Program-made: the position numbers and the translations under genes | Source of the DNA: Phocaeicola barnesiae DSM 18169 = JCM 13652 | GTDB taxonomy: Bacteria > Bacteroidota > Bacteroidia > Bacteroidales > Bacteroidaceae | Direction of reading: 5' to 3' | NCBI RefSeq assembly: GCF_000374585.1 | Contig: NZ_KB894663.1 | Coordinates: 1-47,785 of the forward strand | Length of the DNA: 47,785 nucleotides | The notes under the pieces: generated by a model | The model's input: the letters and a program-made list of their open reading frames with translations, nothing else | Database searches by the model: none | Told to the model about the DNA's origin: nothing | Part shown: one piece after another, positions 1-47,785 of the stretch | How positions within the stretch are numbered: position 1 is the stretch's first letter | Layout of the letters: each line of letters starts with the position of its first letter

Positions 1-10
1 CCATGAAGTA

Positions 11-55
11 CAGACAAAATAAAAATCCCCATAACTCATGGAGTTACAGGGATTT
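11..55 (-). terminator. Rho-independent terminator of the NifU-like/GGGtGRT operon
   Basis: The arms AAATCCC (23-29) and GGGATTT (49-55), plus inner arms TAACTC/GAGTTA (32-37/41-46), form a hairpin. On the minus strand it is followed by a T-rich tract (complement of 11-25). It lies 22 bases after the stop codon at 77. Confidence 0.85.
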
Positions 56-76
56 ATTATCTTGATTAAGTATAGA

Positions 77-1087
77 TTACTTATTCAAAGCAGTAGCAAC
101 GTCAACTGCACAAGCTACTGTACAACCTACCATCGGGTTGTTACCGATACCCAGGAATCCCATCATTTCTACGTGAGCAGGAACTGATGAAGAACCAGCA
201 AACTGAGCATCTGAGTGCATACGGCCCATTGTATCTGTCATACCGTAAGAAGCAGGACCAGCAGCCATGTTATCCGGGTGAAGTGTACGACCTGTACCAC
301 CACCTGAAGCTACTGAGAAGTAAGGTTTACCTGCAAGAACACGTTCCTTCTTGTAAGTACCTGCAACCGGGTGCTGGAAACGAGTCGGGTTAGTAGAGTT
401 ACCTGTGATAGATACATCTACGCCTTCTTTCCACATGATAGCTACACCTTCGCGAACATCGTCAGCTCCGTAGCATTTTACTTTTGCACGAGGACCGTCT
501 GAGTAAGCGATTTCCTGAACAACTTTCAATTCGCCAGTGTAGTAGTCGAACTGAGTCTGAACGTAAGTAAATCCGTTGATACGAGAGATAATCTGAGCAG
601 CGTCTTTACCCAGACCGTTCAAGATACAACGCAGAGGTTCTTTACGTACTTTGTCTGCCTTAGCAGCGATTTTGATAGCACCTTCAGCAGCAGCGAATGA
701 TTCGTGACCTGCCAAGAATGCGAAACATTTAGTTTCTTCGCGCAGCAACATAGCAGCCAAGTTACCGTGACCGAGACCTACTTTACGATCGTCGGCTACA
801 GAACCCGGAATACAGAATGACTGCAGACCGATACCGATAGCTTCAGCAGCTTCAGCAGCGTTCTTGCAACCTTTCTTCAGGGCGATGGCGCAACCTACTA
901 CGTATGCCCATTTAGCATTTTCGAAGCAGATAGGCTGAGTTTCTTCACAAGTCTTATAAGGATCAAGACCATATTGTTCGCAGATAGCGTTAGCTTCTTC
1001 GATGTCTTTGATACCGTTAGCGTTCAAAGCAGCAAGAATCTGTTTGATACGACGGTCCTGGCTTTCAAATTTCACTTCTCTAATCAT
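77..1087 (-). CDS. GGGtGRT family protein
   Basis: This 336-residue protein carries the motif GGGTGRT at about residues 262-268, which names the family (Pfam GGGtGRT). The family is common in anaerobes and has no established biochemical function. I chose the ATG at 1087 rather than the ATG at 1126 because GGAGGA lies 7-12 bases upstream of it and because the family starts with MIREVKFE. The gene lies 19 bases after the NifU-like gene and ends in a good hairpin, so the two form a two-gene operon. The pairing suggests a role in Fe-S cluster handling, which is inference. Confidence 0.85.
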   Translation of the reverse strand: MIREVKFESQDRRIKQILAALNANGIKDIEEANAICEQYGLDPYKTCEETQPICFENAKWAYVVGCAIALKKGCKNAAEAAEAIGIGLQSFCIPGSVADDRKVGLGHGNLAAMLLREETKCFAFLAGHESFAAAEGAIKIAAKADKVRKEPLRCILNGLGKDAAQIISRINGFTYVQTQFDYYTGELKVVQEIAYSDGPRAKVKCYGADDVREGVAIMWKEGVDVSITGNSTNPTRFQHPVAGTYKKERVLAGKPYFSVASGGGTGRTLHPDNMAAGPASYGMTDTMGRMHSDAQFAGSSSVPAHVEMMGFLGIGNNPMVGCTVACAVDVATALNK

Positions 1088-1106
1088 ATGTCTTTTCCTC
1101 CTTATA

Positions 1107-1808
1107 TTATTCCTGACGTGGGTCAATATGTTTAACTGCGCCTTGTTCTGCTGTGAAGCGTCCGTAAGTACCTGTTACTTTCTTCAGTGCTTCGTTAGCA
1201 TCTGTACCTTTCTTGATTTCATCCATGAACTTACCCAGGTGAACGAATTCGTAACCGCAGATCTGATCGTCTTTGTCAAGAGCGATAGTCTTGATGTAAC
1301 CTTCAGCCATTTCCAGGTAACGAGGACCTTTAGCCAATGTACCGTACAAAGTACCTACCTGGCTGCGCAGACCTTTACCCAAGTCTTCCAGACCGGCACC
1401 GATCATCAGACCGCCTTCTGAGAAAGCTGACTGAGTACGTCCGTATACAATCTGCAAGAACAATTCACGCATTGCTGTGTTGATAGCGTCGCAAACCAAG
1501 TCAGTGTTCAATGCTTCCAAAACTGTCTTACCCGGCAGGATTTCAGATGCCATAGCAGCTGAGTGAGTCATACCAGAGCAACCGATTGTTTCAACCAATG
1601 CTTCCTGGATGATACCTTCCTTCACGTTCAGAGTCAGTTTACAAGCACCCTGCTGAGGAGCACACCAACCGATACCGTGAGTCAAACCTGAGATGTCTTT
1701 GATTTCTTTTGATTTAACCCATTTTCCTTCTTCAGGAATTGGAGCTGGACCATGATTAGGTCCTTTCTTTACAACACACATGTGTTCAACTTCGTGTGAA
1801 TAAGTCAT
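1107..1808 (-). CDS. NifU-like iron-sulfur cluster assembly scaffold protein
   Basis: The 233-residue protein resembles the NifU N-terminal scaffold domain. The conserved stretch ETIGCSGMTHSAAMASEIL lies at residues 73-91. Cysteines at 11, 49, 56, 77 and 106 are candidates for transient [Fe-S] binding. It is longer than IscU (about 130 residues) and has its own C-terminal extension, as in the Bacteroidales scaffold version. It is the first gene of an operon with the GGGtGRT protein. Family membership is fairly certain. The clients it serves are not visible here. Confidence 0.85.
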   Translation of the reverse strand: MTYSHEVEHMCVVKKGPNHGPAPIPEEGKWVKSKEIKDISGLTHGIGWCAPQQGACKLTLNVKEGIIQEALVETIGCSGMTHSAAMASEILPGKTVLEALNTDLVCDAINTAMRELFLQIVYGRTQSAFSEGGLMIGAGLEDLGKGLRSQVGTLYGTLAKGPRYLEMAEGYIKTIALDKDDQICGYEFVHLGKFMDEIKKGTDANEALKKVTGTYGRFTAEQGAVKHIDPRQE

Positions 1809-1887
1809 ATTCTTTACGTTTTATAAGTAATAAAAAATAAGTATTTCGTAAACCACGAATTAATGAAGATTTTCCTTAATCCACTTG

Positions 1888-1919
1888 CAAAGTTAGGTGT
1901 TTTTATTCAGTTATCCAAC
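1888..1919 (-). promoter_or_regulatory. Candidate promoter of the NifU-like gene
   Basis: On the minus strand a perfect Bacteroidales -7 box TAACTTTG (1888-1895) is preceded, after 20 bases, by GTTG (1916-1919), close to the -33 TTTG. It lies 80 bases upstream of the start codon. Confidence 0.55.
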
Positions 1920-2088
1920 GAACAAAGCCTAACTTTTTCGGCTGATTTTAATTTTTTTGCGGATTCAATTTATTTTATACCGGCTTATGATGAAATCTCT
2001 TTTCTCTCTCGCCGGAATCCGTTATCTTTGTCGGACTTTCTGACTTTCGGAAAGGATTACCTGTTCATCGCTAATAATAATTAGGTAT

Positions 2089-2601
2089 ATGGAAAAAACA
2101 AAGATTACGGTAAAGGATGCCGATTTGCGTAAGGGAGCGGAAGCTGGAATGGACGAATTCCTGCAGGTGTTTATCGACAAGTATCTGGAGCTGGCCGGAG
2201 AGGAATTGTCTGCGGAAATGATGTCGCTCTTCAATGGTTATCAGCATACGTTGCTGGGATATTATTATTTCCGCCGGGAAGTGCTGGAGGGTGGTTTCGT
2301 GCAGCTGATACAGAATGGATACGGACCATATATTTTCGACAATCCTTTTGCAAAGGCGATGCGTCTTTTCGGTGCGAAGGATTTCTCCAAATTGGTGTAT
2401 GAGGCCAAGAAAATCTACGATGAGAACCGGGAGGATCTGGAGAAAGAGCGTGATGAAGAGGCTTTCATGGCTATGTATGAACAATATGAAGCCTTCGACG
2501 ATTTGGAGGAACAGTTTATGGATATGGAAGAGCAGGTGACTGCCCAGGTTGCTTCGTATGTGGATGAACACATCGAACAGTTTGCAGCGGTGGAAAGTTA
2601 A
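2089..2601 (+). CDS. DMP19/DUF4375 family protein
   Basis: This acidic 170-residue soluble protein contains EVLEGGFVQLIQNGYG in its middle, the core signature of the DUF4375/DMP19 C-terminal family. The founding member, Neisserial DMP19, is a DNA mimic that blocks a repressor, but most members are uncharacterised. The C-terminal third is strongly acidic and probably a coiled coil (DDLEEQFMDMEEQV). No partner gene lies nearby: the next gene is a lipoprotein 118 bases downstream. The family assignment is good. A DNA-mimic role is only inferred from the family and the charge. Confidence 0.65.
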   Translation: MEKTKITVKDADLRKGAEAGMDEFLQVFIDKYLELAGEELSAEMMSLFNGYQHTLLGYYYFRREVLEGGFVQLIQNGYGPYIFDNPFAKAMRLFGAKDFSKLVYEAKKIYDENREDLEKERDEEAFMAMYEQYEAFDDLEEQFMDMEEQVTAQVASYVDEHIEQFAAVES

Positions 2602-2719
2602 AAAGTGTTTATTTCGAAAAAAATAGTGGATGAATGTGCAGTATTTGCCTTGATAGCACATTTTAGGAATAGTTTTATAAAATACTGGAAAAACAATTAT
2701 TAAAAACGAAGAGATAGAT

Positions 2720-3505
2720 ATGAAGAAGACAAAGTTGGCAGTTCTTTTTGCTGCATTGGTGAGTGTGTTAGGGTTCACTTCTTGTTTGGATAGCGAAGGT
2801 ACATCCAATTATCCGCAGTTTCAGGCTGCTGTGACGATTACCGGTGATGCTTTGACCGGGTATACCTTCTTGTGTGATGCCGGTGAAAACATTAAACTTC
2901 GTCCGACAACTGCCAGTGCTTCACAATTGAAGCTGGATGGCGTGAAGCGGGCTGTGATGGCTTTTGATTTGACGGAAGAACAGGCTAATGTTACTCAGTT
3001 GCAGCCGAACACGACTTATACAATCGTCGTAAATGCGGCTTATTCTTATGGTATTCCGACTTATACAATGGCTGTAGATACTTTGAGTAGCCAGTATCAA
3101 TCAGCGGGAAATGACTCTATCGCTGTTAAGGGTAAGCAGATTGCATCGGCTGATGCCAATTCTTTCTATGTAAAGAACGGTTATATGACATTCTATCCGA
3201 GATTCAATTACGGTACTTCTCCCTTGTACTTCGGATTGTATTATGATGGAGAAAAGGATGTGGATGCAGCAAAAGGCAGTTTGAACATGAATCTGTATTT
3301 CAATAATTCTGTCGATGGCTCTTATGCAATGTCTTCTGCAGCTTCTGTCATCAGTATGAAAATGCCTGTGGAACTCTATAGTAAGTTTATGCAGTCAGGA
3401 AAAGATTCGATTGACGTAACATTGAATCTGAATGCGTCTACCAACCAGAGTCCGTTGAAATGCCGGATGGCTGTATCCGATTTCATGACTCCGATGGCTT
3501 ATTGA
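2720..3505 (+). CDS. Predicted lipoprotein of unknown function
   Basis: The protein has 261 residues. It starts with MKKTKLAVLFAALVSVLGF and a lipobox ending at Cys22 (FTSC), followed by acidic residues. It is therefore predicted to be lipidated and exported, in Bacteroides often to the cell surface. The rest is rich in beta-strand-forming residues, with no catalytic motif that I recognise. It resembles the small beta-rich Bacteroides lipoprotein families of the DUF4840 type, but I cannot confirm that. A strong terminator follows it. Confidence 0.75.
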   Translation: MKKTKLAVLFAALVSVLGFTSCLDSEGTSNYPQFQAAVTITGDALTGYTFLCDAGENIKLRPTTASASQLKLDGVKRAVMAFDLTEEQANVTQLQPNTTYTIVVNAAYSYGIPTYTMAVDTLSSQYQSAGNDSIAVKGKQIASADANSFYVKNGYMTFYPRFNYGTSPLYFGLYYDGEKDVDAAKGSLNMNLYFNNSVDGSYAMSSAASVISMKMPVELYSKFMQSGKDSIDVTLNLNASTNQSPLKCRMAVSDFMTPMAY

Positions 3506-3544
3506 TGCGGATTGAGTTGTAAATAGAAGTCGACATAATTTTCG

Positions 3545-3583
3545 GGCGGAGGTACTTTGGGGAAGAGTATCTCCGCCTTTTTT
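3545..3583 (+). terminator. Rho-independent terminator after the lipoprotein gene
   Basis: GGCGGAGGTACT (3545-3556) pairs with AGTATCTCCGCC (3566-3577) through 12 pairs including one G-U. Six T residues follow. Confidence 0.9.
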
Positions 3584-3620
3584 GTTCGCCTTTCTTGCGT
3601 ATGGAAACAGAATCCGGAAA

Positions 3621-3656
3621 TTTGTATCATTATCTCATACTTTTTTTATACATTTG
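3621..3656 (+). promoter_or_regulatory. Candidate promoter of the YIP1-smpB operon
   Basis: A perfect -7 box TACATTTG lies at 3649-3656. The nearest TTTG (3621-3624) is 24 bases upstream, longer than the usual 19-21, so only the -7 element is well supported. The start codon follows 36 bases later. Confidence 0.5.
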
Positions 3657-3691
3657 CAATTCTTTCGGAATATGATTAAAATTTTGGTACA

Positions 3692-4261
3692 TTGAATTAT
3701 AAGGATTTATATAGAAAGGCTATCGGGCTTGTTTCTTCTCCCGCCAAGACCTGGAAAGAAATCAGGGCAAGCGAGGACGGCAGACAAGTTTTGCCTGATT
3801 TTGTATACCCTATGATCGGACTGTGTGGATTGTCCGAATTCATCGGGACTTTTATTGGGAAGGATTTTACGGCGGAAGTCATACAGTTGGCGCTGACCCG
3901 ATGTTGTGCGGTGGCGGTAGCCTTGTTCGGAGGTTTCTTTCTGGCTGCTTACCTGATTGGCAAGGTTGGTTCCCGTTGGTTCGGATGCCGGGCTTCCCGC
4001 GAGACGATTCAGCTGTTTGTCGGATATTCCATGGTGGTTACCTTTTTACTGAATATCATCAGCGGACTGTTTTCTGTTCTGATTCTGCATTGGATTCTGC
4101 AGGTGTATACGTTGTATGTGGCGTTCGAGGGAGTCCGTGCTTTGTTAGGAGTGGAGGAAAGAAGGCAGACGGGTTATGCAGTGATGGCAACGGTATTCTT
4201 GCTGTTCTGCCCTTTTGTGATTGAGTATCTTTTTAATGAATTATCTGTTATTTTGAACTGA
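3692..4261 (+). CDS. YIP1 family integral membrane protein
   Basis: This 189-residue hydrophobic protein starts [20 protein letters not shown], the usual N-terminus of Bacteroidetes YIP1/DUF1282 proteins. About four to five membrane spans follow from residue 35 on. No ATG is available before the conserved N-terminus, so the start is TTG at 3692. The stop overlaps the smpB start (TGATG), which implies translational coupling. Family function is unknown. Confidence 0.75.
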
Positions 4262-4725
4262 TGAAACCTGCTACTACAAATAATGCTATCAACATCAAGA
4301 ACAAGCGTGCTTCGTTCGATTACGAGTTCATCGATACCTATACGGCAGGGATTGTACTGACAGGTACCGAAATCAAGTCCATCCGTCAGGGAAAAGCCAG
4401 TCTGGTGGATACGTATTGTTTCTTCTCGCGTGGCGAGTTGTGGGTGAAGAACATGCACATCGCCGAATATTTTTACGGGTCGTACAATAATCATGCAGCC
4501 CGTAGGGACCGCAAGTTGTTGCTGACCAAGAAGGAACTGCGGAAATTGGAACGGACTTCGGACGAACCGGGATTTACCATTGTGCCTGTCCGTCTGTATA
4601 TCAATGAAAAGGGACTGGCAAAGGTGGTGATTGCTTTGGCCAAAGGTAAGAAACAGTTCGACAAGCGGCAGACGCTGAAGGAGAAGGAAGACAAACGGAT
4701 GATGGACCGGATGTTCAAACATTGA
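4261..4725 (+). CDS. smpB: SsrA-binding protein SmpB
   Basis: The 154-residue protein matches SmpB along its whole length. It has the oligonucleotide-binding barrel ([20 protein letters not shown] and the HIAEY segment) and a basic C-terminal tail ([20 protein letters not shown]) that fills the ribosomal decoding site. SmpB brings tmRNA to stalled ribosomes in trans-translation. It overlaps the upstream YIP1 gene by one base. The tmRNA gene was not seen in this window. Confidence 0.97.
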
Positions 4726-4748
4726 TGTCCTTCCATCCGATGAAGAAG

Positions 4749-4797
4749 TTCCGGGAAAACCGGAAATAACGATGAGTCCGCTCGGAAGAGGGGACTC
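4749..4797 (+). other. Two small stem-loops between smpB and metH
   Basis: TTCCGG/CCGGAA (4749-4754/4760-4765) and GAGTCC/GGACTC (4774-4779/4792-4797) form two short hairpins in the 111-base gap. Neither has a T-run, so they are weak terminators at best. No cobalamin riboswitch core is visible. Confidence 0.35.
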
Positions 4798-4836
4798 TAC
4801 TGGTTAATAGACAGTTAGTAAGCTTATATACATGCA

Positions 4837-7584
4837 ATGAAAATACAAGAGCTGATAAACGAGCGTATTCTGGTGCTGGATGGTGCCATGGGTACGATGA
4901 TTCAACGATATAATCTGACGGAAGCCGATTTCCGGGGCGAACGGTTCAAGGATGTACCGGGGCAGATGAAAGGGAATAACGACCTGCTATGCCTGACGCG
5001 TCCGGACGTTATCGAAGAGATTCACCGCAAATACCTGGAAGCGGGAGCTGATATCATCGAAACCAATTCGTTCAATGCCACTTCGGTTTCGATGGCCGAT
5101 TATCATACACAGGCTTATTGCCGGGAGATAAATCTAGCTGCTGCCCGTCTGGCACGGAAGGTAGCCGATGAATATTCCGCACGTACCCCACAGAAGCCCC
5201 GTTTTGTTGCCGGTTCGGTAGGACCTACCAACAAGACTTGTTCGATGAGCCCTGATGTGAACGACCCGGCTTTCCGGGCGTTGACCTTCGATGCGCTTGA
5301 GGCGGCCTATGTGGAGCAGATGGAGGCTTTGTTGGAAGGTGGGGTGGATGCTATCCTGATAGAAACCATTTTCGATACTTTGAATGCGAAAGCTGCTATC
5401 CGGGCAGCCGAACTTTCCATGGAGAAGGTGGGCCGGAAAGTTCCTCTGATGCTTTCGGTCACCGTCTCGGATGTAGCGGGACGTACGTTATCGGGACAGA
5501 CACTTGATGCGTTCCTGGCTTCGGTACAGCATGCCGATATTTTCTCTATCGGTCTGAATTGCTCGTTCGGAGCGAAACAATTGAAACCGTTCCTGGAACA
5601 TCTGGCGCATCGTGCACCATATTATATCAGTGCTTATCCCAATGCCGGACTTCCTAACAGTTTGGGACAATACGACCAGACTCCCGATGAGATGGCTGCC
5701 GAAGTGAAGGAATATATTGATGAAGGGCTGGTGAATATCATCGGTGGATGTTGTGGTACGACGGAGGAATACATCGCCCGTTATCAGCAACTCATAGCCG
5801 GTAAGAAGCCGCATGTACCTGCACCGAAACCGGAATATATGTGGCTGTCTGGGCTGGAACTGCTGGAGGTAAGCCCTGCCATCAACTTCGTGAACGTAGG
5901 TGAACGCTGTAACGTGGCAGGTTCCCGCAAGTTTCTGCGGCTGATTAATGAAAAGAAATACGATGAGGCGCTGACCATTGCCCGCCAGCAGGTGGAGGAC
6001 GGAGCGCAGATTATTGACGTAAATATGGATGACGGTCTGCTGGATGCGGCCGAAGAAATGACTACTTTCCTGAATCTGGTGGCTTCCGAGCCGGATATTG
6101 CCCGGGTCCCGCTAATGATTGACTCGTCAAAATGGGAGGTTATCCTCGCCGGACTGAAGTGTGTGCAGGGTAAATGTATTGTCAACTCCATCTCCTTGAA
6201 GGAAGGTGAAGAAAAGTTCATCGAACACGCCCGGCTCATTAAGCAATACGGTGCGGCGGTCATTGTGATGGCTTTCGATGAGAAAGGACAGGCCGAAACC
6301 TTTGCCCGGAAGATAGAGGTTTGCGAACGGGCGTACCGGATTCTGACTGAGGTGGTGAATTTCCGTCCGCAGGATATCATCTTCGACCCGAATGTACTGG
6401 CTGTAGCGACGGGTATCGAAGAGCATAACAATTATGCGGTGGATTTCATTGAAGCGGCCGGATGGATTCGCCGGAATCTGCCGGGAGCTCATGTGAGCGG
6501 GGGAGTCAGTAACCTGTCGTTCTCTTTCCGTGGGAACAACTATATCCGCGAGGCGATGCATGCAGTCTTTCTGTATCATGCCATCCGTCAGGGAATGGAT
6601 ATGGGAATTGTCAATCCGGCTTCTTCCGTACTGTATACCGATATTCCGACCGACATCCTGGAACGTATCGAAGATGTAGTACTCAACCGTCGTCCGGATG
6701 CGGCCGAACGGTTGATAGAAACGGCCGAACGGTTGAAGGCAGAAAAGGAAGGTACATCCGGACAGGCTGCGGTATCTCATCTGGCCTGGCGTGAAGGTAC
6801 GACGGTGGAAGAACGTCTGCAACATGCGCTGGTGAAAGGTATCGGCGATTTTCTGGATGAAGATTTGCACGAGGCGCTGGAGCATTATCCCAATGCGGTA
6901 AGTATCATCGAAGGGCCGTTGATGGCCGGTATGAATCATGTGGGTGATTTGTTCGGTTCGGGAAAGATGTTCCTGCCGCAGGTAGTCAAGACAGCCCGTA
7001 CCATGAAACGTGCGGTAGCGATTCTGCAGCCTTATATCGAAGCTGAAAAGCAGGAAGGGGCTCGCAGTGCCGGGAAAGTGCTGTTGGCTACAGTAAAAGG
7101 GGATGTGCACGACATCGGGAAGAACATTGTCGGGGTAGTGATGGCCTGCAACGGATATGAAATCATCGACCTGGGTGTGATGGTGCCTGCCGAGAAGATT
7201 ATCGAAACGGCTGTCCGTGAAAAGGTGGACATCATCGGACTGAGTGGGCTGATTACGCCTTCGCTCGAAGAAATGGTACATGTGGTAAGTGAACTGGAAC
7301 GTGCAGGGATTCATATTCCGGTGATGATTGGAGGAGCCACGACTTCCAAGCTGCATACGGCTCTGAAGATTGCTCCGGTCTATCATGCTCCGGTGGTCTA
7401 TATGAAAGATGCTTCGCTCAATGCGCCGATAGCTGCCCGTCTGATGAATCCGGATTTGCGCAGCGCGTTTGCCGAAGAACTGGAGAATGAGTATCAGCAG
7501 CTCCGGGAGAAGAACGAGACCCGCCGGGTACAGACGGTATCGCTGGCAGAGGCTCAGAAGAATAAGCTGGACTTGTGGAGTTGA
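4837..7584 (+). CDS. metH: Cobalamin-dependent methionine synthase lacking the reactivation domain
   Basis: The 915-residue enzyme transfers a methyl group from methyltetrahydrofolate to homocysteine through cobalamin. The domains in order are homocysteine-binding barrel (1-320, zinc ligands Cys242, Cys305, Cys306), pterin-binding barrel (about 345-620), cap (about 640-740) and cobalamin-binding domain with DVHDIG, where His758 is the lower cobalt ligand. It stops at residue 915 in the linker where E. coli MetH (1227 residues) continues into the AdoMet-binding reactivation domain. That domain must be encoded elsewhere or be absent. A strong terminator follows. Confidence 0.96.
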
Positions 7585-7613
7585 TTCATTGAATTGAAAT
7601 ATAATTTGTGGGA

Positions 7614-7656
7614 GGAACCGTACAGACTGAGGAAGGGCTTGTACGGTTCCTTTTTT
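7614..7656 (+). terminator. Rho-independent terminator of metH
   Basis: A perfect 11-bp stem GGAACCGTACA (7614-7624)/TGTACGGTTCC (7640-7650) is followed by six T. The rest of the 316-base gap to the blaI-like gene holds the operator described below and nothing else that I can identify. Confidence 0.93.
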
Positions 7657-7837
7657 CTTTTGAGGCATCCATAAGTAAGGCTTTTCCGGTATTGGGAGTG
7701 ATGAGATTATTGGGGTTGCTGTAGGGATGCCCGGTTCGTGCGTCCGAATTATATGGACTGTCTGGGAGTGCAAGGGGAATCTTTTTCACGCTCTAGAGTC
7801 CTGTTTACAAGGAATGTTCTGTCCGTTTGCTTATATT

Positions 7838-7875
7838 AACTATAAAAATTAGTTTATGAACTATATTTTCTAGTT
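7838..7875 (+). promoter_or_regulatory. Tandem dyad operator upstream of the BlaI-family gene
   Basis: Two 17-bp dyads of identical arms, AACTA-N7-TAGTT, lie at 7838-7854 and 7859-7875. Their centres are 21 bp apart, two helical turns. A -33-like TTTG lies at 7826-7829. The position, 25 bases before the repressor start, fits autorepression by a dimeric BlaI/MecI-type winged helix, which is known to use paired dyads. Confidence 0.75.
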
Positions 7876-7900
7876 ATTTGCAGAAACAAAAGGAAACGCT

Positions 7901-8275
7901 ATGAAAACATTGACAGCTAAAGAAGAGGAAATCATGGGATTCTTTTGGGAAAAGGGTCCAATGTTTGTCAAGCAGTTGTTGGAACTTTATCCGGAACCAC
8001 GTCCGCATTTCAATACCCTATCTACCATTGTCCGTGGATTGGAAGAAAAGGGGTATCTGTCTCATACGGCTTTCGGTAACACCTATCAGTATTATGCTTT
8101 GGTATCGGAGGAGGATTTCAGCAGAAAGACGCTTCGTGGTGTCATCAGCAAGTATTTCAACAATTCTTTCCTGGGGGCTGTTTCTTCGCTGGTGAAGGAA
8201 GAGGATATTTCTGTGGAGGAACTGAAGGAACTTATCCGGCAGGTGGAAGAGGGAAAGAATGATACTCACCGGTAA
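7901..8275 (+). CDS. BlaI/MecI/CopY family transcriptional repressor
   Basis: The 124-residue protein starts MKTLTAKEEEIMGFFWEKGPMFVKQLLELYPEP. It has the winged-helix fold of BlaI/MecI repressors and the recognition helix region FNTLSTIVRGLEEKGYLSH at about residues 44-62. Such repressors dimerise through the C-terminal helices and are cleaved when the partner M56 sensor is activated. The partner gene follows 12 bases downstream. Two dyads lie upstream. The signal is unknown: the neighbour has no penicillin-binding domain, so beta-lactam sensing is not implied. Confidence 0.92.
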   Translation: MKTLTAKEEEIMGFFWEKGPMFVKQLLELYPEPRPHFNTLSTIVRGLEEKGYLSHTAFGNTYQYYALVSEEDFSRKTLRGVISKYFNNSFLGAVSSLVKEEDISVEELKELIRQVEEGKNDTHR

Positions 8276-8287
8276 ATCATATCGCTT

Positions 8288-10189
8288 ATGGGAACCTTTC
8301 TAGTCTATATCTTGAAATCATCGCTTTGTCTGGCTTTGTTCTACTTGTTCTATCGGTTGCTGCTCAGCAAGGAAACTTTTCATCGGTTCAACCGGATAGC
8401 GTTGTTGGGAGTCATGCTGATTTCCTGTCTGCTTCCTTTGGTGAGGGTAACGGTAGACCGGGCGACGGTGGTCAATACTTCTGTCATGCTGGTGGAAGAG
8501 GATATGTTGATGTACCCTTGGGAAATGCAGACCGTGGTACAGGAAGAAGCGGCATTCCCGTGGCGGGAATGGCTGGTAGCGGTTTATTTATTGGGAATAT
8601 TCTTTTTTTTGTTGCGCAATCTTTGGTCGTTGGTGCGTATGCTTTACCTGATTCGCCACAGCCGTTGCCGGCAGATGGAGAACGGTATCTGCCTGGTTGT
8701 TCATCAGGCGGGATTCGCTCCTTTCAGTTGGATGAAATACATTGTCATTTCACAGACGGATTTGGATGAGAACGGTACCGATATTCTGACACACGAGGAA
8801 GCCCATATCCGGAACGGGCATTCATGGGATTTGTTGCTGGTGGAACTCTGTGTCTGGCTGCAATGGTTCAATCCGGCGGCCTGGCTGCTCAAGCAGGAAC
8901 TGCAGAATGTACATGAATACGAGGCTGATGAGGCTGTTCTCCGACAGGGGATTGATGCTAAACGATATCAGATGCTATTAATAAAAAAAGCCGTTGGCGC
9001 AAGGCTCTACTCTATTGCCAACAGCTTTAATCACAGTTCACTTAAAAAACGTATCACTATGATGATTCGAAAAAAATCCAATCCGTGGGCACGTGCCAAG
9101 TACCTGTATGTACTTCCGCTGGCAGCTGTAACGGTTGCCGCTTTTGCCCGTCCCGAAATCTCTGAACCGCTGGATGAGATTTCAAGTGTCAAAGTTAATG
9201 ATTTGTCGGCAATTACAGGCAAGAATTCGCCGGAAAATCTCTCTGTCGCTGCAACTTCTGCCGCTGATGTGACATTGAAGATGAAAGTGACCGACCAGTC
9301 CGGTAGTCCGATTGTCGGAGCAAGTGTCCTCATTGTCAATTCTACCTCGGGAACCCTTACTGATTCGGAAGGCAATTTTACGTTGAAGGTAGGCGATGAC
9401 CAACGTATCAGCGTATCTTACATCGGTATGAAGTCCGTGGAACTCTCTGTCAAGGAATGTTTGGAAAAACAGATAAAGGAGGTGCGCCTGACTTCGGATG
9501 CCGATTCTGGGCCTCAATTGACGGTAGTTTCCCAATCTTCCGAGTCAGCCTCTCAGAAGGCGCCACAGCATAACACTACCTCTGAACCTCAGAATACGGA
9601 AGAAGTTTTCATGGTAGTGGAAAATATGCCGGAGTTTCCGGGAGGTATGAGTGCCTGTCTGAAGTTTCTGGCAGACCATGTGGCTTATCCGAAAGAAGCT
9701 GCCGAAAAGAAAATACAAGGACGTGTCATCGTACAGTTTGTGGTGATGAAGGACGGTTCTATCGCCAATGCGCGGGTTATACGTTCGGTAGACCCGTTGT
9801 TGGATGCTGAAGCTTTGCGTGTCATCGGTCTGATGCCGAAATGGAAACCGGGTACACAACGGGGACAGGCTGTGAATGTGAAGTTTACAATGCCGATTAC
9901 CTTCCGGTTGGATAAGGACTCTACAGATATGCAACCTGCCTTGGTGGGTAAAGTTATTGAAATATCTGGAGCTACGAAAGAAAACAATCAGAAAGCATTT
10001 CATTTTCCGGACGGGAAAGAGACTCCTTTAGTTGTGGTGGATGGCGAGGAAATTTCAGTTTCATCGCTGGAGAAACTTTCTTCCGATACGTTTGAATCCA
10101 TTAACGTATTCAAGGGAGAAACTGCTATAAACCGGTTTGGGGAGAAAGGTAAAAACGGTGTCCTGCTGATTACTACCAAGAAGAAGTAA
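8288..10189 (+). CDS. M56 (BlaR1-type) membrane metallopeptidase with carboxypeptidase-regulatory-like, TonB C-terminal and plug-like regions
   Basis: The 633-residue protein has N-terminal membrane spans (about 2-22, 36-52, 92-112), the M56 zinc motif HEEAH at 169-173, and a further span near 269-285. After that comes a carboxypeptidase-regulatory-like repeat (GSPIVGASVLIVNSTSGT, about 330-400) and a TonB C-terminal domain (about 440-545, with YPKEAAEKKIQGRVIVQFVV). The tail reads like a TonB-receptor plug signature (ESINVFKGETAINRFGEKGK). It is known for Bacteroidetes BlaR1 homologues to swap the sensor for TonB-like domains. It probably cleaves or triggers cleavage of the preceding repressor. 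Confidence 0.9.
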   Translation: MGTFLVYILKSSLCLALFYLFYRLLLSKETFHRFNRIALLGVMLISCLLPLVRVTVDRATVVNTSVMLVEEDMLMYPWEMQTVVQEEAAFPWREWLVAVYLLGIFFFLLRNLWSLVRMLYLIRHSRCRQMENGICLVVHQAGFAPFSWMKYIVISQTDLDENGTDILTHEEAHIRNGHSWDLLLVELCVWLQWFNPAAWLLKQELQNVHEYEADEAVLRQGIDAKRYQMLLIKKAVGARLYSIANSFNHSSLKKRITMMIRKKSNPWARAKYLYVLPLAAVTVAAFARPEISEPLDEISSVKVNDLSAITGKNSPENLSVAATSAADVTLKMKVTDQSGSPIVGASVLIVNSTSGTLTDSEGNFTLKVGDDQRISVSYIGMKSVELSVKECLEKQIKEVRLTSDADSGPQLTVVSQSSESASQKAPQHNTTSEPQNTEEVFMVVENMPEFPGGMSACLKFLADHVAYPKEAAEKKIQGRVIVQFVVMKDGSIANARVIRSVDPLLDAEALRVIGLMPKWKPGTQRGQAVNVKFTMPITFRLDKDSTDMQPALVGKVIEISGATKENNQKAFHFPDGKETPLVVVDGEEISVSSLEKLSSDTFESINVFKGETAINRFGEKGKNGVLLITTKKK

Positions 10190-10284
10190 GGGTTTGTTTT
10201 TCTGAAGCTATTAGCTTATTTTCAGAATGGATGTAACTTCATGAGGTTTAAAGTTTAATTTTACTATACATTATCTGACTATTC

Positions 10285-10335
10285 AAGAGTTCTACCGGTT
10301 TGCTTTGAAAGCAAAGGTACGGTAGAACTCTTTTT
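10285..10335 (+). terminator. Rho-independent terminator after the M56 gene
   Basis: A perfect 13-bp stem AAGAGTTCTACCG (10285-10297)/CGGTAGAACTCTT (10320-10332), with an inner TTTGC/GCAAA stem, is followed by a T-run. The next gene converges on it from the minus strand and may share the hairpin. Confidence 0.9.
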
Positions 10336-10364
10336 ACTTTTTCTGTCTTGGCAACTCTTTTCAT

Positions 10365-11939
10365 TCATTGATTGGTGACCGTTTTCCATTCTCCGATAGT
10401 GCCCGTTTCCGAGGAGAATACAGCGCCTATCCGGAACAGCTTCCGTGAATCGGTAGCATATTCTCGTGCATAACCTTTGTCCTCAATCTGTTGCAGGGCT
10501 TCATCGGCTGTACCGTCCAGCTTGAACTCGAAGATGTAGATATATTGGGGCGTTTCTACGATACAGTCCACCCGTCCCTGGCTCTGCACCTTTTCCACAT
10601 ATACCGTATAGACACTGATTAGCCGCATGATGAGGTAGAAGGTATACTGGAAATAACGTTCCTTCTCCGTCTCGTCCTCTTTGCGCCGCATGGTGTAGGG
10701 GATGCTGGCCAGAAAAGAGGTAAAGAGCGTGCATAAGGTGTCCGCTTCTCCAGCTTCCAACGCATCCACCACATCGTCAATCCAGTTGGAGAGCTGTTTT
10801 TGGGGTTGCAGGTATGCCGCAACCAGTGCGGTCAGGAATCCGTTCTTGACCTCGTTGTTCGGAAAATCCAGCAGGAACCTGTTCCGTCGCATGTCGTAGT
10901 CCTTGATGGTCAGGTAACCGCTCTGATAGATCATCGGCAATGGCCGTTCCACATCGGCCTTATAATCGATGAATTCTTCCGGTGGATAATATTTTCCTGT
11001 AAGTTCGTTCATGTTCTCCTTGAAGTGAGCAAGCAGGCGAATCAGATAGGTCGGTGTACCTGAACTGAACCAGTAATTTCTTATATCCATACTATCCAGC
11101 GCATTGAGTAGGCTGAACGGATTGTATACGTCGGTCATCTTTTTACTGAAATGGTAACCGTCGTATTGGAGTTTCAAGGTCTGTCGCATCTCTTCCGGCG
11201 TACATTGGTTGGTTGCGGCCATCTCGGCCATCTGTTCTGTAAAATACCGGTCCAGTTCTTCTTGTGTAATTCCGCAAAGTGTTTCGTAGCGGGCATCCAT
11301 GCTGATGTCCTTGGGCTGGTTGAACCCGCTGAATACGCTCACCTGTGAAAATTTGGTGACTCCTGTCAGCAATACGAACTGCAGGTGCTTGTCGGCGGCT
11401 TTGAAGACAGAATAGAAAGCCTTGAGTACGTTGCGGTGACGGTCTTCGAGCGTTCCGTCTGTATCGAGTACATCCAGCATCGGTTTGTCGTATTCATCAA
11501 TGAGTACTACGGCTCTGCGGCCTGTCTGTTCATGGGCGGCGCAAAGCACTTCCGTGAAACGGTCTCCCAACCCCAGTTCTTCCGCATGTCCGGTTAACCC
11601 ATATTGTTTTTCCCATTCTGAGATGATAAAGTTGATTTTCTTTTCCAGTTCACCGGCGTTCTTGAAATTTCCTCCATTGAAATCCACGTGGAATACCGGA
11701 TGTACATTCCATTCCTTCTCCAGCTTTTCCATGGCCAGTCCTTTGAACAGTTCCTTGCGTCCCAGGTAGTAATTTTCCAGCGTAGATACCAGCAGACTCT
11801 TTCCGAACCGGCGTGGGCGGCTCAAGAAATAGATACCTCCTGAATGGGTAAGGTCATAAACCAAGTGGGTCTTGTCGACGTAGACATATCCGTCTTCGAT
11901 GATGCGTTCAAAACTCTGTATTCCGATGGGGTATTTCAT
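10365..11939 (-). CDS. AAA-ATPase-like/PD-(D/E)XK nuclease family protein
   Basis: The 524-residue protein starts MKYPIGIQSFERIIEDGYVYVDKT, typical of the large Bacteroidetes family with an AAA-ATPase-like domain followed by a PDDEXK_9 domain. Walker A is RPRRFGKSLL at 41-50 and Walker B VVLIDEYDKP at about 144-153. Near residues 465-490 GRVDCIVET and FEFKLDGTADEAL give the nuclease-fold D...E-x-K core. Many copies per genome are usual, and function is unknown. The gene stands alone between convergent neighbours. Confidence 0.85.
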   Translation of the reverse strand: MKYPIGIQSFERIIEDGYVYVDKTHLVYDLTHSGGIYFLSRPRRFGKSLLVSTLENYYLGRKELFKGLAMEKLEKEWNVHPVFHVDFNGGNFKNAGELEKKINFIISEWEKQYGLTGHAEELGLGDRFTEVLCAAHEQTGRRAVVLIDEYDKPMLDVLDTDGTLEDRHRNVLKAFYSVFKAADKHLQFVLLTGVTKFSQVSVFSGFNQPKDISMDARYETLCGITQEELDRYFTEQMAEMAATNQCTPEEMRQTLKLQYDGYHFSKKMTDVYNPFSLLNALDSMDIRNYWFSSGTPTYLIRLLAHFKENMNELTGKYYPPEEFIDYKADVERPLPMIYQSGYLTIKDYDMRRNRFLLDFPNNEVKNGFLTALVAAYLQPQKQLSNWIDDVVDALEAGEADTLCTLFTSFLASIPYTMRRKEDETEKERYFQYTFYLIMRLISVYTVYVEKVQSQGRVDCIVETPQYIYIFEFKLDGTADEALQQIEDKGYAREYATDSRKLFRIGAVFSSETGTIGEWKTVTNQ

Positions 11940-12251
11940 GGCGCTTCAAATTGGATGATTCATAATCAGTATAGGGACTTTTCCTGTGAAATAAATCCCT
12001 GTATCTGCAAAGTTAAGAAATATGTCGGAAGATACATACCAAAATCTTGTGTATTCATTATTCGAAGAATTGAAAATGCATTTCCGGATTTTCAACCTGT
12101 TTATCTTTTCCTGTTTTGAATTTGTTTGATTCGGTTTTATATTTTCCGGTGATAATTCAATACCGGAGGCTAGGTAATAAGCAGTGTTTTGTGTATTTTT
12201 GTATTCAGGCAAGGTATCGTACTTGCATGTTGAACGCTAAAACTGCCGATT
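11940..12251 (+). promoter_or_regulatory. 312-base divergent intergenic region with candidate promoter of the CAT-like gene
   Basis: A perfect -7 box TATTTTTG lies at 12194-12201 on the plus strand, 51 bases before the acetyltransferase start. No good -33 TTTG was found at 19-21 bases. The rest is AT-rich and holds nothing else that I recognise. Confidence 0.45.
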
Positions 12252-12899
12252 ATGGATGCTGTGTTTCATGTGATAGATAAAACGACTTGGGAAAGGGCCA
12301 TTTACTTCGATTACTATTATCATCAGATCAAGTGTAAGTATAACCTGACGGTAAATATCGATATCACCCGTCTGATGAAAAGAAAGAAGGAACGGAATCT
12401 GAAGTTCTTTCCGATGATGCTGTATGCCATCATGAAAGCGGTGAATCAGAATAAGGAATTCCGGATGAGTTTCAATGAACAGGGAGAGCTGGGGTATTGG
12501 GGCGAGGTAGTTCCCAGCTATACGCTTTTTCATGAGGAGAACAAGACCTTTACGGATGTGTGGAGCCCCTATCATGCCGATTTTGATACCTTTTATGAGA
12601 CCGTCGTTCAGGATATGAAAATGTATGGAAGCATAACGGGGGTCATCAAGGCACGTCCCGACCAGCCTAAGAATTTCTGTCCGATATCCAGTCTGCCTTG
12701 GTTGAATTTTACAAGTTTCGCACAAGATACCTATACGGAAAGTTCCTTACTGTTTCCTCTCATCAAGTTCGGGAAATACGTTGAGAACGACGGTAAAGTC
12801 CTGATTCCGGTTGCAGTCTTTGTCAGCCATGCGGTGGCGGACGGTTATCATACCTGCAAGCTTTTCAACGATATTCAGGAGATTGTAGATACTATGTAG
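12252..12899 (+). CDS. Chloramphenicol acetyltransferase-like (CatA-like) O-acetyltransferase
   Basis: The 215-residue protein has the CAT fold signature near the C-terminus, HAVADGYH (193-200), where His193 is the catalytic base and Asp197 the structural residue. It also has the SSLPWLNFTSF segment. Family members are acetyl-CoA-dependent trimers. Chromosomal Bacteroidetes CatA-like enzymes are often not proven to act on chloramphenicol, so resistance is not claimed. The gene stands alone, with a bidirectional terminator after it. Confidence 0.9.
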   Translation: MDAVFHVIDKTTWERAIYFDYYYHQIKCKYNLTVNIDITRLMKRKKERNLKFFPMMLYAIMKAVNQNKEFRMSFNEQGELGYWGEVVPSYTLFHEENKTFTDVWSPYHADFDTFYETVVQDMKMYGSITGVIKARPDQPKNFCPISSLPWLNFTSFAQDTYTESSLLFPLIKFGKYVENDGKVLIPVAVFVSHAVADGYHTCKLFNDIQEIVDTM

Positions 12900-12917
12900 T
12901 GTCTTTTCGGAGATATC

Positions 12918-12970
12918 AAAAAGGTAGCCTTTGCTTTTCTTTGGAACATCGGAAAAGCAAAGGCTATTTT
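12918..12970. terminator. Bidirectional terminator between the CAT-like and murU-like genes
   Basis: A perfect 15-bp stem TAGCCTTTGCTTTTC (12925-12939)/GAAAAGCAAAGGCTA (12952-12966) has TTTT on the plus side and an A-run at 12918-12922 that becomes a T-run on the minus strand. Confidence 0.9.
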
Positions 12971-12971
12971 A

Positions 12972-13706
12972 TCAGATTCGCTTCAGAAATTCTTCTGCCT
13001 GTATCAAGGTTTCGGGCTTGCCGATATCTATCAGCTGGAGGGTGTCGGTCAGGCAACCGCCGATACGGGCTTCCTGACAGTTCTGCAGGTAGAAGTCCAT
13101 GATGGAGAATTTCCCGCTCCATCCCTGGAAATAAGGGAAGAGTGTAGGGGAGATGACATGGATGCCGCTGAAGGCATAGGCCCGGTAGCGTTCGGGATCG
13201 TAGACGAAGCCTTCCGGTTTGGTTTGTCGGGTATCTTTGTTGATCCATCCGCAGAGGCGATCGGTGTCGTCAAACAGCAGGTAGCGGGATGTTTTCCTTT
13301 GGCTTGCCAATAAAGTGGCGTCGTTTCCGCTCTGGACATGGTAATCGTAAAGGGTTTTCAGATCAGTATCCGAAAGAATATCTACGTTATGGACCAGAAA
13401 TGGTTCATTCCCTTGGAAGAAAGTGGATGCTTTCTGGATGCCTCCTCCTGTATCGAGCAGTTGTTCCCGTTCGTCACTGATGTGGATGGTCAGCCCGAAA
13501 TGCTGGTTGGCCTGCAGGAATCCGATTATCTGTTCTCCGAAGTGGTGGATGTTGATGACGATTTCGGTGAATCCCGCAGCTTTCAGTTTCAGGATGACGT
13601 GTTCCAGCATCGGCTTCCCAGCAACGGGAACCAGGGCTTTCGGCAGGTGGTCGGTGAGGGGTTTCAGCCGGGTACCGAGTCCGGCGGCGAAAATCATGGC
13701 TTTCAT
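12972..13706 (-). CDS. murU: Nucleotidyltransferase, probable N-acetylmuramate-1-phosphate uridylyltransferase (MurU type)
   Basis: The 244-residue protein has the sugar-nucleotidyltransferase signature AAGLGTRLKPLTDHLPKAL at residues 7-25 and the metal-binding NVDILSDTD near residue 107. MurU makes UDP-MurNAc from MurNAc-1-phosphate in cell-wall recycling. Its start overlaps by four bases (ATGA) the stop of a gene whose N-terminal half is an AmgK-like sugar kinase. That kinase supplies the substrate in the known AmgK-MurU pathway. A mannose-1-phosphate guanylyltransferase is the main alternative, but the neighbour favours MurU. Confidence 0.8.
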   Translation of the reverse strand: MKAMIFAAGLGTRLKPLTDHLPKALVPVAGKPMLEHVILKLKAAGFTEIVINIHHFGEQIIGFLQANQHFGLTIHISDEREQLLDTGGGIQKASTFFQGNEPFLVHNVDILSDTDLKTLYDYHVQSGNDATLLASQRKTSRYLLFDDTDRLCGWINKDTRQTKPEGFVYDPERYRAYAFSGIHVISPTLFPYFQGWSGKFSIMDFYLQNCQEARIGGCLTDTLQLIDIGKPETLIQAEEFLKRI

Positions 13707-15130
13707 CTGGCTTCAAAGATTTGTTCGATATTCTGTTCCCGGTGGATGAGCTGTACTTTCACACCGAATTTCCGGCTGATGTGTTCCGCTACGTGTTGGG
13801 CGGAATAGACAGAACGGTGCTGTCCGCCGGTACAGCCGAAGCATACGGAAAGGTTGGTGAATCCCCGTTCGATGTAGCGTTGTACATGGGCATCTACCAG
13901 CGCATAGACGTGTTCCAGGAAGCGGGTGATTTCTCCGTCTTCTTCCAGGAAACGGATGACATTTTCATCCAGTCCCGTATATGGCTTGTATCGGTCATAT
14001 TTGCCGGGATTATTTACGGCACGGCAATCGAATACATAACCACCTCCGTTTCCGGTTGGGTCTTCCGGTATTCCTTTCTTGTAGGCGAAACTCATGACCT
14101 TGACGGTGAGCTGGCGTTTCTTCCGTTCGTCGGTAAACTGTTTCAGTTCCGTTAGGTTATGAAGTACTTGGCACAGATACGGATATTCCGGGAAATCGTC
14201 CTTCAGCAGTTGGCGCAGGTTTTCTACTGCAAATGGAACGCTTTGGATAAAATGTGGCTTTTTCTCGAAATAGCCACGGAATCCGTAGGCTCCCAGTACC
14301 TGAAGGGTACGGAAAAGGACAAAATGGCGAAGCTGGCTCTTGAAATAGGTTTCGTCTACCGGCTTGTATTCACGCAGGGCGTCGATGTAATGCGATACCA
14401 GTTCCATCCGGAGAGAGTCTGGCAGGTTGGCTTTGGCCTGCCACAAGAAAGAAGCCACATCGTAATAGAACGGGCCTTTACGTCCGCCCTGGAAATCGAT
14501 GAAATAAGGTTCCCCATCCTTTATCATCACGTTACGGCTCTGGAAGTCGCGGTACAGGAAGGTGGCCGAGGCACTGCGCATCAGAATTTCGGCCATGTGT
14601 TCGAATTCATCTTCCAGCTTGTCTTCCTGAAACTCCAGACCGGTAGCTTTCAGAAAACAGTATTTGAAATAATTCAGGTCCCACAAAATAGTACGTCGGT
14701 TGAATTCCGGCTGAGGGTAACAAACGCTGAAGTCAAGTCCGTCAGCTCCGGCAAACTGGATGCGTGGCAACATACGCAAGGTCTTGCGAAGCAGTTCTTT
14801 TTCTTCTTCACTGAAAACCCCGGTCAGCCGTCCCTTTTCGATAGCCTTGAAGAGCTGGAGATCTCCCAGGTCTTCCTGCAGGTAGCAGCTTTCGTCTTCG
14901 GTTGCGGCATAGACTTCCGGTACCGGGAGGTTCTTTTCCTTGAAATGGCGGTCTATGGTCAGGAAAGCATGATTTTCTTCGTTGGATGTACCGATGACAC
15001 CAATCAGTGTCTGTGGACCTTTCATTCGGAAATAGCGCCGGTTGGAACCGGCTCCAGGCAGTTCTTCTACGTGTTCCGGCCGGCTTCCGGTAAACGATTC
15101 ATATAAGGATATGAGTGTTTCTGTTTGCAT
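13703..15130 (-). CDS. Fusion of AmgK-like sugar kinase and RapZ C-terminal domain
   Basis: The 475-residue protein joins two modules. Residues 1-330 form an aminoglycoside-phosphotransferase-fold kinase like AmgK (MurNAc/GlcNAc 1-kinase), with YRDFQSRN at 193-200 (catalytic Asp195, Asn200) and the metal-binding IDFQG at 211-215. Residues about 342-475 match the RapZ C-terminal domain, with GCTGGQHRSV at 432-441. In E. coli that part of RapZ senses glucosamine-6-phosphate. I chose ATG 15130 because the kinase domain starts there, not at 15187. It is translationally coupled to murU. The fusion suggests amino-sugar sensing is tied to recycling, which is inference. Confidence 0.85.
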   Translation of the reverse strand: MQTETLISLYESFTGSRPEHVEELPGAGSNRRYFRMKGPQTLIGVIGTSNEENHAFLTIDRHFKEKNLPVPEVYAATEDESCYLQEDLGDLQLFKAIEKGRLTGVFSEEEKELLRKTLRMLPRIQFAGADGLDFSVCYPQPEFNRRTILWDLNYFKYCFLKATGLEFQEDKLEDEFEHMAEILMRSASATFLYRDFQSRNVMIKDGEPYFIDFQGGRKGPFYYDVASFLWQAKANLPDSLRMELVSHYIDALREYKPVDETYFKSQLRHFVLFRTLQVLGAYGFRGYFEKKPHFIQSVPFAVENLRQLLKDDFPEYPYLCQVLHNLTELKQFTDERKKRQLTVKVMSFAYKKGIPEDPTGNGGGYVFDCRAVNNPGKYDRYKPYTGLDENVIRFLEEDGEITRFLEHVYALVDAHVQRYIERGFTNLSVCFGCTGGQHRSVYSAQHVAEHISRKFGVKVQLIHREQNIEQIFEAR

Positions 15131-15156
15131 GGTCAGGTTGATTTGTTTTGATGATT

Positions 15157-15188
15157 CAAAAGTACGATTCTTTTTTGGAACGAGCAAG
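15157..15188 (-). promoter_or_regulatory. Promoter of the amgK-rapZC/murU operon
   Basis: On the minus strand CTTG (15185-15188), 20 bases and a perfect -7 box TACTTTTG (15157-15164) lie 26 bases upstream of the start codon. Confidence 0.65.
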
Positions 15189-15227
15189 CTGACAAGTCTC
15201 TACGGTTATTCTTTTTCTTTTCAAGCC

Positions 15228-15258
15228 TTTGTTTAATCGGTTGTTTTAGCTACTTTTG
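15228..15258 (+). promoter_or_regulatory. Promoter of the thioredoxin lipoprotein gene
   Basis: TTTG (15228-15231), a 19-base spacer and TACTTTTG (15251-15258) match the Bacteroidales consensus exactly, 25 bases before the start codon. It is divergent from the kinase promoter. Confidence 0.75.
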
Positions 15259-15283
15259 TTCGGGAATTAAAAGAAGAATCATT

Positions 15284-16285
15284 ATGTTTTTACATGTAAA
15301 GAATCTGATGCTGGCTGGGGCTGTTGCGCTGGCAGCCGTAGCTTGTACTCAAGAGAAGAAAACCGGTTACACCATTCAGGGAGAAGTGAAGGACGTAACT
15401 ACTGGAACTGTTTATTTGAAATGTTATCAGGACGGAGCATTTGTAGATGTCGATTCGGCTGCTGTCGAAAACGGTAAGTTTATGTTCGAAGGAACAGTGA
15501 CAGAACCGATGGCTTACGGATTGACTACTGTAAAAGAAAACCGTCGTCCGTTGGTATTTTTCTTAGGCAATGAACAGATTCAGGCTAAGATGGATGAAAT
15601 GAATAAGAAACTGGATTTGACAGGTGCCTCTGTCAATGAAGTTTATGCTCAGAACGAGAAACTGGTGGGTGAGGAAGGTTATGACATTGACAGTCTGGTT
15701 ACCGCACATCCGGCTTCTCCGGTAAGCGCGTACCTGTTTATGCGTAACTTCGCTACCCGTATGGATTATGATGGAGTGAAGGCTATCCGCGATAAGTTCG
15801 ATGCTTCATTGGATACAACAGTATATGTGAAACAGATTGATGACTTGTTAGGACGGTTGGTTAACCTGCGTGTAGGCGCTACGGCTCCGGACTTTACGCT
15901 GAATGATCCGGACGGAAAACCGGTCAGTTTATCTTCGTTGAGAGGAAAGTATGTACTGGTGGATTTCTGGGCTTCGTGGTGTCCGGACTGCCGTAAGGAG
16001 AATCCGAATATTGTAGCTGCCTACAAGAAATACAAGGATAAGAACTTTACTGTGTTGGGAGTTTCATTTGACCGGAAAAAGGAACCTTGGGTAGCTGCCA
16101 TTGAGAAAGATGGACTGACATGGACACATGTCTCAGACCTGCAGGGTTGGAATACTCCTGTAGCCGACTTGTATGTCATTAAGTGGATTCCGAAGAATTA
16201 TCTTATTAATCCGGAGGGTGTGATTCTGGCGTCTGGTCTGGAAGGTGAAGCCTTGGATGCCAAATTGGCGGAAGTATTGAAATAA
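15284..16285 (+). CDS. Thioredoxin-fold lipoprotein (TlpA/AhpC-TSA type with DUF4369-like N-terminus)
   Basis: The 333-residue protein has a lipobox ending at Cys21 (AVAC). A beta-rich domain of the DUF4369 type (about 28-190) is followed by a thioredoxin-fold domain (about 195-333) with the redox motif WCPDC at 232-236. Bacteroidales encode many such exported disulfide reductases or TlpA-like proteins. The substrate is unknown. It is transcribed alone from a consensus promoter and followed by a 12-bp inverted repeat. Confidence 0.88.
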   Translation: MFLHVKNLMLAGAVALAAVACTQEKKTGYTIQGEVKDVTTGTVYLKCYQDGAFVDVDSAAVENGKFMFEGTVTEPMAYGLTTVKENRRPLVFFLGNEQIQAKMDEMNKKLDLTGASVNEVYAQNEKLVGEEGYDIDSLVTAHPASPVSAYLFMRNFATRMDYDGVKAIRDKFDASLDTTVYVKQIDDLLGRLVNLRVGATAPDFTLNDPDGKPVSLSSLRGKYVLVDFWASWCPDCRKENPNIVAAYKKYKDKNFTVLGVSFDRKKEPWVAAIEKDGLTWTHVSDLQGWNTPVADLYVIKWIPKNYLINPEGVILASGLEGEALDAKLAEVLK

Positions 16286-16311
16286 TGGGGAATATATTTC
16301 TCCTTTACATC

Positions 16312-16351
16312 TTATCACCCAAGTTCGAAAAGTTTTTCACTTGGGTGATAA
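16312..16351 (+). terminator. Perfect 12-bp inverted repeat, probable terminator
   Basis: TTATCACCCAAG (16312-16323) and CTTGGGTGATAA (16340-16351) are exact complements around a 16-base loop that includes TTTTT. The downstream sequence TCGTTTATTGTTG is only moderately T-rich. Confidence 0.65.
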
Positions 16352-16414
16352 TCGTTTATTGTTGTATTGACGGAACGATTTGTACCGAATGGCAAAAATC
16401 AGAAAATGGATTGA

Positions 16415-16996
16415 ATGATTATGAAGACTGTAATCGAACACATGAGGAGTTTGTGTCCTATATCCGATGAAACGGTAGAGGAGTTGATGAAGTGTGTCAC
16501 TTTGTGTCATTTCCCGAAAAGGTATCAGTTGATTCAGGAAAACAGGTTCTGTAAATATGCTTATTTTATCGAGAAAGGAATGACACGTTCTTTTTGGTTG
16601 GTAGATGGAGAAGAAATTACCACTTCGTTCTCTTGCGAAGGAGGGATTGTTTTCAGTATGGATGAACTGTATTACCAGAAGAAAAGTGAAGAGTTTGTAG
16701 AGACCTTGGAAGAGGTGGAGGCCTACCGGATAGCGTTGACAGATTTGATCCGCTTGTTTGAAACCAATCTGGAATTCTGTAATTGGGGACGGATCATCCA
16801 CCAGAACGAATACCGGCGTCTGCACCGTAGCCACAAGGAAAGGTTGACTCTTCCGGCCAAGGAGCGGTACGAAGAATTCCAGAAACAGTTCCCTTATGTT
16901 TGTCAACGGACCAATCTCGGATTTATTGCTTCGTACCTGGGAATAACGCTTTCTACCTTGAGTCGTATTCGTGCCGCTTCCGACAACAACAGTTGA
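16415..16996 (+). CDS. Crp/Fnr family transcriptional regulator
   Basis: The 193-residue protein has a cyclic-nucleotide-binding-like N-terminal barrel (about 20-120, GMTRSFWLVDGEEITTSF). Its C-terminal region contains the helix-turn-helix TNLGFIASYLGITLSTLSRI. The form is the short Bacteroidetes Crp/Fnr type without the Fnr cysteine cluster. Start codons at 16415 and 16421 are both possible. Its target and ligand are unknown. It ends seven bases from the convergent uvrA stop. Confidence 0.85.
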   Translation: MIMKTVIEHMRSLCPISDETVEELMKCVTLCHFPKRYQLIQENRFCKYAYFIEKGMTRSFWLVDGEEITTSFSCEGGIVFSMDELYYQKKSEEFVETLEEVEAYRIALTDLIRLFETNLEFCNWGRIIHQNEYRRLHRSHKERLTLPAKERYEEFQKQFPYVCQRTNLGFIASYLGITLSTLSRIRAASDNNS

Positions 16997-17002
16997 CGGA
17001 TG

Positions 17003-19777
17003 CTATTCTCCCATTTTCTCTTTCAGGTACTGGCCGGTGTACGAGGCGGCACATTGTGCTACTTCTTCCGGTGTACCGGCTATGACCAGATTACCTCCTT
17101 TATCTCCTCCTTCCGGTCCTAAATCGATAACATAGTCTGCACATTTGATGACATCCAGATTGTGTTCGATGATGACAATGGTATGTCCGCGGCTGATAAG
17201 GGCATCGAAAGCTTCCAACAATTTCTTGATATCGTGGAAATGTAAACCGGTAGTAGGTTCGTCGAAGACAAAGATGGTGGGTTGCGACTTCTCGATGCTC
17301 AGGAAATAGGCCAGTTTTACACGCTGGTTCTCACCGCCGGACAGGGTGGAAGAGGATTGTCCCAATTTGATGTATCCCAAGCCGACATCCTGCAACGGTA
17401 ACAGTTTCTTCACAATCTTCTTCTGTCCGTGTTCCGTAAAGAATTCGATGGCCTGGTTGACGGTCATCTCCAGAATGTCATAGATGTTCTTTCCTTCGAA
17501 TTTTACTTCCAACGTATCGGTCTTGAAGCGTTTTCCGTGGCAGGATTCGCATTCCAGCACCAGGTCGGCCATGAACTGCATCTCTACCGTAACCGTTCCT
17601 TCTCCCTTACATTCTTCGCAGCGTCCGCCTTCGGTATTGAAGGAGAAATAACCGGCTGTGTAGCCCATCTGTTTGGCCAACGGTTGGTCGGCAAACAGTT
17701 TTCGGATTTCATCGTAAGCCTTGACATACGTTACCGGATTGCTTCGGGATGATTTGCCTATCGGATTCTGGTCGACAAATTCGATGTCCTTGACGGCCTT
17801 CAAATCGCCTTCCAGTGAAATGAATTCGCCGGGACGGTCGCTGGCTTCGCTGTATTCCCGTTTCAATGCCTTGTAGAAGACATCGCGTACAAGGGTACTC
17901 TTGCCCGAACCGCTTACACCGGTAACGACGGTCATTACGTTGAGCGGGAAGCGTACATCGATTCCTTTCAGGTTGTTTTCCCGAGCGCCTTTGATGCCGA
18001 TGTAGTTGTTCCACGGGCGGTGGCTGACAGGCAGACTGATGGTTTCTTCGCCCAACAGGTATTTAACGGTGTAGCTGTTACTGCCCTTTTTCAAGTCCTT
18101 CAAATCGCCCTGGTAGACGATTTCGCCTCCCAGACGTCCGGCTTTCGGACCGATGTCGATGATGTAGTCGGCGGCACGGATGATTTCTTCATCGTGTTCC
18201 ACTACGACTACCGTATTGCCCAACTGCTGGAGTTGACGCAATACCTTAATCAGCCGATGGGTATCTCGGCTATGCAGACCGATGCTCGGTTCATCGAGGA
18301 TATACAGAGAACCTACCAGGCTGCTTCCCAACGATGTAGCCAGGTTGATGCGTTGACTTTCACCGCCGGAAAGGGTATTGCTGAGGCGGTTCAGGGTAAG
18401 ATAGCCCAGTCCTACATCTTGCAGGAAGTTCAATCGGTTATTGATTTCGTTCAACAGGCGTTGGGCAATGGTAGTGTCATGCTCGTCCAGTTGCAGGTTC
18501 CGGAAGAATTCCTGCAGCTGATAGATGGGCATCTCCACCAGTTCGGAGATGTTGCATCCGCCTACTTTTACGTAATCGGCTTCCTTCTTCAGTCGGCTTC
18601 CGTGGCAGGTCGGACAGACGGTCTTTCCCCGGTAACGGGCCAGCATGACACGGTATTGTATCTTGTATTGATTTTCCTCCAACATCTTGAAGAAGGAGTC
18701 GATACATACCTTTTCGCGGGGACCGTGCCATAGATAATCTTTCTGTGCCTGTGTCAGTTCGTAATAAGGAGTAAATATCGGAAAGTCATGGGCAGGAGCT
18801 TCCCGAAGGAATTCGGTGAGCCATTCGCCCATCTTTTCTCCCCGCCAGCACAGTACGGCACCATCATATACGCTCAGGGCCCGGTTCGGAATTACCAGAT
18901 GCTCGTCTATACCGATAATCTTTCCGAATCCTTCGCAAGTAGGGCAAGCCCCTACCGGAGAGTTGAACGAGAACATCTGGTCCGTAGGCTCTTCGAAGTG
19001 AATACCATCCGCCTCGAATTTGGTACTGAAAGAATGCAAGCGGGTGGTTCCTTCTGGCAGGTAGAAGCGGAGCAGGCAGACACCGTCGCCTTCGAACATG
19101 GCTGTTTCTGCCGAATCAGTCAGGCGGCTCATGGCATCTTTGGTATTGTCACAGCTCATACGGTCTACCAGCAGATAAATGGTATCTTGGGCATTGTAGG
19201 TGTATTCCTCAATACGGATTATTTCTCCATTCACCTCCAGCCGATTAAACCCTTGTTTCATGTCCATTTCTATCTGTTCGGCGGTTGTACGTCCTTCACG
19301 GGGTAAAATGGGGGTCAGTACTGTATATCGGGTACCTTTCGGGTAAGAAAGCATGCAGTTGACAATATCTTCCGGGCTGTCTTTCTTGACCAGTTGTCCG
19401 CTAACCGGCGAATAAGTCTTTCCCACACGGGCAAAAAGCAGACGCAAGTATTCATAGATTTCTGTAGAAGTTCCTACTGTAGAGCGTGGGTTACGGCTGA
19501 TGACTTTCTGCTCGATGGCAATTGCCGGTGGAATTCCTTTGATGAAATCGCATTCGGGTTTACTCATTCTGCCCAAAAACTGACGGGCGTAAGCCGACAG
19601 ACTTTCTACGTAGCGGCGTTGTCCTTCGGCATACAGGGTATCAAAGGCAAGAGAAGATTTGCCGGATCCGGACAGTCCGGTGATAACAACCAGTTTGTTG
19701 CGTGGTATGTCTACATCGATATTCTTCAGGTTATTGACTCTGGCTCCCTTGATGGATATATATTTACTTTCAGACAT
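17003..19777 (-). CDS. uvrA: Excinuclease ABC subunit A
   Basis: The 924-residue protein has two ABC ATPase halves, with Walker [13 protein letters not shown] and [11 protein letters not shown], signatures [12 protein letters not shown] and [12 protein letters not shown], and zinc-binding CxxC pairs ([32 protein letters not shown]). UvrA finds DNA lesions and loads UvrB in nucleotide excision repair. I chose ATG 19777, with GGAAGAAG just upstream, since [16 protein letters not shown] is the usual N-terminus. The length is normal. A second uvrA elsewhere in the genome would be common in this group. Confidence 0.97.
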
Positions 19778-19803
19778 GCTTCTTCCGATATTATGTGAGT
19801 ATG

Positions 19804-19835
19804 CAAAGGTAGTGAAAGGCGAGTGGAGAGGCAAG
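19804..19835 (-). promoter_or_regulatory. Promoter of uvrA
   Basis: CTTG (19832-19835), 20 bases, and the perfect -7 box TACCTTTG (19804-19811) on the minus strand lie 26 bases upstream of the start codon. Confidence 0.65.
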
Positions 19836-19963
19836 CGAAAAACAAAGTTTTTCAGATTGACTATTCCGAGCCGCATCCTGGCTTAGGCAAAGGTTGTGAA
19901 AGGTTATTTTTAAAATCTTTGTTTTATTGTGCCCAAAGCTGAGTTTACGGTCTTATTTTTAGT

Positions 19964-19971
19964 TATCTTTG
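19964..19971 (+). promoter_or_regulatory. -7 box of the GH10-like gene
   Basis: TATCTTTG matches TAnnTTTG, 40 bases before the start codon. The -33 region is weak. Confidence 0.55.
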
Positions 19972-20011
19972 CCCTCCGTTAAAAAACTTATCAAAAACTA
20001 TTCAATACAGA

Positions 20012-21514
20012 ATGATGAAATTAAAATTTTTCTTGCTCTTATTGTTCGCTTGGCTAGGAAGCAGTGCCATCTTTGCCCAGATACGTTATCCCAAGCGTGA
20101 GTTCCGTGGAGCATGGATACAATGTGTGAACGGACAGTTCCAGGGAATGCCGACAGCTCAGGTGCAGCAGACCTTGATTCAACAATTGGATAACCTGCAG
20201 AAGGCAGGTATCAATGCCATTATTTTTCAGGTGCGTGCCGAAGGAGATGCCCTCTACCGTTCTTCGTATGAACCTTGGAGCCGTTTCCTGACAGGTATAC
20301 AGGGAAAGGCACCTTCACCGATGTGGGATCCGCTTCAGTTTATGATTGAAGAGTGTCACAAACGGGGGATGGAATTGCATGCTTGGATTAATCCTTACCG
20401 GGCCAAGACAAAAGGTACTGGTGCCTTGTCGCCATCACATCCTGTCAACCGTTATCCGAATCTGATTGTCAGCTATAACGGTCAGCTTTATTTTGACCCG
20501 GGATATCCGGAGTCACGGAAATATATCTGTAAGATTGTACGCGATATCGTAACCCGTTACGATGTGGATGCCATTCACATGGACGACTATTTCTATCCGT
20601 ATCCGAATCCGGGGGAAAAGTTCCCAGATGATATAAGTTTCGCGGCATATGGACGTGGATTCCGTAATCGGGACGACTGGCGCCGTGACAATGTGAATGT
20701 GTTGATCAAGGAAATTCACGAAACAGTGCGTGCCTGCAAGCCGTGGGTGAAGTTCGGTGTGTCTCCGTTCGGTATTTATCGGAACAAGAAGAGTGACCCG
20801 AATGGAAGCGATACCAAGGGATTACAGAATTACGATGACCTGTATGCCGATGTGTTGTTGTGGGTGAACAACGGTTGGGTGGATTACAACATTCCGCAGA
20901 TTTATTGGGAAATCGGTCATCCGGCTGCCGATTATGATACGCTGATACGCTGGTGGGCGAAAAATTCTGCAGCACGTCCCCTGTTTATCGGACAGGATGT
21001 GATGCGTACAGTCCAGAAAGCGGACGTGAAGAATCCTAATCAGCATCAGATGCCGGCAAAGTACCAGTTGCAACGTTCGTTGCCAACCGTTCAGGGAAGT
21101 TGTCAGTGGTACGCTGCTGCGGTAGTCAATAATCCGGGAAAATATCGGGACCTGTTGGTTCAGGAATATCATCGGTATCCGGCTTTGGTTCCTGTATTTC
21201 CTTTTATGGATGATAAGGCACCGGGAAAGGTACGTAAGTTGAAACCGGTATGGACTGCAGACGGTTACCTCCTGTTCTGGACACCTCCGAAGGCAAAGAC
21301 AGAAATGGATGAGGCGGTACAGTATGTGGTCTATCGTTTCAAGAACGGTGAAAAGATCAATATCAGTGACCCTTCACACATTGTCAAAATTACCCGGGAT
21401 ACTTTCTATAAGTTGCCATACGAAGATGGAAAGACCAAATACCAGTATGTGGTAACGGCTCTGGACCGTTTGCATAATGAATCGAAAACAGTGAAGAAAA
21501 AGATTAAGCTGTAA
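20012..21514 (+). CDS. Exported family-10-like glycosyl hydrolase (GHL10/DUF187, YngK type)
   Basis: The 500-residue protein has a signal peptide ending at about residue 23 (SSAIFA|QIRYP). The GHL10 barrel runs from REFRGAWIQCVNGQF on, with HAWINPYR, DAIHMDDYFYPYP and IPQIYWEIGHP as conserved active-site-side strands. A C-terminal fibronectin-like segment runs from about 405. The family includes proteins acting on peptidoglycan-derived or other glycans, but few are characterised. Two adjacent ATG codons (20012, 20015) are possible starts. Confidence 0.88.
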   Translation: MMKLKFFLLLLFAWLGSSAIFAQIRYPKREFRGAWIQCVNGQFQGMPTAQVQQTLIQQLDNLQKAGINAIIFQVRAEGDALYRSSYEPWSRFLTGIQGKAPSPMWDPLQFMIEECHKRGMELHAWINPYRAKTKGTGALSPSHPVNRYPNLIVSYNGQLYFDPGYPESRKYICKIVRDIVTRYDVDAIHMDDYFYPYPNPGEKFPDDISFAAYGRGFRNRDDWRRDNVNVLIKEIHETVRACKPWVKFGVSPFGIYRNKKSDPNGSDTKGLQNYDDLYADVLLWVNNGWVDYNIPQIYWEIGHPAADYDTLIRWWAKNSAARPLFIGQDVMRTVQKADVKNPNQHQMPAKYQLQRSLPTVQGSCQWYAAAVVNNPGKYRDLLVQEYHRYPALVPVFPFMDDKAPGKVRKLKPVWTADGYLLFWTPPKAKTEMDEAVQYVVYRFKNGEKINISDPSHIVKITRDTFYKLPYEDGKTKYQYVVTALDRLHNESKTVKKKIKL

Positions 21515-21764
21515 AGTCGTTCTTTGGATTGTGTAGAGGGAGAAATCCGTTGGAAAACGAGAAATCGTAGATGATTCGACAAATATAGTGTTAAATCGGA
21601 TTTTTATTCGATAAGAATGTTGCGATTTAGAAGTTAAAGTGCTATATTCGTTTTCAAAGTGAGTACGGAGCGTATCTTTCGTAACAGAAAGGACTCCTTC
21701 TACGCTTCTTTGACAACCGAATTGTCCAGTGAAGGAATGGGCAGGGATTAAACAGCTTATTACT

Positions 21765-22319
21765 ATGAAAAAGATTTTATGTACACTGGTATTGGCCATG
21801 GTAGCCATGATAGGCTTCTCACAGGCCCGGATAGACGTAAGAGCCGGTATGTCTATTACCAATCTGACAAAATCTGAAATGGGTGCAAAGGTAGGCTATA
21901 CCCTTGGTGTTGGAATTGACCTTCCGGTAGCTACCTCTTTCTCTGTACAGTCTGGATTGATGTTCACCGGTAAGGGAGCTAAAGAGGGGGACGTGAAGTA
22001 TACCCCTTGTTATTTGGATATTCCTATTTTGGCTGCATACAAGATGCCTATTGCCGACGATGTGAACTTTGTAGTCAATGCTGGTCCTTATATCGGTATC
22101 GGATTAGGTGGTAAAGCTAAAATAGAGGATTTCAAATCTGATTATTTCGGAGATGACGGTGCCAAACGTTTCGATTTGGGACTTCAATATGGTATAGGCG
22201 CTGAATTTGCTGACCATATTCTGTTGAATCTGAGCGGACAGTATGGCTTTATTTCTCCGTTCGAAGATTCAGATGTCAAAAATTTAGGTTTCTTCTTGAC
22301 GGTGGGTTACCGTTTCTAG
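21765..22319 (+). CDS. Small outer-membrane beta-barrel protein (porin family)
   Basis: The 184-residue protein starts MKKILCTLVLAMVAMIGFSQA, a clear signal peptide. Alternating glycine/aromatic strands follow, ending in FFLTVGYRF with the terminal Phe typical of barrel proteins. It matches the PF13568-type outer-membrane beta-barrel family. I chose ATG 21765 because the signal peptide starts there. The 250 bases upstream hold no recognised site. A MITE-like element with a strong hairpin follows. Confidence 0.87.
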   Translation: MKKILCTLVLAMVAMIGFSQARIDVRAGMSITNLTKSEMGAKVGYTLGVGIDLPVATSFSVQSGLMFTGKGAKEGDVKYTPCYLDIPILAAYKMPIADDVNFVVNAGPYIGIGLGGKAKIEDFKSDYFGDDGAKRFDLGLQYGIGAEFADHILLNLSGQYGFISPFEDSDVKNLGFFLTVGYRF

Positions 22320-22343
22320 GAAACATATCATGGGAAAATGGAG

Positions 22344-22525
22344 AGAGGGTGTGTCAAAACTAAAATGACTACTCCCCAAAATTACAGATTGTAACTATAA
22401 TATTTAAAAGGGTCGTATCAAACTCTGTATAGAGTAATGATACGGCCCTTTCTTTAGTTTTTTAGGATCTCAAATTTCAAATTATAAGTTCACATTTTCA
22501 AAAAATGAGTTTTGACACACCCTCT
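22344..22525. mobile_element. 182-bp MITE-like element with 18-bp perfect terminal inverted repeats
   Basis: AGAGGGTGTGTCAAAACT (22344-22361) is repeated exactly in reverse at 22508-22525. Inside, AAAGGGTCGTATCA (22407-22420) pairs with 22438-22451 around an ACTCT/AGAGT inner stem, giving a long terminator-like hairpin. There is no coding capacity. Short non-coding DNA with long terminal repeats fits a miniature transposable element. It also sits where a bidirectional terminator is expected between convergent genes. Confidence 0.65.
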
Positions 22526-22545
22526 TTTGCATGTATATGGGTGGA

Positions 22546-23319
22546 TTATTTAATTTTTTCCCGGATTTTAGCGAGATAATTGTGCATTCCTTGTGCATCT
22601 TTTTTGCTGATGATGTCCAGCAGTTCATTCAGTTCGGTACGGATGCCTTCTACCTGTGCCGGTGTATGCGGGTTGAAGAGTATTTCCTGCAGCAGGTAAT
22701 CGTCTTCGTTCAATACTCCTTTGGCGATAGCCATGTGGCGTTTGAAGGTTGTACCCGGAGCATCCTGGTGTTTCATGACAGCCGCAAAGACAAATGTAGA
22801 AACGAACGGGATGGACAGGGAGTAAGCCACTGTTTCATCGTGTTCCTCGAAGGTGTATTCGAAAATGTTCAGGCCCAGCCGTTGGTACAGGTCCTTGAAG
22901 AAAATCTTTCCCAGGTGATCACCTTCCTTGATGATGATGGCGTTTTCCGTACTCAGCTTGTCCAGGCTGGCGAAGGTCGGACCGAACATCGGGTGAGTGG
23001 ATACGTAGCGGAAACCGGAATTCTCATAGAATGTTTTCAGTCCGGTCTTTACCGAAGCGATGTCGCTGATGATACAATCGGTCGGGAGTACCGGAAGTAC
23101 CTGACGGAAAGCCTCCAGTGTGTATTTCACGGTAGCGGCATTGATGACCAGTTCCGGCTTGAATTCGGAAATCTCGTCGATCGAGGTGAAGCGGTAGCAG
23201 TTGTACATGAACCGTAGATGCTGGGGATTAATGTCGTATACGGCTACGGTGTGTTCGAAACTCAATACATCTGAAAAGAAAGAGCCCATTTTTCCGGCTC
23301 CTAAGATCAATATTCTCAT
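22546..23319 (-). CDS. tyrA: Prephenate dehydrogenase
   Basis: The 257-residue protein has the NAD(P)-binding motif LILGAGKMGSFF at 4-15 and the prephenate dehydrogenase segment STHPMFGPTFASLD with catalytic His. It converts prephenate to 4-hydroxyphenylpyruvate for tyrosine. It is the last gene of the aromatic operon, 84 bases after the DAHP synthase-chorismate mutase gene. It has no fused chorismate mutase, which is supplied by the upstream gene. Confidence 0.92.
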   Translation of the reverse strand: MRILILGAGKMGSFFSDVLSFEHTVAVYDINPQHLRFMYNCYRFTSIDEISEFKPELVINAATVKYTLEAFRQVLPVLPTDCIISDIASVKTGLKTFYENSGFRYVSTHPMFGPTFASLDKLSTENAIIIKEGDHLGKIFFKDLYQRLGLNIFEYTFEEHDETVAYSLSIPFVSTFVFAAVMKHQDAPGTTFKRHMAIAKGVLNEDDYLLQEILFNPHTPAQVEGIRTELNELLDIISKKDAQGMHNYLAKIREKIK

Positions 23320-23350
23320 AGATTCTTATGGCTTGGTTGGCAGGGAGAGG

Positions 23351-23380
23351 AGCGAAGGAGGGCGAATACTCTCCTTCGCT
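23351..23380 (-). other. Intra-operon stem-loop
   Basis: AGCGAAGGAG (23351-23360) pairs exactly with CTCCTTCGCT (23371-23380) in the gap before tyrA. There is no adjacent T-run. It could stabilise an mRNA end or modulate tyrA expression. Confidence 0.45.
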
Positions 23381-23403
23381 GCTGTCTTTCCTGTCTTTTT
23401 CTG

Positions 23404-24471
23404 TTATTTGTTGATGATTTCCATCTGCTGACGGACACTTTCTTCGTGGATGGCTTCGAATACTTGTTTGATGAATTCGGCATCCATGCCGCACAGAGAA
23501 CCTTGTGCGCCTCGTTTGTCAAGGATTTCGTTGTAACGTCCGGTCTGGAGGATGGTCATGTTATGCTCCTTCTTGAATGTACCGATTTCTCGGCAGATAC
23601 GCATACGCTTGGCCAGTACTTCCATCAGGTCGTTGTCGCATTCGTCAATCTGGCGGCGGAGTTCGTTCAGGTTTTCAGTGGTCTGGTGTTCACCACGGAT
23701 GACCAGCAGGTTCAGGATGTAGTCGAGTACGTCCGGAGTAACCTGTTGGGAAGCGTCGCTCCAGGCAGCGTCGGGAGTGCAGTGTGATTCAACAATCAGT
23801 CCGTCGAAACCTAAGTCCATGGCCTGTTGGCACAGCGGGGCTACCAGTTCACGTTTACCGCCGATGTGGCTTGGGTCGCACAGGATCGGCAGGTTCGGGA
23901 TGCGGCGGCGCAGTTCGATAGGAATGTGCCACTGCGGAAGGTTGCGGTAGATTTTCTTGTCGTAAGATGAGAAACCGCGGTGGATGGCTCCAATGCGTTT
24001 CAGTCCGGCATTGTTGATGCGTTCCAAGGCGCCGATCCACAGTTCCAGGTCAGGGTTGACCGGGTTCTTGACAAGCACCGGTATATCCACTCCTTTCAGG
24101 GCATCGGCAATTTCCTGTACCGCAAACGGGTTGGCGGTGGTACGTGCACCAATCCACAGCAGGTCGATACCGGCTTTCAGACATTCGTATACGTGTTTGG
24201 CAGTGGCCACTTCGGTGGTGACATACATGCCTGTTTCCTTTTTCACTTCTTTCAACCAGGCCAGTCCGTCTACACCGATACCTTCAAAACCTCCCGGTTT
24301 GGTACGGGGTTTCCAGATGCCTGCGCGGAAAATCTTTATTCCTTTGTTTGCCAACTGGCGGGCAGTGCTCATGACTTGTTCTTCTGTTTCGGCGCTGCAA
24401 GGACCGGCGATTACCAACGGACGTTCGCTAGGTACGCCATCCAATACGATAGGTTGTAAATCGAGTTCCAT
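23404..24471 (-). CDS. Bifunctional DAHP synthase/chorismate mutase
   Basis: The 355-residue protein joins a type I-beta-like DAHP synthase (about 1-260, with AGPCSAE, WKPRTKP, WIGARTTANPF, CDPSHIGG and ESHCTPDAA) to an AroQ-type chorismate mutase (about 262-355, ENLNELRRQIDECDNDLMEV). It catalyses the first step of the shikimate pathway and the branch step to prephenate. The fused mutase is known in this family to mediate feedback by prephenate or chorismate. It sits 20 bases after the aminotransferase gene. Confidence 0.94.
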   Translation of the reverse strand: MELDLQPIVLDGVPSERPLVIAGPCSAETEEQVMSTARQLANKGIKIFRAGIWKPRTKPGGFEGIGVDGLAWLKEVKKETGMYVTTEVATAKHVYECLKAGIDLLWIGARTTANPFAVQEIADALKGVDIPVLVKNPVNPDLELWIGALERINNAGLKRIGAIHRGFSSYDKKIYRNLPQWHIPIELRRRIPNLPILCDPSHIGGKRELVAPLCQQAMDLGFDGLIVESHCTPDAAWSDASQQVTPDVLDYILNLLVIRGEHQTTENLNELRRQIDECDNDLMEVLAKRMRICREIGTFKKEHNMTILQTGRYNEILDKRGAQGSLCGMDAEFIKQVFEAIHEESVRQQMEIINK

Positions 24472-24491
24472 AATGAAAGGTATTTATAGTT

Positions 24492-25676
24492 TTACATGAT
24501 ATTTTTAATTCTTTCCAAGGCTTCGGCCAATCTGTCTTCCTTGGCACAAAGCGAGATACGGATGTAACGTTTGCCGTTACTGCCGAAGATGAATCCCGGT
24601 GTGATGAATACGCGGGCTTCCTGAAGTACCTTTTCGGTCAGTTCTTCCACATCGGCATAGCTGTCGGGGATTTTTCCCCAAAGGAACATACCTACCTGTT
24701 CGGGATCGAAGGTACATCCCAGGGTAGTCATGATGTCTTCAGCCAGTTTCCGCCGGCGGCTATACACCTGAATGTTGGCCTCTTCGTGCCATTCCGCACT
24801 GTTCTGATAGGCTTGGGCGGCCGCCAGCTGCATCGGACGGAACGTACCGGAGTCAATGTTACTCTTGATTTTCAGAATCCATTGTACAAAGGTGGCGTTG
24901 GTAGCCAGGAGGCCGACGCGCCATCCCGGCATGTTGTGGCTCTTGCTCATCGAGTTGAATTCGATACAGCATTCTTTGGCTCCCGGAATGTTCAGGATGC
25001 TGATGGGTTTCTTGTTCAGGATGAAACTGTACGGATTGTCGTTGACGATGACAATGTTGTGCCGGCGGGCGAAATCCACCAGGCGTTGGTACAGTTCCAG
25101 GGTAGCGTTGGCACCGGTCGGCATGTTCGGATAGTTAGTCCACATGATTTTCACCCTACTCAGGTCCATCTGTTCCAGTTGTTCGAAATCGGGTTGCCAA
25201 TGATTGTTTTCCTGCAGGTCGTAAGTTACGATTTCACTGCCCAGAATCCGGTTCAGTGAGGTGTAGGTGGGATAACCGGGATTCGGAACCAGTACCTGGT
25301 CGCCCGGGTTTACCAGAGCCAGTGTCACGTGCAGGATACCTTCCTTCGAACCGATGAGCGGTTGGATTTCGGTTGCCGGGTCCAGGTCTACGTTGTACCA
25401 GCGTTTGTACCAGTCGGCCATGGCGCGGCGGAGTTCCGGAATACCTACGGTAGGCTGGTAGCCGTGTGCATCGGCTTTCCGGGCATTTTCACACAATACC
25501 TCGATGGTTTCGGGAGAAGGCGGCATGTCCGGACTTCCGATACCTAGACTGATGACATCTTTCCCTTCTGCATTCATGCGGGCCACTTCTTTCAGCTTGC
25601 GGCTGAAATAGTATTCGCTTACGCTTGCCAGACGGTCGGCAGGCTGTATGTTATAATGTTGATTCTCCTTCTGCAT
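24492..25676 (-). CDS. Class I/II PLP-dependent aminotransferase, probably aromatic
   Basis: The 394-residue protein has the fold-type I core, with NYPNMPTGA, the NDNPYSFI strand and the PLP lysine in SMSKSHNMPGWRVG. Its operon position between pheA and the DAHP synthase-chorismate mutase gene suggests it transaminates phenylpyruvate and hydroxyphenylpyruvate to Phe and Tyr. Its start overlaps the pheA end by 26 bases. Specificity for aspartate or alanine cannot be excluded from sequence alone. Confidence 0.88.
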   Translation of the reverse strand: MQKENQHYNIQPADRLASVSEYYFSRKLKEVARMNAEGKDVISLGIGSPDMPPSPETIEVLCENARKADAHGYQPTVGIPELRRAMADWYKRWYNVDLDPATEIQPLIGSKEGILHVTLALVNPGDQVLVPNPGYPTYTSLNRILGSEIVTYDLQENNHWQPDFEQLEQMDLSRVKIMWTNYPNMPTGANATLELYQRLVDFARRHNIVIVNDNPYSFILNKKPISILNIPGAKECCIEFNSMSKSHNMPGWRVGLLATNATFVQWILKIKSNIDSGTFRPMQLAAAQAYQNSAEWHEEANIQVYSRRRKLAEDIMTTLGCTFDPEQVGMFLWGKIPDSYADVEELTEKVLQEARVFITPGFIFGSNGKRYIRISLCAKEDRLAEALERIKNIM

Positions 25677-26493
25677 ATTCTCCTAAAATTTTCAGTGCTT
25701 TGGTTAATGGGGTAACGGCGTCGATGGCCTGTTTGTATCTCAAATAGTCATTGAACATGATGTCCACGTAGAACAGGTATTCCCATTCACGGCCGATAAT
25801 CGGCAATGACTGTATCTTGGTCAGGTTTATCTTATAGAATGAAAAGATAGACAAGACTTGCGAGAGGCTTCCTTCGTTATGGGGCAGCGAGAAAACCAGA
25901 TTGACCTTGTTGATTTTGGAGCGGTCTTTCAGTTCGTCGGCCATCCACGGGTCGCAGACCACCAGGAAACGGGTGAAGTTGTGTTTGTTGGTTTCGATGC
26001 CTTCCTGCAGTATTTTCATGCCGTAAAGTTCGGCTGCGTATTTCGAGCAGATGGCTGCATGTCCTTTCAGTTGGTTTCGGCTGATGTTTTCGGCACTTCC
26101 TGCCGTATCTTCGGTTTCCACCACCTTCAGTCCCGGATGGTGCTGCAGAAATTCGCGGCATTGCGCCAGTGCTACCGGATGTGAATTGACTTCGGTCAGG
26201 TCGTCCCAGTCTTCATCGGGCAGACACATGATGCTGTGGCTGATACGGAGCTTGTGTTCTCCGATGATGGTGGCGCCGCTGGCACGCAGCAGTTCGTAGT
26301 TGTGTAGCAGACTGCCGGCGATGGTATTCTCGATGGCAATCATGCCGATTACATTACTGTCTTTACGCATGTTTTCGAAAACATCTTCGAATGTATTGCA
26401 GCAGATCAGTTCGATTTCTTCGTCCTTGAAGTACTTGTGGGCGGCAATGTCGTGGTATGAGCCCGGTACTCCTTGAATGGCTATCTTTTTCAT
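25651..26493 (-). CDS. pheA: Prephenate dehydratase
   Basis: The 280-residue protein has a prephenate dehydratase domain (about 1-185, with GVPGSYHDIAA and the catalytic-region NKHNFTRFLVV) and a C-terminal ACT domain (about 200-275, LPHNEGSLSQVLSIF). The ACT domain is the known site for phenylalanine feedback. It makes phenylpyruvate. It is the first structural gene of the operon and lies directly after the attenuator hairpin. Confidence 0.94.
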   Translation of the reverse strand: MKKIAIQGVPGSYHDIAAHKYFKDEEIELICCNTFEDVFENMRKDSNVIGMIAIENTIAGSLLHNYELLRASGATIIGEHKLRISHSIMCLPDEDWDDLTEVNSHPVALAQCREFLQHHPGLKVVETEDTAGSAENISRNQLKGHAAICSKYAAELYGMKILQEGIETNKHNFTRFLVVCDPWMADELKDRSKINKVNLVFSLPHNEGSLSQVLSIFSFYKINLTKIQSLPIIGREWEYLFYVDIMFNDYLRYKQAIDAVTPLTKALKILGEYAEGESTL

Positions 26494-26505
26494 TGGCTTT
26501 TAGCT

Positions 26506-26540
26506 AAAAAAAAATCCCGTCTTCACTCGGAAGCGGGATT
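26506..26540 (-). terminator. Attenuator terminator in the pheA operon leader
   Basis: On the minus strand AATCCCG (26534-26540) pairs with CGGGATT (26513-26519), extended by the inner stem CTTC/GAAG. Nine T follow (26506-26514), and pheA starts 13 bases later. A strong terminator between a promoter and its first gene is the hallmark of attenuation. Confidence 0.88.
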
Positions 26541-26599
26541 CGTTTATATTCTATTCTATTATTTTATTCTCTTAATATACGCATGCGAACTCCCGCTTC
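26530..26599 (-). promoter_or_regulatory. Antiterminator of the pheA attenuator
   Basis: GAAGCGGGAGTTCG (26586-26599, inside the 3' part of the leader ORF) is complementary, but for one extra base, to CGAATCCCGCTTC (26530-26542). The latter is the 5' arm of the terminator, so the two structures exclude each other. A ribosome paused on the Phe/Tyr codons leaves the first segment free to form the antiterminator. A ribosome reaching the stop codon covers it. Confidence 0.82.
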
Positions 26600-26661
26600 A
26601 CTTCATTGCTAAAGTAAAAGTAAAAGAAGTAAAAAAAGAAGTATGTCGCAAAAGTTTTCAT
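26572..26661 (-). CDS. Phe/Tyr leader peptide of the pheA operon
   Basis: The 29-codon ORF starts ATG at 26661 and stops TAA at 26572-26574. It begins MKTFATYFFFYFFYFYFS, and the whole peptide has nine Phe and five Tyr, with nine consecutive Phe/Tyr codons at positions 7-17 only interrupted by more of the same. These are exactly the amino acids made by the downstream operon. The A-rich sequence before the ATG is typical for Bacteroides translation starts. No homology is needed for the call: position, codon content and hairpins agree. Confidence 0.88.
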   Translation of the reverse strand: MKTFATYFFFYFFYFYFSNEVKREFACVY

Positions 26662-26690
26662 TGTTTGTTATTTTGTTATCGTTTACGCTG

Positions 26691-26720
26691 CAAAAGTAAT
26701 ACTTTTCTTTAAAAAACAAG
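26691..26720 (-). promoter_or_regulatory. Promoter of the pheA operon
   Basis: On the minus strand a perfect -7 box TACTTTTG (26691-26698) is preceded by CTTG (26717-26720) after an 18-base spacer. The leader ATG is 30 bases downstream. Confidence 0.7.
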
Positions 26721-26750
26721 AGATTTATGAACTTTTTTTTCTCGGATTTT

Positions 26751-27695
26751 TTAAATCGGGCTTGCTGGTGTTTCGAAATTCTGGAAATTTCCATTGATGA
26801 GGTTTTCCTTTTCCGGGTCCAGGCTGATGGCTTTCTTCATGTCTTCTATCGAGCCTTCCTTGTCTCCTTTCAGCAGTCTGGCTCTTCCCCGTTCCTGATA
26901 GAGTCTGGCATTTTCCGGCATCAGTTCAATGGCTTCTGTATAGTTCTCGATGGCAGCATCCAACTCTTTCAGTTCGATGTCAAGCTCTCCTTTCAGCAGG
27001 TAGGCATTTTCGTTGAAGGGATTGTTTTCCAGTACTTGGTCGAAAGCCTTGAAGGCGGCATCCTTGTCTCCCAAAGCAGCCTGGATTTTACCTTTCAGCA
27101 GTAACGCGTCTTCATTTTCCGGATGGATGGACAGAACACGCTCGATGTCTTCCAGCGAGTCGTTGGCTTGTCGCATATCCCAAAGTACTTCTGCCCGAAG
27201 CAGGTATGCTTCCAGGTAGTTTTCGTTCAGGACTGTCGCTTTGGTCAGCATGACAATGGCCTGGATGGGATTCTGCAGTCCGCGGAATGCTTGTGCAGCC
27301 ATGTAATAGGCCGTAGCATTGTTTTCATCCAGCTTGATGGCGTTCTGACAGGCTGTATCCATGCTTTTATAATCTGCTTGCAGGTAACAAACGCGGGCCA
27401 GTGCCAGTTGGTTTTCGCTGCGTTCGGGTTGTATTTCTACCAGGCGGTCCAAAATGGTGCGGGCGTTGTCTGTCGCGTCGGTCTGCAGGTAGGCATTGGC
27501 CAGCAGCATCATGGTTTCCGGTTCTTCTTTCAGCCGGATGGCGTTTTCAAAACATTTGATGGCATAGGGAAGCTGGTGGATGTTGCGGGCGCGGATGCCG
27601 TCGTATTTCAATGTGTCAAAGTTCTTGTCTTCTTGTGTGGCGGTTTGTTTCTCTTCGGATGATTTTCCGCCGAATAATGATGATAGTAGACCCAT
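26751..27695 (-). CDS. Tetratricopeptide repeat protein
   Basis: The 314-residue protein is made of about eight TPR units from residue 38 on (for example AIKCFENAIRLKEEPETMML and AIENYTEAIELMPENARLYQ). It follows a short polar N-terminus MGLLSSLFGGKSSEEK and has no signal peptide. TPR proteins act as scaffolds. The partner is unknown. A -7-like TAAGTTTG lies on the minus strand at 27728-27735. It marks the end of the core chromosome before the island. Confidence 0.88.
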   Translation of the reverse strand: MGLLSSLFGGKSSEEKQTATQEDKNFDTLKYDGIRARNIHQLPYAIKCFENAIRLKEEPETMMLLANAYLQTDATDNARTILDRLVEIQPERSENQLALARVCYLQADYKSMDTACQNAIKLDENNATAYYMAAQAFRGLQNPIQAIVMLTKATVLNENYLEAYLLRAEVLWDMRQANDSLEDIERVLSIHPENEDALLLKGKIQAALGDKDAAFKAFDQVLENNPFNENAYLLKGELDIELKELDAAIENYTEAIELMPENARLYQERGRARLLKGDKEGSIEDMKKAISLDPEKENLINGNFQNFETPASPI

Positions 27696-27766
27696 GATAT
27701 GATGTAGTTATGTTGTTTTTCAGCCGACAAACTTACGGAAAATCTCTGGAATATCCGCCGAATTGC

Positions 27767-27865
27767 AGCAGATTAACGCAACAGGATTTGATAATTAGGG
27801 AGTTAGAAGAAAAACGCAGAAGTTGGGCAGACAGTTGAAAACCGTCTTAAAGCAGATTAAAGCAA
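27767..27865 (+). repeat. Direct repeats upstream of the left integrase
   Basis: AGCAGATTAACGCAA (27767-27781) and AGCAGATTAAAGCAA (27851-27865) differ at one base and are 84 bp apart. A weaker third copy GCAGATTTAACAG lies near 27900. In the 307-base gap before an integrase gene such repeats may be integrase arm-type sites or part of an attachment region. Confidence 0.45.
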
Positions 27866-27922
27866 AAGAACGGTTTCCTAATCATTACCCGATGAAAGTG
27901 CAGATTTAACAGTCCCTGTTTC

Positions 27923-27988
27923 ATTTTGCGGCGTTCTGCGCAGCTTTGCTTATCAATAGGTAACTCGTTGATTTATAGTTTTGCAACC
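27923..27988 (+). repeat. 66-bp upstream element, copy 1 (before the truncated integrase)
   Basis: This 66-bp stretch aligns without gaps to 45017-45082, with about 45 identical positions. Conserved blocks are ATTTTGCG, TTTGCxTATCAA and TAGxTTTGCAACC. The last includes a TAnnTTTG -7 box, so it is probably a shared mobile-element promoter. The integrase ATG follows 14 bases later. Confidence 0.6.
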
Positions 27989-28002
27989 AAAAAGAAACGA
28001 GT

Positions 28003-29097
28003 ATGGCAAGAAGCACATTCAAGGTGCTGTTCTACGTGAACGGCAGTAAGGAAAAGAACGGAATTGTCCCCATCATGGGACGAGTTACAATCAACGGAAC
28101 GGTAGCACAGTTCAGCTGCAAACGGACTATCCCGAAAGAGCTTTGGGATGCCAAAGGGAACAAGGCAAAGGGCAAGAGTATGGAAGCGAGGGAAACCAAT
28201 CTTGTGCTTGACAACATCAAGGCTCAAATCATCAAGCATTACCAGCGTATATCCGACCGTGAAGCGTATGTAACGGCAGAAATGGTACGCAATGCCTATC
28301 AGGGATTGGGCGGTGAGTATGAAACATTGCTCGGTGCTTTCGATAAGGAAAATGAAGTGTTCAAGAAGCGTGTCGGAAAAGACAGGGTCAGGGCTACCTA
28401 TATGGCAAGGGTACGGGCAAGAAACCATGTGGCGGCATTCATCAGGTCACATTACAAGCGGAACGACATCTCCATGCCTGAACTTACGCCCGACTTCATC
28501 AAGGAGTTCGCCGTGTTCCTTTCCAACGAAGCCGGACTGCACAACGGTTCGATATGGGAAAACTGCATGTGGCTGAAAGGTGTGGTGATGCGAGCGCATT
28601 TCAACGGACATATACCGAGAAATCCGTTTGCCCAGTTCCATATAAGCCCGAACACAAAAGAGCGTGAATATCTGACGGAGAATGAGCTGAAAACATTAAT
28701 GGAATTTCAGTTCAAAGACCCTAAGAACTCCTATCTCCGTGATATTTTTGTTTTCGCCAGTTTTACCGCCCTGTCATTCGTGGATATAAAGGAATTAAAC
28801 AATGACCAGATTGTGGAAGTGAACGGTGAGAAATGGATTATTTCCAAACGACACAAGACGGGTGTACCGTTTCAGGTAAAGCTGCTGGATATTCCCTTGC
28901 AGATAATCGAGCGTTACAAGGCTTTTCAGGAAAACAATCTTGTATTCCCCAATCTCAACTATTGGTCAATATGCAAGCGTATGGGAAAGATGATAAAGGA
29001 ATGCGGCATCACCAAGAAAATCAGCTTCCACGTCAGAAGACATATCATTTCTTCTTACTCATTGAAAACAAGAAACTTACAAAGGTTGTCAGCTTAA
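28003..29097 (+). pseudogene. Tyrosine-recombinase integrase truncated before the catalytic tyrosine
   Basis: The 364-residue product starts like Bacteroidales conjugative-transposon integrases (arm-binding ARSTFKVLFYVNGSKEKNG) and has the core-binding and catalytic domains up to SFHVRRH, the H-x-x-R box. After that it diverges into 17 unrelated residues and stops. The second box (LGH) and the nucleophilic Tyr found at the end of this family are missing. The first catalytic Arg position reads TALSFVD, as in IntDOT-like enzymes that lack that Arg. It should not be able to recombine DNA. Confidence 0.8.
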
Positions 29098-30152
29098 CAG
29101 GTAACGACTTGGAAACCAGCGGGCTTCTATATTCTGCAATGTTCTGCACTAATCAAAAGAACGCTTTTCTCATTTGCAAAAGTAGTGTTTTTATCCCTTA
29201 TTACCAAAGTTATTCCCCTGAAAAATAGAGAAAATCGAACTTCCCAATAAAATTTGAGCTATCTGTTTATTTCGAGGTGGATATTCCGGCTTATCACTGT
29301 CATTTGGATAATAGAATTACAGAATGTCTTTTCCAGCCTATGAACAACCGATGCAGAAATGATTGTACATTTCTCCAAACATAGGAATATACCAATCGCC
29401 ATAAGTTTATTGTGACAGTCCTTTGTTGCTTCACTACTACATTGATAGGTGGGCGCATTGTGCCACCGATTTACATCATCCAAACTCCACCCCTCTAAAT
29501 CCGCACTCCATTGCTGATACTTTTATTTGAAGTTTTGCTGTTGTAAACCAGTACGACTGTGCAACAGCAAAACAGTAAACCAGCGCATCATTGAAACTAT
29601 GTTGCTGCAAACCCGTGTAGAATAAATTTTCTGAATATTCGCTTCTGCCCATCATCGTTTTTACAGACCATTGGTTCGATGCGTTTGCAAACAAGCGAAG
29701 ATACATTTGCCTAAAATTGCATTTCCCTATTGGTATCTAAGGCGAATTTGGCTGTAATTGGCACATATTGGCATCGAATTGACGCTATGGTTGCATTTCG
29801 GGAAAGTGAAAATCCGGTTTACGTTTCCTGCATTCTCAAATATAGCTCAGACTTGCACATCAGCCTTATCCCGGTTCTTCTTTTGAACAATTTTGGGCAT
29901 CGGAAAACGATGCTTTCGGACTGGAATAACAGCACAAATTCCAATCCGTTTGCTGGCGGATTTTTTGATTTCACGAGAAATCAGCAAGGTGTCCTTCGGG
30001 TTACCCGAAGGCTTTTCGGTTACTGCCGAAAATGGCAGCAGCAAGGTATGTTTTGAGTAACTCAAAACGTTTCGGGTTACTCCCGAAGACCTTGCCGCCG
30101 GGTTGCCTCTCCGAAGTCGGGCAACCTGTTCAAACCTTGCGGTGTTCTTAGT
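29098..30152. other. 1.05-kb region without a convincing gene, with inverted repeats
   Basis: I see no ORF with family-like sequence here. The region has a perfect 12-bp inverted repeat GTTTTGCTGTTG/CAACAGCAAAAC (29532-29543/29562-29573). It also has a GGTGG/CCACC hairpin near 29448-29467 and a dense hairpin array at 29966-30126, described separately. It looks like eroded mobile-element DNA between the truncated integrase and the rteB fragment. Confidence 0.6.
29966..30126. repeat. Array of six consecutive hairpins
   Basis: In 161 bases there are TGATTTC/GAAATCA (29966-29983), CCTTCGGGT/ACCCGAAGG (29993-30011), TTTTCGG/CCGAAAA (30013-30032), GTTTTGAGT/ACTCAAAAC (30050-30068), TTCGGG/CCCGAA (30071-30087) and GGTTGCC/GGCAACC (30101-30126). 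Three share a TTCGG-GTTAC-CCGAA core. The stems differ in sequence but all pair, which argues for selection on structure. Confidence 0.65.
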
Positions 30153-30835
30153 CTATTCCTTGTACTTTATGCCGTACAATCTTATCTTATTGTACAGTGT
30201 GGTACGTCCGATACCGAGCAACGCCGCAGCCAACTTACGGTTGCCTTTTGTCTGTTCCAGCGCATGGATGATTTGTTTCTTCTCCATGTCGTTTAGCGCC
30301 AATGAAGTGTCAGCCGCCAACGGCATTTCGTCAAACTCCAACACATCCGCCGTGACCGTATCGCCTTCGGTATGCAGCACCGCCATGCGCACAACCCGTT
30401 TCAGTTCCCTCACGTTGCCGCCCCATGTATAGGCGAGCAACCGTTTCCTTGCCTCCGCGTCAAAGCCTTTCACCTGCTTTTCAAATTCCTCGTTGGCAAG
30501 TTTCAGGAAGAAATCCGCCAATGGCATAATATCCTCCTTGCACTCGCGTAATGGAGGTATGTGCAGGGTGTATTCTTTCAACCGTTGGTAGAGGTCAGCC
30601 CAGAAACGCTTTTCGGCGATGGCAGTCTGCAAGTCCTCGTTGGTGGCGGCGATGATACGCACATCAGCTTTCTTGTCCTTGCTGCCGCCCGTGGGCCTGT
30701 ACCGTTTGGCTTCCAACGCGCGGAGCAGCATCTGTTGCACTTCCGGTGGCAGGTTGCCTATCTCGTCAAGGAACAACGTGCCTCCGGAGGCTTCCTCCCA
30801 GAGGCCTTGCTTCTCGTGTATCTTCTCGGCGATTC
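30153..30835 (-). pseudogene. C-terminal fragment of a RteB-like sigma-54 response regulator
   Basis: The reading frame from about 30835 down encodes the AAA+ core from LWEEASGGTLFLDEIGNLP (Walker B) through RIIAATNEDL to the Fis-type HTH NRKLAAALLGIGRTTLYNKI. The receiver domain, Walker A and the GAFTGA loop region are missing. Its homologue RteB controls tetracycline-inducible CTnDOT functions. The break falls at the GC-rich promoter repeat at 30837-30868. The frame runs on through that repeat and gives an apparent N-terminus that is not RteB. Confidence 0.8.
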
Positions 30836-30836
30836 C

Positions 30837-30868
30837 CTTGCCCCGCTCCCCGATTTTCCCTATCTTCG
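30837..30868 (+). promoter_or_regulatory. GC-rich-spacer promoter, copy 1 (SRPBCC gene)
   Basis: CTTG (30837-30840), the 20-base spacer containing CCCCGCTCCCCGATTTTC, and TATCTTCG (30861-30868) lie 17 bases before the SRPBCC start. The same spacer occurs at 37203-37236 and 37888-37919. Confidence 0.65.
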
Positions 30869-30885
30869 CCGAAAAACAATCAATT

Positions 30886-31290
30886 ATGCCCACATCGACA
30901 TTCAAAGCCCGATTGCCGCACGATGCAGCCACCATTTGGAACATCATAACTTCTTCCTATGATTATCACTGGCGCAGTGACATCGCACGAATTGAAAAAT
31001 TGTCTGAACATCAGTTTATGGAATATACCCACTCCGGCTATGTCACATTATTTACTATTACAGCCTTCCAACCTTTTGAACGGTATGAGTTTGATTTAGA
31101 GAATGAGAATATTAAGGGACATTGGTGTGGTTTACTTTCCGAAAGGAATGGGCAAACCGAAATCATATTCACAGAAACCGTTTTCGCCAAGAAATGGTAT
31201 CTGAAACCATTCGTCAAAATATATCTTCGGAGGCAGCAATCCGTTTATCTGAAAGATTTGCGTCAAAAACTTCTTGAATCAGTACGATAA
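30886..31290 (+). CDS. SRPBCC (START/Bet v1-like) family protein
   Basis: The 134-residue protein starts MPTSTFKARLPHDAATIWNI and has the helix-grip pattern of SRPBCC ligand-binding proteins (DYHWRSDIARIEKL, TLFTITAFQPFERYEFDL). Such proteins bind small hydrophobic molecules or act as stress proteins. The ligand is unknown. The ATG at 30886 is chosen because the family-like sequence starts there, just after the promoter. In-frame upstream codons run through the rteB fragment and are not coding. Confidence 0.75.
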   Translation: MPTSTFKARLPHDAATIWNIITSSYDYHWRSDIARIEKLSEHQFMEYTHSGYVTLFTITAFQPFERYEFDLENENIKGHWCGLLSERNGQTEIIFTETVFAKKWYLKPFVKIYLRRQQSVYLKDLRQKLLESVR

Positions 31291-31292
31291 TT

Positions 31293-31438
31293 TGACAAAA
31301 TCTTCCTATCTTGCGGTCAGTATTAACCTGTCTGTAGAACCACTCGGAAGTGAGGCAGGATAAGTCCGGGACTTATGCCACATCAGTTCCGGACTCATGT
31401 AGGATGAGTTCCGGACTTATCCCAACCCCTCTCCGGAG
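31293..31438 (+). repeat. Promoter-like block plus array of five ~22-bp-phased palindromes, copy A
   Basis: After AAAATCTTCCTATCTTGCGG come imperfect palindromes centred near 31346, 31368, 31390, 31412 and 31434. Examples are CACTCGGAAGTG, ATAAGTCCGGGACTTAT (31360-31376) and CTCCGGAG (31431-31438). All share a CGG or CCGG core and are spaced 21.5-23 bp apart. The array lies directly before the HU-like gene. An inverted relative is at 36487-36630. Confidence 0.7.
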
Positions 31439-31464
31439 ACCATCGGACACAAAATAAAACATGT

Positions 31465-31929
31465 ATGGCGTATTACCGCAAGATTCAAAAGAAAATCAAT
31501 GGCAAATGGTATCCGCAAAGCGTGACCATTGGCAAACCCGTTCAGACGAAAGAAGTGGCGAACCGGTTGGCGGACTTGTCCGCATTAAGCCCCGGCGATT
31601 GCTACTCGATGTTGGGAAACCTCGGCAAAGTATTGGGCGAGTTTATGAACTCCGGGCGCACGGTGAAGCTGGACGGCGTGGGGACATTCTACTACACGGC
31701 GAACACCAGCGGTCAGGGCGTGGATTCGGAAGAGGAAGTCAGCGCAAAGCAAATCGTCGGCACGCGCGTCCGTTTTATTCCCGAAGTGGCACGCTCAGTG
31801 GGCGGTCAGGTCAGCACCCGGTCTTTGGTGAGCGAAAACACGTTCTGGGAGGAGCTGAAACTGGATTCGTCCGCTTCGTCTTCGGGCGGGAATGACGATG
31901 AAGGGGTGACGGAGAACCCGCTGGGCTGA
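31465..31929 (+). CDS. HU family DNA-binding protein (HU-HIG type)
   Basis: The 154-residue protein starts MAYYRKIQKKINGKWYPQSV and has the HU-HIG fold typical of Bacteroidales. The helices are VANRLADLSALSPGDCYSML, the strand is GVGTFYYTANT, and a Ser/Asp/Glu-rich tail follows about residue 125. HU proteins bend DNA. These longer Bacteroidales versions are numerous and often lie beside variable loci. It sits between two non-coding repeat arrays. Confidence 0.88.
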   Translation: MAYYRKIQKKINGKWYPQSVTIGKPVQTKEVANRLADLSALSPGDCYSMLGNLGKVLGEFMNSGRTVKLDGVGTFYYTANTSGQGVDSEEEVSAKQIVGTRVRFIPEVARSVGGQVSTRSLVSENTFWEELKLDSSASSSGGNDDEGVTENPLG

Positions 31930-31939
31930 CGACAAGCCT

Positions 31940-32145
31940 AAAATTTTTCCGTAAGCACTGTCGTTCCGGGCGACGATGCTAAAAAACTTTTTCAGGTCTT
32001 GTCCTCAGCGGGGACAGGGCTTGAATTTTTCTGCAACCGCTGTCCCCGCCGGGGACAACGCCAAAAATCTTCCGCAAGCTTCGTCCGAGGTCTCGGTCAG
32101 CACTTATAATTTTCCGCAAGCCTCATCCGAGCCTCCGACGACGCA
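31940..32145 (+). repeat. Tandem ~41-bp hairpin repeats downstream of the HU-like gene
   Basis: Five units start near 31940, 31981, 32023, 32063 and 32106, each with A/T-rich AATTTTTCCGCAAGC-like sequence followed by a GC-rich hairpin. The clearest is TGTCCCC-GCC-GGGGACA (32041-32057). Others are TGTCCTCAGCGGGGACA and GTCGTTCCGGGCGAC. The hairpin sequences vary but the pairing is kept. No gene lies in 31930-32245. Confidence 0.65.
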
Positions 32146-32245
32146 AATCCGGACGGATTAGCCTTGTCCGAGGCATTTTTCGAGGCATACATTCCATATA
32201 TAATTTCCATACATCAAAAATATTTATTCTTTCAATGCTTCCTGA

Positions 32246-32605
32246 TTAAAATACCCAATGTTTCAACGCATGGTAAACTCCGTTCTCGTCTACCGGATCC
32301 GTCACATAGTCTGCAATGGCTTTCAGTGAATCGTTTGCATTCCCCATAGCCACACCGATGCCAGCCCGTTCAACAATGGGAATGTCGTTGCCTCCATCGC
32401 CCAATGCCATCGTTTCCTCAATCCTGATGCCTTGATGGGCTGCAATAGCCAAAAGTCCGTTCCCCTTGTTTACATTCCTTGCCGTGATGTCGGCAAAGTC
32501 GGGATACCAGCGGCTGGACTCACATCCCGACAGTAACGGCATTAATTGTTTTTCCTCTGTTTCCGGAATCACTGCCACTACCCAATATCGCTTAATGTCT
32601 ACCAT
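32246..32605 (-). pseudogene. C-terminal fragment of a Cof-type HAD phosphatase
   Basis: The 119-residue frame has HAD motif III (NVNKGNGL) and motif IV (GDGGNDIPIVERAGIGVAMGN) but lacks the N-terminal nucleophile DxD and the cap. Upstream is the promoter of the divergent araC gene, so the 5' two-thirds are lost. A related, also broken, copy is at 46883-47578. Confidence 0.85.
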
Positions 32606-32652
32606 TTTGATAAGTAATCCGTTTGTAGTCCGCTAAAAGAATCTTACCTTTG
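32602..32652 (+). promoter_or_regulatory. Promoter and CCATTTTGATAA motif of the first araC gene
   Basis: TTTG (32622-32625), 19 bases and TACCTTTG (32645-32652) make a consensus promoter. CCATTTTGATAA (32602-32613) lies 8 bases upstream of the -33 box. The motif recurs at 35334 and 37936. Confidence 0.75.
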
Positions 32653-32671
32653 TTGCCATAAACAAATAAAG

Positions 32672-33586
32672 ATGAATCGCAAAGACACTTACGGCATATA
32701 CAACAACACGGCGGAGCATATTTCTCTCCTGAAATACTCCAAAAGCTCGTGCGGCGTGGACTTCCTGCTGAACACGGCGGAAAGCACGGAGAAGCGGGGC
32801 TGGTTCGATACGGACAAGCGGTATCGGACTGACTTCTTCGAGTTCTATTTCTTCCGCAAGGCGGAGGGGCATCTCTTTTTGGCGGGCGAACGGATTGCAC
32901 TGCATCCCGGTATGTGGCTCGTCATTTCGCCTTTCCAGTTGCAGGAATGGCACGTGGAGTTGGACAAACTGGACTATACGTTCCTTGTCTTTCAGGAGGA
33001 GTTTGTGAACAATTTCCTCTCGGACAAGTATTTCATGTACCGTCTGCTTTATTGCTACCAGCACGATTATCCCACTTGGTTCGATATGCCGGAGGAAGAA
33101 GCCTACCCGTTGCTCGACTTGTTACAGAAGATGAAGCAAGAATTGCGCAATCCGATAGCCGACAGTTACCACCTGATTGTCGCCTACCTCTATCAGTTCC
33201 TTCTGTTGCTAAACCGCATTTACGCTCATCGTTTCAACTTGCCGTTTGCCCTGCCGCTGAACAACTACGCCTACCAGTACAAACAGCTCTTGGAAAAGAA
33301 CATTTGCGACAAGGCGCGTGTGGCGGACTATGCCGAAATGATGGGCATCAGCCGTGTGTCGCTCAACAAGGCGGTGATGCGCGAGTTCGGCCTCTCGGCA
33401 GTGCATCTGCTGAAGCAACGCCTCCTGCAAGAGGTGAAGAACGACCTGCTTTTCTCCAATCTCTCCGTCAAGGAAATCGCTTTCCGCCTGCACTTCTCCG
33501 AGCCGAACCACCTGATGCGCTTCTTCAAGCAGATGACGGAGCAGACCATCAGCGAGTTTCTTGCGGAGATGAACCGTGAGGATTAA
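32672..33586 (+). CDS. AraC family transcriptional regulator (first paralogue)
   Basis: The 304-residue protein has an N-terminal ligand-binding-like region beginning SSCGVDFLLNTAES. The C-terminal AraC double HTH (about 205-300) has VADYAEMMGISRVSLNKAV and VKEIAFRLHFSEPNHLMRFFK. It is clearly paralogous along its length to the gene at 35387-36286. It converges on the radical SAM gene. The shared motif before both araC genes suggests auto- or cross-regulation. Confidence 0.9.
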   Translation: MNRKDTYGIYNNTAEHISLLKYSKSSCGVDFLLNTAESTEKRGWFDTDKRYRTDFFEFYFFRKAEGHLFLAGERIALHPGMWLVISPFQLQEWHVELDKLDYTFLVFQEEFVNNFLSDKYFMYRLLYCYQHDYPTWFDMPEEEAYPLLDLLQKMKQELRNPIADSYHLIVAYLYQFLLLLNRIYAHRFNLPFALPLNNYAYQYKQLLEKNICDKARVADYAEMMGISRVSLNKAVMREFGLSAVHLLKQRLLQEVKNDLLFSNLSVKEIAFRLHFSEPNHLMRFFKQMTEQTISEFLAEMNRED

Positions 33587-33600
33587 AGACTGTATGCCTC

Positions 33601-34470
33601 TTATTTCTTGAGCCTTATTTTTTCGTGGTAGAAATAGTTCACGATGACAGGCTTTCCTTTTTCCGAGCGTCCGTAAGGCAAATCGTTCACCCGATAGGGA
33701 AAGCCTTGCGTTTGTGCATACCGGGATATGTCCTGTTCCAATGCTTGCCAGTAATCAAGCCTTTTCTTGTTGTATATTTCCTCATATAATGGGAAGAGTT
33801 CGGGATGCTTCTCACGGATATATGCCATTATCCCTCCTTTGAATTGCCCGCGCAGGTTCAGGTTTTCAAGCCATATCAAATCGGCATATCCTTTCACTTC
33901 CTCGATAATCGCCTTCACATCGGTTATTCCCGGAAATATGGGCGAGACGAAACACACGGTACGGATGCCTGCCTCATAGACTTGGCGCATCGCTTTCAGG
34001 CGGCGTTCTATGCTCACGGCGTTGTCCATATCAACACGGAACTGCTCGTCAAGCGTATTGACCGACCACGACACTGTTACCTTGGGAAAACGTTTCAACA
34101 AGTCGAGGTCACGCAGGACGAGGTCGGACTTCGTGCATACCATAATCTCGGCGTTGCTTCCACGCAGTTCTTCGAGCAGCCTGCGGGTACGGCGGAATTG
34201 TTCCTCATTGGGGTTGTAACCGTCCGTCACAGAACCTATTACAATGCGTTCACCGTCATATTTGTGCGGATTGGCTATCGGTTTCCAGTTCTTCACGTCC
34301 AAAAACTCGCCCCACGCCTCTGTATGTCCGGTGAAGCGTTTCATAAACGATGCGTAGCAATACTTGCAGGCGTGAGGACAGCCCACGTAAGGATTGACCG
34401 AATATCCGCCGACTGGCAGCGCAGATTTTGTCATAACGCTCTGTACGTCTATTTCCTTGATTGTTTCCAT
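33601..34470 (-). CDS. SPL-family radical SAM protein
   Basis: The 289-residue protein has the cluster motif CPHACKYCYA (CxxxCxxC) near residue 33. The arrangement GGYSVNPYVGCPHACKYCYA followed by HKYDGERIVIGSVTDGYNP is typical of the spore-photoproduct-lyase-like radical SAM family. That family has members with no known substrate besides DNA repair candidates. It is cotranscribed with the MBL hydrolase, three bases apart. The reaction here is unknown. Confidence 0.85.
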   Translation of the reverse strand: METIKEIDVQSVMTKSALPVGGYSVNPYVGCPHACKYCYASFMKRFTGHTEAWGEFLDVKNWKPIANPHKYDGERIVIGSVTDGYNPNEEQFRRTRRLLEELRGSNAEIMVCTKSDLVLRDLDLLKRFPKVTVSWSVNTLDEQFRVDMDNAVSIERRLKAMRQVYEAGIRTVCFVSPIFPGITDVKAIIEEVKGYADLIWLENLNLRGQFKGGIMAYIREKHPELFPLYEEIYNKKRLDYWQALEQDISRYAQTQGFPYRVNDLPYGRSEKGKPVIVNYFYHEKIRLKK

Positions 34471-34473
34471 TGT

Positions 34474-35250
34474 TTACAACTCAAGGCTCTCCCCGTCTTC
34501 CGGTATAATCAGTCGGCTCATATCCGCCCCGTGGTGGCGGGCTTCGTTACGCAGGATTTCGCGCGTGGTCTGGCAATGGTCAATGGCATCCATATGCACG
34601 GCTATCAGTTTGATGTGTGCGGGGAGCGTGTCGAGCATCGCCATCACTTCCTGCTCGTCGGGGATGATGCAGCCGTCCGTCTTGGAAAATTCGGGGAACA
34701 CCGCACCGCCGCTGTTTACTACAATATAGTCGGGACGGTATTTTTCCACGGTTTCAAGGATGCACGGTTCCCATTTGCAGTCGCCCATTATATAAATGGT
34801 CGGAAGTCCCTCCGCCATCAACACATAGCCTGACACGGGTCCCATCATCTGACCTATCTGACCGAAACCGTGATGGCCCGTGGTGCGGTGGATGGTCAGT
34901 TCGCCTATTGTCTTGCTCTTTTCAATTGCTTCCACATTCGTAAAACCGTCCTGCACGAGGGTATCCTTGTCTTGCGGCTGGGTGTAGAAAGGAATGTCTT
35001 TCGGCAGATGTTGTTTCACGCTCGGTTCATAATGGTCAATGTGGTTGTGTGTGAGCAGTACCATATCCACGCCCTCGGTGATTTCGCTGATGGGCATTAC
35101 CAGATGCACTCTCGGACTCTTGTACACGCCGAGAGCGGATTGCAGGGTTCCTTTGTCGGCAAATACGGGATCAACAAGAATGGTGTGTCCTGCATAATTG
35201 ATTTTCAAGGTGGCGCTGCGCACCAACCGGATAATAGCTTTCTCGTTCAT
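34474..35250 (-). CDS. MBL-fold metallo-hydrolase (UlaG-like)
   Basis: The 258-residue protein has the metallo-beta-lactamase motif THNHIDHYE (HxHxDH) near residue 68 and downstream metal-ligand candidates TTGHHGFGQ and GDCKWEP. The sequence resembles the UlaG/NAPE-PLD-like branch of hydrolases with unknown substrate. It is the first gene of an operon with the radical SAM gene and diverges from the second araC gene across 136 bases. Confidence 0.87.
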   Translation of the reverse strand: MNEKAIIRLVRSATLKINYAGHTILVDPVFADKGTLQSALGVYKSPRVHLVMPISEITEGVDMVLLTHNHIDHYEPSVKQHLPKDIPFYTQPQDKDTLVQDGFTNVEAIEKSKTIGELTIHRTTGHHGFGQIGQMMGPVSGYVLMAEGLPTIYIMGDCKWEPCILETVEKYRPDYIVVNSGGAVFPEFSKTDGCIIPDEQEVMAMLDTLPAHIKLIAVHMDAIDHCQTTREILRNEARHHGADMSRLIIPEDGESLEL

Positions 35251-35333
35251 AATGTTACGCTTTTATGATTTGTCGGGTGCAAAGTTCGGAAGATTCCCCT
35301 GATGCCTCTATGCCTTAAAAAGAGGAATATATG

Positions 35334-35363
35334 CCATTTTGATAAAAGAATGATGTATATTTG
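35334..35363 (+). promoter_or_regulatory. Motif and -7 box before the second araC gene
   Basis: CCATTTTGATAAAAGAA (35334-35350) is followed by the -7 box TATATTTG (35356-35363). The first 12 bases are shared with 32602-32613 and all 17 with 37931-37947 (reverse strand). No -33 box is at normal distance, which fits activator-dependent control. Confidence 0.7.
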
Positions 35364-35386
35364 CAGAAAGCAAAGAAACAAGAGCG

Positions 35387-36286
35387 ATGAAAACGATAAC
35401 CAACCCCGAAAGACTGGTCAGCGTCCCGTTCAGCAAGACACGTTGCGGCGTGGACTTCTACATCAACACAGGCGAGAGCAAGGACATCTGTGGTGTCTTG
35501 ACCGAGCACCGGACGTTCAAGACGGATTTTTTCAGTTTCTATTTCTTTCGCCGCGCCAATGGCTATGTGCTGTTAAACTTCCGCAAAATAGAATTACGGG
35601 ACGATATGGTGCTCCTCCTGTCGCCGCACCAGCAACAGGAATGGCACGTGGACGAAGCGGAACTGGACTACACTTTCCTTATCTTCCGCGAGGACTTTAT
35701 GCGCACGTTCATCGCCGACAAGTTCTTCGTCTATCGCCTGCTGTATTATTATCAGACCGACACGCCACCGTACCTGTTTGCCGCGCCGGAAGAACTGGCG
35801 GAATATATGCGCCTCTTGGGGAAGATAAAACAGGAGCTGCTGCATCCTGTGGCAGACACTTACAACCTTATCGTATCTGTGCTTTACTATCTGTTGGTGG
35901 TTATCAACCGGGCATACGCCAAAACTTACCGTCTGCCGGTCGAAGTGCCGAAGAACAATTATGCATTCCAGTTCAAGGACTTGCTCGAAAAGCATATCCA
36001 CACCGTGCAGCGTGTTCAGGAATATGCCGATATACTCCGCGTGAGCCGTATTACTCTGAACAATTCTGTAATGGCGCAGTTCGGCGTGTCCGCCACCCAT
36101 CTGCTCAAACAACGCTTGTTGGAGGAATTGAAAAACGAGCTGTTGTTCTCCGACCGCAACGTGAGCCAGTTGGCGGACGAGTTCCACTTTTCCGACCCCA
36201 GCCATCTGATGCGTTTCTTCAAGCAACAGACGGGAAAGACGTTTACGCAATATATCACGGACTACCAAAAGGGGATTTACGAGTAA
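35387..36286 (+). CDS. AraC family transcriptional regulator (second paralogue)
   Basis: The 299-residue protein has the N-terminal region TRCGVDFYINTGES, and its C-terminal double HTH (about 200-295) has VQEYADILRVSRITLNNSV and VSQLADEFHFSDPSHLMRFFKQ. It is paralogous to 32672-33586. It is divergent from the MBL/radical SAM operon, a classic regulator-target layout. A non-coding repeat region follows. Confidence 0.9.
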   Translation: MKTITNPERLVSVPFSKTRCGVDFYINTGESKDICGVLTEHRTFKTDFFSFYFFRRANGYVLLNFRKIELRDDMVLLLSPHQQQEWHVDEAELDYTFLIFREDFMRTFIADKFFVYRLLYYYQTDTPPYLFAAPEELAEYMRLLGKIKQELLHPVADTYNLIVSVLYYLLVVINRAYAKTYRLPVEVPKNNYAFQFKDLLEKHIHTVQRVQEYADILRVSRITLNNSVMAQFGVSATHLLKQRLLEELKNELLFSDRNVSQLADEFHFSDPSHLMRFFKQQTGKTFTQYITDYQKGIYE

Positions 36287-36480
36287 TCCGTCCCAATAAG
36301 CGTTGGAAACTGCATCGACAATATCAATCCGTCAAGATAAGCACCGTCGACGGGTGACGAAACCATTAATCGGCACGGATAAGCACTAAATACGGCGACG
36401 ACAGTCCTCGCGAACTTGGAGAACCACTGTCGTCGCTGACGACAACGCCAATCGGTGTGGATTATCATTTTCGTAGGCTT
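36287..36480. repeat. Variable hairpin region after the second araC gene
   Basis: This gene-free stretch has pairs such as CGACGACAGT/ACTGTCGTCG (about 36403-36446) and several GATAAGCAC repeats. It resembles the hairpin region after the HU-like gene in character, though not in exact sequence. On the minus strand it lies just beyond the palindrome array, the place the HU gene occupies in copy A. Confidence 0.5.
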
Positions 36481-36486
36481 ACATCA

Positions 36487-36630
36487 CATCCGGGATGAGC
36501 CTACCAAAGGTCGGACCTTTGATACCCTAAGTCCGGAACTTAGGCCACCTCTGTTCCGTACTTAGGTAGGCTCGCTTCCGGAGGGCGTGCGGGACGGGTT
36601 AAACGTTGCCGTAAGATAGGAAGATTTTTT
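36487..36630 (-). repeat. Array of ~22-bp-phased palindromes plus promoter-like block, copy B (inverted)
   Basis: Palindromes are centred near 36492, 36513, 36535, 36557 and 36579, 21-22 bp apart. The clearest are CAAAGGTC-G-GACCTTTG (36505-36521) and CCTAAGT-CCGGA-ACTTAGG (36526-36544). Beyond them the minus strand reads AAAAATCTTCCTATCTTACGG, almost the same as the block before array A. The whole is thus an inverted copy of the A layout. Confidence 0.7.
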
Positions 36631-36642
36631 GACGTGGGCAAG

Positions 36643-37176
36643 CTATTTATCGGTCTTGCTCAAATTGTCTAACATCTTTTTCAGATTGGCGGCGTTTTCC
36701 TCATCAGAGATAGTCGGGTCTTTCAAGAAACGGGAGCAAGGAAGCTCCGTACACTTGCCGCAATTATGCTGATGCTTCTTGTTCACGCAGCAATCATACA
36801 CACGGCAGCAGTCATCGCCCGTATATTGCAGCCAAAAGACTTTCCCTTTAATCTTCCGACATCCGGCGCATTGCAAGGGAAACAGACCGCACTCCACGCA
36901 GATAGCCCCGCAAGGCGACACCTCGACATATTCGTCTTTCCAATGCCACCAATGGCATTTCATCGGGTCGGGATTTTCTGTATTCACAAAATACTCGACG
37001 GCACGATACAGGTAAAGTTGGCAACGGTCGAGGGTGCATCCGCGCAAGGCGCATTCTTCGGCATACAGTTCGTCTGCGCTCTTGCCTTTCAGGGATTCGA
37101 TGGTTGTATAGCCCATCGCTATCAAGTCTTGTTCGGTCGTTTCGCCGACGTTGGGGATTTTTCGGAGTTCGCTCAT
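36643..37176 (-). CDS. Cdd1-type helix-hairpin-helix/DUF3795 fusion protein
   Basis: The 177-residue protein begins MSELRKIPNVGETTEQDLIAMGY, a Cdd1 (pathogenicity locus) helix-hairpin-helix domain. It then has a Cys-rich region of the DUF3795 type (CGAICVECGLFPLQCAGCRKI and DDCCRVYDCC). The 15 or so cysteines suggest metal or Fe-S binding. I chose ATG 37176 because the upstream codons belong to the repeated promoter. The function of either domain is unknown. Confidence 0.78.
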   Translation of the reverse strand: MSELRKIPNVGETTEQDLIAMGYTTIESLKGKSADELYAEECALRGCTLDRCQLYLYRAVEYFVNTENPDPMKCHWWHWKDEYVEVSPCGAICVECGLFPLQCAGCRKIKGKVFWLQYTGDDCCRVYDCCVNKKHQHNCGKCTELPCSRFLKDPTISDEENAANLKKMLDNLSKTDK

Positions 37177-37202
37177 ATTGCAATGTTTTCTGTTGATGTT
37201 TG

Positions 37203-37236
37203 CGAAGATAAAGAAAATCGGGGAGCGGGGGGCAAG
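37203..37236 (-). promoter_or_regulatory. GC-rich-spacer promoter, copy 2 (Cdd1-DUF3795 gene)
   Basis: On the minus strand CTTG (37233-37236), a 22-base spacer with CCCCGCTCCCCGATTTTC, and TATCTTCG (37203-37210) lie 26 bases before the start codon. The spacer is two bases longer than in the other copies. Confidence 0.65.
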
Positions 37237-37322
37237 GATCATTCTCTTGCTACTTGAATAAGGTAATGATTTCCCCGTCTGCCGCTCGGCTATGATAATC
37301 GGGGTCGCGTCATATCTAACCT

Positions 37323-37568
37323 TCAACAGTTGTTTTGCAATAATGCGCCAACAGCGGTAATAAACGCTTCGGCTTTGGGCATCAGTTCATCAATCTCTTC
37401 TTCGCTTGAATAAGCGAAATCATCGTAATCACTGCTATGCCTACGTTCGAAAAGCAAAGAAAAAGTGCGCCCTATTTCCCGGGATAAACGTCCGGTAGCT
37501 ACAAAGTGCATCCCTAACATCTGTTTGACTCCGGCGTGAGTGCCGGGATTATAACACAATTCCTTCAT
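37323..37568 (-). pseudogene. N-terminally shortened HEPN-domain protein
   Basis: The 81-residue frame reads GTHAGVKQMLGMHFVATGRLSREIGRTFSLLFERRHSSDYDDF, the second half of the MNT-associated HEPN fold. About 50-60 residues with the first helices are missing. The start overlaps the MNT gene by 20 bases in another frame, so a deletion seems to have joined the MNT end to mid-HEPN. Normal HEPN partners have about 130 residues. It may be inactive, or expressed as a stub. Confidence 0.7.
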
Positions 37569-37863
37569 TCATTACATTGACGTGGAACGGCGTGCGGAAA
37601 GGCAGGCTGTCCCACATTTTCTTCAGCAAGACACGTGCGTTAATCTGTACGCCGGTCTCAATCTCTATGTCATAAAGGGGGGCGATAATGCGGTCTTCCT
37701 CTTGGATGCTGAGTTTGTTGCCATCCACCAAGACCAACAAGTCAATGTCACTGTCGGGACGGGCATCCCCTCGCGCTTCGCTTCCATACAAGATGGTTTG
37801 GGCGTTGGGCGCCACTTGTGCCAATGCCTCCTGTATCCGTTTTACAATTTGTGGACGTTTCAT
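37549..37863 (-). CDS. MNT-type minimal nucleotidyltransferase
   Basis: The 104-residue protein has the nucleotidyltransferase signature GSEARGDARPDSDIDLLV at about residues 28-45, with the two metal-binding Asp. MNT antitoxins of this kind are known to AMPylate and silence HEPN RNases. The overlapping downstream HEPN gene confirms the module. Length is normal. It starts downstream of the third GC-rich-spacer promoter. Confidence 0.88.
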   Translation of the reverse strand: MKRPQIVKRIQEALAQVAPNAQTILYGSEARGDARPDSDIDLLVLVDGNKLSIQEEDRIIAPLYDIEIETGVQINARVLLKKMWDSLPFRTPFHVNVMNEGIVL

Positions 37864-37887
37864 CTTCTTCTTTTCTTATGTTTATTG

Positions 37888-37947
37888 CAAAGATAAGGAA
37901 AATCGGGGAGCGGGGCAAGGTTTCTATCTCTTCTTTTATCAAAATGG
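37888..37947 (-). promoter_or_regulatory. GC-rich-spacer promoter, copy 3, with CCATTTTGATAA motif (MNT/HEPN)
   Basis: On the minus strand CCATTTTGATAA (37936-37947) lies 16 bases upstream of CTTG (37916-37919). A 20-base spacer with CCCCGCTCCCCGATTTTC and a perfect -7 box TATCTTTG (37888-37895) follow. The motif also faces the divergent sirtuin operon. Confidence 0.72.
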
Positions 37948-37993
37948 TAGCATACGGCTATGGATTGGTAGCGGCTGTTTCTTGCGATGCCTG

Positions 37994-38001
37994 TACTTTT
38001 G
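37994..38001 (+). promoter_or_regulatory. -7 box of the sirtuin-Fic operon
   Basis: TACTTTTG matches TAnnTTTG, 29 bases before the start codon. The -33 region is not consensus. AAAGGAGA at 38015-38022 is a good ribosome-binding site for the first gene. Confidence 0.55.
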
Positions 38002-38030
38002 CACCGGACTAATCAAAGGAGATTTTCAAT

Positions 38031-38933
38031 ATGGTTTCAAAAGAAAAGATTGAGTTGTTGAGGCAGAAGATAGACGAGGCGGATGCCATCGTGGTGGGCG
38101 GAGCGTCGGGAATGTCTGCCGCATCGGGCTTCGTGTTCTACTATCAGGAGGACGATGTGTTCCGCCGTATGGCAGGAGGTCTGGCCGAGAAATACGACCG
38201 GCACAATATGTTCGACCTGTTCTATGACCGCCGCCCCTCGCGTGGCGAACAATGGGCGTTGATGCTGCGCGTCATACACTACATATATGAATGCTATACA
38301 GGCGAGACTTATACAGACTTGGCGGAACTGCTCAAAGGGAAGGATTACTATATTGCTACGACCAATCAGGACGCGCAATTCTATCGTGTGTTCCCTGCCG
38401 GGCGCATCACGCGCATACAAGGCGATTGGCGGTACTGGCAGTGCAGCCGTCCGTGCCACGACGAGATATATGACAATAAGGAAAAGGTTTATCGGCTTGT
38501 CCGGGAAATCATGGATGATGCCTTGCCCGATGAACTCATACCCCGCTGCCCGCATTGCGGCAAGGAGTTGGCTCCGTGGGTGCGTGGTTACACCTTCCTT
38601 GAAGGCGAATATTACCAACGGGAGATGAAACGGTATCTCGATTTCCTCCGCGCCAACTCGCGGCGCAAGGTGCTTTTCCTTGAACTCGGTGTGGGGATGA
38701 TGACCCCGATGTTCATCAAGGAGCCGTTTATGAATATGACCTACCAGTTCCCGAATGCTTTCTATGCCACCGTCAACCCCCAACACGCCATTATCCCGAA
38801 AGAGATTGCAAGGAAAAGCCTTGCCATTAGCGATGATATTGCCGTTACGCTGAAACAACTGTTGGGCAAATCCACGGCTGGAATGAAAGCATTTGATGCA
38901 AAAGAAGCGTTTAACCCGTCAAGAGTATATTGA
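38031..38933 (+). CDS. Sir2-like protein with SirTM-type active site
   Basis: The 300-residue protein has a Sir2 NAD-binding start VVGGASGMSAASGF (residues 21-34), the TTNQD strand (110-114) and four zinc cysteines (CSRPC 138-142, CPHC 173-176). The usual catalytic His is Gln130 (RIQGDW), and Asn112 lies 18 residues before it. This is the Asn/Gln arrangement known from SirTM sirtuins, which are protein ADP-ribosyltransferases. SirTM operons usually include a macrodomain and a GcvH-like protein, which are absent here. It is cotranscribed with a second sirtuin and a Fic protein. Confidence 0.82.
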   Translation: MVSKEKIELLRQKIDEADAIVVGGASGMSAASGFVFYYQEDDVFRRMAGGLAEKYDRHNMFDLFYDRRPSRGEQWALMLRVIHYIYECYTGETYTDLAELLKGKDYYIATTNQDAQFYRVFPAGRITRIQGDWRYWQCSRPCHDEIYDNKEKVYRLVREIMDDALPDELIPRCPHCGKELAPWVRGYTFLEGEYYQREMKRYLDFLRANSRRKVLFLELGVGMMTPMFIKEPFMNMTYQFPNAFYATVNPQHAIIPKEIARKSLAISDDIAVTLKQLLGKSTAGMKAFDAKEAFNPSRVY

Positions 38934-38934
38934 T

Positions 38935-39618
38935 ATGACAGAGATACAGAGAGCCGCCCAAGCCATCAAGGATGCCGATGCCTTGCTCATCGGCGCAAGC
39001 AACGGATTGTCCATCGCCGAGGGTTATCACATTTTCGCCAATAACGAGATGTTCCGCCGCCAGTTCGGCGACATCCAACAGAAATACGGCATACGCAGTG
39101 TCATTGAAGGATGTTTTTATCCCTACCCGAACGAGAAAGACCGTCAGGAGTTCCTGAACCGTTTGGTACAGCATTGGGTAACAAATTACCGTCCCTCGCA
39201 AGTAATGAAAGACCTGCTTGCCGTAGCCGGCGATAAGGACTACTTCATTCTTACATCCAATGCCGATACACATCTGGAACTGTCAGGTTTCGTGGCAGAA
39301 AAGGTGTTCGAGGTGGAAGGCACTTTCGAGGATATGCTGCATAACCGCCCGATGCAAAACAAGAGTCAAGAAGCCAATGCTTTCCTCAATCGTTATCACG
39401 GCAAGCGGCTCGCCATTCTCGAACTGGGCATAGGCAGCCGAAACCGTCTGATAAAGCTGCCGCTGATGCAACTGGCGGCACGTGAACCGCAAGCCACATA
39501 TATCACGCTGAATCTCGCACAGGAATTGTATATTCCCGATGAGATAGCACATCAATCCATTGGGCTGGCTGGGGATATTGCCCTCACGCTTAGGGAATTG
39601 AAGGAGAAATTGGTATGA
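38935..39618 (+). CDS. Degenerate Sir2-like protein without zinc cysteines
   Basis: The 227-residue protein matches the first sirtuin's Rossmann parts: LLIGASNGLSIAEGYHIFANNEMF (residues 17-40), LTSNADTHLE (106-115), and the C-terminal LELGIGSRNRLIKLPLM. The catalytic position is Glu (FEVEGTF), and the four zinc cysteines are gone, so the small domain is reduced. It may bind NAD without deacylating, or act as a partner of the first protein. ATG 38935 follows the previous stop by one base. Confidence 0.78.
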   Translation: MTEIQRAAQAIKDADALLIGASNGLSIAEGYHIFANNEMFRRQFGDIQQKYGIRSVIEGCFYPYPNEKDRQEFLNRLVQHWVTNYRPSQVMKDLLAVAGDKDYFILTSNADTHLELSGFVAEKVFEVEGTFEDMLHNRPMQNKSQEANAFLNRYHGKRLAILELGIGSRNRLIKLPLMQLAAREPQATYITLNLAQELYIPDEIAHQSIGLAGDIALTLRELKEKLV

Positions 39619-40445
39619 GGAGTTATCGTAAACATTTGTCGGGAGAAGCGGCTTTCAAGTCGTTTGTCCCGATGCCCCTTTCAGAAATACAGGTTATCCA
39701 TACGGAGGAATTGGATAAGCTGATAATGGAAACGGAAAGCGCAATGCAGCAATTCAATGATGACGCTTCACAACTTTCCGAGGAACAGATTGAGCAATTG
39801 ATGCGGCAGGAAGCGGAAAATTCCTGCAAACTGGCTTTGGGTGAACAGCCTTTGTCTTTTGGTTTTATGCCGGATGCGGATAGTGCGCTGGAAGAAGATA
39901 CGGACAATCTGCTGAAAGCCACTTCCTACGCCATTGAAGCGATGGATGAATTGCCGTTGAGCACCCGTCTGTTGAAAAACGCCCATTATCTGATGTGCTA
40001 TAGTGAAAGGTATGCAAAGAAATATCCGGGAGAGTTCCGCACATCTCCTGTTTGGATTGGTTGGAAAGGGAACGGACTGAAAGACGCTATGTTTGTTCCG
40101 CCCGTGTATGATGATATGATTGAAGCCTTTTCCGACCTTGAACGTTACATCAATTATGAAGATTTAGAGAATGTATTTGTACGAGCCGCTTTGATACACT
40201 ATCAGTTTGAAATGATACATCCCTTCATTGACGGGAATGGCAGAGTTGGACGGCTGCTCAACACATTGTACCTGATGGAGCAGCATGTTCTCAAATGCCC
40301 GGTTCTGCAACTATCCAATGTATTGAAGAAAAGTATTCTTGGATATTATATGGGAATACAGCATGTCAATGAGACGGGAACGTACAATGATTGGCTGCGC
40401 TTTTATTTGAATGCGATTAAATCAGCGACTTCAATCACCTGCTAA
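39615..40445 (+). CDS. Fic-domain protein, C-terminally shortened
   Basis: The 276-residue protein has a Fic_N region (FKSFVPMPLSEIQV) and the complete Fic motif HPFIDGNGRVGR at 202-213, as used by AMP-transferring Fic enzymes. Its start overlaps the second sirtuin stop by four bases (ATGA). The region where class II Fic proteins carry the inhibitory S/TxxxE(G/N) motif reads NSCKLALGE (69-77), with no Glu at the expected place. Typical relatives have about 370 residues with a winged-helix tail. Here the frame ends abruptly at a mosaic junction near 40445. Confidence 0.85.
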   Translation: MRSYRKHLSGEAAFKSFVPMPLSEIQVIHTEELDKLIMETESAMQQFNDDASQLSEEQIEQLMRQEAENSCKLALGEQPLSFGFMPDADSALEEDTDNLLKATSYAIEAMDELPLSTRLLKNAHYLMCYSERYAKKYPGEFRTSPVWIGWKGNGLKDAMFVPPVYDDMIEAFSDLERYINYEDLENVFVRAALIHYQFEMIHPFIDGNGRVGRLLNTLYLMEQHVLKCPVLQLSNVLKKSILGYYMGIQHVNETGTYNDWLRFYLNAIKSATSITC

Positions 40446-40557
40446 AAACGCCAATTGCTGCCAAATGCTTCCACGAAACTGCCAACCCATTGTTTGATGC
40501 GCAATACCCCTTTACTTTGCAGGCAAAACCGAGTATCAACATTAAAAAGTATCGACA

Positions 40558-40854
40558 ATGGAAGTTTTAATTATTCAGAAAGAGGCGTTCGAGGAAATGG
40601 CGGCGAAGTTCTGCCGTTTCACGGAACGGGTGGATGCCATCCTCGCCAAGCAGGGAGGCAAGTCATTGAATGCGTGGATGGACAACCAAGAAGTCTGCCG
40701 ACAGCTTAACATCAGTCCGCGAACCTTACAGACGTTGTGCGACAACGGCACGTTGGCTTATTCGCAAATCAACCACAAGGTGTTTTACAAGCCGGAGGAC
40801 GTGATGCGCATCGTCAAGCCCGTAGAAAACAGACGAAAAAATCCGGCTACCTAA
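40558..40854 (+). CDS. Excisionase-like helix-turn-helix protein 1
   Basis: The 98-residue protein has a helix-turn-helix of the MerR/excisionase kind (WMDNQEVCRQLNISPRTLQTLCDNGTL) followed by HKVFYKPEDVMRIV. Pairs of such small proteins near an integrase are standard in Bacteroidales mobile elements, where they act as excision factors or regulators. Confidence 0.85.
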   Translation: MEVLIIQKEAFEEMAAKFCRFTERVDAILAKQGGKSLNAWMDNQEVCRQLNISPRTLQTLCDNGTLAYSQINHKVFYKPEDVMRIVKPVENRRKNPAT

Positions 40855-40883
40855 TAGAAATATCCACTAAATCCAATGTAGCT

Positions 40884-41177
40884 ATGAGCGAAATGATTAC
40901 CAAGAGCCATGCGCTGGTCGCCCAATTCGGCGACACGCTTGACCGTCTGCTGGACGGCATTGAGAACTTTGTGGCAAACAGCCGTCCGACTTTGGGCGGT
41001 GAACGCTTCCTGACGGACAGGGAGGTTTCGGCACGACTGAAAGTGAGCCGCCGCACCTTGCAGGACTACCGCAACACCGGAATGATAGCCTACTACCAGT
41101 TGGGTGGCAAGATTCTCTACAAGGAATCGGACATCGAGCGGATGCTTGCCGCCAATTACCGGGAAGCGTTCAGATAG
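40884..41177 (+). CDS. Excisionase-like helix-turn-helix protein 2
   Basis: The 97-residue protein has FLTDREVSARLKVSRRTLQDYRNTGMI and GGKILYKESDIERML, the same fold as its neighbour. ATG 40884 gives MSEMITKSHALVAQF, the usual start. It is transcribed with the first gene, and a perfect hairpin follows. Confidence 0.87.
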   Translation: MSEMITKSHALVAQFGDTLDRLLDGIENFVANSRPTLGGERFLTDREVSARLKVSRRTLQDYRNTGMIAYYQLGGKILYKESDIERMLAANYREAFR

Positions 41178-41186
41178 CATCATAAA

Positions 41187-41223
41187 AAGGAATACGACCA
41201 GAGGACATCAGGTCGTATTCCTT
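41187..41223. terminator. Bidirectional terminator between the HTH and RhuM-like genes
   Basis: AAGGAATACGACC (41187-41199) and GGTCGTATTCCTT (41211-41223) are perfect 13-bp complements. The A-run at 41184-41188 becomes a T-run on the minus strand. Confidence 0.88.
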
Positions 41224-41250
41224 ACCGTGTCTGGTCGTATATCCTTTGTA

Positions 41251-41634
41251 TCAACAGCTATACTCCTTCCTAGAATATGCCACTGGCGAAAAGGACAAAC
41301 ATAGAGGTTCTTTCCGACTGGCGGCATACAGTTTCCCCATGACAAACCGCCTGAATGCCATGCACTCCTTAGTCCGCAGCCGAAAGGCAACGGCAATCAC
41401 CATTTCAAGACTGTACACATCATAGCTTATCCCGTTGTCCTGCCTGACGTAGCGCATGGTGTCGCTTTCCAACAACTCCATGTTCTTGTAAATGGTATGG
41501 ATAGCCCTGCGGATGTCGCAACCGAACACATTGAACGCATCGGACATTTCCTGCTGCGTCATCCATACGGGAACGGTCGGAATAGTGACCGCACCGTTTT
41601 CGTTGATTGTGATAATTCCACGTTCCATAGTCAT
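41251..41634 (-). CDS. RhuM-like N-terminal domain protein
   Basis: The 127-residue protein has VWMTQQEMSDAFNVFGCDIRRAIHTIY and YDVYSLEMVIAVAFRLRT, like the helix-turn-helix-type N-terminal region of RhuM/Fic-associated proteins. Function is unknown. Its start overlaps the integrase stop by four bases (ATGA), so it is coupled to the integrase. It is paralogous to 43163-43534. Confidence 0.65.
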   Translation of the reverse strand: MTMERGIITINENGAVTIPTVPVWMTQQEMSDAFNVFGCDIRRAIHTIYKNMELLESDTMRYVRQDNGISYDVYSLEMVIAVAFRLRTKECMAFRRFVMGKLYAASRKEPLCLSFSPVAYSRKEYSC

Positions 41635-42893
41635 TTCCCAATTTGCTCATTATTTAAGTCTGTTTCTTTTGGCAATCCTTGCCTTTTGTACCATTTGCCT
41701 GTTCCGTACATCATTCTGACCGCCATCAGGTTGTCCATGTCCTTGGATATCTTCTTGTCCGTCACTTCCGCGTACCGTTGGGTAGTTCTTATGCCTGAAT
41801 GCCCCATCATTTTGGCGATGCTCTCGATGGGTATGCCCTCTGAAATTAAGAACGTTCCGAAGGAGTGCCGACTTTGGTGGTAGGACAAGTTTTCTTTACG
41901 TCCTATCGCAACGCCCAGCTCGTGTATCTCGAACCACATTTCGTCACGACTCGGAAGCGGGAACACGGGCTTGGTGTCGTCCGTGGTGTTGTAGAGGTCG
42001 AGTATCTGTTCGGCTATCGGGTGCAGGGGGATGAACGCCTCCACGTTGGTCTTCTTGCGGTTGATGCGGATGTAACGCCTGCCGTCGGCAGTCCTGCCGA
42101 TGTGGTGCGGATGAAGCAGCATGGTGTCCACATACGCCAATCCCGTGAACGTTGAAAACAAGAACGCCCTGCGCCCCAGCTCCTGCAACGGGTCGAGCAT
42201 CGGGGTTTCAAGGATGGCTTTCAGTTCGGCACGGCTGATGTGCCTGTGCTTCGGCGTGGGCTTCTTCTCGTATTCCATGTCCTCCAACGGGTTGGCTCGG
42301 AGTATCTCGTAGTCCACTGCGAGGTACACCAGCTTGCTCAGCCAACAGAGGCACTTGTTGATTTGCTGTGCGCTGAAATTCTTGTTGCGCTTCATGAATG
42401 CCTTGTAGGAACTGCCGAAGTCCTCCGTGATGTCGGTGAACTCGATGTCCTCCTTGCCCAATGAAGTGAGGTATTCTTTCAGGTATTTCTGGTAATACCC
42501 CGAATGGCGGTAGGTGGACGTGGAGTTTATCTCCTTTGAACGGGCAAGCAGCCGCTCGCGTTCCCTTTCACCCATCTGCAACAGCTTGGTGGGGATGACC
42601 GCCCTTTTCGCCAACGTGTTCTTGAGCAGTTCGGCGCTCACCACGTTCTGTTTCTTCAAAATTTCATCGTAGGCAAGCCCTACGGACTTGCGGAACTCCT
42701 GCAGGCGGTTGTTCTCTCTGACGGTACGGATGGTTCCTGTCTTGCTGTTCCAATCCTCCGGACGGCAATAAATGCCCGTCGCCATCGTGGAACTCTTGCC
42801 GTCAACAGTGATACGGCAAAGGACGGCGGTCGTACCGTCCGCTTTCACCTTGTTTCTGTTAATATACGGTAATATGGAAAATGTACTGCGCAT
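41631..42893 (-). CDS. Tyrosine recombinase (site-specific integrase), complete
   Basis: The 420-residue protein has the SAM-like core-binding region (about 130-230) and the catalytic C-terminus with SYHQSRHSFGTF (H-x-x-R), MMGHSGIRTTQRYAEV (final Tyr) and LHP. At the first catalytic Arg position it reads TGLAYVD, so that Arg is replaced as in IntDOT-type enzymes. This one is full length and presumably active, unlike the copy at 28003. Confidence 0.92.
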   Translation of the reverse strand: MRSTFSILPYINRNKVKADGTTAVLCRITVDGKSSTMATGIYCRPEDWNSKTGTIRTVRENNRLQEFRKSVGLAYDEILKKQNVVSAELLKNTLAKRAVIPTKLLQMGERERERLLARSKEINSTSTYRHSGYYQKYLKEYLTSLGKEDIEFTDITEDFGSSYKAFMKRNKNFSAQQINKCLCWLSKLVYLAVDYEILRANPLEDMEYEKKPTPKHRHISRAELKAILETPMLDPLQELGRRAFLFSTFTGLAYVDTMLLHPHHIGRTADGRRYIRINRKKTNVEAFIPLHPIAEQILDLYNTTDDTKPVFPLPSRDEMWFEIHELGVAIGRKENLSYHQSRHSFGTFLISEGIPIESIAKMMGHSGIRTTQRYAEVTDKKISKDMDNLMAVRMMYGTGKWYKRQGLPKETDLNNEQIGK

Positions 42894-42935
42894 AGCTATG
42901 ATATTTTGGGGGCTATTGAATTGAATTTAATTTGA

Positions 42936-43163
42936 TTACAAAACAAGTTTCAAGTCTTTGGTCGCCTCGATGTACTTGTCCATGTCCTCAAAGAGCTTCT
43001 TCGTGGTGACACGTAGGCTCGGCTGTCGGAAACCTACCACCGTAAGGTGGCATGGCGCCGACAGCCGAGCCTACAGATAACCGTGCAGAAATTGGATAAT
43101 GACCTCACGATGCTGGGCGACAAACTGAGCAAATCATTCGGAAACGTGAAAATAGCTGGGATA
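42936..43163. pseudogene. Two gene remnants around a perfect 17-bp inverted repeat
   Basis: On the minus strand 43011-42936 reads as a coding tail (TTKKLFEDMDKYIEATKDL, then stop). On the plus strand 43075-43163 reads KLDNDLTMLGDKLSKSFGN and stops. Between them GTAGGCTCGGCTGTCGG (43013-43029) pairs exactly with 43058-43074, with an inner CCACC-GTAA-GGTGG hairpin. I do not recognise the two families. Confidence 0.55.
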
Positions 43164-43534
43164 TGAAACGGGAAATAATCACAACGGATAGCTATGGTAG
43201 AATTACCATACCATCCGATACAGGTAATATATGGATGAATGAAATGGAGCTGGTGGAGCTGTTCGGGGCAATCGCCCCGACGCTCCGTGCCGCCATTCGT
43301 GCCGTGTACAAGTGTGGAAATTTTAATCCTCTTGAAGCTGAAAAACGTATCAAGCTGCTCAACGGCTATTACGCGGACATGTATGCCTTGCCGATGGTGG
43401 TGGCACTCGCTTTTCGCATTGACACGTCAGGTGCCGCAACGGTTCGCAATGCACTGCTGGAAAGATTGTGCCGACGAAAAGAAAAACAAGTCCTGCTAGT
43501 GTCAATGAATAACAGAATGCCGTATGAATGTTAG
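43163..43534 (+). CDS. RhuM-like N-terminal domain protein, paralogue
   Basis: The 123-residue protein has the same plan as 41251-41634, with IWMNEMELVELFGAIAPTLRAAIRAVY and MYALPMVVALAFRID. Function is unknown. It sits on the other side of the integrase in opposite orientation. Confidence 0.6.
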   Translation: MKREIITTDSYGRITIPSDTGNIWMNEMELVELFGAIAPTLRAAIRAVYKCGNFNPLEAEKRIKLLNGYYADMYALPMVVALAFRIDTSGAATVRNALLERLCRRKEKQVLLVSMNNRMPYEC

Positions 43535-43546
43535 GGTGAACTTTTT

Positions 43547-43684
43547 ATGTTCAGCCACTACAATACCTATGCGGACATCAAGCGGCGGAAGAACGAGAGC
43601 CGGACGTATTTCTTTGACAGGGCGGCGGAACGGCTGAACCGCAGGATGATGCGGGACGAGGAGGCGGAACGGAAGAGGCGGTGA
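43547..43684 (+). CDS. Small basic protein of 45 residues
   Basis: ATG at 43547 gives MFSHYNTYADIKRRKNESRT, ending RRMMRDEEAERKRR. It is basic, helical and follows the RhuM-like gene by 12 bases. I do not recognise the family. Codon use looks coding, but the size leaves doubt. Confidence 0.45.
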   Translation: MFSHYNTYADIKRRKNESRTYFFDRAAERLNRRMMRDEEAERKRR

Positions 43685-43751
43685 AGCAAGAAAATAAGCG
43701 ATAAGTCCGCCTTGATTTATTACGAAAAAAATAAAAAAAGTTTCTACTATA

Positions 43752-43850
43752 TTTGTATTATCAAATATAAATTGTACTTTTGCAATACAATGTCGCCCTT
43801 AGGTGGAAAATACTAAGGCTCGCCACCCCTAAAAAGGTGGCTTATTTTTT
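43752..43850 (+). promoter_or_regulatory. Consensus promoter and hairpin leader of the NYN gene
   Basis: TTTG (43752-43755), 19 bases and TACTTTTG (43775-43782) match the consensus exactly. The leader then has CCTTAG/CTAAGG (43797-43802/43813-43818) and GCCACC/GGTGGC (43822-43827/43836-43841) followed by TTATTTTTT. The GGTGG at 43802-43806 could pair with the CCACC of the second hairpin, so alternative folds exist. This looks like an attenuator, or else a terminator of an upstream transcript. Confidence 0.65.
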
Positions 43851-43867
43851 ATATATACAATTGGAAT

Positions 43868-44509
43868 ATGGAGCAAAAACAACGCGTTATAGTCTATATT
43901 GATGGATTCAATTTCTATTTCGGACTGAAGAGCAATGCTAAATGGAAGAAATATTATTGGCTTGATATAGTCAAGTTGTTCGAGATGTTCATGCGCCCGA
44001 ATCAGGAGCTTGTTGCCGTCAAGTATTTTTCGGCAAAGCCTGATGATATAGACCAAAGTCTTCGCCAGAATGCCTTTTTTCAAGCCAATAGAGAAAATCC
44101 AAAATTCAAGTTGATATTGGGTAAGTATCTGAAAAAATCTATAACCTGTTTCAAATGCGGAAATGTTATTCATACCCATGAGGAAAAGGAAACTGATGTA
44201 CGAATAGCCACACAGATTGTAGCAGATGCCTATCAGAAGAATTGTGATATATCCATTGTAGTATCAGCTGATAGTGACATGATACCTGCTATCGAACTTG
44301 CAACAGAAGCTTGTCAAAAGGTTTTTGTATATTTCCCTCCTTACCAGTACTCCAGTAATCTTGCTACTATGGGTATGGGTAAGCCTATCCATATGAAACA
44401 ATATGAAACTCGTTTCAGGCAATGTCTTTTACCTGATGTGGTACATCTTGGAAAGGCAAACTTTGATTTACAGATACCTAAGAAATGGAAGGCTTTTCAG
44501 TCAATCTGA
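43868..44509 (+). CDS. NYN-domain (PIN-like) protein with zinc-binding-like insert
   Basis: The 213-residue protein has the NYN/LabA RNase-like acidic residues: Asp12 (YIDGFN), Asp110 (ETDVR) and the SADSD motif (133-137, Asp135/Asp137). An insert CFKCGNVIHTH (94-104) could bind zinc. NYN proteins are divalent-metal RNases. Alone in an island, with its own promoter, it may be a defence or regulatory RNase. Partner genes are not seen. Confidence 0.82.
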   Translation: MEQKQRVIVYIDGFNFYFGLKSNAKWKKYYWLDIVKLFEMFMRPNQELVAVKYFSAKPDDIDQSLRQNAFFQANRENPKFKLILGKYLKKSITCFKCGNVIHTHEEKETDVRIATQIVADAYQKNCDISIVVSADSDMIPAIELATEACQKVFVYFPPYQYSSNLATMGMGKPIHMKQYETRFRQCLLPDVVHLGKANFDLQIPKKWKAFQSI

Positions 44510-44535
44510 ATCAGAAATACGCGTTATAAAAAAGG

Positions 44536-44585
44536 AAAATCCGTAATACAGTCTGGAATATCCAGTCGTATTACGGATTTTTCTT
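44536..44585 (+). terminator. Rho-independent terminator of the NYN gene
   Basis: AAAATCCGTAATAC (44536-44549) and GTATTACGGATTTT (44568-44581) pair perfectly, with an inner CTGGA/TCCAG stem, and T-rich sequence follows. Confidence 0.92.
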
Positions 44586-44601
44586 TTCGTCTATGATATT
44601 T

Positions 44602-44823
44602 CTATTTGTTCTGCAAGAGGTATTGCAGTTCGGGGTCGGACTGTATGCGCTGCAACTCGTCAGCGACAATCTGCCGGACCTCGGCACGGATACGGTTGTA
44701 GTTATCCTAGTTCATCTCCTTCATGCGGTCGTTGCCGCCGGCATCTGTAAAGTCCGTGATGACGGGTATAGACCGGTAAGCCTGTTCCTCACGCTTCACT
44801 TTCTCGGCATCGACCACAATTGG
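44602..44823 (-). pseudogene. Gene remnant with an in-frame amber stop
   Basis: The minus strand reads EEQAYRSIPVITDF, then MKEMN, TAG and DNYNRIRAEVRQIVADEL to a TAG stop at 44602-44604. The TAG could come from CAG by one change. Further codons upstream are frameshifted. It is a degraded gene. The family is not recognised. Confidence 0.55.
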
Positions 44824-44920
44824 ATGATTAACGGTTTAATCTGACGTAGTGACGACATGAAGTCATTAAATCCGTAAATCAGTGCGTCAGTCAATCTGTA
44901 ATTATCTGCAACATCCAGTC

Positions 44921-44958
44921 CCCGAAGACGTGCATATTCCCCGACTTCGGGCTTTTTT
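44921..44958 (+). terminator. Terminator hairpin in remnant DNA
   Basis: CCCGAAG (44921-44927) pairs with CTTCGGG (44945-44951), and CTTTTTT follows. Confidence 0.75.
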
Positions 44959-45016
44959 ATCTCCTTTTATCTGAAAGAGCCACCCGTTTATACTGCATTT
45001 TCTTTTGGCATGACCT

Positions 45017-45082
45017 ATTTTGCGCCGTTCCGCATAGATTTGCGTATCAAGATTTTACCGACACTTCCGTAGCTTTGCAACC
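45017..45082 (+). repeat. 66-bp upstream element, copy 2
   Basis: Aligned without gaps to 27923-27988 with about 45 of 66 identical. The TAGCTTTG (45070-45077) is a -7 box. It precedes the primase remnant and may drive the mobilisation region. Confidence 0.55.
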
Positions 45083-45137
45083 ATGTTTAACCCGTTGCCG
45101 ACAGAATGTAGGCAGCACTAAAACCTGTATCAAGAAC

Positions 45138-45270
45138 ATGAAGAAAAAAAGGAATCATTTGCGTAGGTACAATTCTCTACAAGATTGTGAACCAGTCCCG
45201 CATTGACGGAGGCTATATGAAGAAGGTACTCTCACAGGCTTTTGGAAACAGAAAAGCCATAGCTCATTAG
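45138..45270 (+). pseudogene. N-terminal remnant, primase-helicase-like
   Basis: From ATG 45138 the reading frame shifts in a run of seven A. In the shifted frame GIICVGTILYKIVNQSRIDG and GGYMKKV resemble the N-terminus of Bacteroidales primase-helicase-type genes. The frame ends at TAG 45268-45270 after unrelated codons. Confidence 0.45.
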
Positions 45271-45287
45271 GGCATTTTCTTTACGCA

Positions 45288-45400
45288 GTGCAGGTACCGC
45301 TAAAAATGCCCCAATGATCCAACGGGGTTACACCCCTCTGGACACCCCCGTTTGCCATGAGGCATGACCGCAGCTGACGGAAACCAACAAACCAAATTGT
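45288..45400 (+). other. Candidate oriT upstream of the MobV relaxase
   Basis: Short inverted repeats (GGGGT/ACCCC at 45324-45336, TGCC/GGCA near 45351-45362) and CTCTGGACACCCCCG lie directly before the relaxase gene, as oriT does in NBU/Tn4555-type elements. There is no exact consensus match that I can state. Confidence 0.45.
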
Positions 45401-45424
45401 CAAACTTGAAAACGAAAAACAAGC

Positions 45425-46795
45425 ATGGGATATATAAGCATTCAAATCAACAAAGCGAAAGGCTCGGCTGACACGGGCGCATCCGACCACATAGAACGTA
45501 AGACCATACCCAAGAACGCAGACCCTACACGTACACATCTCAACCGTGAACTGGTGGAGTTCCCTGATGGAGTGTCCGACCGTACCGAAGCGATAAGCCA
45601 CCGTATCCGTACGGCAGGCATCAAACGTAAGATAACCCCTGACCAAGTGCGGGCAATTAGAATCGTGCTTTCGGGTACGCACGAGGATATGATGAAAATA
45701 CAGGACGAGGGCAGACTTGATGAATGGTGTGATGACAACCTGCAATGGCTGCACCATACCTTCGGCAAGGAAAATACAGTTTCGGCAGTCCTGCACATGG
45801 ATGAGCACACACCGCACATTCATGCCACGGTCGTACCGATAGTAACAGGAGAGCGCAGGAAAGCCAATAAGAAGCAGGCGGATGGTAAACGCTCGTACCG
45901 CAAGAAAGCCAATACCGTGCGCCTGTGTGCTGATGATGTATTGACACGTGAGAAACTGGTAACGTATCACGACAGTTATGCAAAAGCAATGGAGAAATAT
46001 GGCTTGCAACGTGGTGTGCGTGGCTCGGAAGCACGCCATACAACAACCGCCCAATACTACCGTGATTTGAAACGGCAGACGGGTGAACTTGAAGCCAACA
46101 TGCGGCAGTTACAGACAGAGCGGCAACAGGCAGAGCAACAACTTGACGAGGTAAGGCAGGAGGTCAAATCGGAGAAACTGGAAGCAACCAAGACGGAAGT
46201 GAAAGTCGCATTCGTGGCAAAGGTCGGTTCTCTTTTGGGCGGTGGTAAATTGAAAGAGCTGGAAGCCAACAACCGCACCCTGCAAGGCGAGGTCGCCGCC
46301 CGTGATGAGAGCATCAAGTTGTTGCAACAGCAGATGCAGCGGCAGCAAGAGGAACATAACCGCCAACTTATGGAATTGCAAGTCAAGCACCGCAGGGAGA
46401 TGGCAGATAAAGAAACGGCACACCAAGAAGAAGTGTCATTCCTGAAATCCATCATCCAAAAAGCCAAGAAATGGTTTCCGCTATTCCAAGAATTGGTGTA
46501 CATGGAGAAGTTCTGCCTTAAAGTCGGCTTCAACGAACGGCAGACCGCCACGCTCATCAGCGGCAAGCCGTTGTTCTATGAAGGCGAACTCTATTCGGAG
46601 GAACACAAGCGGAAGTTCACGACCGAAAGGGCTGGTTTCCAAGTGGTGAAAGACCCGAAAGACAAGTCTAAACTTGCACTTTCCATCAACGGGCAACTGA
46701 TTGGCGAATGGTTCAAAGAGCAGTTTGGCAGGCTGTTTTCATCCGTTAAAAGGACGGTTGAGCCGCTCAGGAAAGGCAAGGGCATGGGATTATAA
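45425..46795 (+). CDS. MobV-type plasmid mobilization relaxase
   Basis: The 456-residue protein has the MobV (Pre/Mob) histidine motif HMDEHTPHIHATVVPI at about residues 122-137. Earlier it has the family start GYISIQINKAKGSADTGASD, and a long coiled coil (about 220-330, LQTERQQAEQQLDEVRQEV). It nicks oriT for transfer using helper conjugation machinery. No transfer genes are in the window, so the element is mobilizable rather than self-transmissible here. Confidence 0.93.
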   Translation: MGYISIQINKAKGSADTGASDHIERKTIPKNADPTRTHLNRELVEFPDGVSDRTEAISHRIRTAGIKRKITPDQVRAIRIVLSGTHEDMMKIQDEGRLDEWCDDNLQWLHHTFGKENTVSAVLHMDEHTPHIHATVVPIVTGERRKANKKQADGKRSYRKKANTVRLCADDVLTREKLVTYHDSYAKAMEKYGLQRGVRGSEARHTTTAQYYRDLKRQTGELEANMRQLQTERQQAEQQLDEVRQEVKSEKLEATKTEVKVAFVAKVGSLLGGGKLKELEANNRTLQGEVAARDESIKLLQQQMQRQQEEHNRQLMELQVKHRREMADKETAHQEEVSFLKSIIQKAKKWFPLFQELVYMEKFCLKVGFNERQTATLISGKPLFYEGELYSEEHKRKFTTERAGFQVVKDPKDKSKLALSINGQLIGEWFKEQFGRLFSSVKRTVEPLRKGKGMGL

Positions 46796-46803
46796 ACAAT
46801 GCC

Positions 46804-46863
46804 AACGGGAGGATAGCAAGTTTGTGTTTTGGGCAGACCAAAACCGCTTGCTGCCCTCCCGTT
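46804..46863. terminator. Hairpin between the relaxase and the HAD gene
   Basis: AACGGGAGG (46804-46812) pairs with CCTCCCGTT (46855-46863), with further CAAG/CTTG pairing inside. There is no strong T-run. It sits between convergent genes. Confidence 0.6.
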
Positions 46864-46882
46864 AATCATTCATATAGAATCT

Positions 46883-47578
46883 TTATCTTAAAATATTTAA
46901 ATTCCTCAAAGCCTTTTCTATTCCATTATCATCCACTGCTCCGGTAACATACTTTGCAACAGATTTTACTGCCATTGAAGCGTTTCCCATGGCAATACCT
47001 ATTCCGGCCCTACGAAGCATAGGAATATCATTCCCTCCATCCCCAAACGCTAAAGATTGGGACAAATCCAAGTCGAAATATGCGGCAAAATCTTCCATGC
47101 CTGTTGCTTTATTCACCCCTTTAACATTTATGTCAGCAAAATAAGGATGCCACCTTGAAGCGGAAAGATTGGGTAATTGGGACATAACAACTTTTTCGGT
47201 ATCTGCATCCAGATAAAAGCAGAACTGGCAACATGTATGCTTTTCAAAATATCCTTTTAAATCAACGATACTAGGAACAGGATGTTCTACTATTTTTGCC
47301 GCATCTATTACGGTCGAATTCAAGCGGTTCACGAAAACTCCTTCATTCAATTCCAAAGCCATTGGAAAATGAAACTTCTCGGAAAGAGCCAATGCTTTTA
47401 AGAAGTCTGCACTGGAAATTTGCTTTTGTGAAACAATTGTTCCGTCTCTTAATACACATTCTGACCCATTCAGGGTGATGACAGCATCGTAAGGGACTTC
47501 TGCTATTTCTTGAATATTCTTTGAAGCACGTCCAGTAGCTATTATAATTTTATTCAAGTTTCGCAAGTACTCAAATAA
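46883..47578 (-). pseudogene. Cof-type HAD phosphatase, 5' end lost
   Basis: From about codon LFEYLRNLNKIIIATGR on, the frame is a normal Cof-type HAD hydrolase with motif II (ATGR), motif III (NKATGM) and motif IV (GDGGNDIPMLRRAGIGIAMGN). The DxD nucleophile segment that should precede it is absent. In-frame codons beyond 47578 belong to the neighbouring element. Insertion of that element is the simplest cause. Confidence 0.8.
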
Positions 47579-47590
47579 TGTAATAAAAAA

Positions 47591-47665
47591 GGCTAAAGAG
47601 TTTGATAATTCGATGATTATCACTATATTAATGTCGCCAAACAAACGATATAGCACCCTTTAGCC
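47591..47665 (+). mobile_element. Probable left end of an insertion sequence
   Basis: GGCTAAAG (47591-47598) and CTTTAGCC (47658-47665) are inverted repeats flanking the leader of the next gene, with GATAAT/ATTATC between. The HAD homology stops at about the outer repeat. Confidence 0.5.
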
Positions 47666-47785
47666 ATGAACAAAAATAGATATATTATCGGTGAACTCCA
47701 AGAGTTTTTTGCAAAGAATGACTCTAGCAAGGCAATAAACAGCATATCAACCATTATGAACAGCATAAGGATACAAAGCAAAGTC
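47666..47785 (+). CDS. Partial CDS, probable IS transposase N-terminus
   Basis: The frame starts MNKNRYIIGELQEFFAKND and is open to the window end (40 codons). The start follows the inverted repeats and the broken HAD gene, so a transposase is likely. The family cannot be fixed from this much sequence. Confidence 0.5.
   Translation, partial: MNKNRYIIGELQEFFAKNDSSKAINSISTIMNSIRIQSKV

Follow-up and report, generated by a model that had tools for sequence, protein, structure and literature searches.

The conserved unit at this locus is a pair of adjacent sirtuin genes, S1 and S2, which recurs patchily in gut Bacteroidales and Clostridia. The two proteins are likely to form a two-protein NAD-consuming switch; the comparisons behind this proposal are the conservation of the pair, the Asn/Gln/Arg set of S1, the Glu and lost Arg of S2, and the common ancestry of both, and in the structure models the two have a class M fold in common. 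The reading that we prefer, to which we give about an even chance, is that S1 would ADP-ribosylate a target, that S2 would be an altered-site partner controlling this reaction, and that a Fic protein, added in some Bacteroidales, would be an optional AMPylator. No earlier account of the tandem pair or of a sirtuin-Fic operon was found in the open-licence literature searched.

The genes lie on contig C21 of Phocaeicola barnesiae, part of a 3.62 Mb genome and analysed here as a window of 47,785 nt. The original prediction described three coupled genes, separated by a 1-base gap and then joined by a 4-base overlap, and the sequence check found all three ORFs intact in this arrangement on the forward strand, to which the codon positions below also refer. 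S1 (38031..38933) encodes a class M-like sirtuin of 300 aa; S2 (38935..39618) encodes a zinc-ribbon-less, class M-derived sister sirtuin of 227 aa when read from the ATG at 38935, another possible start being the ATG in frame at 38896; and the third gene (39615..40445) encodes a class II-like Fic protein of 276 aa without the inhibitory Glu, its start overlapping the S2 stop in the sequence ATGA (39615..39618). A search for the triple in other genomes, as had been proposed, showed that it recurs in several Bacteroidales genera. As a protein-modification unit the triple nevertheless gave way to the S1-S2 pair, and it was rejected as the conserved unit, since a Fic gene stands within 3 kb in only 13/36 loci whose S2 lacks the zinc ribbon and in 0/44 zinc-bearing loci, a 65-aa Fic fragment at L065 being uncounted.

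Sequence, fold and phylogeny together support the assignment of S1 to the class M (SirTM-type) sirtuins, the group in which it had originally been placed. The characteristic change of HG to QG is present as Gln130 (codon 38418..38420), which aligns with SpySirTM Q137 in place of the deacylase His and is Gln in 75/76 S1 rows, the other row having a gap. Equivalents of both catalytic residues of class M, Asn118 and Arg192, are also present: Asn112 (38364..38366) is kept in 75/76 rows, and Arg185, within the motif WVR (38583..38585), in 73/76. The expectation that Asn112 and Gln130 replace the usual His pair was correct for Gln130 only, because Asn112 is the Asn normally carried by sirtuins; two HG sirtuins read TSNVD at this place too, and the counterpart of Asn112 by sequence and alignment is SirTM N118 (PMC4518038). 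The four predicted zinc cysteines were found as Cys138/142/173/176, and the structure model has the SirTM fold. The class M pyrophosphate motif GVGx[NT]TP is unmatched in S1, which reads GVGMMTP; across the rows this loop has TP in 75/76, but Met, Leu or Ile at the [NT] place in 75/76. S1 is predicted to cleave NAD+ and transfer ADP-ribose.

The second sirtuin was expected to have Glu at the corresponding place and no zinc Cys, and both features were borne out. S2 has Asn109, Glu126 and Glu128 and none of the zinc cysteines; the codons for Glu126-Val-Glu128 lie at 39310..39318, with Glu128 at the Gln137/His place, and both Glu residues are invariant in 81/81 S2 rows. The QG motif and Arg192 are thus absent, with Glu in all 81 rows and Arg at its column in 0/81, and the NAD/ADP-ribose residues are retained. 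S2 is likely to be the altered-site partner subunit of S1, a role to which strict pairing, genetic coupling and the precedent of FAM118A/B (PMC12700824) point. The invariant Glu would also fit a hydrolase or an NADase. Two Lactobacillaceae plasmids (L203, L204) encode an S2-cupin fusion beside S1, and one of the two carries a pnuC gene ~4 kb upstream. This cupin is a Cupin_5 domain, over the Pfam cut-off in L203 and under it in L204, and may be a target or an effector; Bacteroidales cupins showed no blastp relation to it and matched different Pfam families.

The conservation of the pair was assessed by scanning GTDB contigs with an S2 alignment, which gave 167 relatives, of which 80 were kept as loci by the patterns SN[AG]DTHLE or LIGASNGLS. 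Because the loci were found by those patterns, the pattern letters cannot be counted as evidence of conservation. The patterns do not cover the Glu, the pyrophosphate-loop Asn or the neighbouring genes, and the Gln, Glu and WVR features recur in four plasmid pairs found without them. The loci comprise 36 zinc-less ones, mainly from Bacteroidales, and 44 zinc-bearing ones, with flanks of varying length (13/80 under 8 kb). S1 lies upstream of S2 on the same strand within 1.2 kb in 73/80 loci, an association beyond the chance occurrence that had been considered, as are the Glu in 81/81 and the Gln in 75/76 rows. Of the seven remaining loci, four (L065, L090, L106 and L114) begin no more than 400 bases from S2, a glycosidase gene separates S1 from S2 in L107, and no S1 accompanies S2 in the sequence taken for L099 and L108. 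At least two S1 frames precede S2 in eight loci, one of them (L074) having an S1 gene broken into two frames; at L103, L104, L110, L112, L117, L122 and L143, at least two S1-type frames stand before one S2. One zinc-less locus, L099, comes from a MAG that bears the title Desulfovibrio; this title, like Lachnospiraceae for L085, Staphylococcus for L088 and others, stands on a Bacteroidales-like locus and looks like a binning error.

The distribution of the pair is patchy. S2 or a distant sirtuin was matched in 22/399 genomes of the family and a close S2 (at least 62%) in 8/399, while a close S1 (at least 72%) was found in 8/100 relatives; the class-wide search of 395 genomes for S2 returned our own genome and one weak match of 27%. 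Distant matches were obtained in 23 plasmid records, and four of the five regions examined carry the S1-S2 pair; the fifth (L207, a 27% match) is a SirTM beside a macrodomain and not such a pair.

An IQ-TREE phylogeny of 82 rows, including 32 S1 and 36 S2 rows and rooted at the midpoint, placed the S1 rows in one clade and the S2 rows in another (100/99 each), and both together in a single clade (100/97). Its neighbours are macro-linked-type SirTMs; lone QG sirtuins branch outside both, and the most distant rows are two HG sirtuins. The macro-linked type, labelled MAC in the tree, consists of L149-type SirTMs (5/8 beside a macrodomain, one ~4 kb off and two on other contigs), and its rows are not one clade, MAC_L181 separating from the others. 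In 5/20 pair-bearing clostridial genomes (e.g., Anaerostipes L149), a macrodomain gene adjoins a SirTM gene away from the pair; these separate couples, together with the tree, imply that the S1-S2 pair is a separate branch. Most simply, the pair would have arisen by an old duplication inside class M. In two Prevotella loci (L094, L095), S1 is of the clostridial type, its best relatives being clostridial at 66-68%, and S2 is of the Bacteroidales type (59-62%); S1 and S2 can thus re-assort, which counts against a tightly co-adapted complex.

The macrodomain and GcvH-L of known SirTM operons were said to be absent here, and this was upheld: no macrodomain was found in the genome by a search that was positive in 8/14 control genomes, and the single GcvH match sits on a different contig from S1-S2. 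This GcvH had no match in the 80 loci. S1 also lacks the class M trait of genetic linkage to a macrodomain: across the 80 loci, of which 13 have flanks under 8 kb, tblastn with seven macrodomain ORFs gave a match in 1/80 (L101), at the edge of the locus and >8 kb from the pair; the queries came from nine regions, L151 and L152 being without a usable ORF and L147 having a frame longer than the domain. A macrodomain or GcvH-L hidden near the pair was accordingly rejected, given the lack of a macrodomain match in the genome and of GcvH matches in the loci (0/80). Among 48 pair-bearing genomes, whose completeness is not given, a macrodomain was found in 21 and none was found in 27. An unlinked ADP-ribosyl-glycohydrolase gene is present on contig C7, and an eraser outside the operon is therefore possible.

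The third protein contains the complete Fic motif that had been recognised, HPFIDGNGRVGR (residues 202-213; 40218..40253), in agreement with the adenylyltransferase consensus HxFx(D/E)GNGRxxR, and matches Pfam Fic (E 1.8e-17) and the PADLOC SoFic model (E 9.3e-59). It was compared in a set of 125 rows, made up of the window protein, 13 operon copies and 111 of 120 listed relatives (>240 aa). The strict motif occurs in 68/125 rows and in 9/14 operon Fics, the window's included, and is altered in 5/14; where the motif departs, its first Gly is usually replaced by Ala. A profile of 14 rows aligns over SoFic residues 6-276 and places Ala74 (codon 39834..39836) on the inhibitory Glu73 of SoFic. The class II inhibitory helix (S/T)xxxE(G/N) is likewise unmatched in the window Fic, which reads SCKLAL with Ala at the Glu place. 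This Glu is missing in 123/125 rows, the two that keep it being the Prevotella operon copies (L094, L095). A change of Glu73 to Gly unleashes SoFic (PMC3667792). Fic overlaps the preceding gene (S2, HD or NAPRT) in 10/13 loci. Within the family, 14 genomes gave a Fic match at 1e-40, seven of them to the short form at no less than 47%: four lie in an S1-S2 run, two (G008, G596) are on contigs that start inside Fic, and one (G609) stands alone, adjoining a ferritin-like gene. In G008, G596 and G609 a close Fic is present although the genome gave no match to S2. Fic is likely to be an optional enzyme, predicted to AMPylate, that joined the pair in some Bacteroidales.

Neighbouring genes were counted within 3 kb of the pair in the 36 zinc-less and 44 zinc-bearing loci, with names taken from one representative per cluster. 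An HD-like gene occurs at 8/36 and 12/44, respectively, its matches falling just under the Pfam cut-off (20.6 and 21.6 of 22 bits), and a nicotinamidase-like gene at 5/36 and 4/44, the latter scoring 64.5 bits against an NCBIfam cut-off of 174 yet matched by PDB nicotinamidases. Nicotinate phosphoribosyltransferase (NAPRT) genes form group a (4/36, 0/44) and group b (0/36, 3/44), which have Pfam families in common; as the two groups are not joined by blastp (1e-8, half length) and are split by phylum, NAD salvage appears to have been recruited at least twice. The gene order is S1-S2-HD-nicotinamidase-NAPRT-Fic in P. coprophilus (L071), where the HD frame is short, and S1-S2-HD-NAPRT-nicotinamidase in Paenibacillus sp. 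37 and Mesobacillus foraminis, which have an MBL gene nearby, that of Paenibacillus being 34% identical to the MBL-fold hydrolase of the window (34474..35250, reverse strand). The cluster of the latter is found at 15/36 and 0/44 loci. Salvage genes are absent from most loci and none stands beside S1-S2 in this window; the genome has a NAPRT on another contig, and a search of it with the HD query gave no match, an empty answer that carries little weight.

Putative regulators differ between the two sets of loci: AraC genes are near 22/36 zinc-less and 11/44 zinc-bearing pairs, and Rrf2 genes near 0/36 and 27/44. Two AraC-family genes of the same cluster are present in the window, one at 35387..36286 (forward strand), a candidate regulator of S1-S2, and the other at 32672..33586 (forward strand). 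The best specific regulator matched by the Rrf2 protein was the redox regulator HypR, below the cut-off. Metal-related genes comprise a P-type ATPase (4/36, 5/44), HMA (2/36, 6/44) and ArsR (0/36, 10/44). Taken together, the nicotinamidase-like, NAPRT and HD-like genes, which recur in both phyla, the Rrf2 and AraC regulators and the metal pumps point to a context of NAD turnover and stress or metabolism. Two DUF3786 clusters (0/36 each; 9/44 and 7/44) stand beside clostridial pairs at L100-L102, L106, L107, L114-L116, L118, L120, L127 and L131; some of these loci also have fumarate-reductase-like subunits or ATPases of CooC-like appearance.

The suggested role in conflict or defence was not supported. 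PADLOC models applied to 100 of 233 neighbour proteins, hand-chosen after the named clusters (Fic, HD, MBL and others) had been excluded, gave no family in more than 2/100 among the 25 of 66 families listed, and no recurrent defence family that would point to a defence island appeared in this sample. A pattern scan of viral contigs gave no match, and phage records gave three weak, distant matches. A mobile element lies directly 3' of Fic (40446-47656) and includes HTH genes, a tyrosine integrase (41631-42893), an NYN gene that corresponds to PADLOC HEC-09, and a Mob_Pre relaxase (45425-46795). P. coprophilus (L025) has some 2.1 kb of this element, at 87% identity, downstream of its own Fic, and L169 and L170 have a similar Fic 3' end with no match to the element. 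Divergent from S1 is a HEPN and MNT-type nucleotidyltransferase pair (37323-37863, reverse strand) resembling type VII toxin-antitoxin pairs, which the close relative L021 lacks at this position. A second tyrosine integrase (28003-29097) and a 5'-cut frame of a sigma-54 activator (30153-30947) also lie in the window.

Under the preferred reading, S1 would split NAD+ and move ADP-ribose onto a target, S1 and S2 would bind each other, and S2 would sense or gate the use of NAD. In operons that encode nicotinamidase and NAPRT, these enzymes would return the freed nicotinamide to NAD. Fic would be restrained by something besides its own helix, or be active whenever the operon is on. AraC in Bacteroidales, or Rrf2 in Clostridia, would switch the adjacent operon upon a redox, metal or metabolic cue. 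Against this reading count the re-assorted Prevotella loci, the loci with S2 but no S1 or with a gene between the two, the broken S1 of L074, the patchy distribution, the scarcity of salvage genes, the fit of the S2 Glu to a hydrolase or NADase, the three genomes with a close Fic but no S2 match, and the altered motif of 5/14 operon Fics. More tentatively, S1 might write and S2 erase, S2 being a sirtuin-fold ADP-ribosyl hydrolase that replaces the macrodomain, with Glu128 as acid/base. S2 occupies the place of the Zn-macrodomain in minimal SirTM operons and combines retained NAD/ADP-ribose residues with an invariant active-site acid, and neither our genome nor 27/48 pair-bearing genomes yielded a macrodomain; however, the unlinked ADP-ribosyl-glycohydrolase and the macrodomains of the other 21/48 would make another eraser available in many of these organisms, and we know of no sirtuin-fold ADP-ribosyl hydrolase. 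It is doubtful that S2 is the first sirtuin-fold ADP-ribosyl eraser, derived by an old tandem duplication in which Gln became Glu, Arg was shed and, in Bacteroidales, the zinc ribbon was shed. If it were, the locus would encode a macrodomain-free write/erase pair whose operon recycles the by-product of its NAD use, with some Bacteroidales adding AMPylation by an uninhibited Fic.

It is rather unlikely that S1 and S2 together act as a signal-triggered NAD glycohydrolase that has no protein target, the loss being repaired by salvage genes. Although the nicotinamidase-like and NAPRT genes recurring in the operon and the FAM118A/B precedent (PMC12700824) would be consistent with this, the SirTM transfer residues Gln and Arg are kept in S1, and no recurrent defence partner appeared in the scanned sample. 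A toxin-antitoxin or defence cassette, in which Fic would be a toxin held by the sirtuins, is quite improbable: the full motif without the usual inhibitory Glu, the SoFic match, and the adjoining HEPN/MNT pair and mobile-element integrase all speak for it, but 23/36 zinc-less and 44/44 zinc-bearing loci, within flanks that are under 8 kb in 13/80, have no Fic within 3 kb, and neither the PADLOC nor the viral and phage searches favour it. Finally, annotation pipelines name both sirtuins NAD-dependent deacetylases, and S1 matches the NCBIfam deacylase subfamily PRK00481 (E 2.1e-7), far under its cut-off at 30 of 243 bits. That both are ordinary deacylases in a chance run of genes is nonetheless scarcely credible, as adjacency and motifs are kept across two phyla and the catalytic His of CobB/Sir2 is missing from both, being Gln in S1 and Glu in S2; the deacylases with an intact His that the original prediction had named as its refutation are not what was found.

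The S1-S2 pair is a second class M lineage, separate from the first, that occurs in gut Bacteroidales and Clostridia and brings its own altered-site partner. Two questions become testable through it: how sirtuin ADP-ribosylation is controlled or reversed in genomes that yield no macrodomain, and what role a Glu plays when it replaces His or Gln at a sirtuin site. The salvage-type genes link the pair to NAD supply. The closest known system is that of the class M sirtuins (SirTM; Rack et al. 2015, PMC4518038; 5A3A), with which the pair has in common the fold, Gln for His, Asn, Arg and the zinc ribbon (in S1), as well as the logic of a two-gene operon. It differs in the pyrophosphate motif (GVGMMTP in S1, GVGx[NT]TP in SirTM) and in having neither a macrodomain partner nor a nearby GcvH, its partner being a second sirtuin with Glu. 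GcvH-L is the only SirTM target known as of 2024, and targets and roles outside the lipoyl operon are called elusive (PMC11490716). The macro-linked SirTM operons of the same clostridial genomes (L149 and others) encode an S1-like sirtuin (37% for L149) with the QG motif, but lie apart from the S1-S2 pair and outside its clade. FAM118A and FAM118B (PMC12700824) are likewise two sirtuin paralogues, each needed by the other for strong NAD processing, but they come from vertebrates, are of the antiphage (ThsA-like) type and have a His in the active site. The Fic protein has the same core and N-terminal helix place as the class II adenylyltransferase SoFic (3ZCN, PMC3667792), and differs from it in having Ala74 for Glu73 and 276 aa, compared with 361 in the PADLOC SoFic model and 378 in the 3zcn chain.
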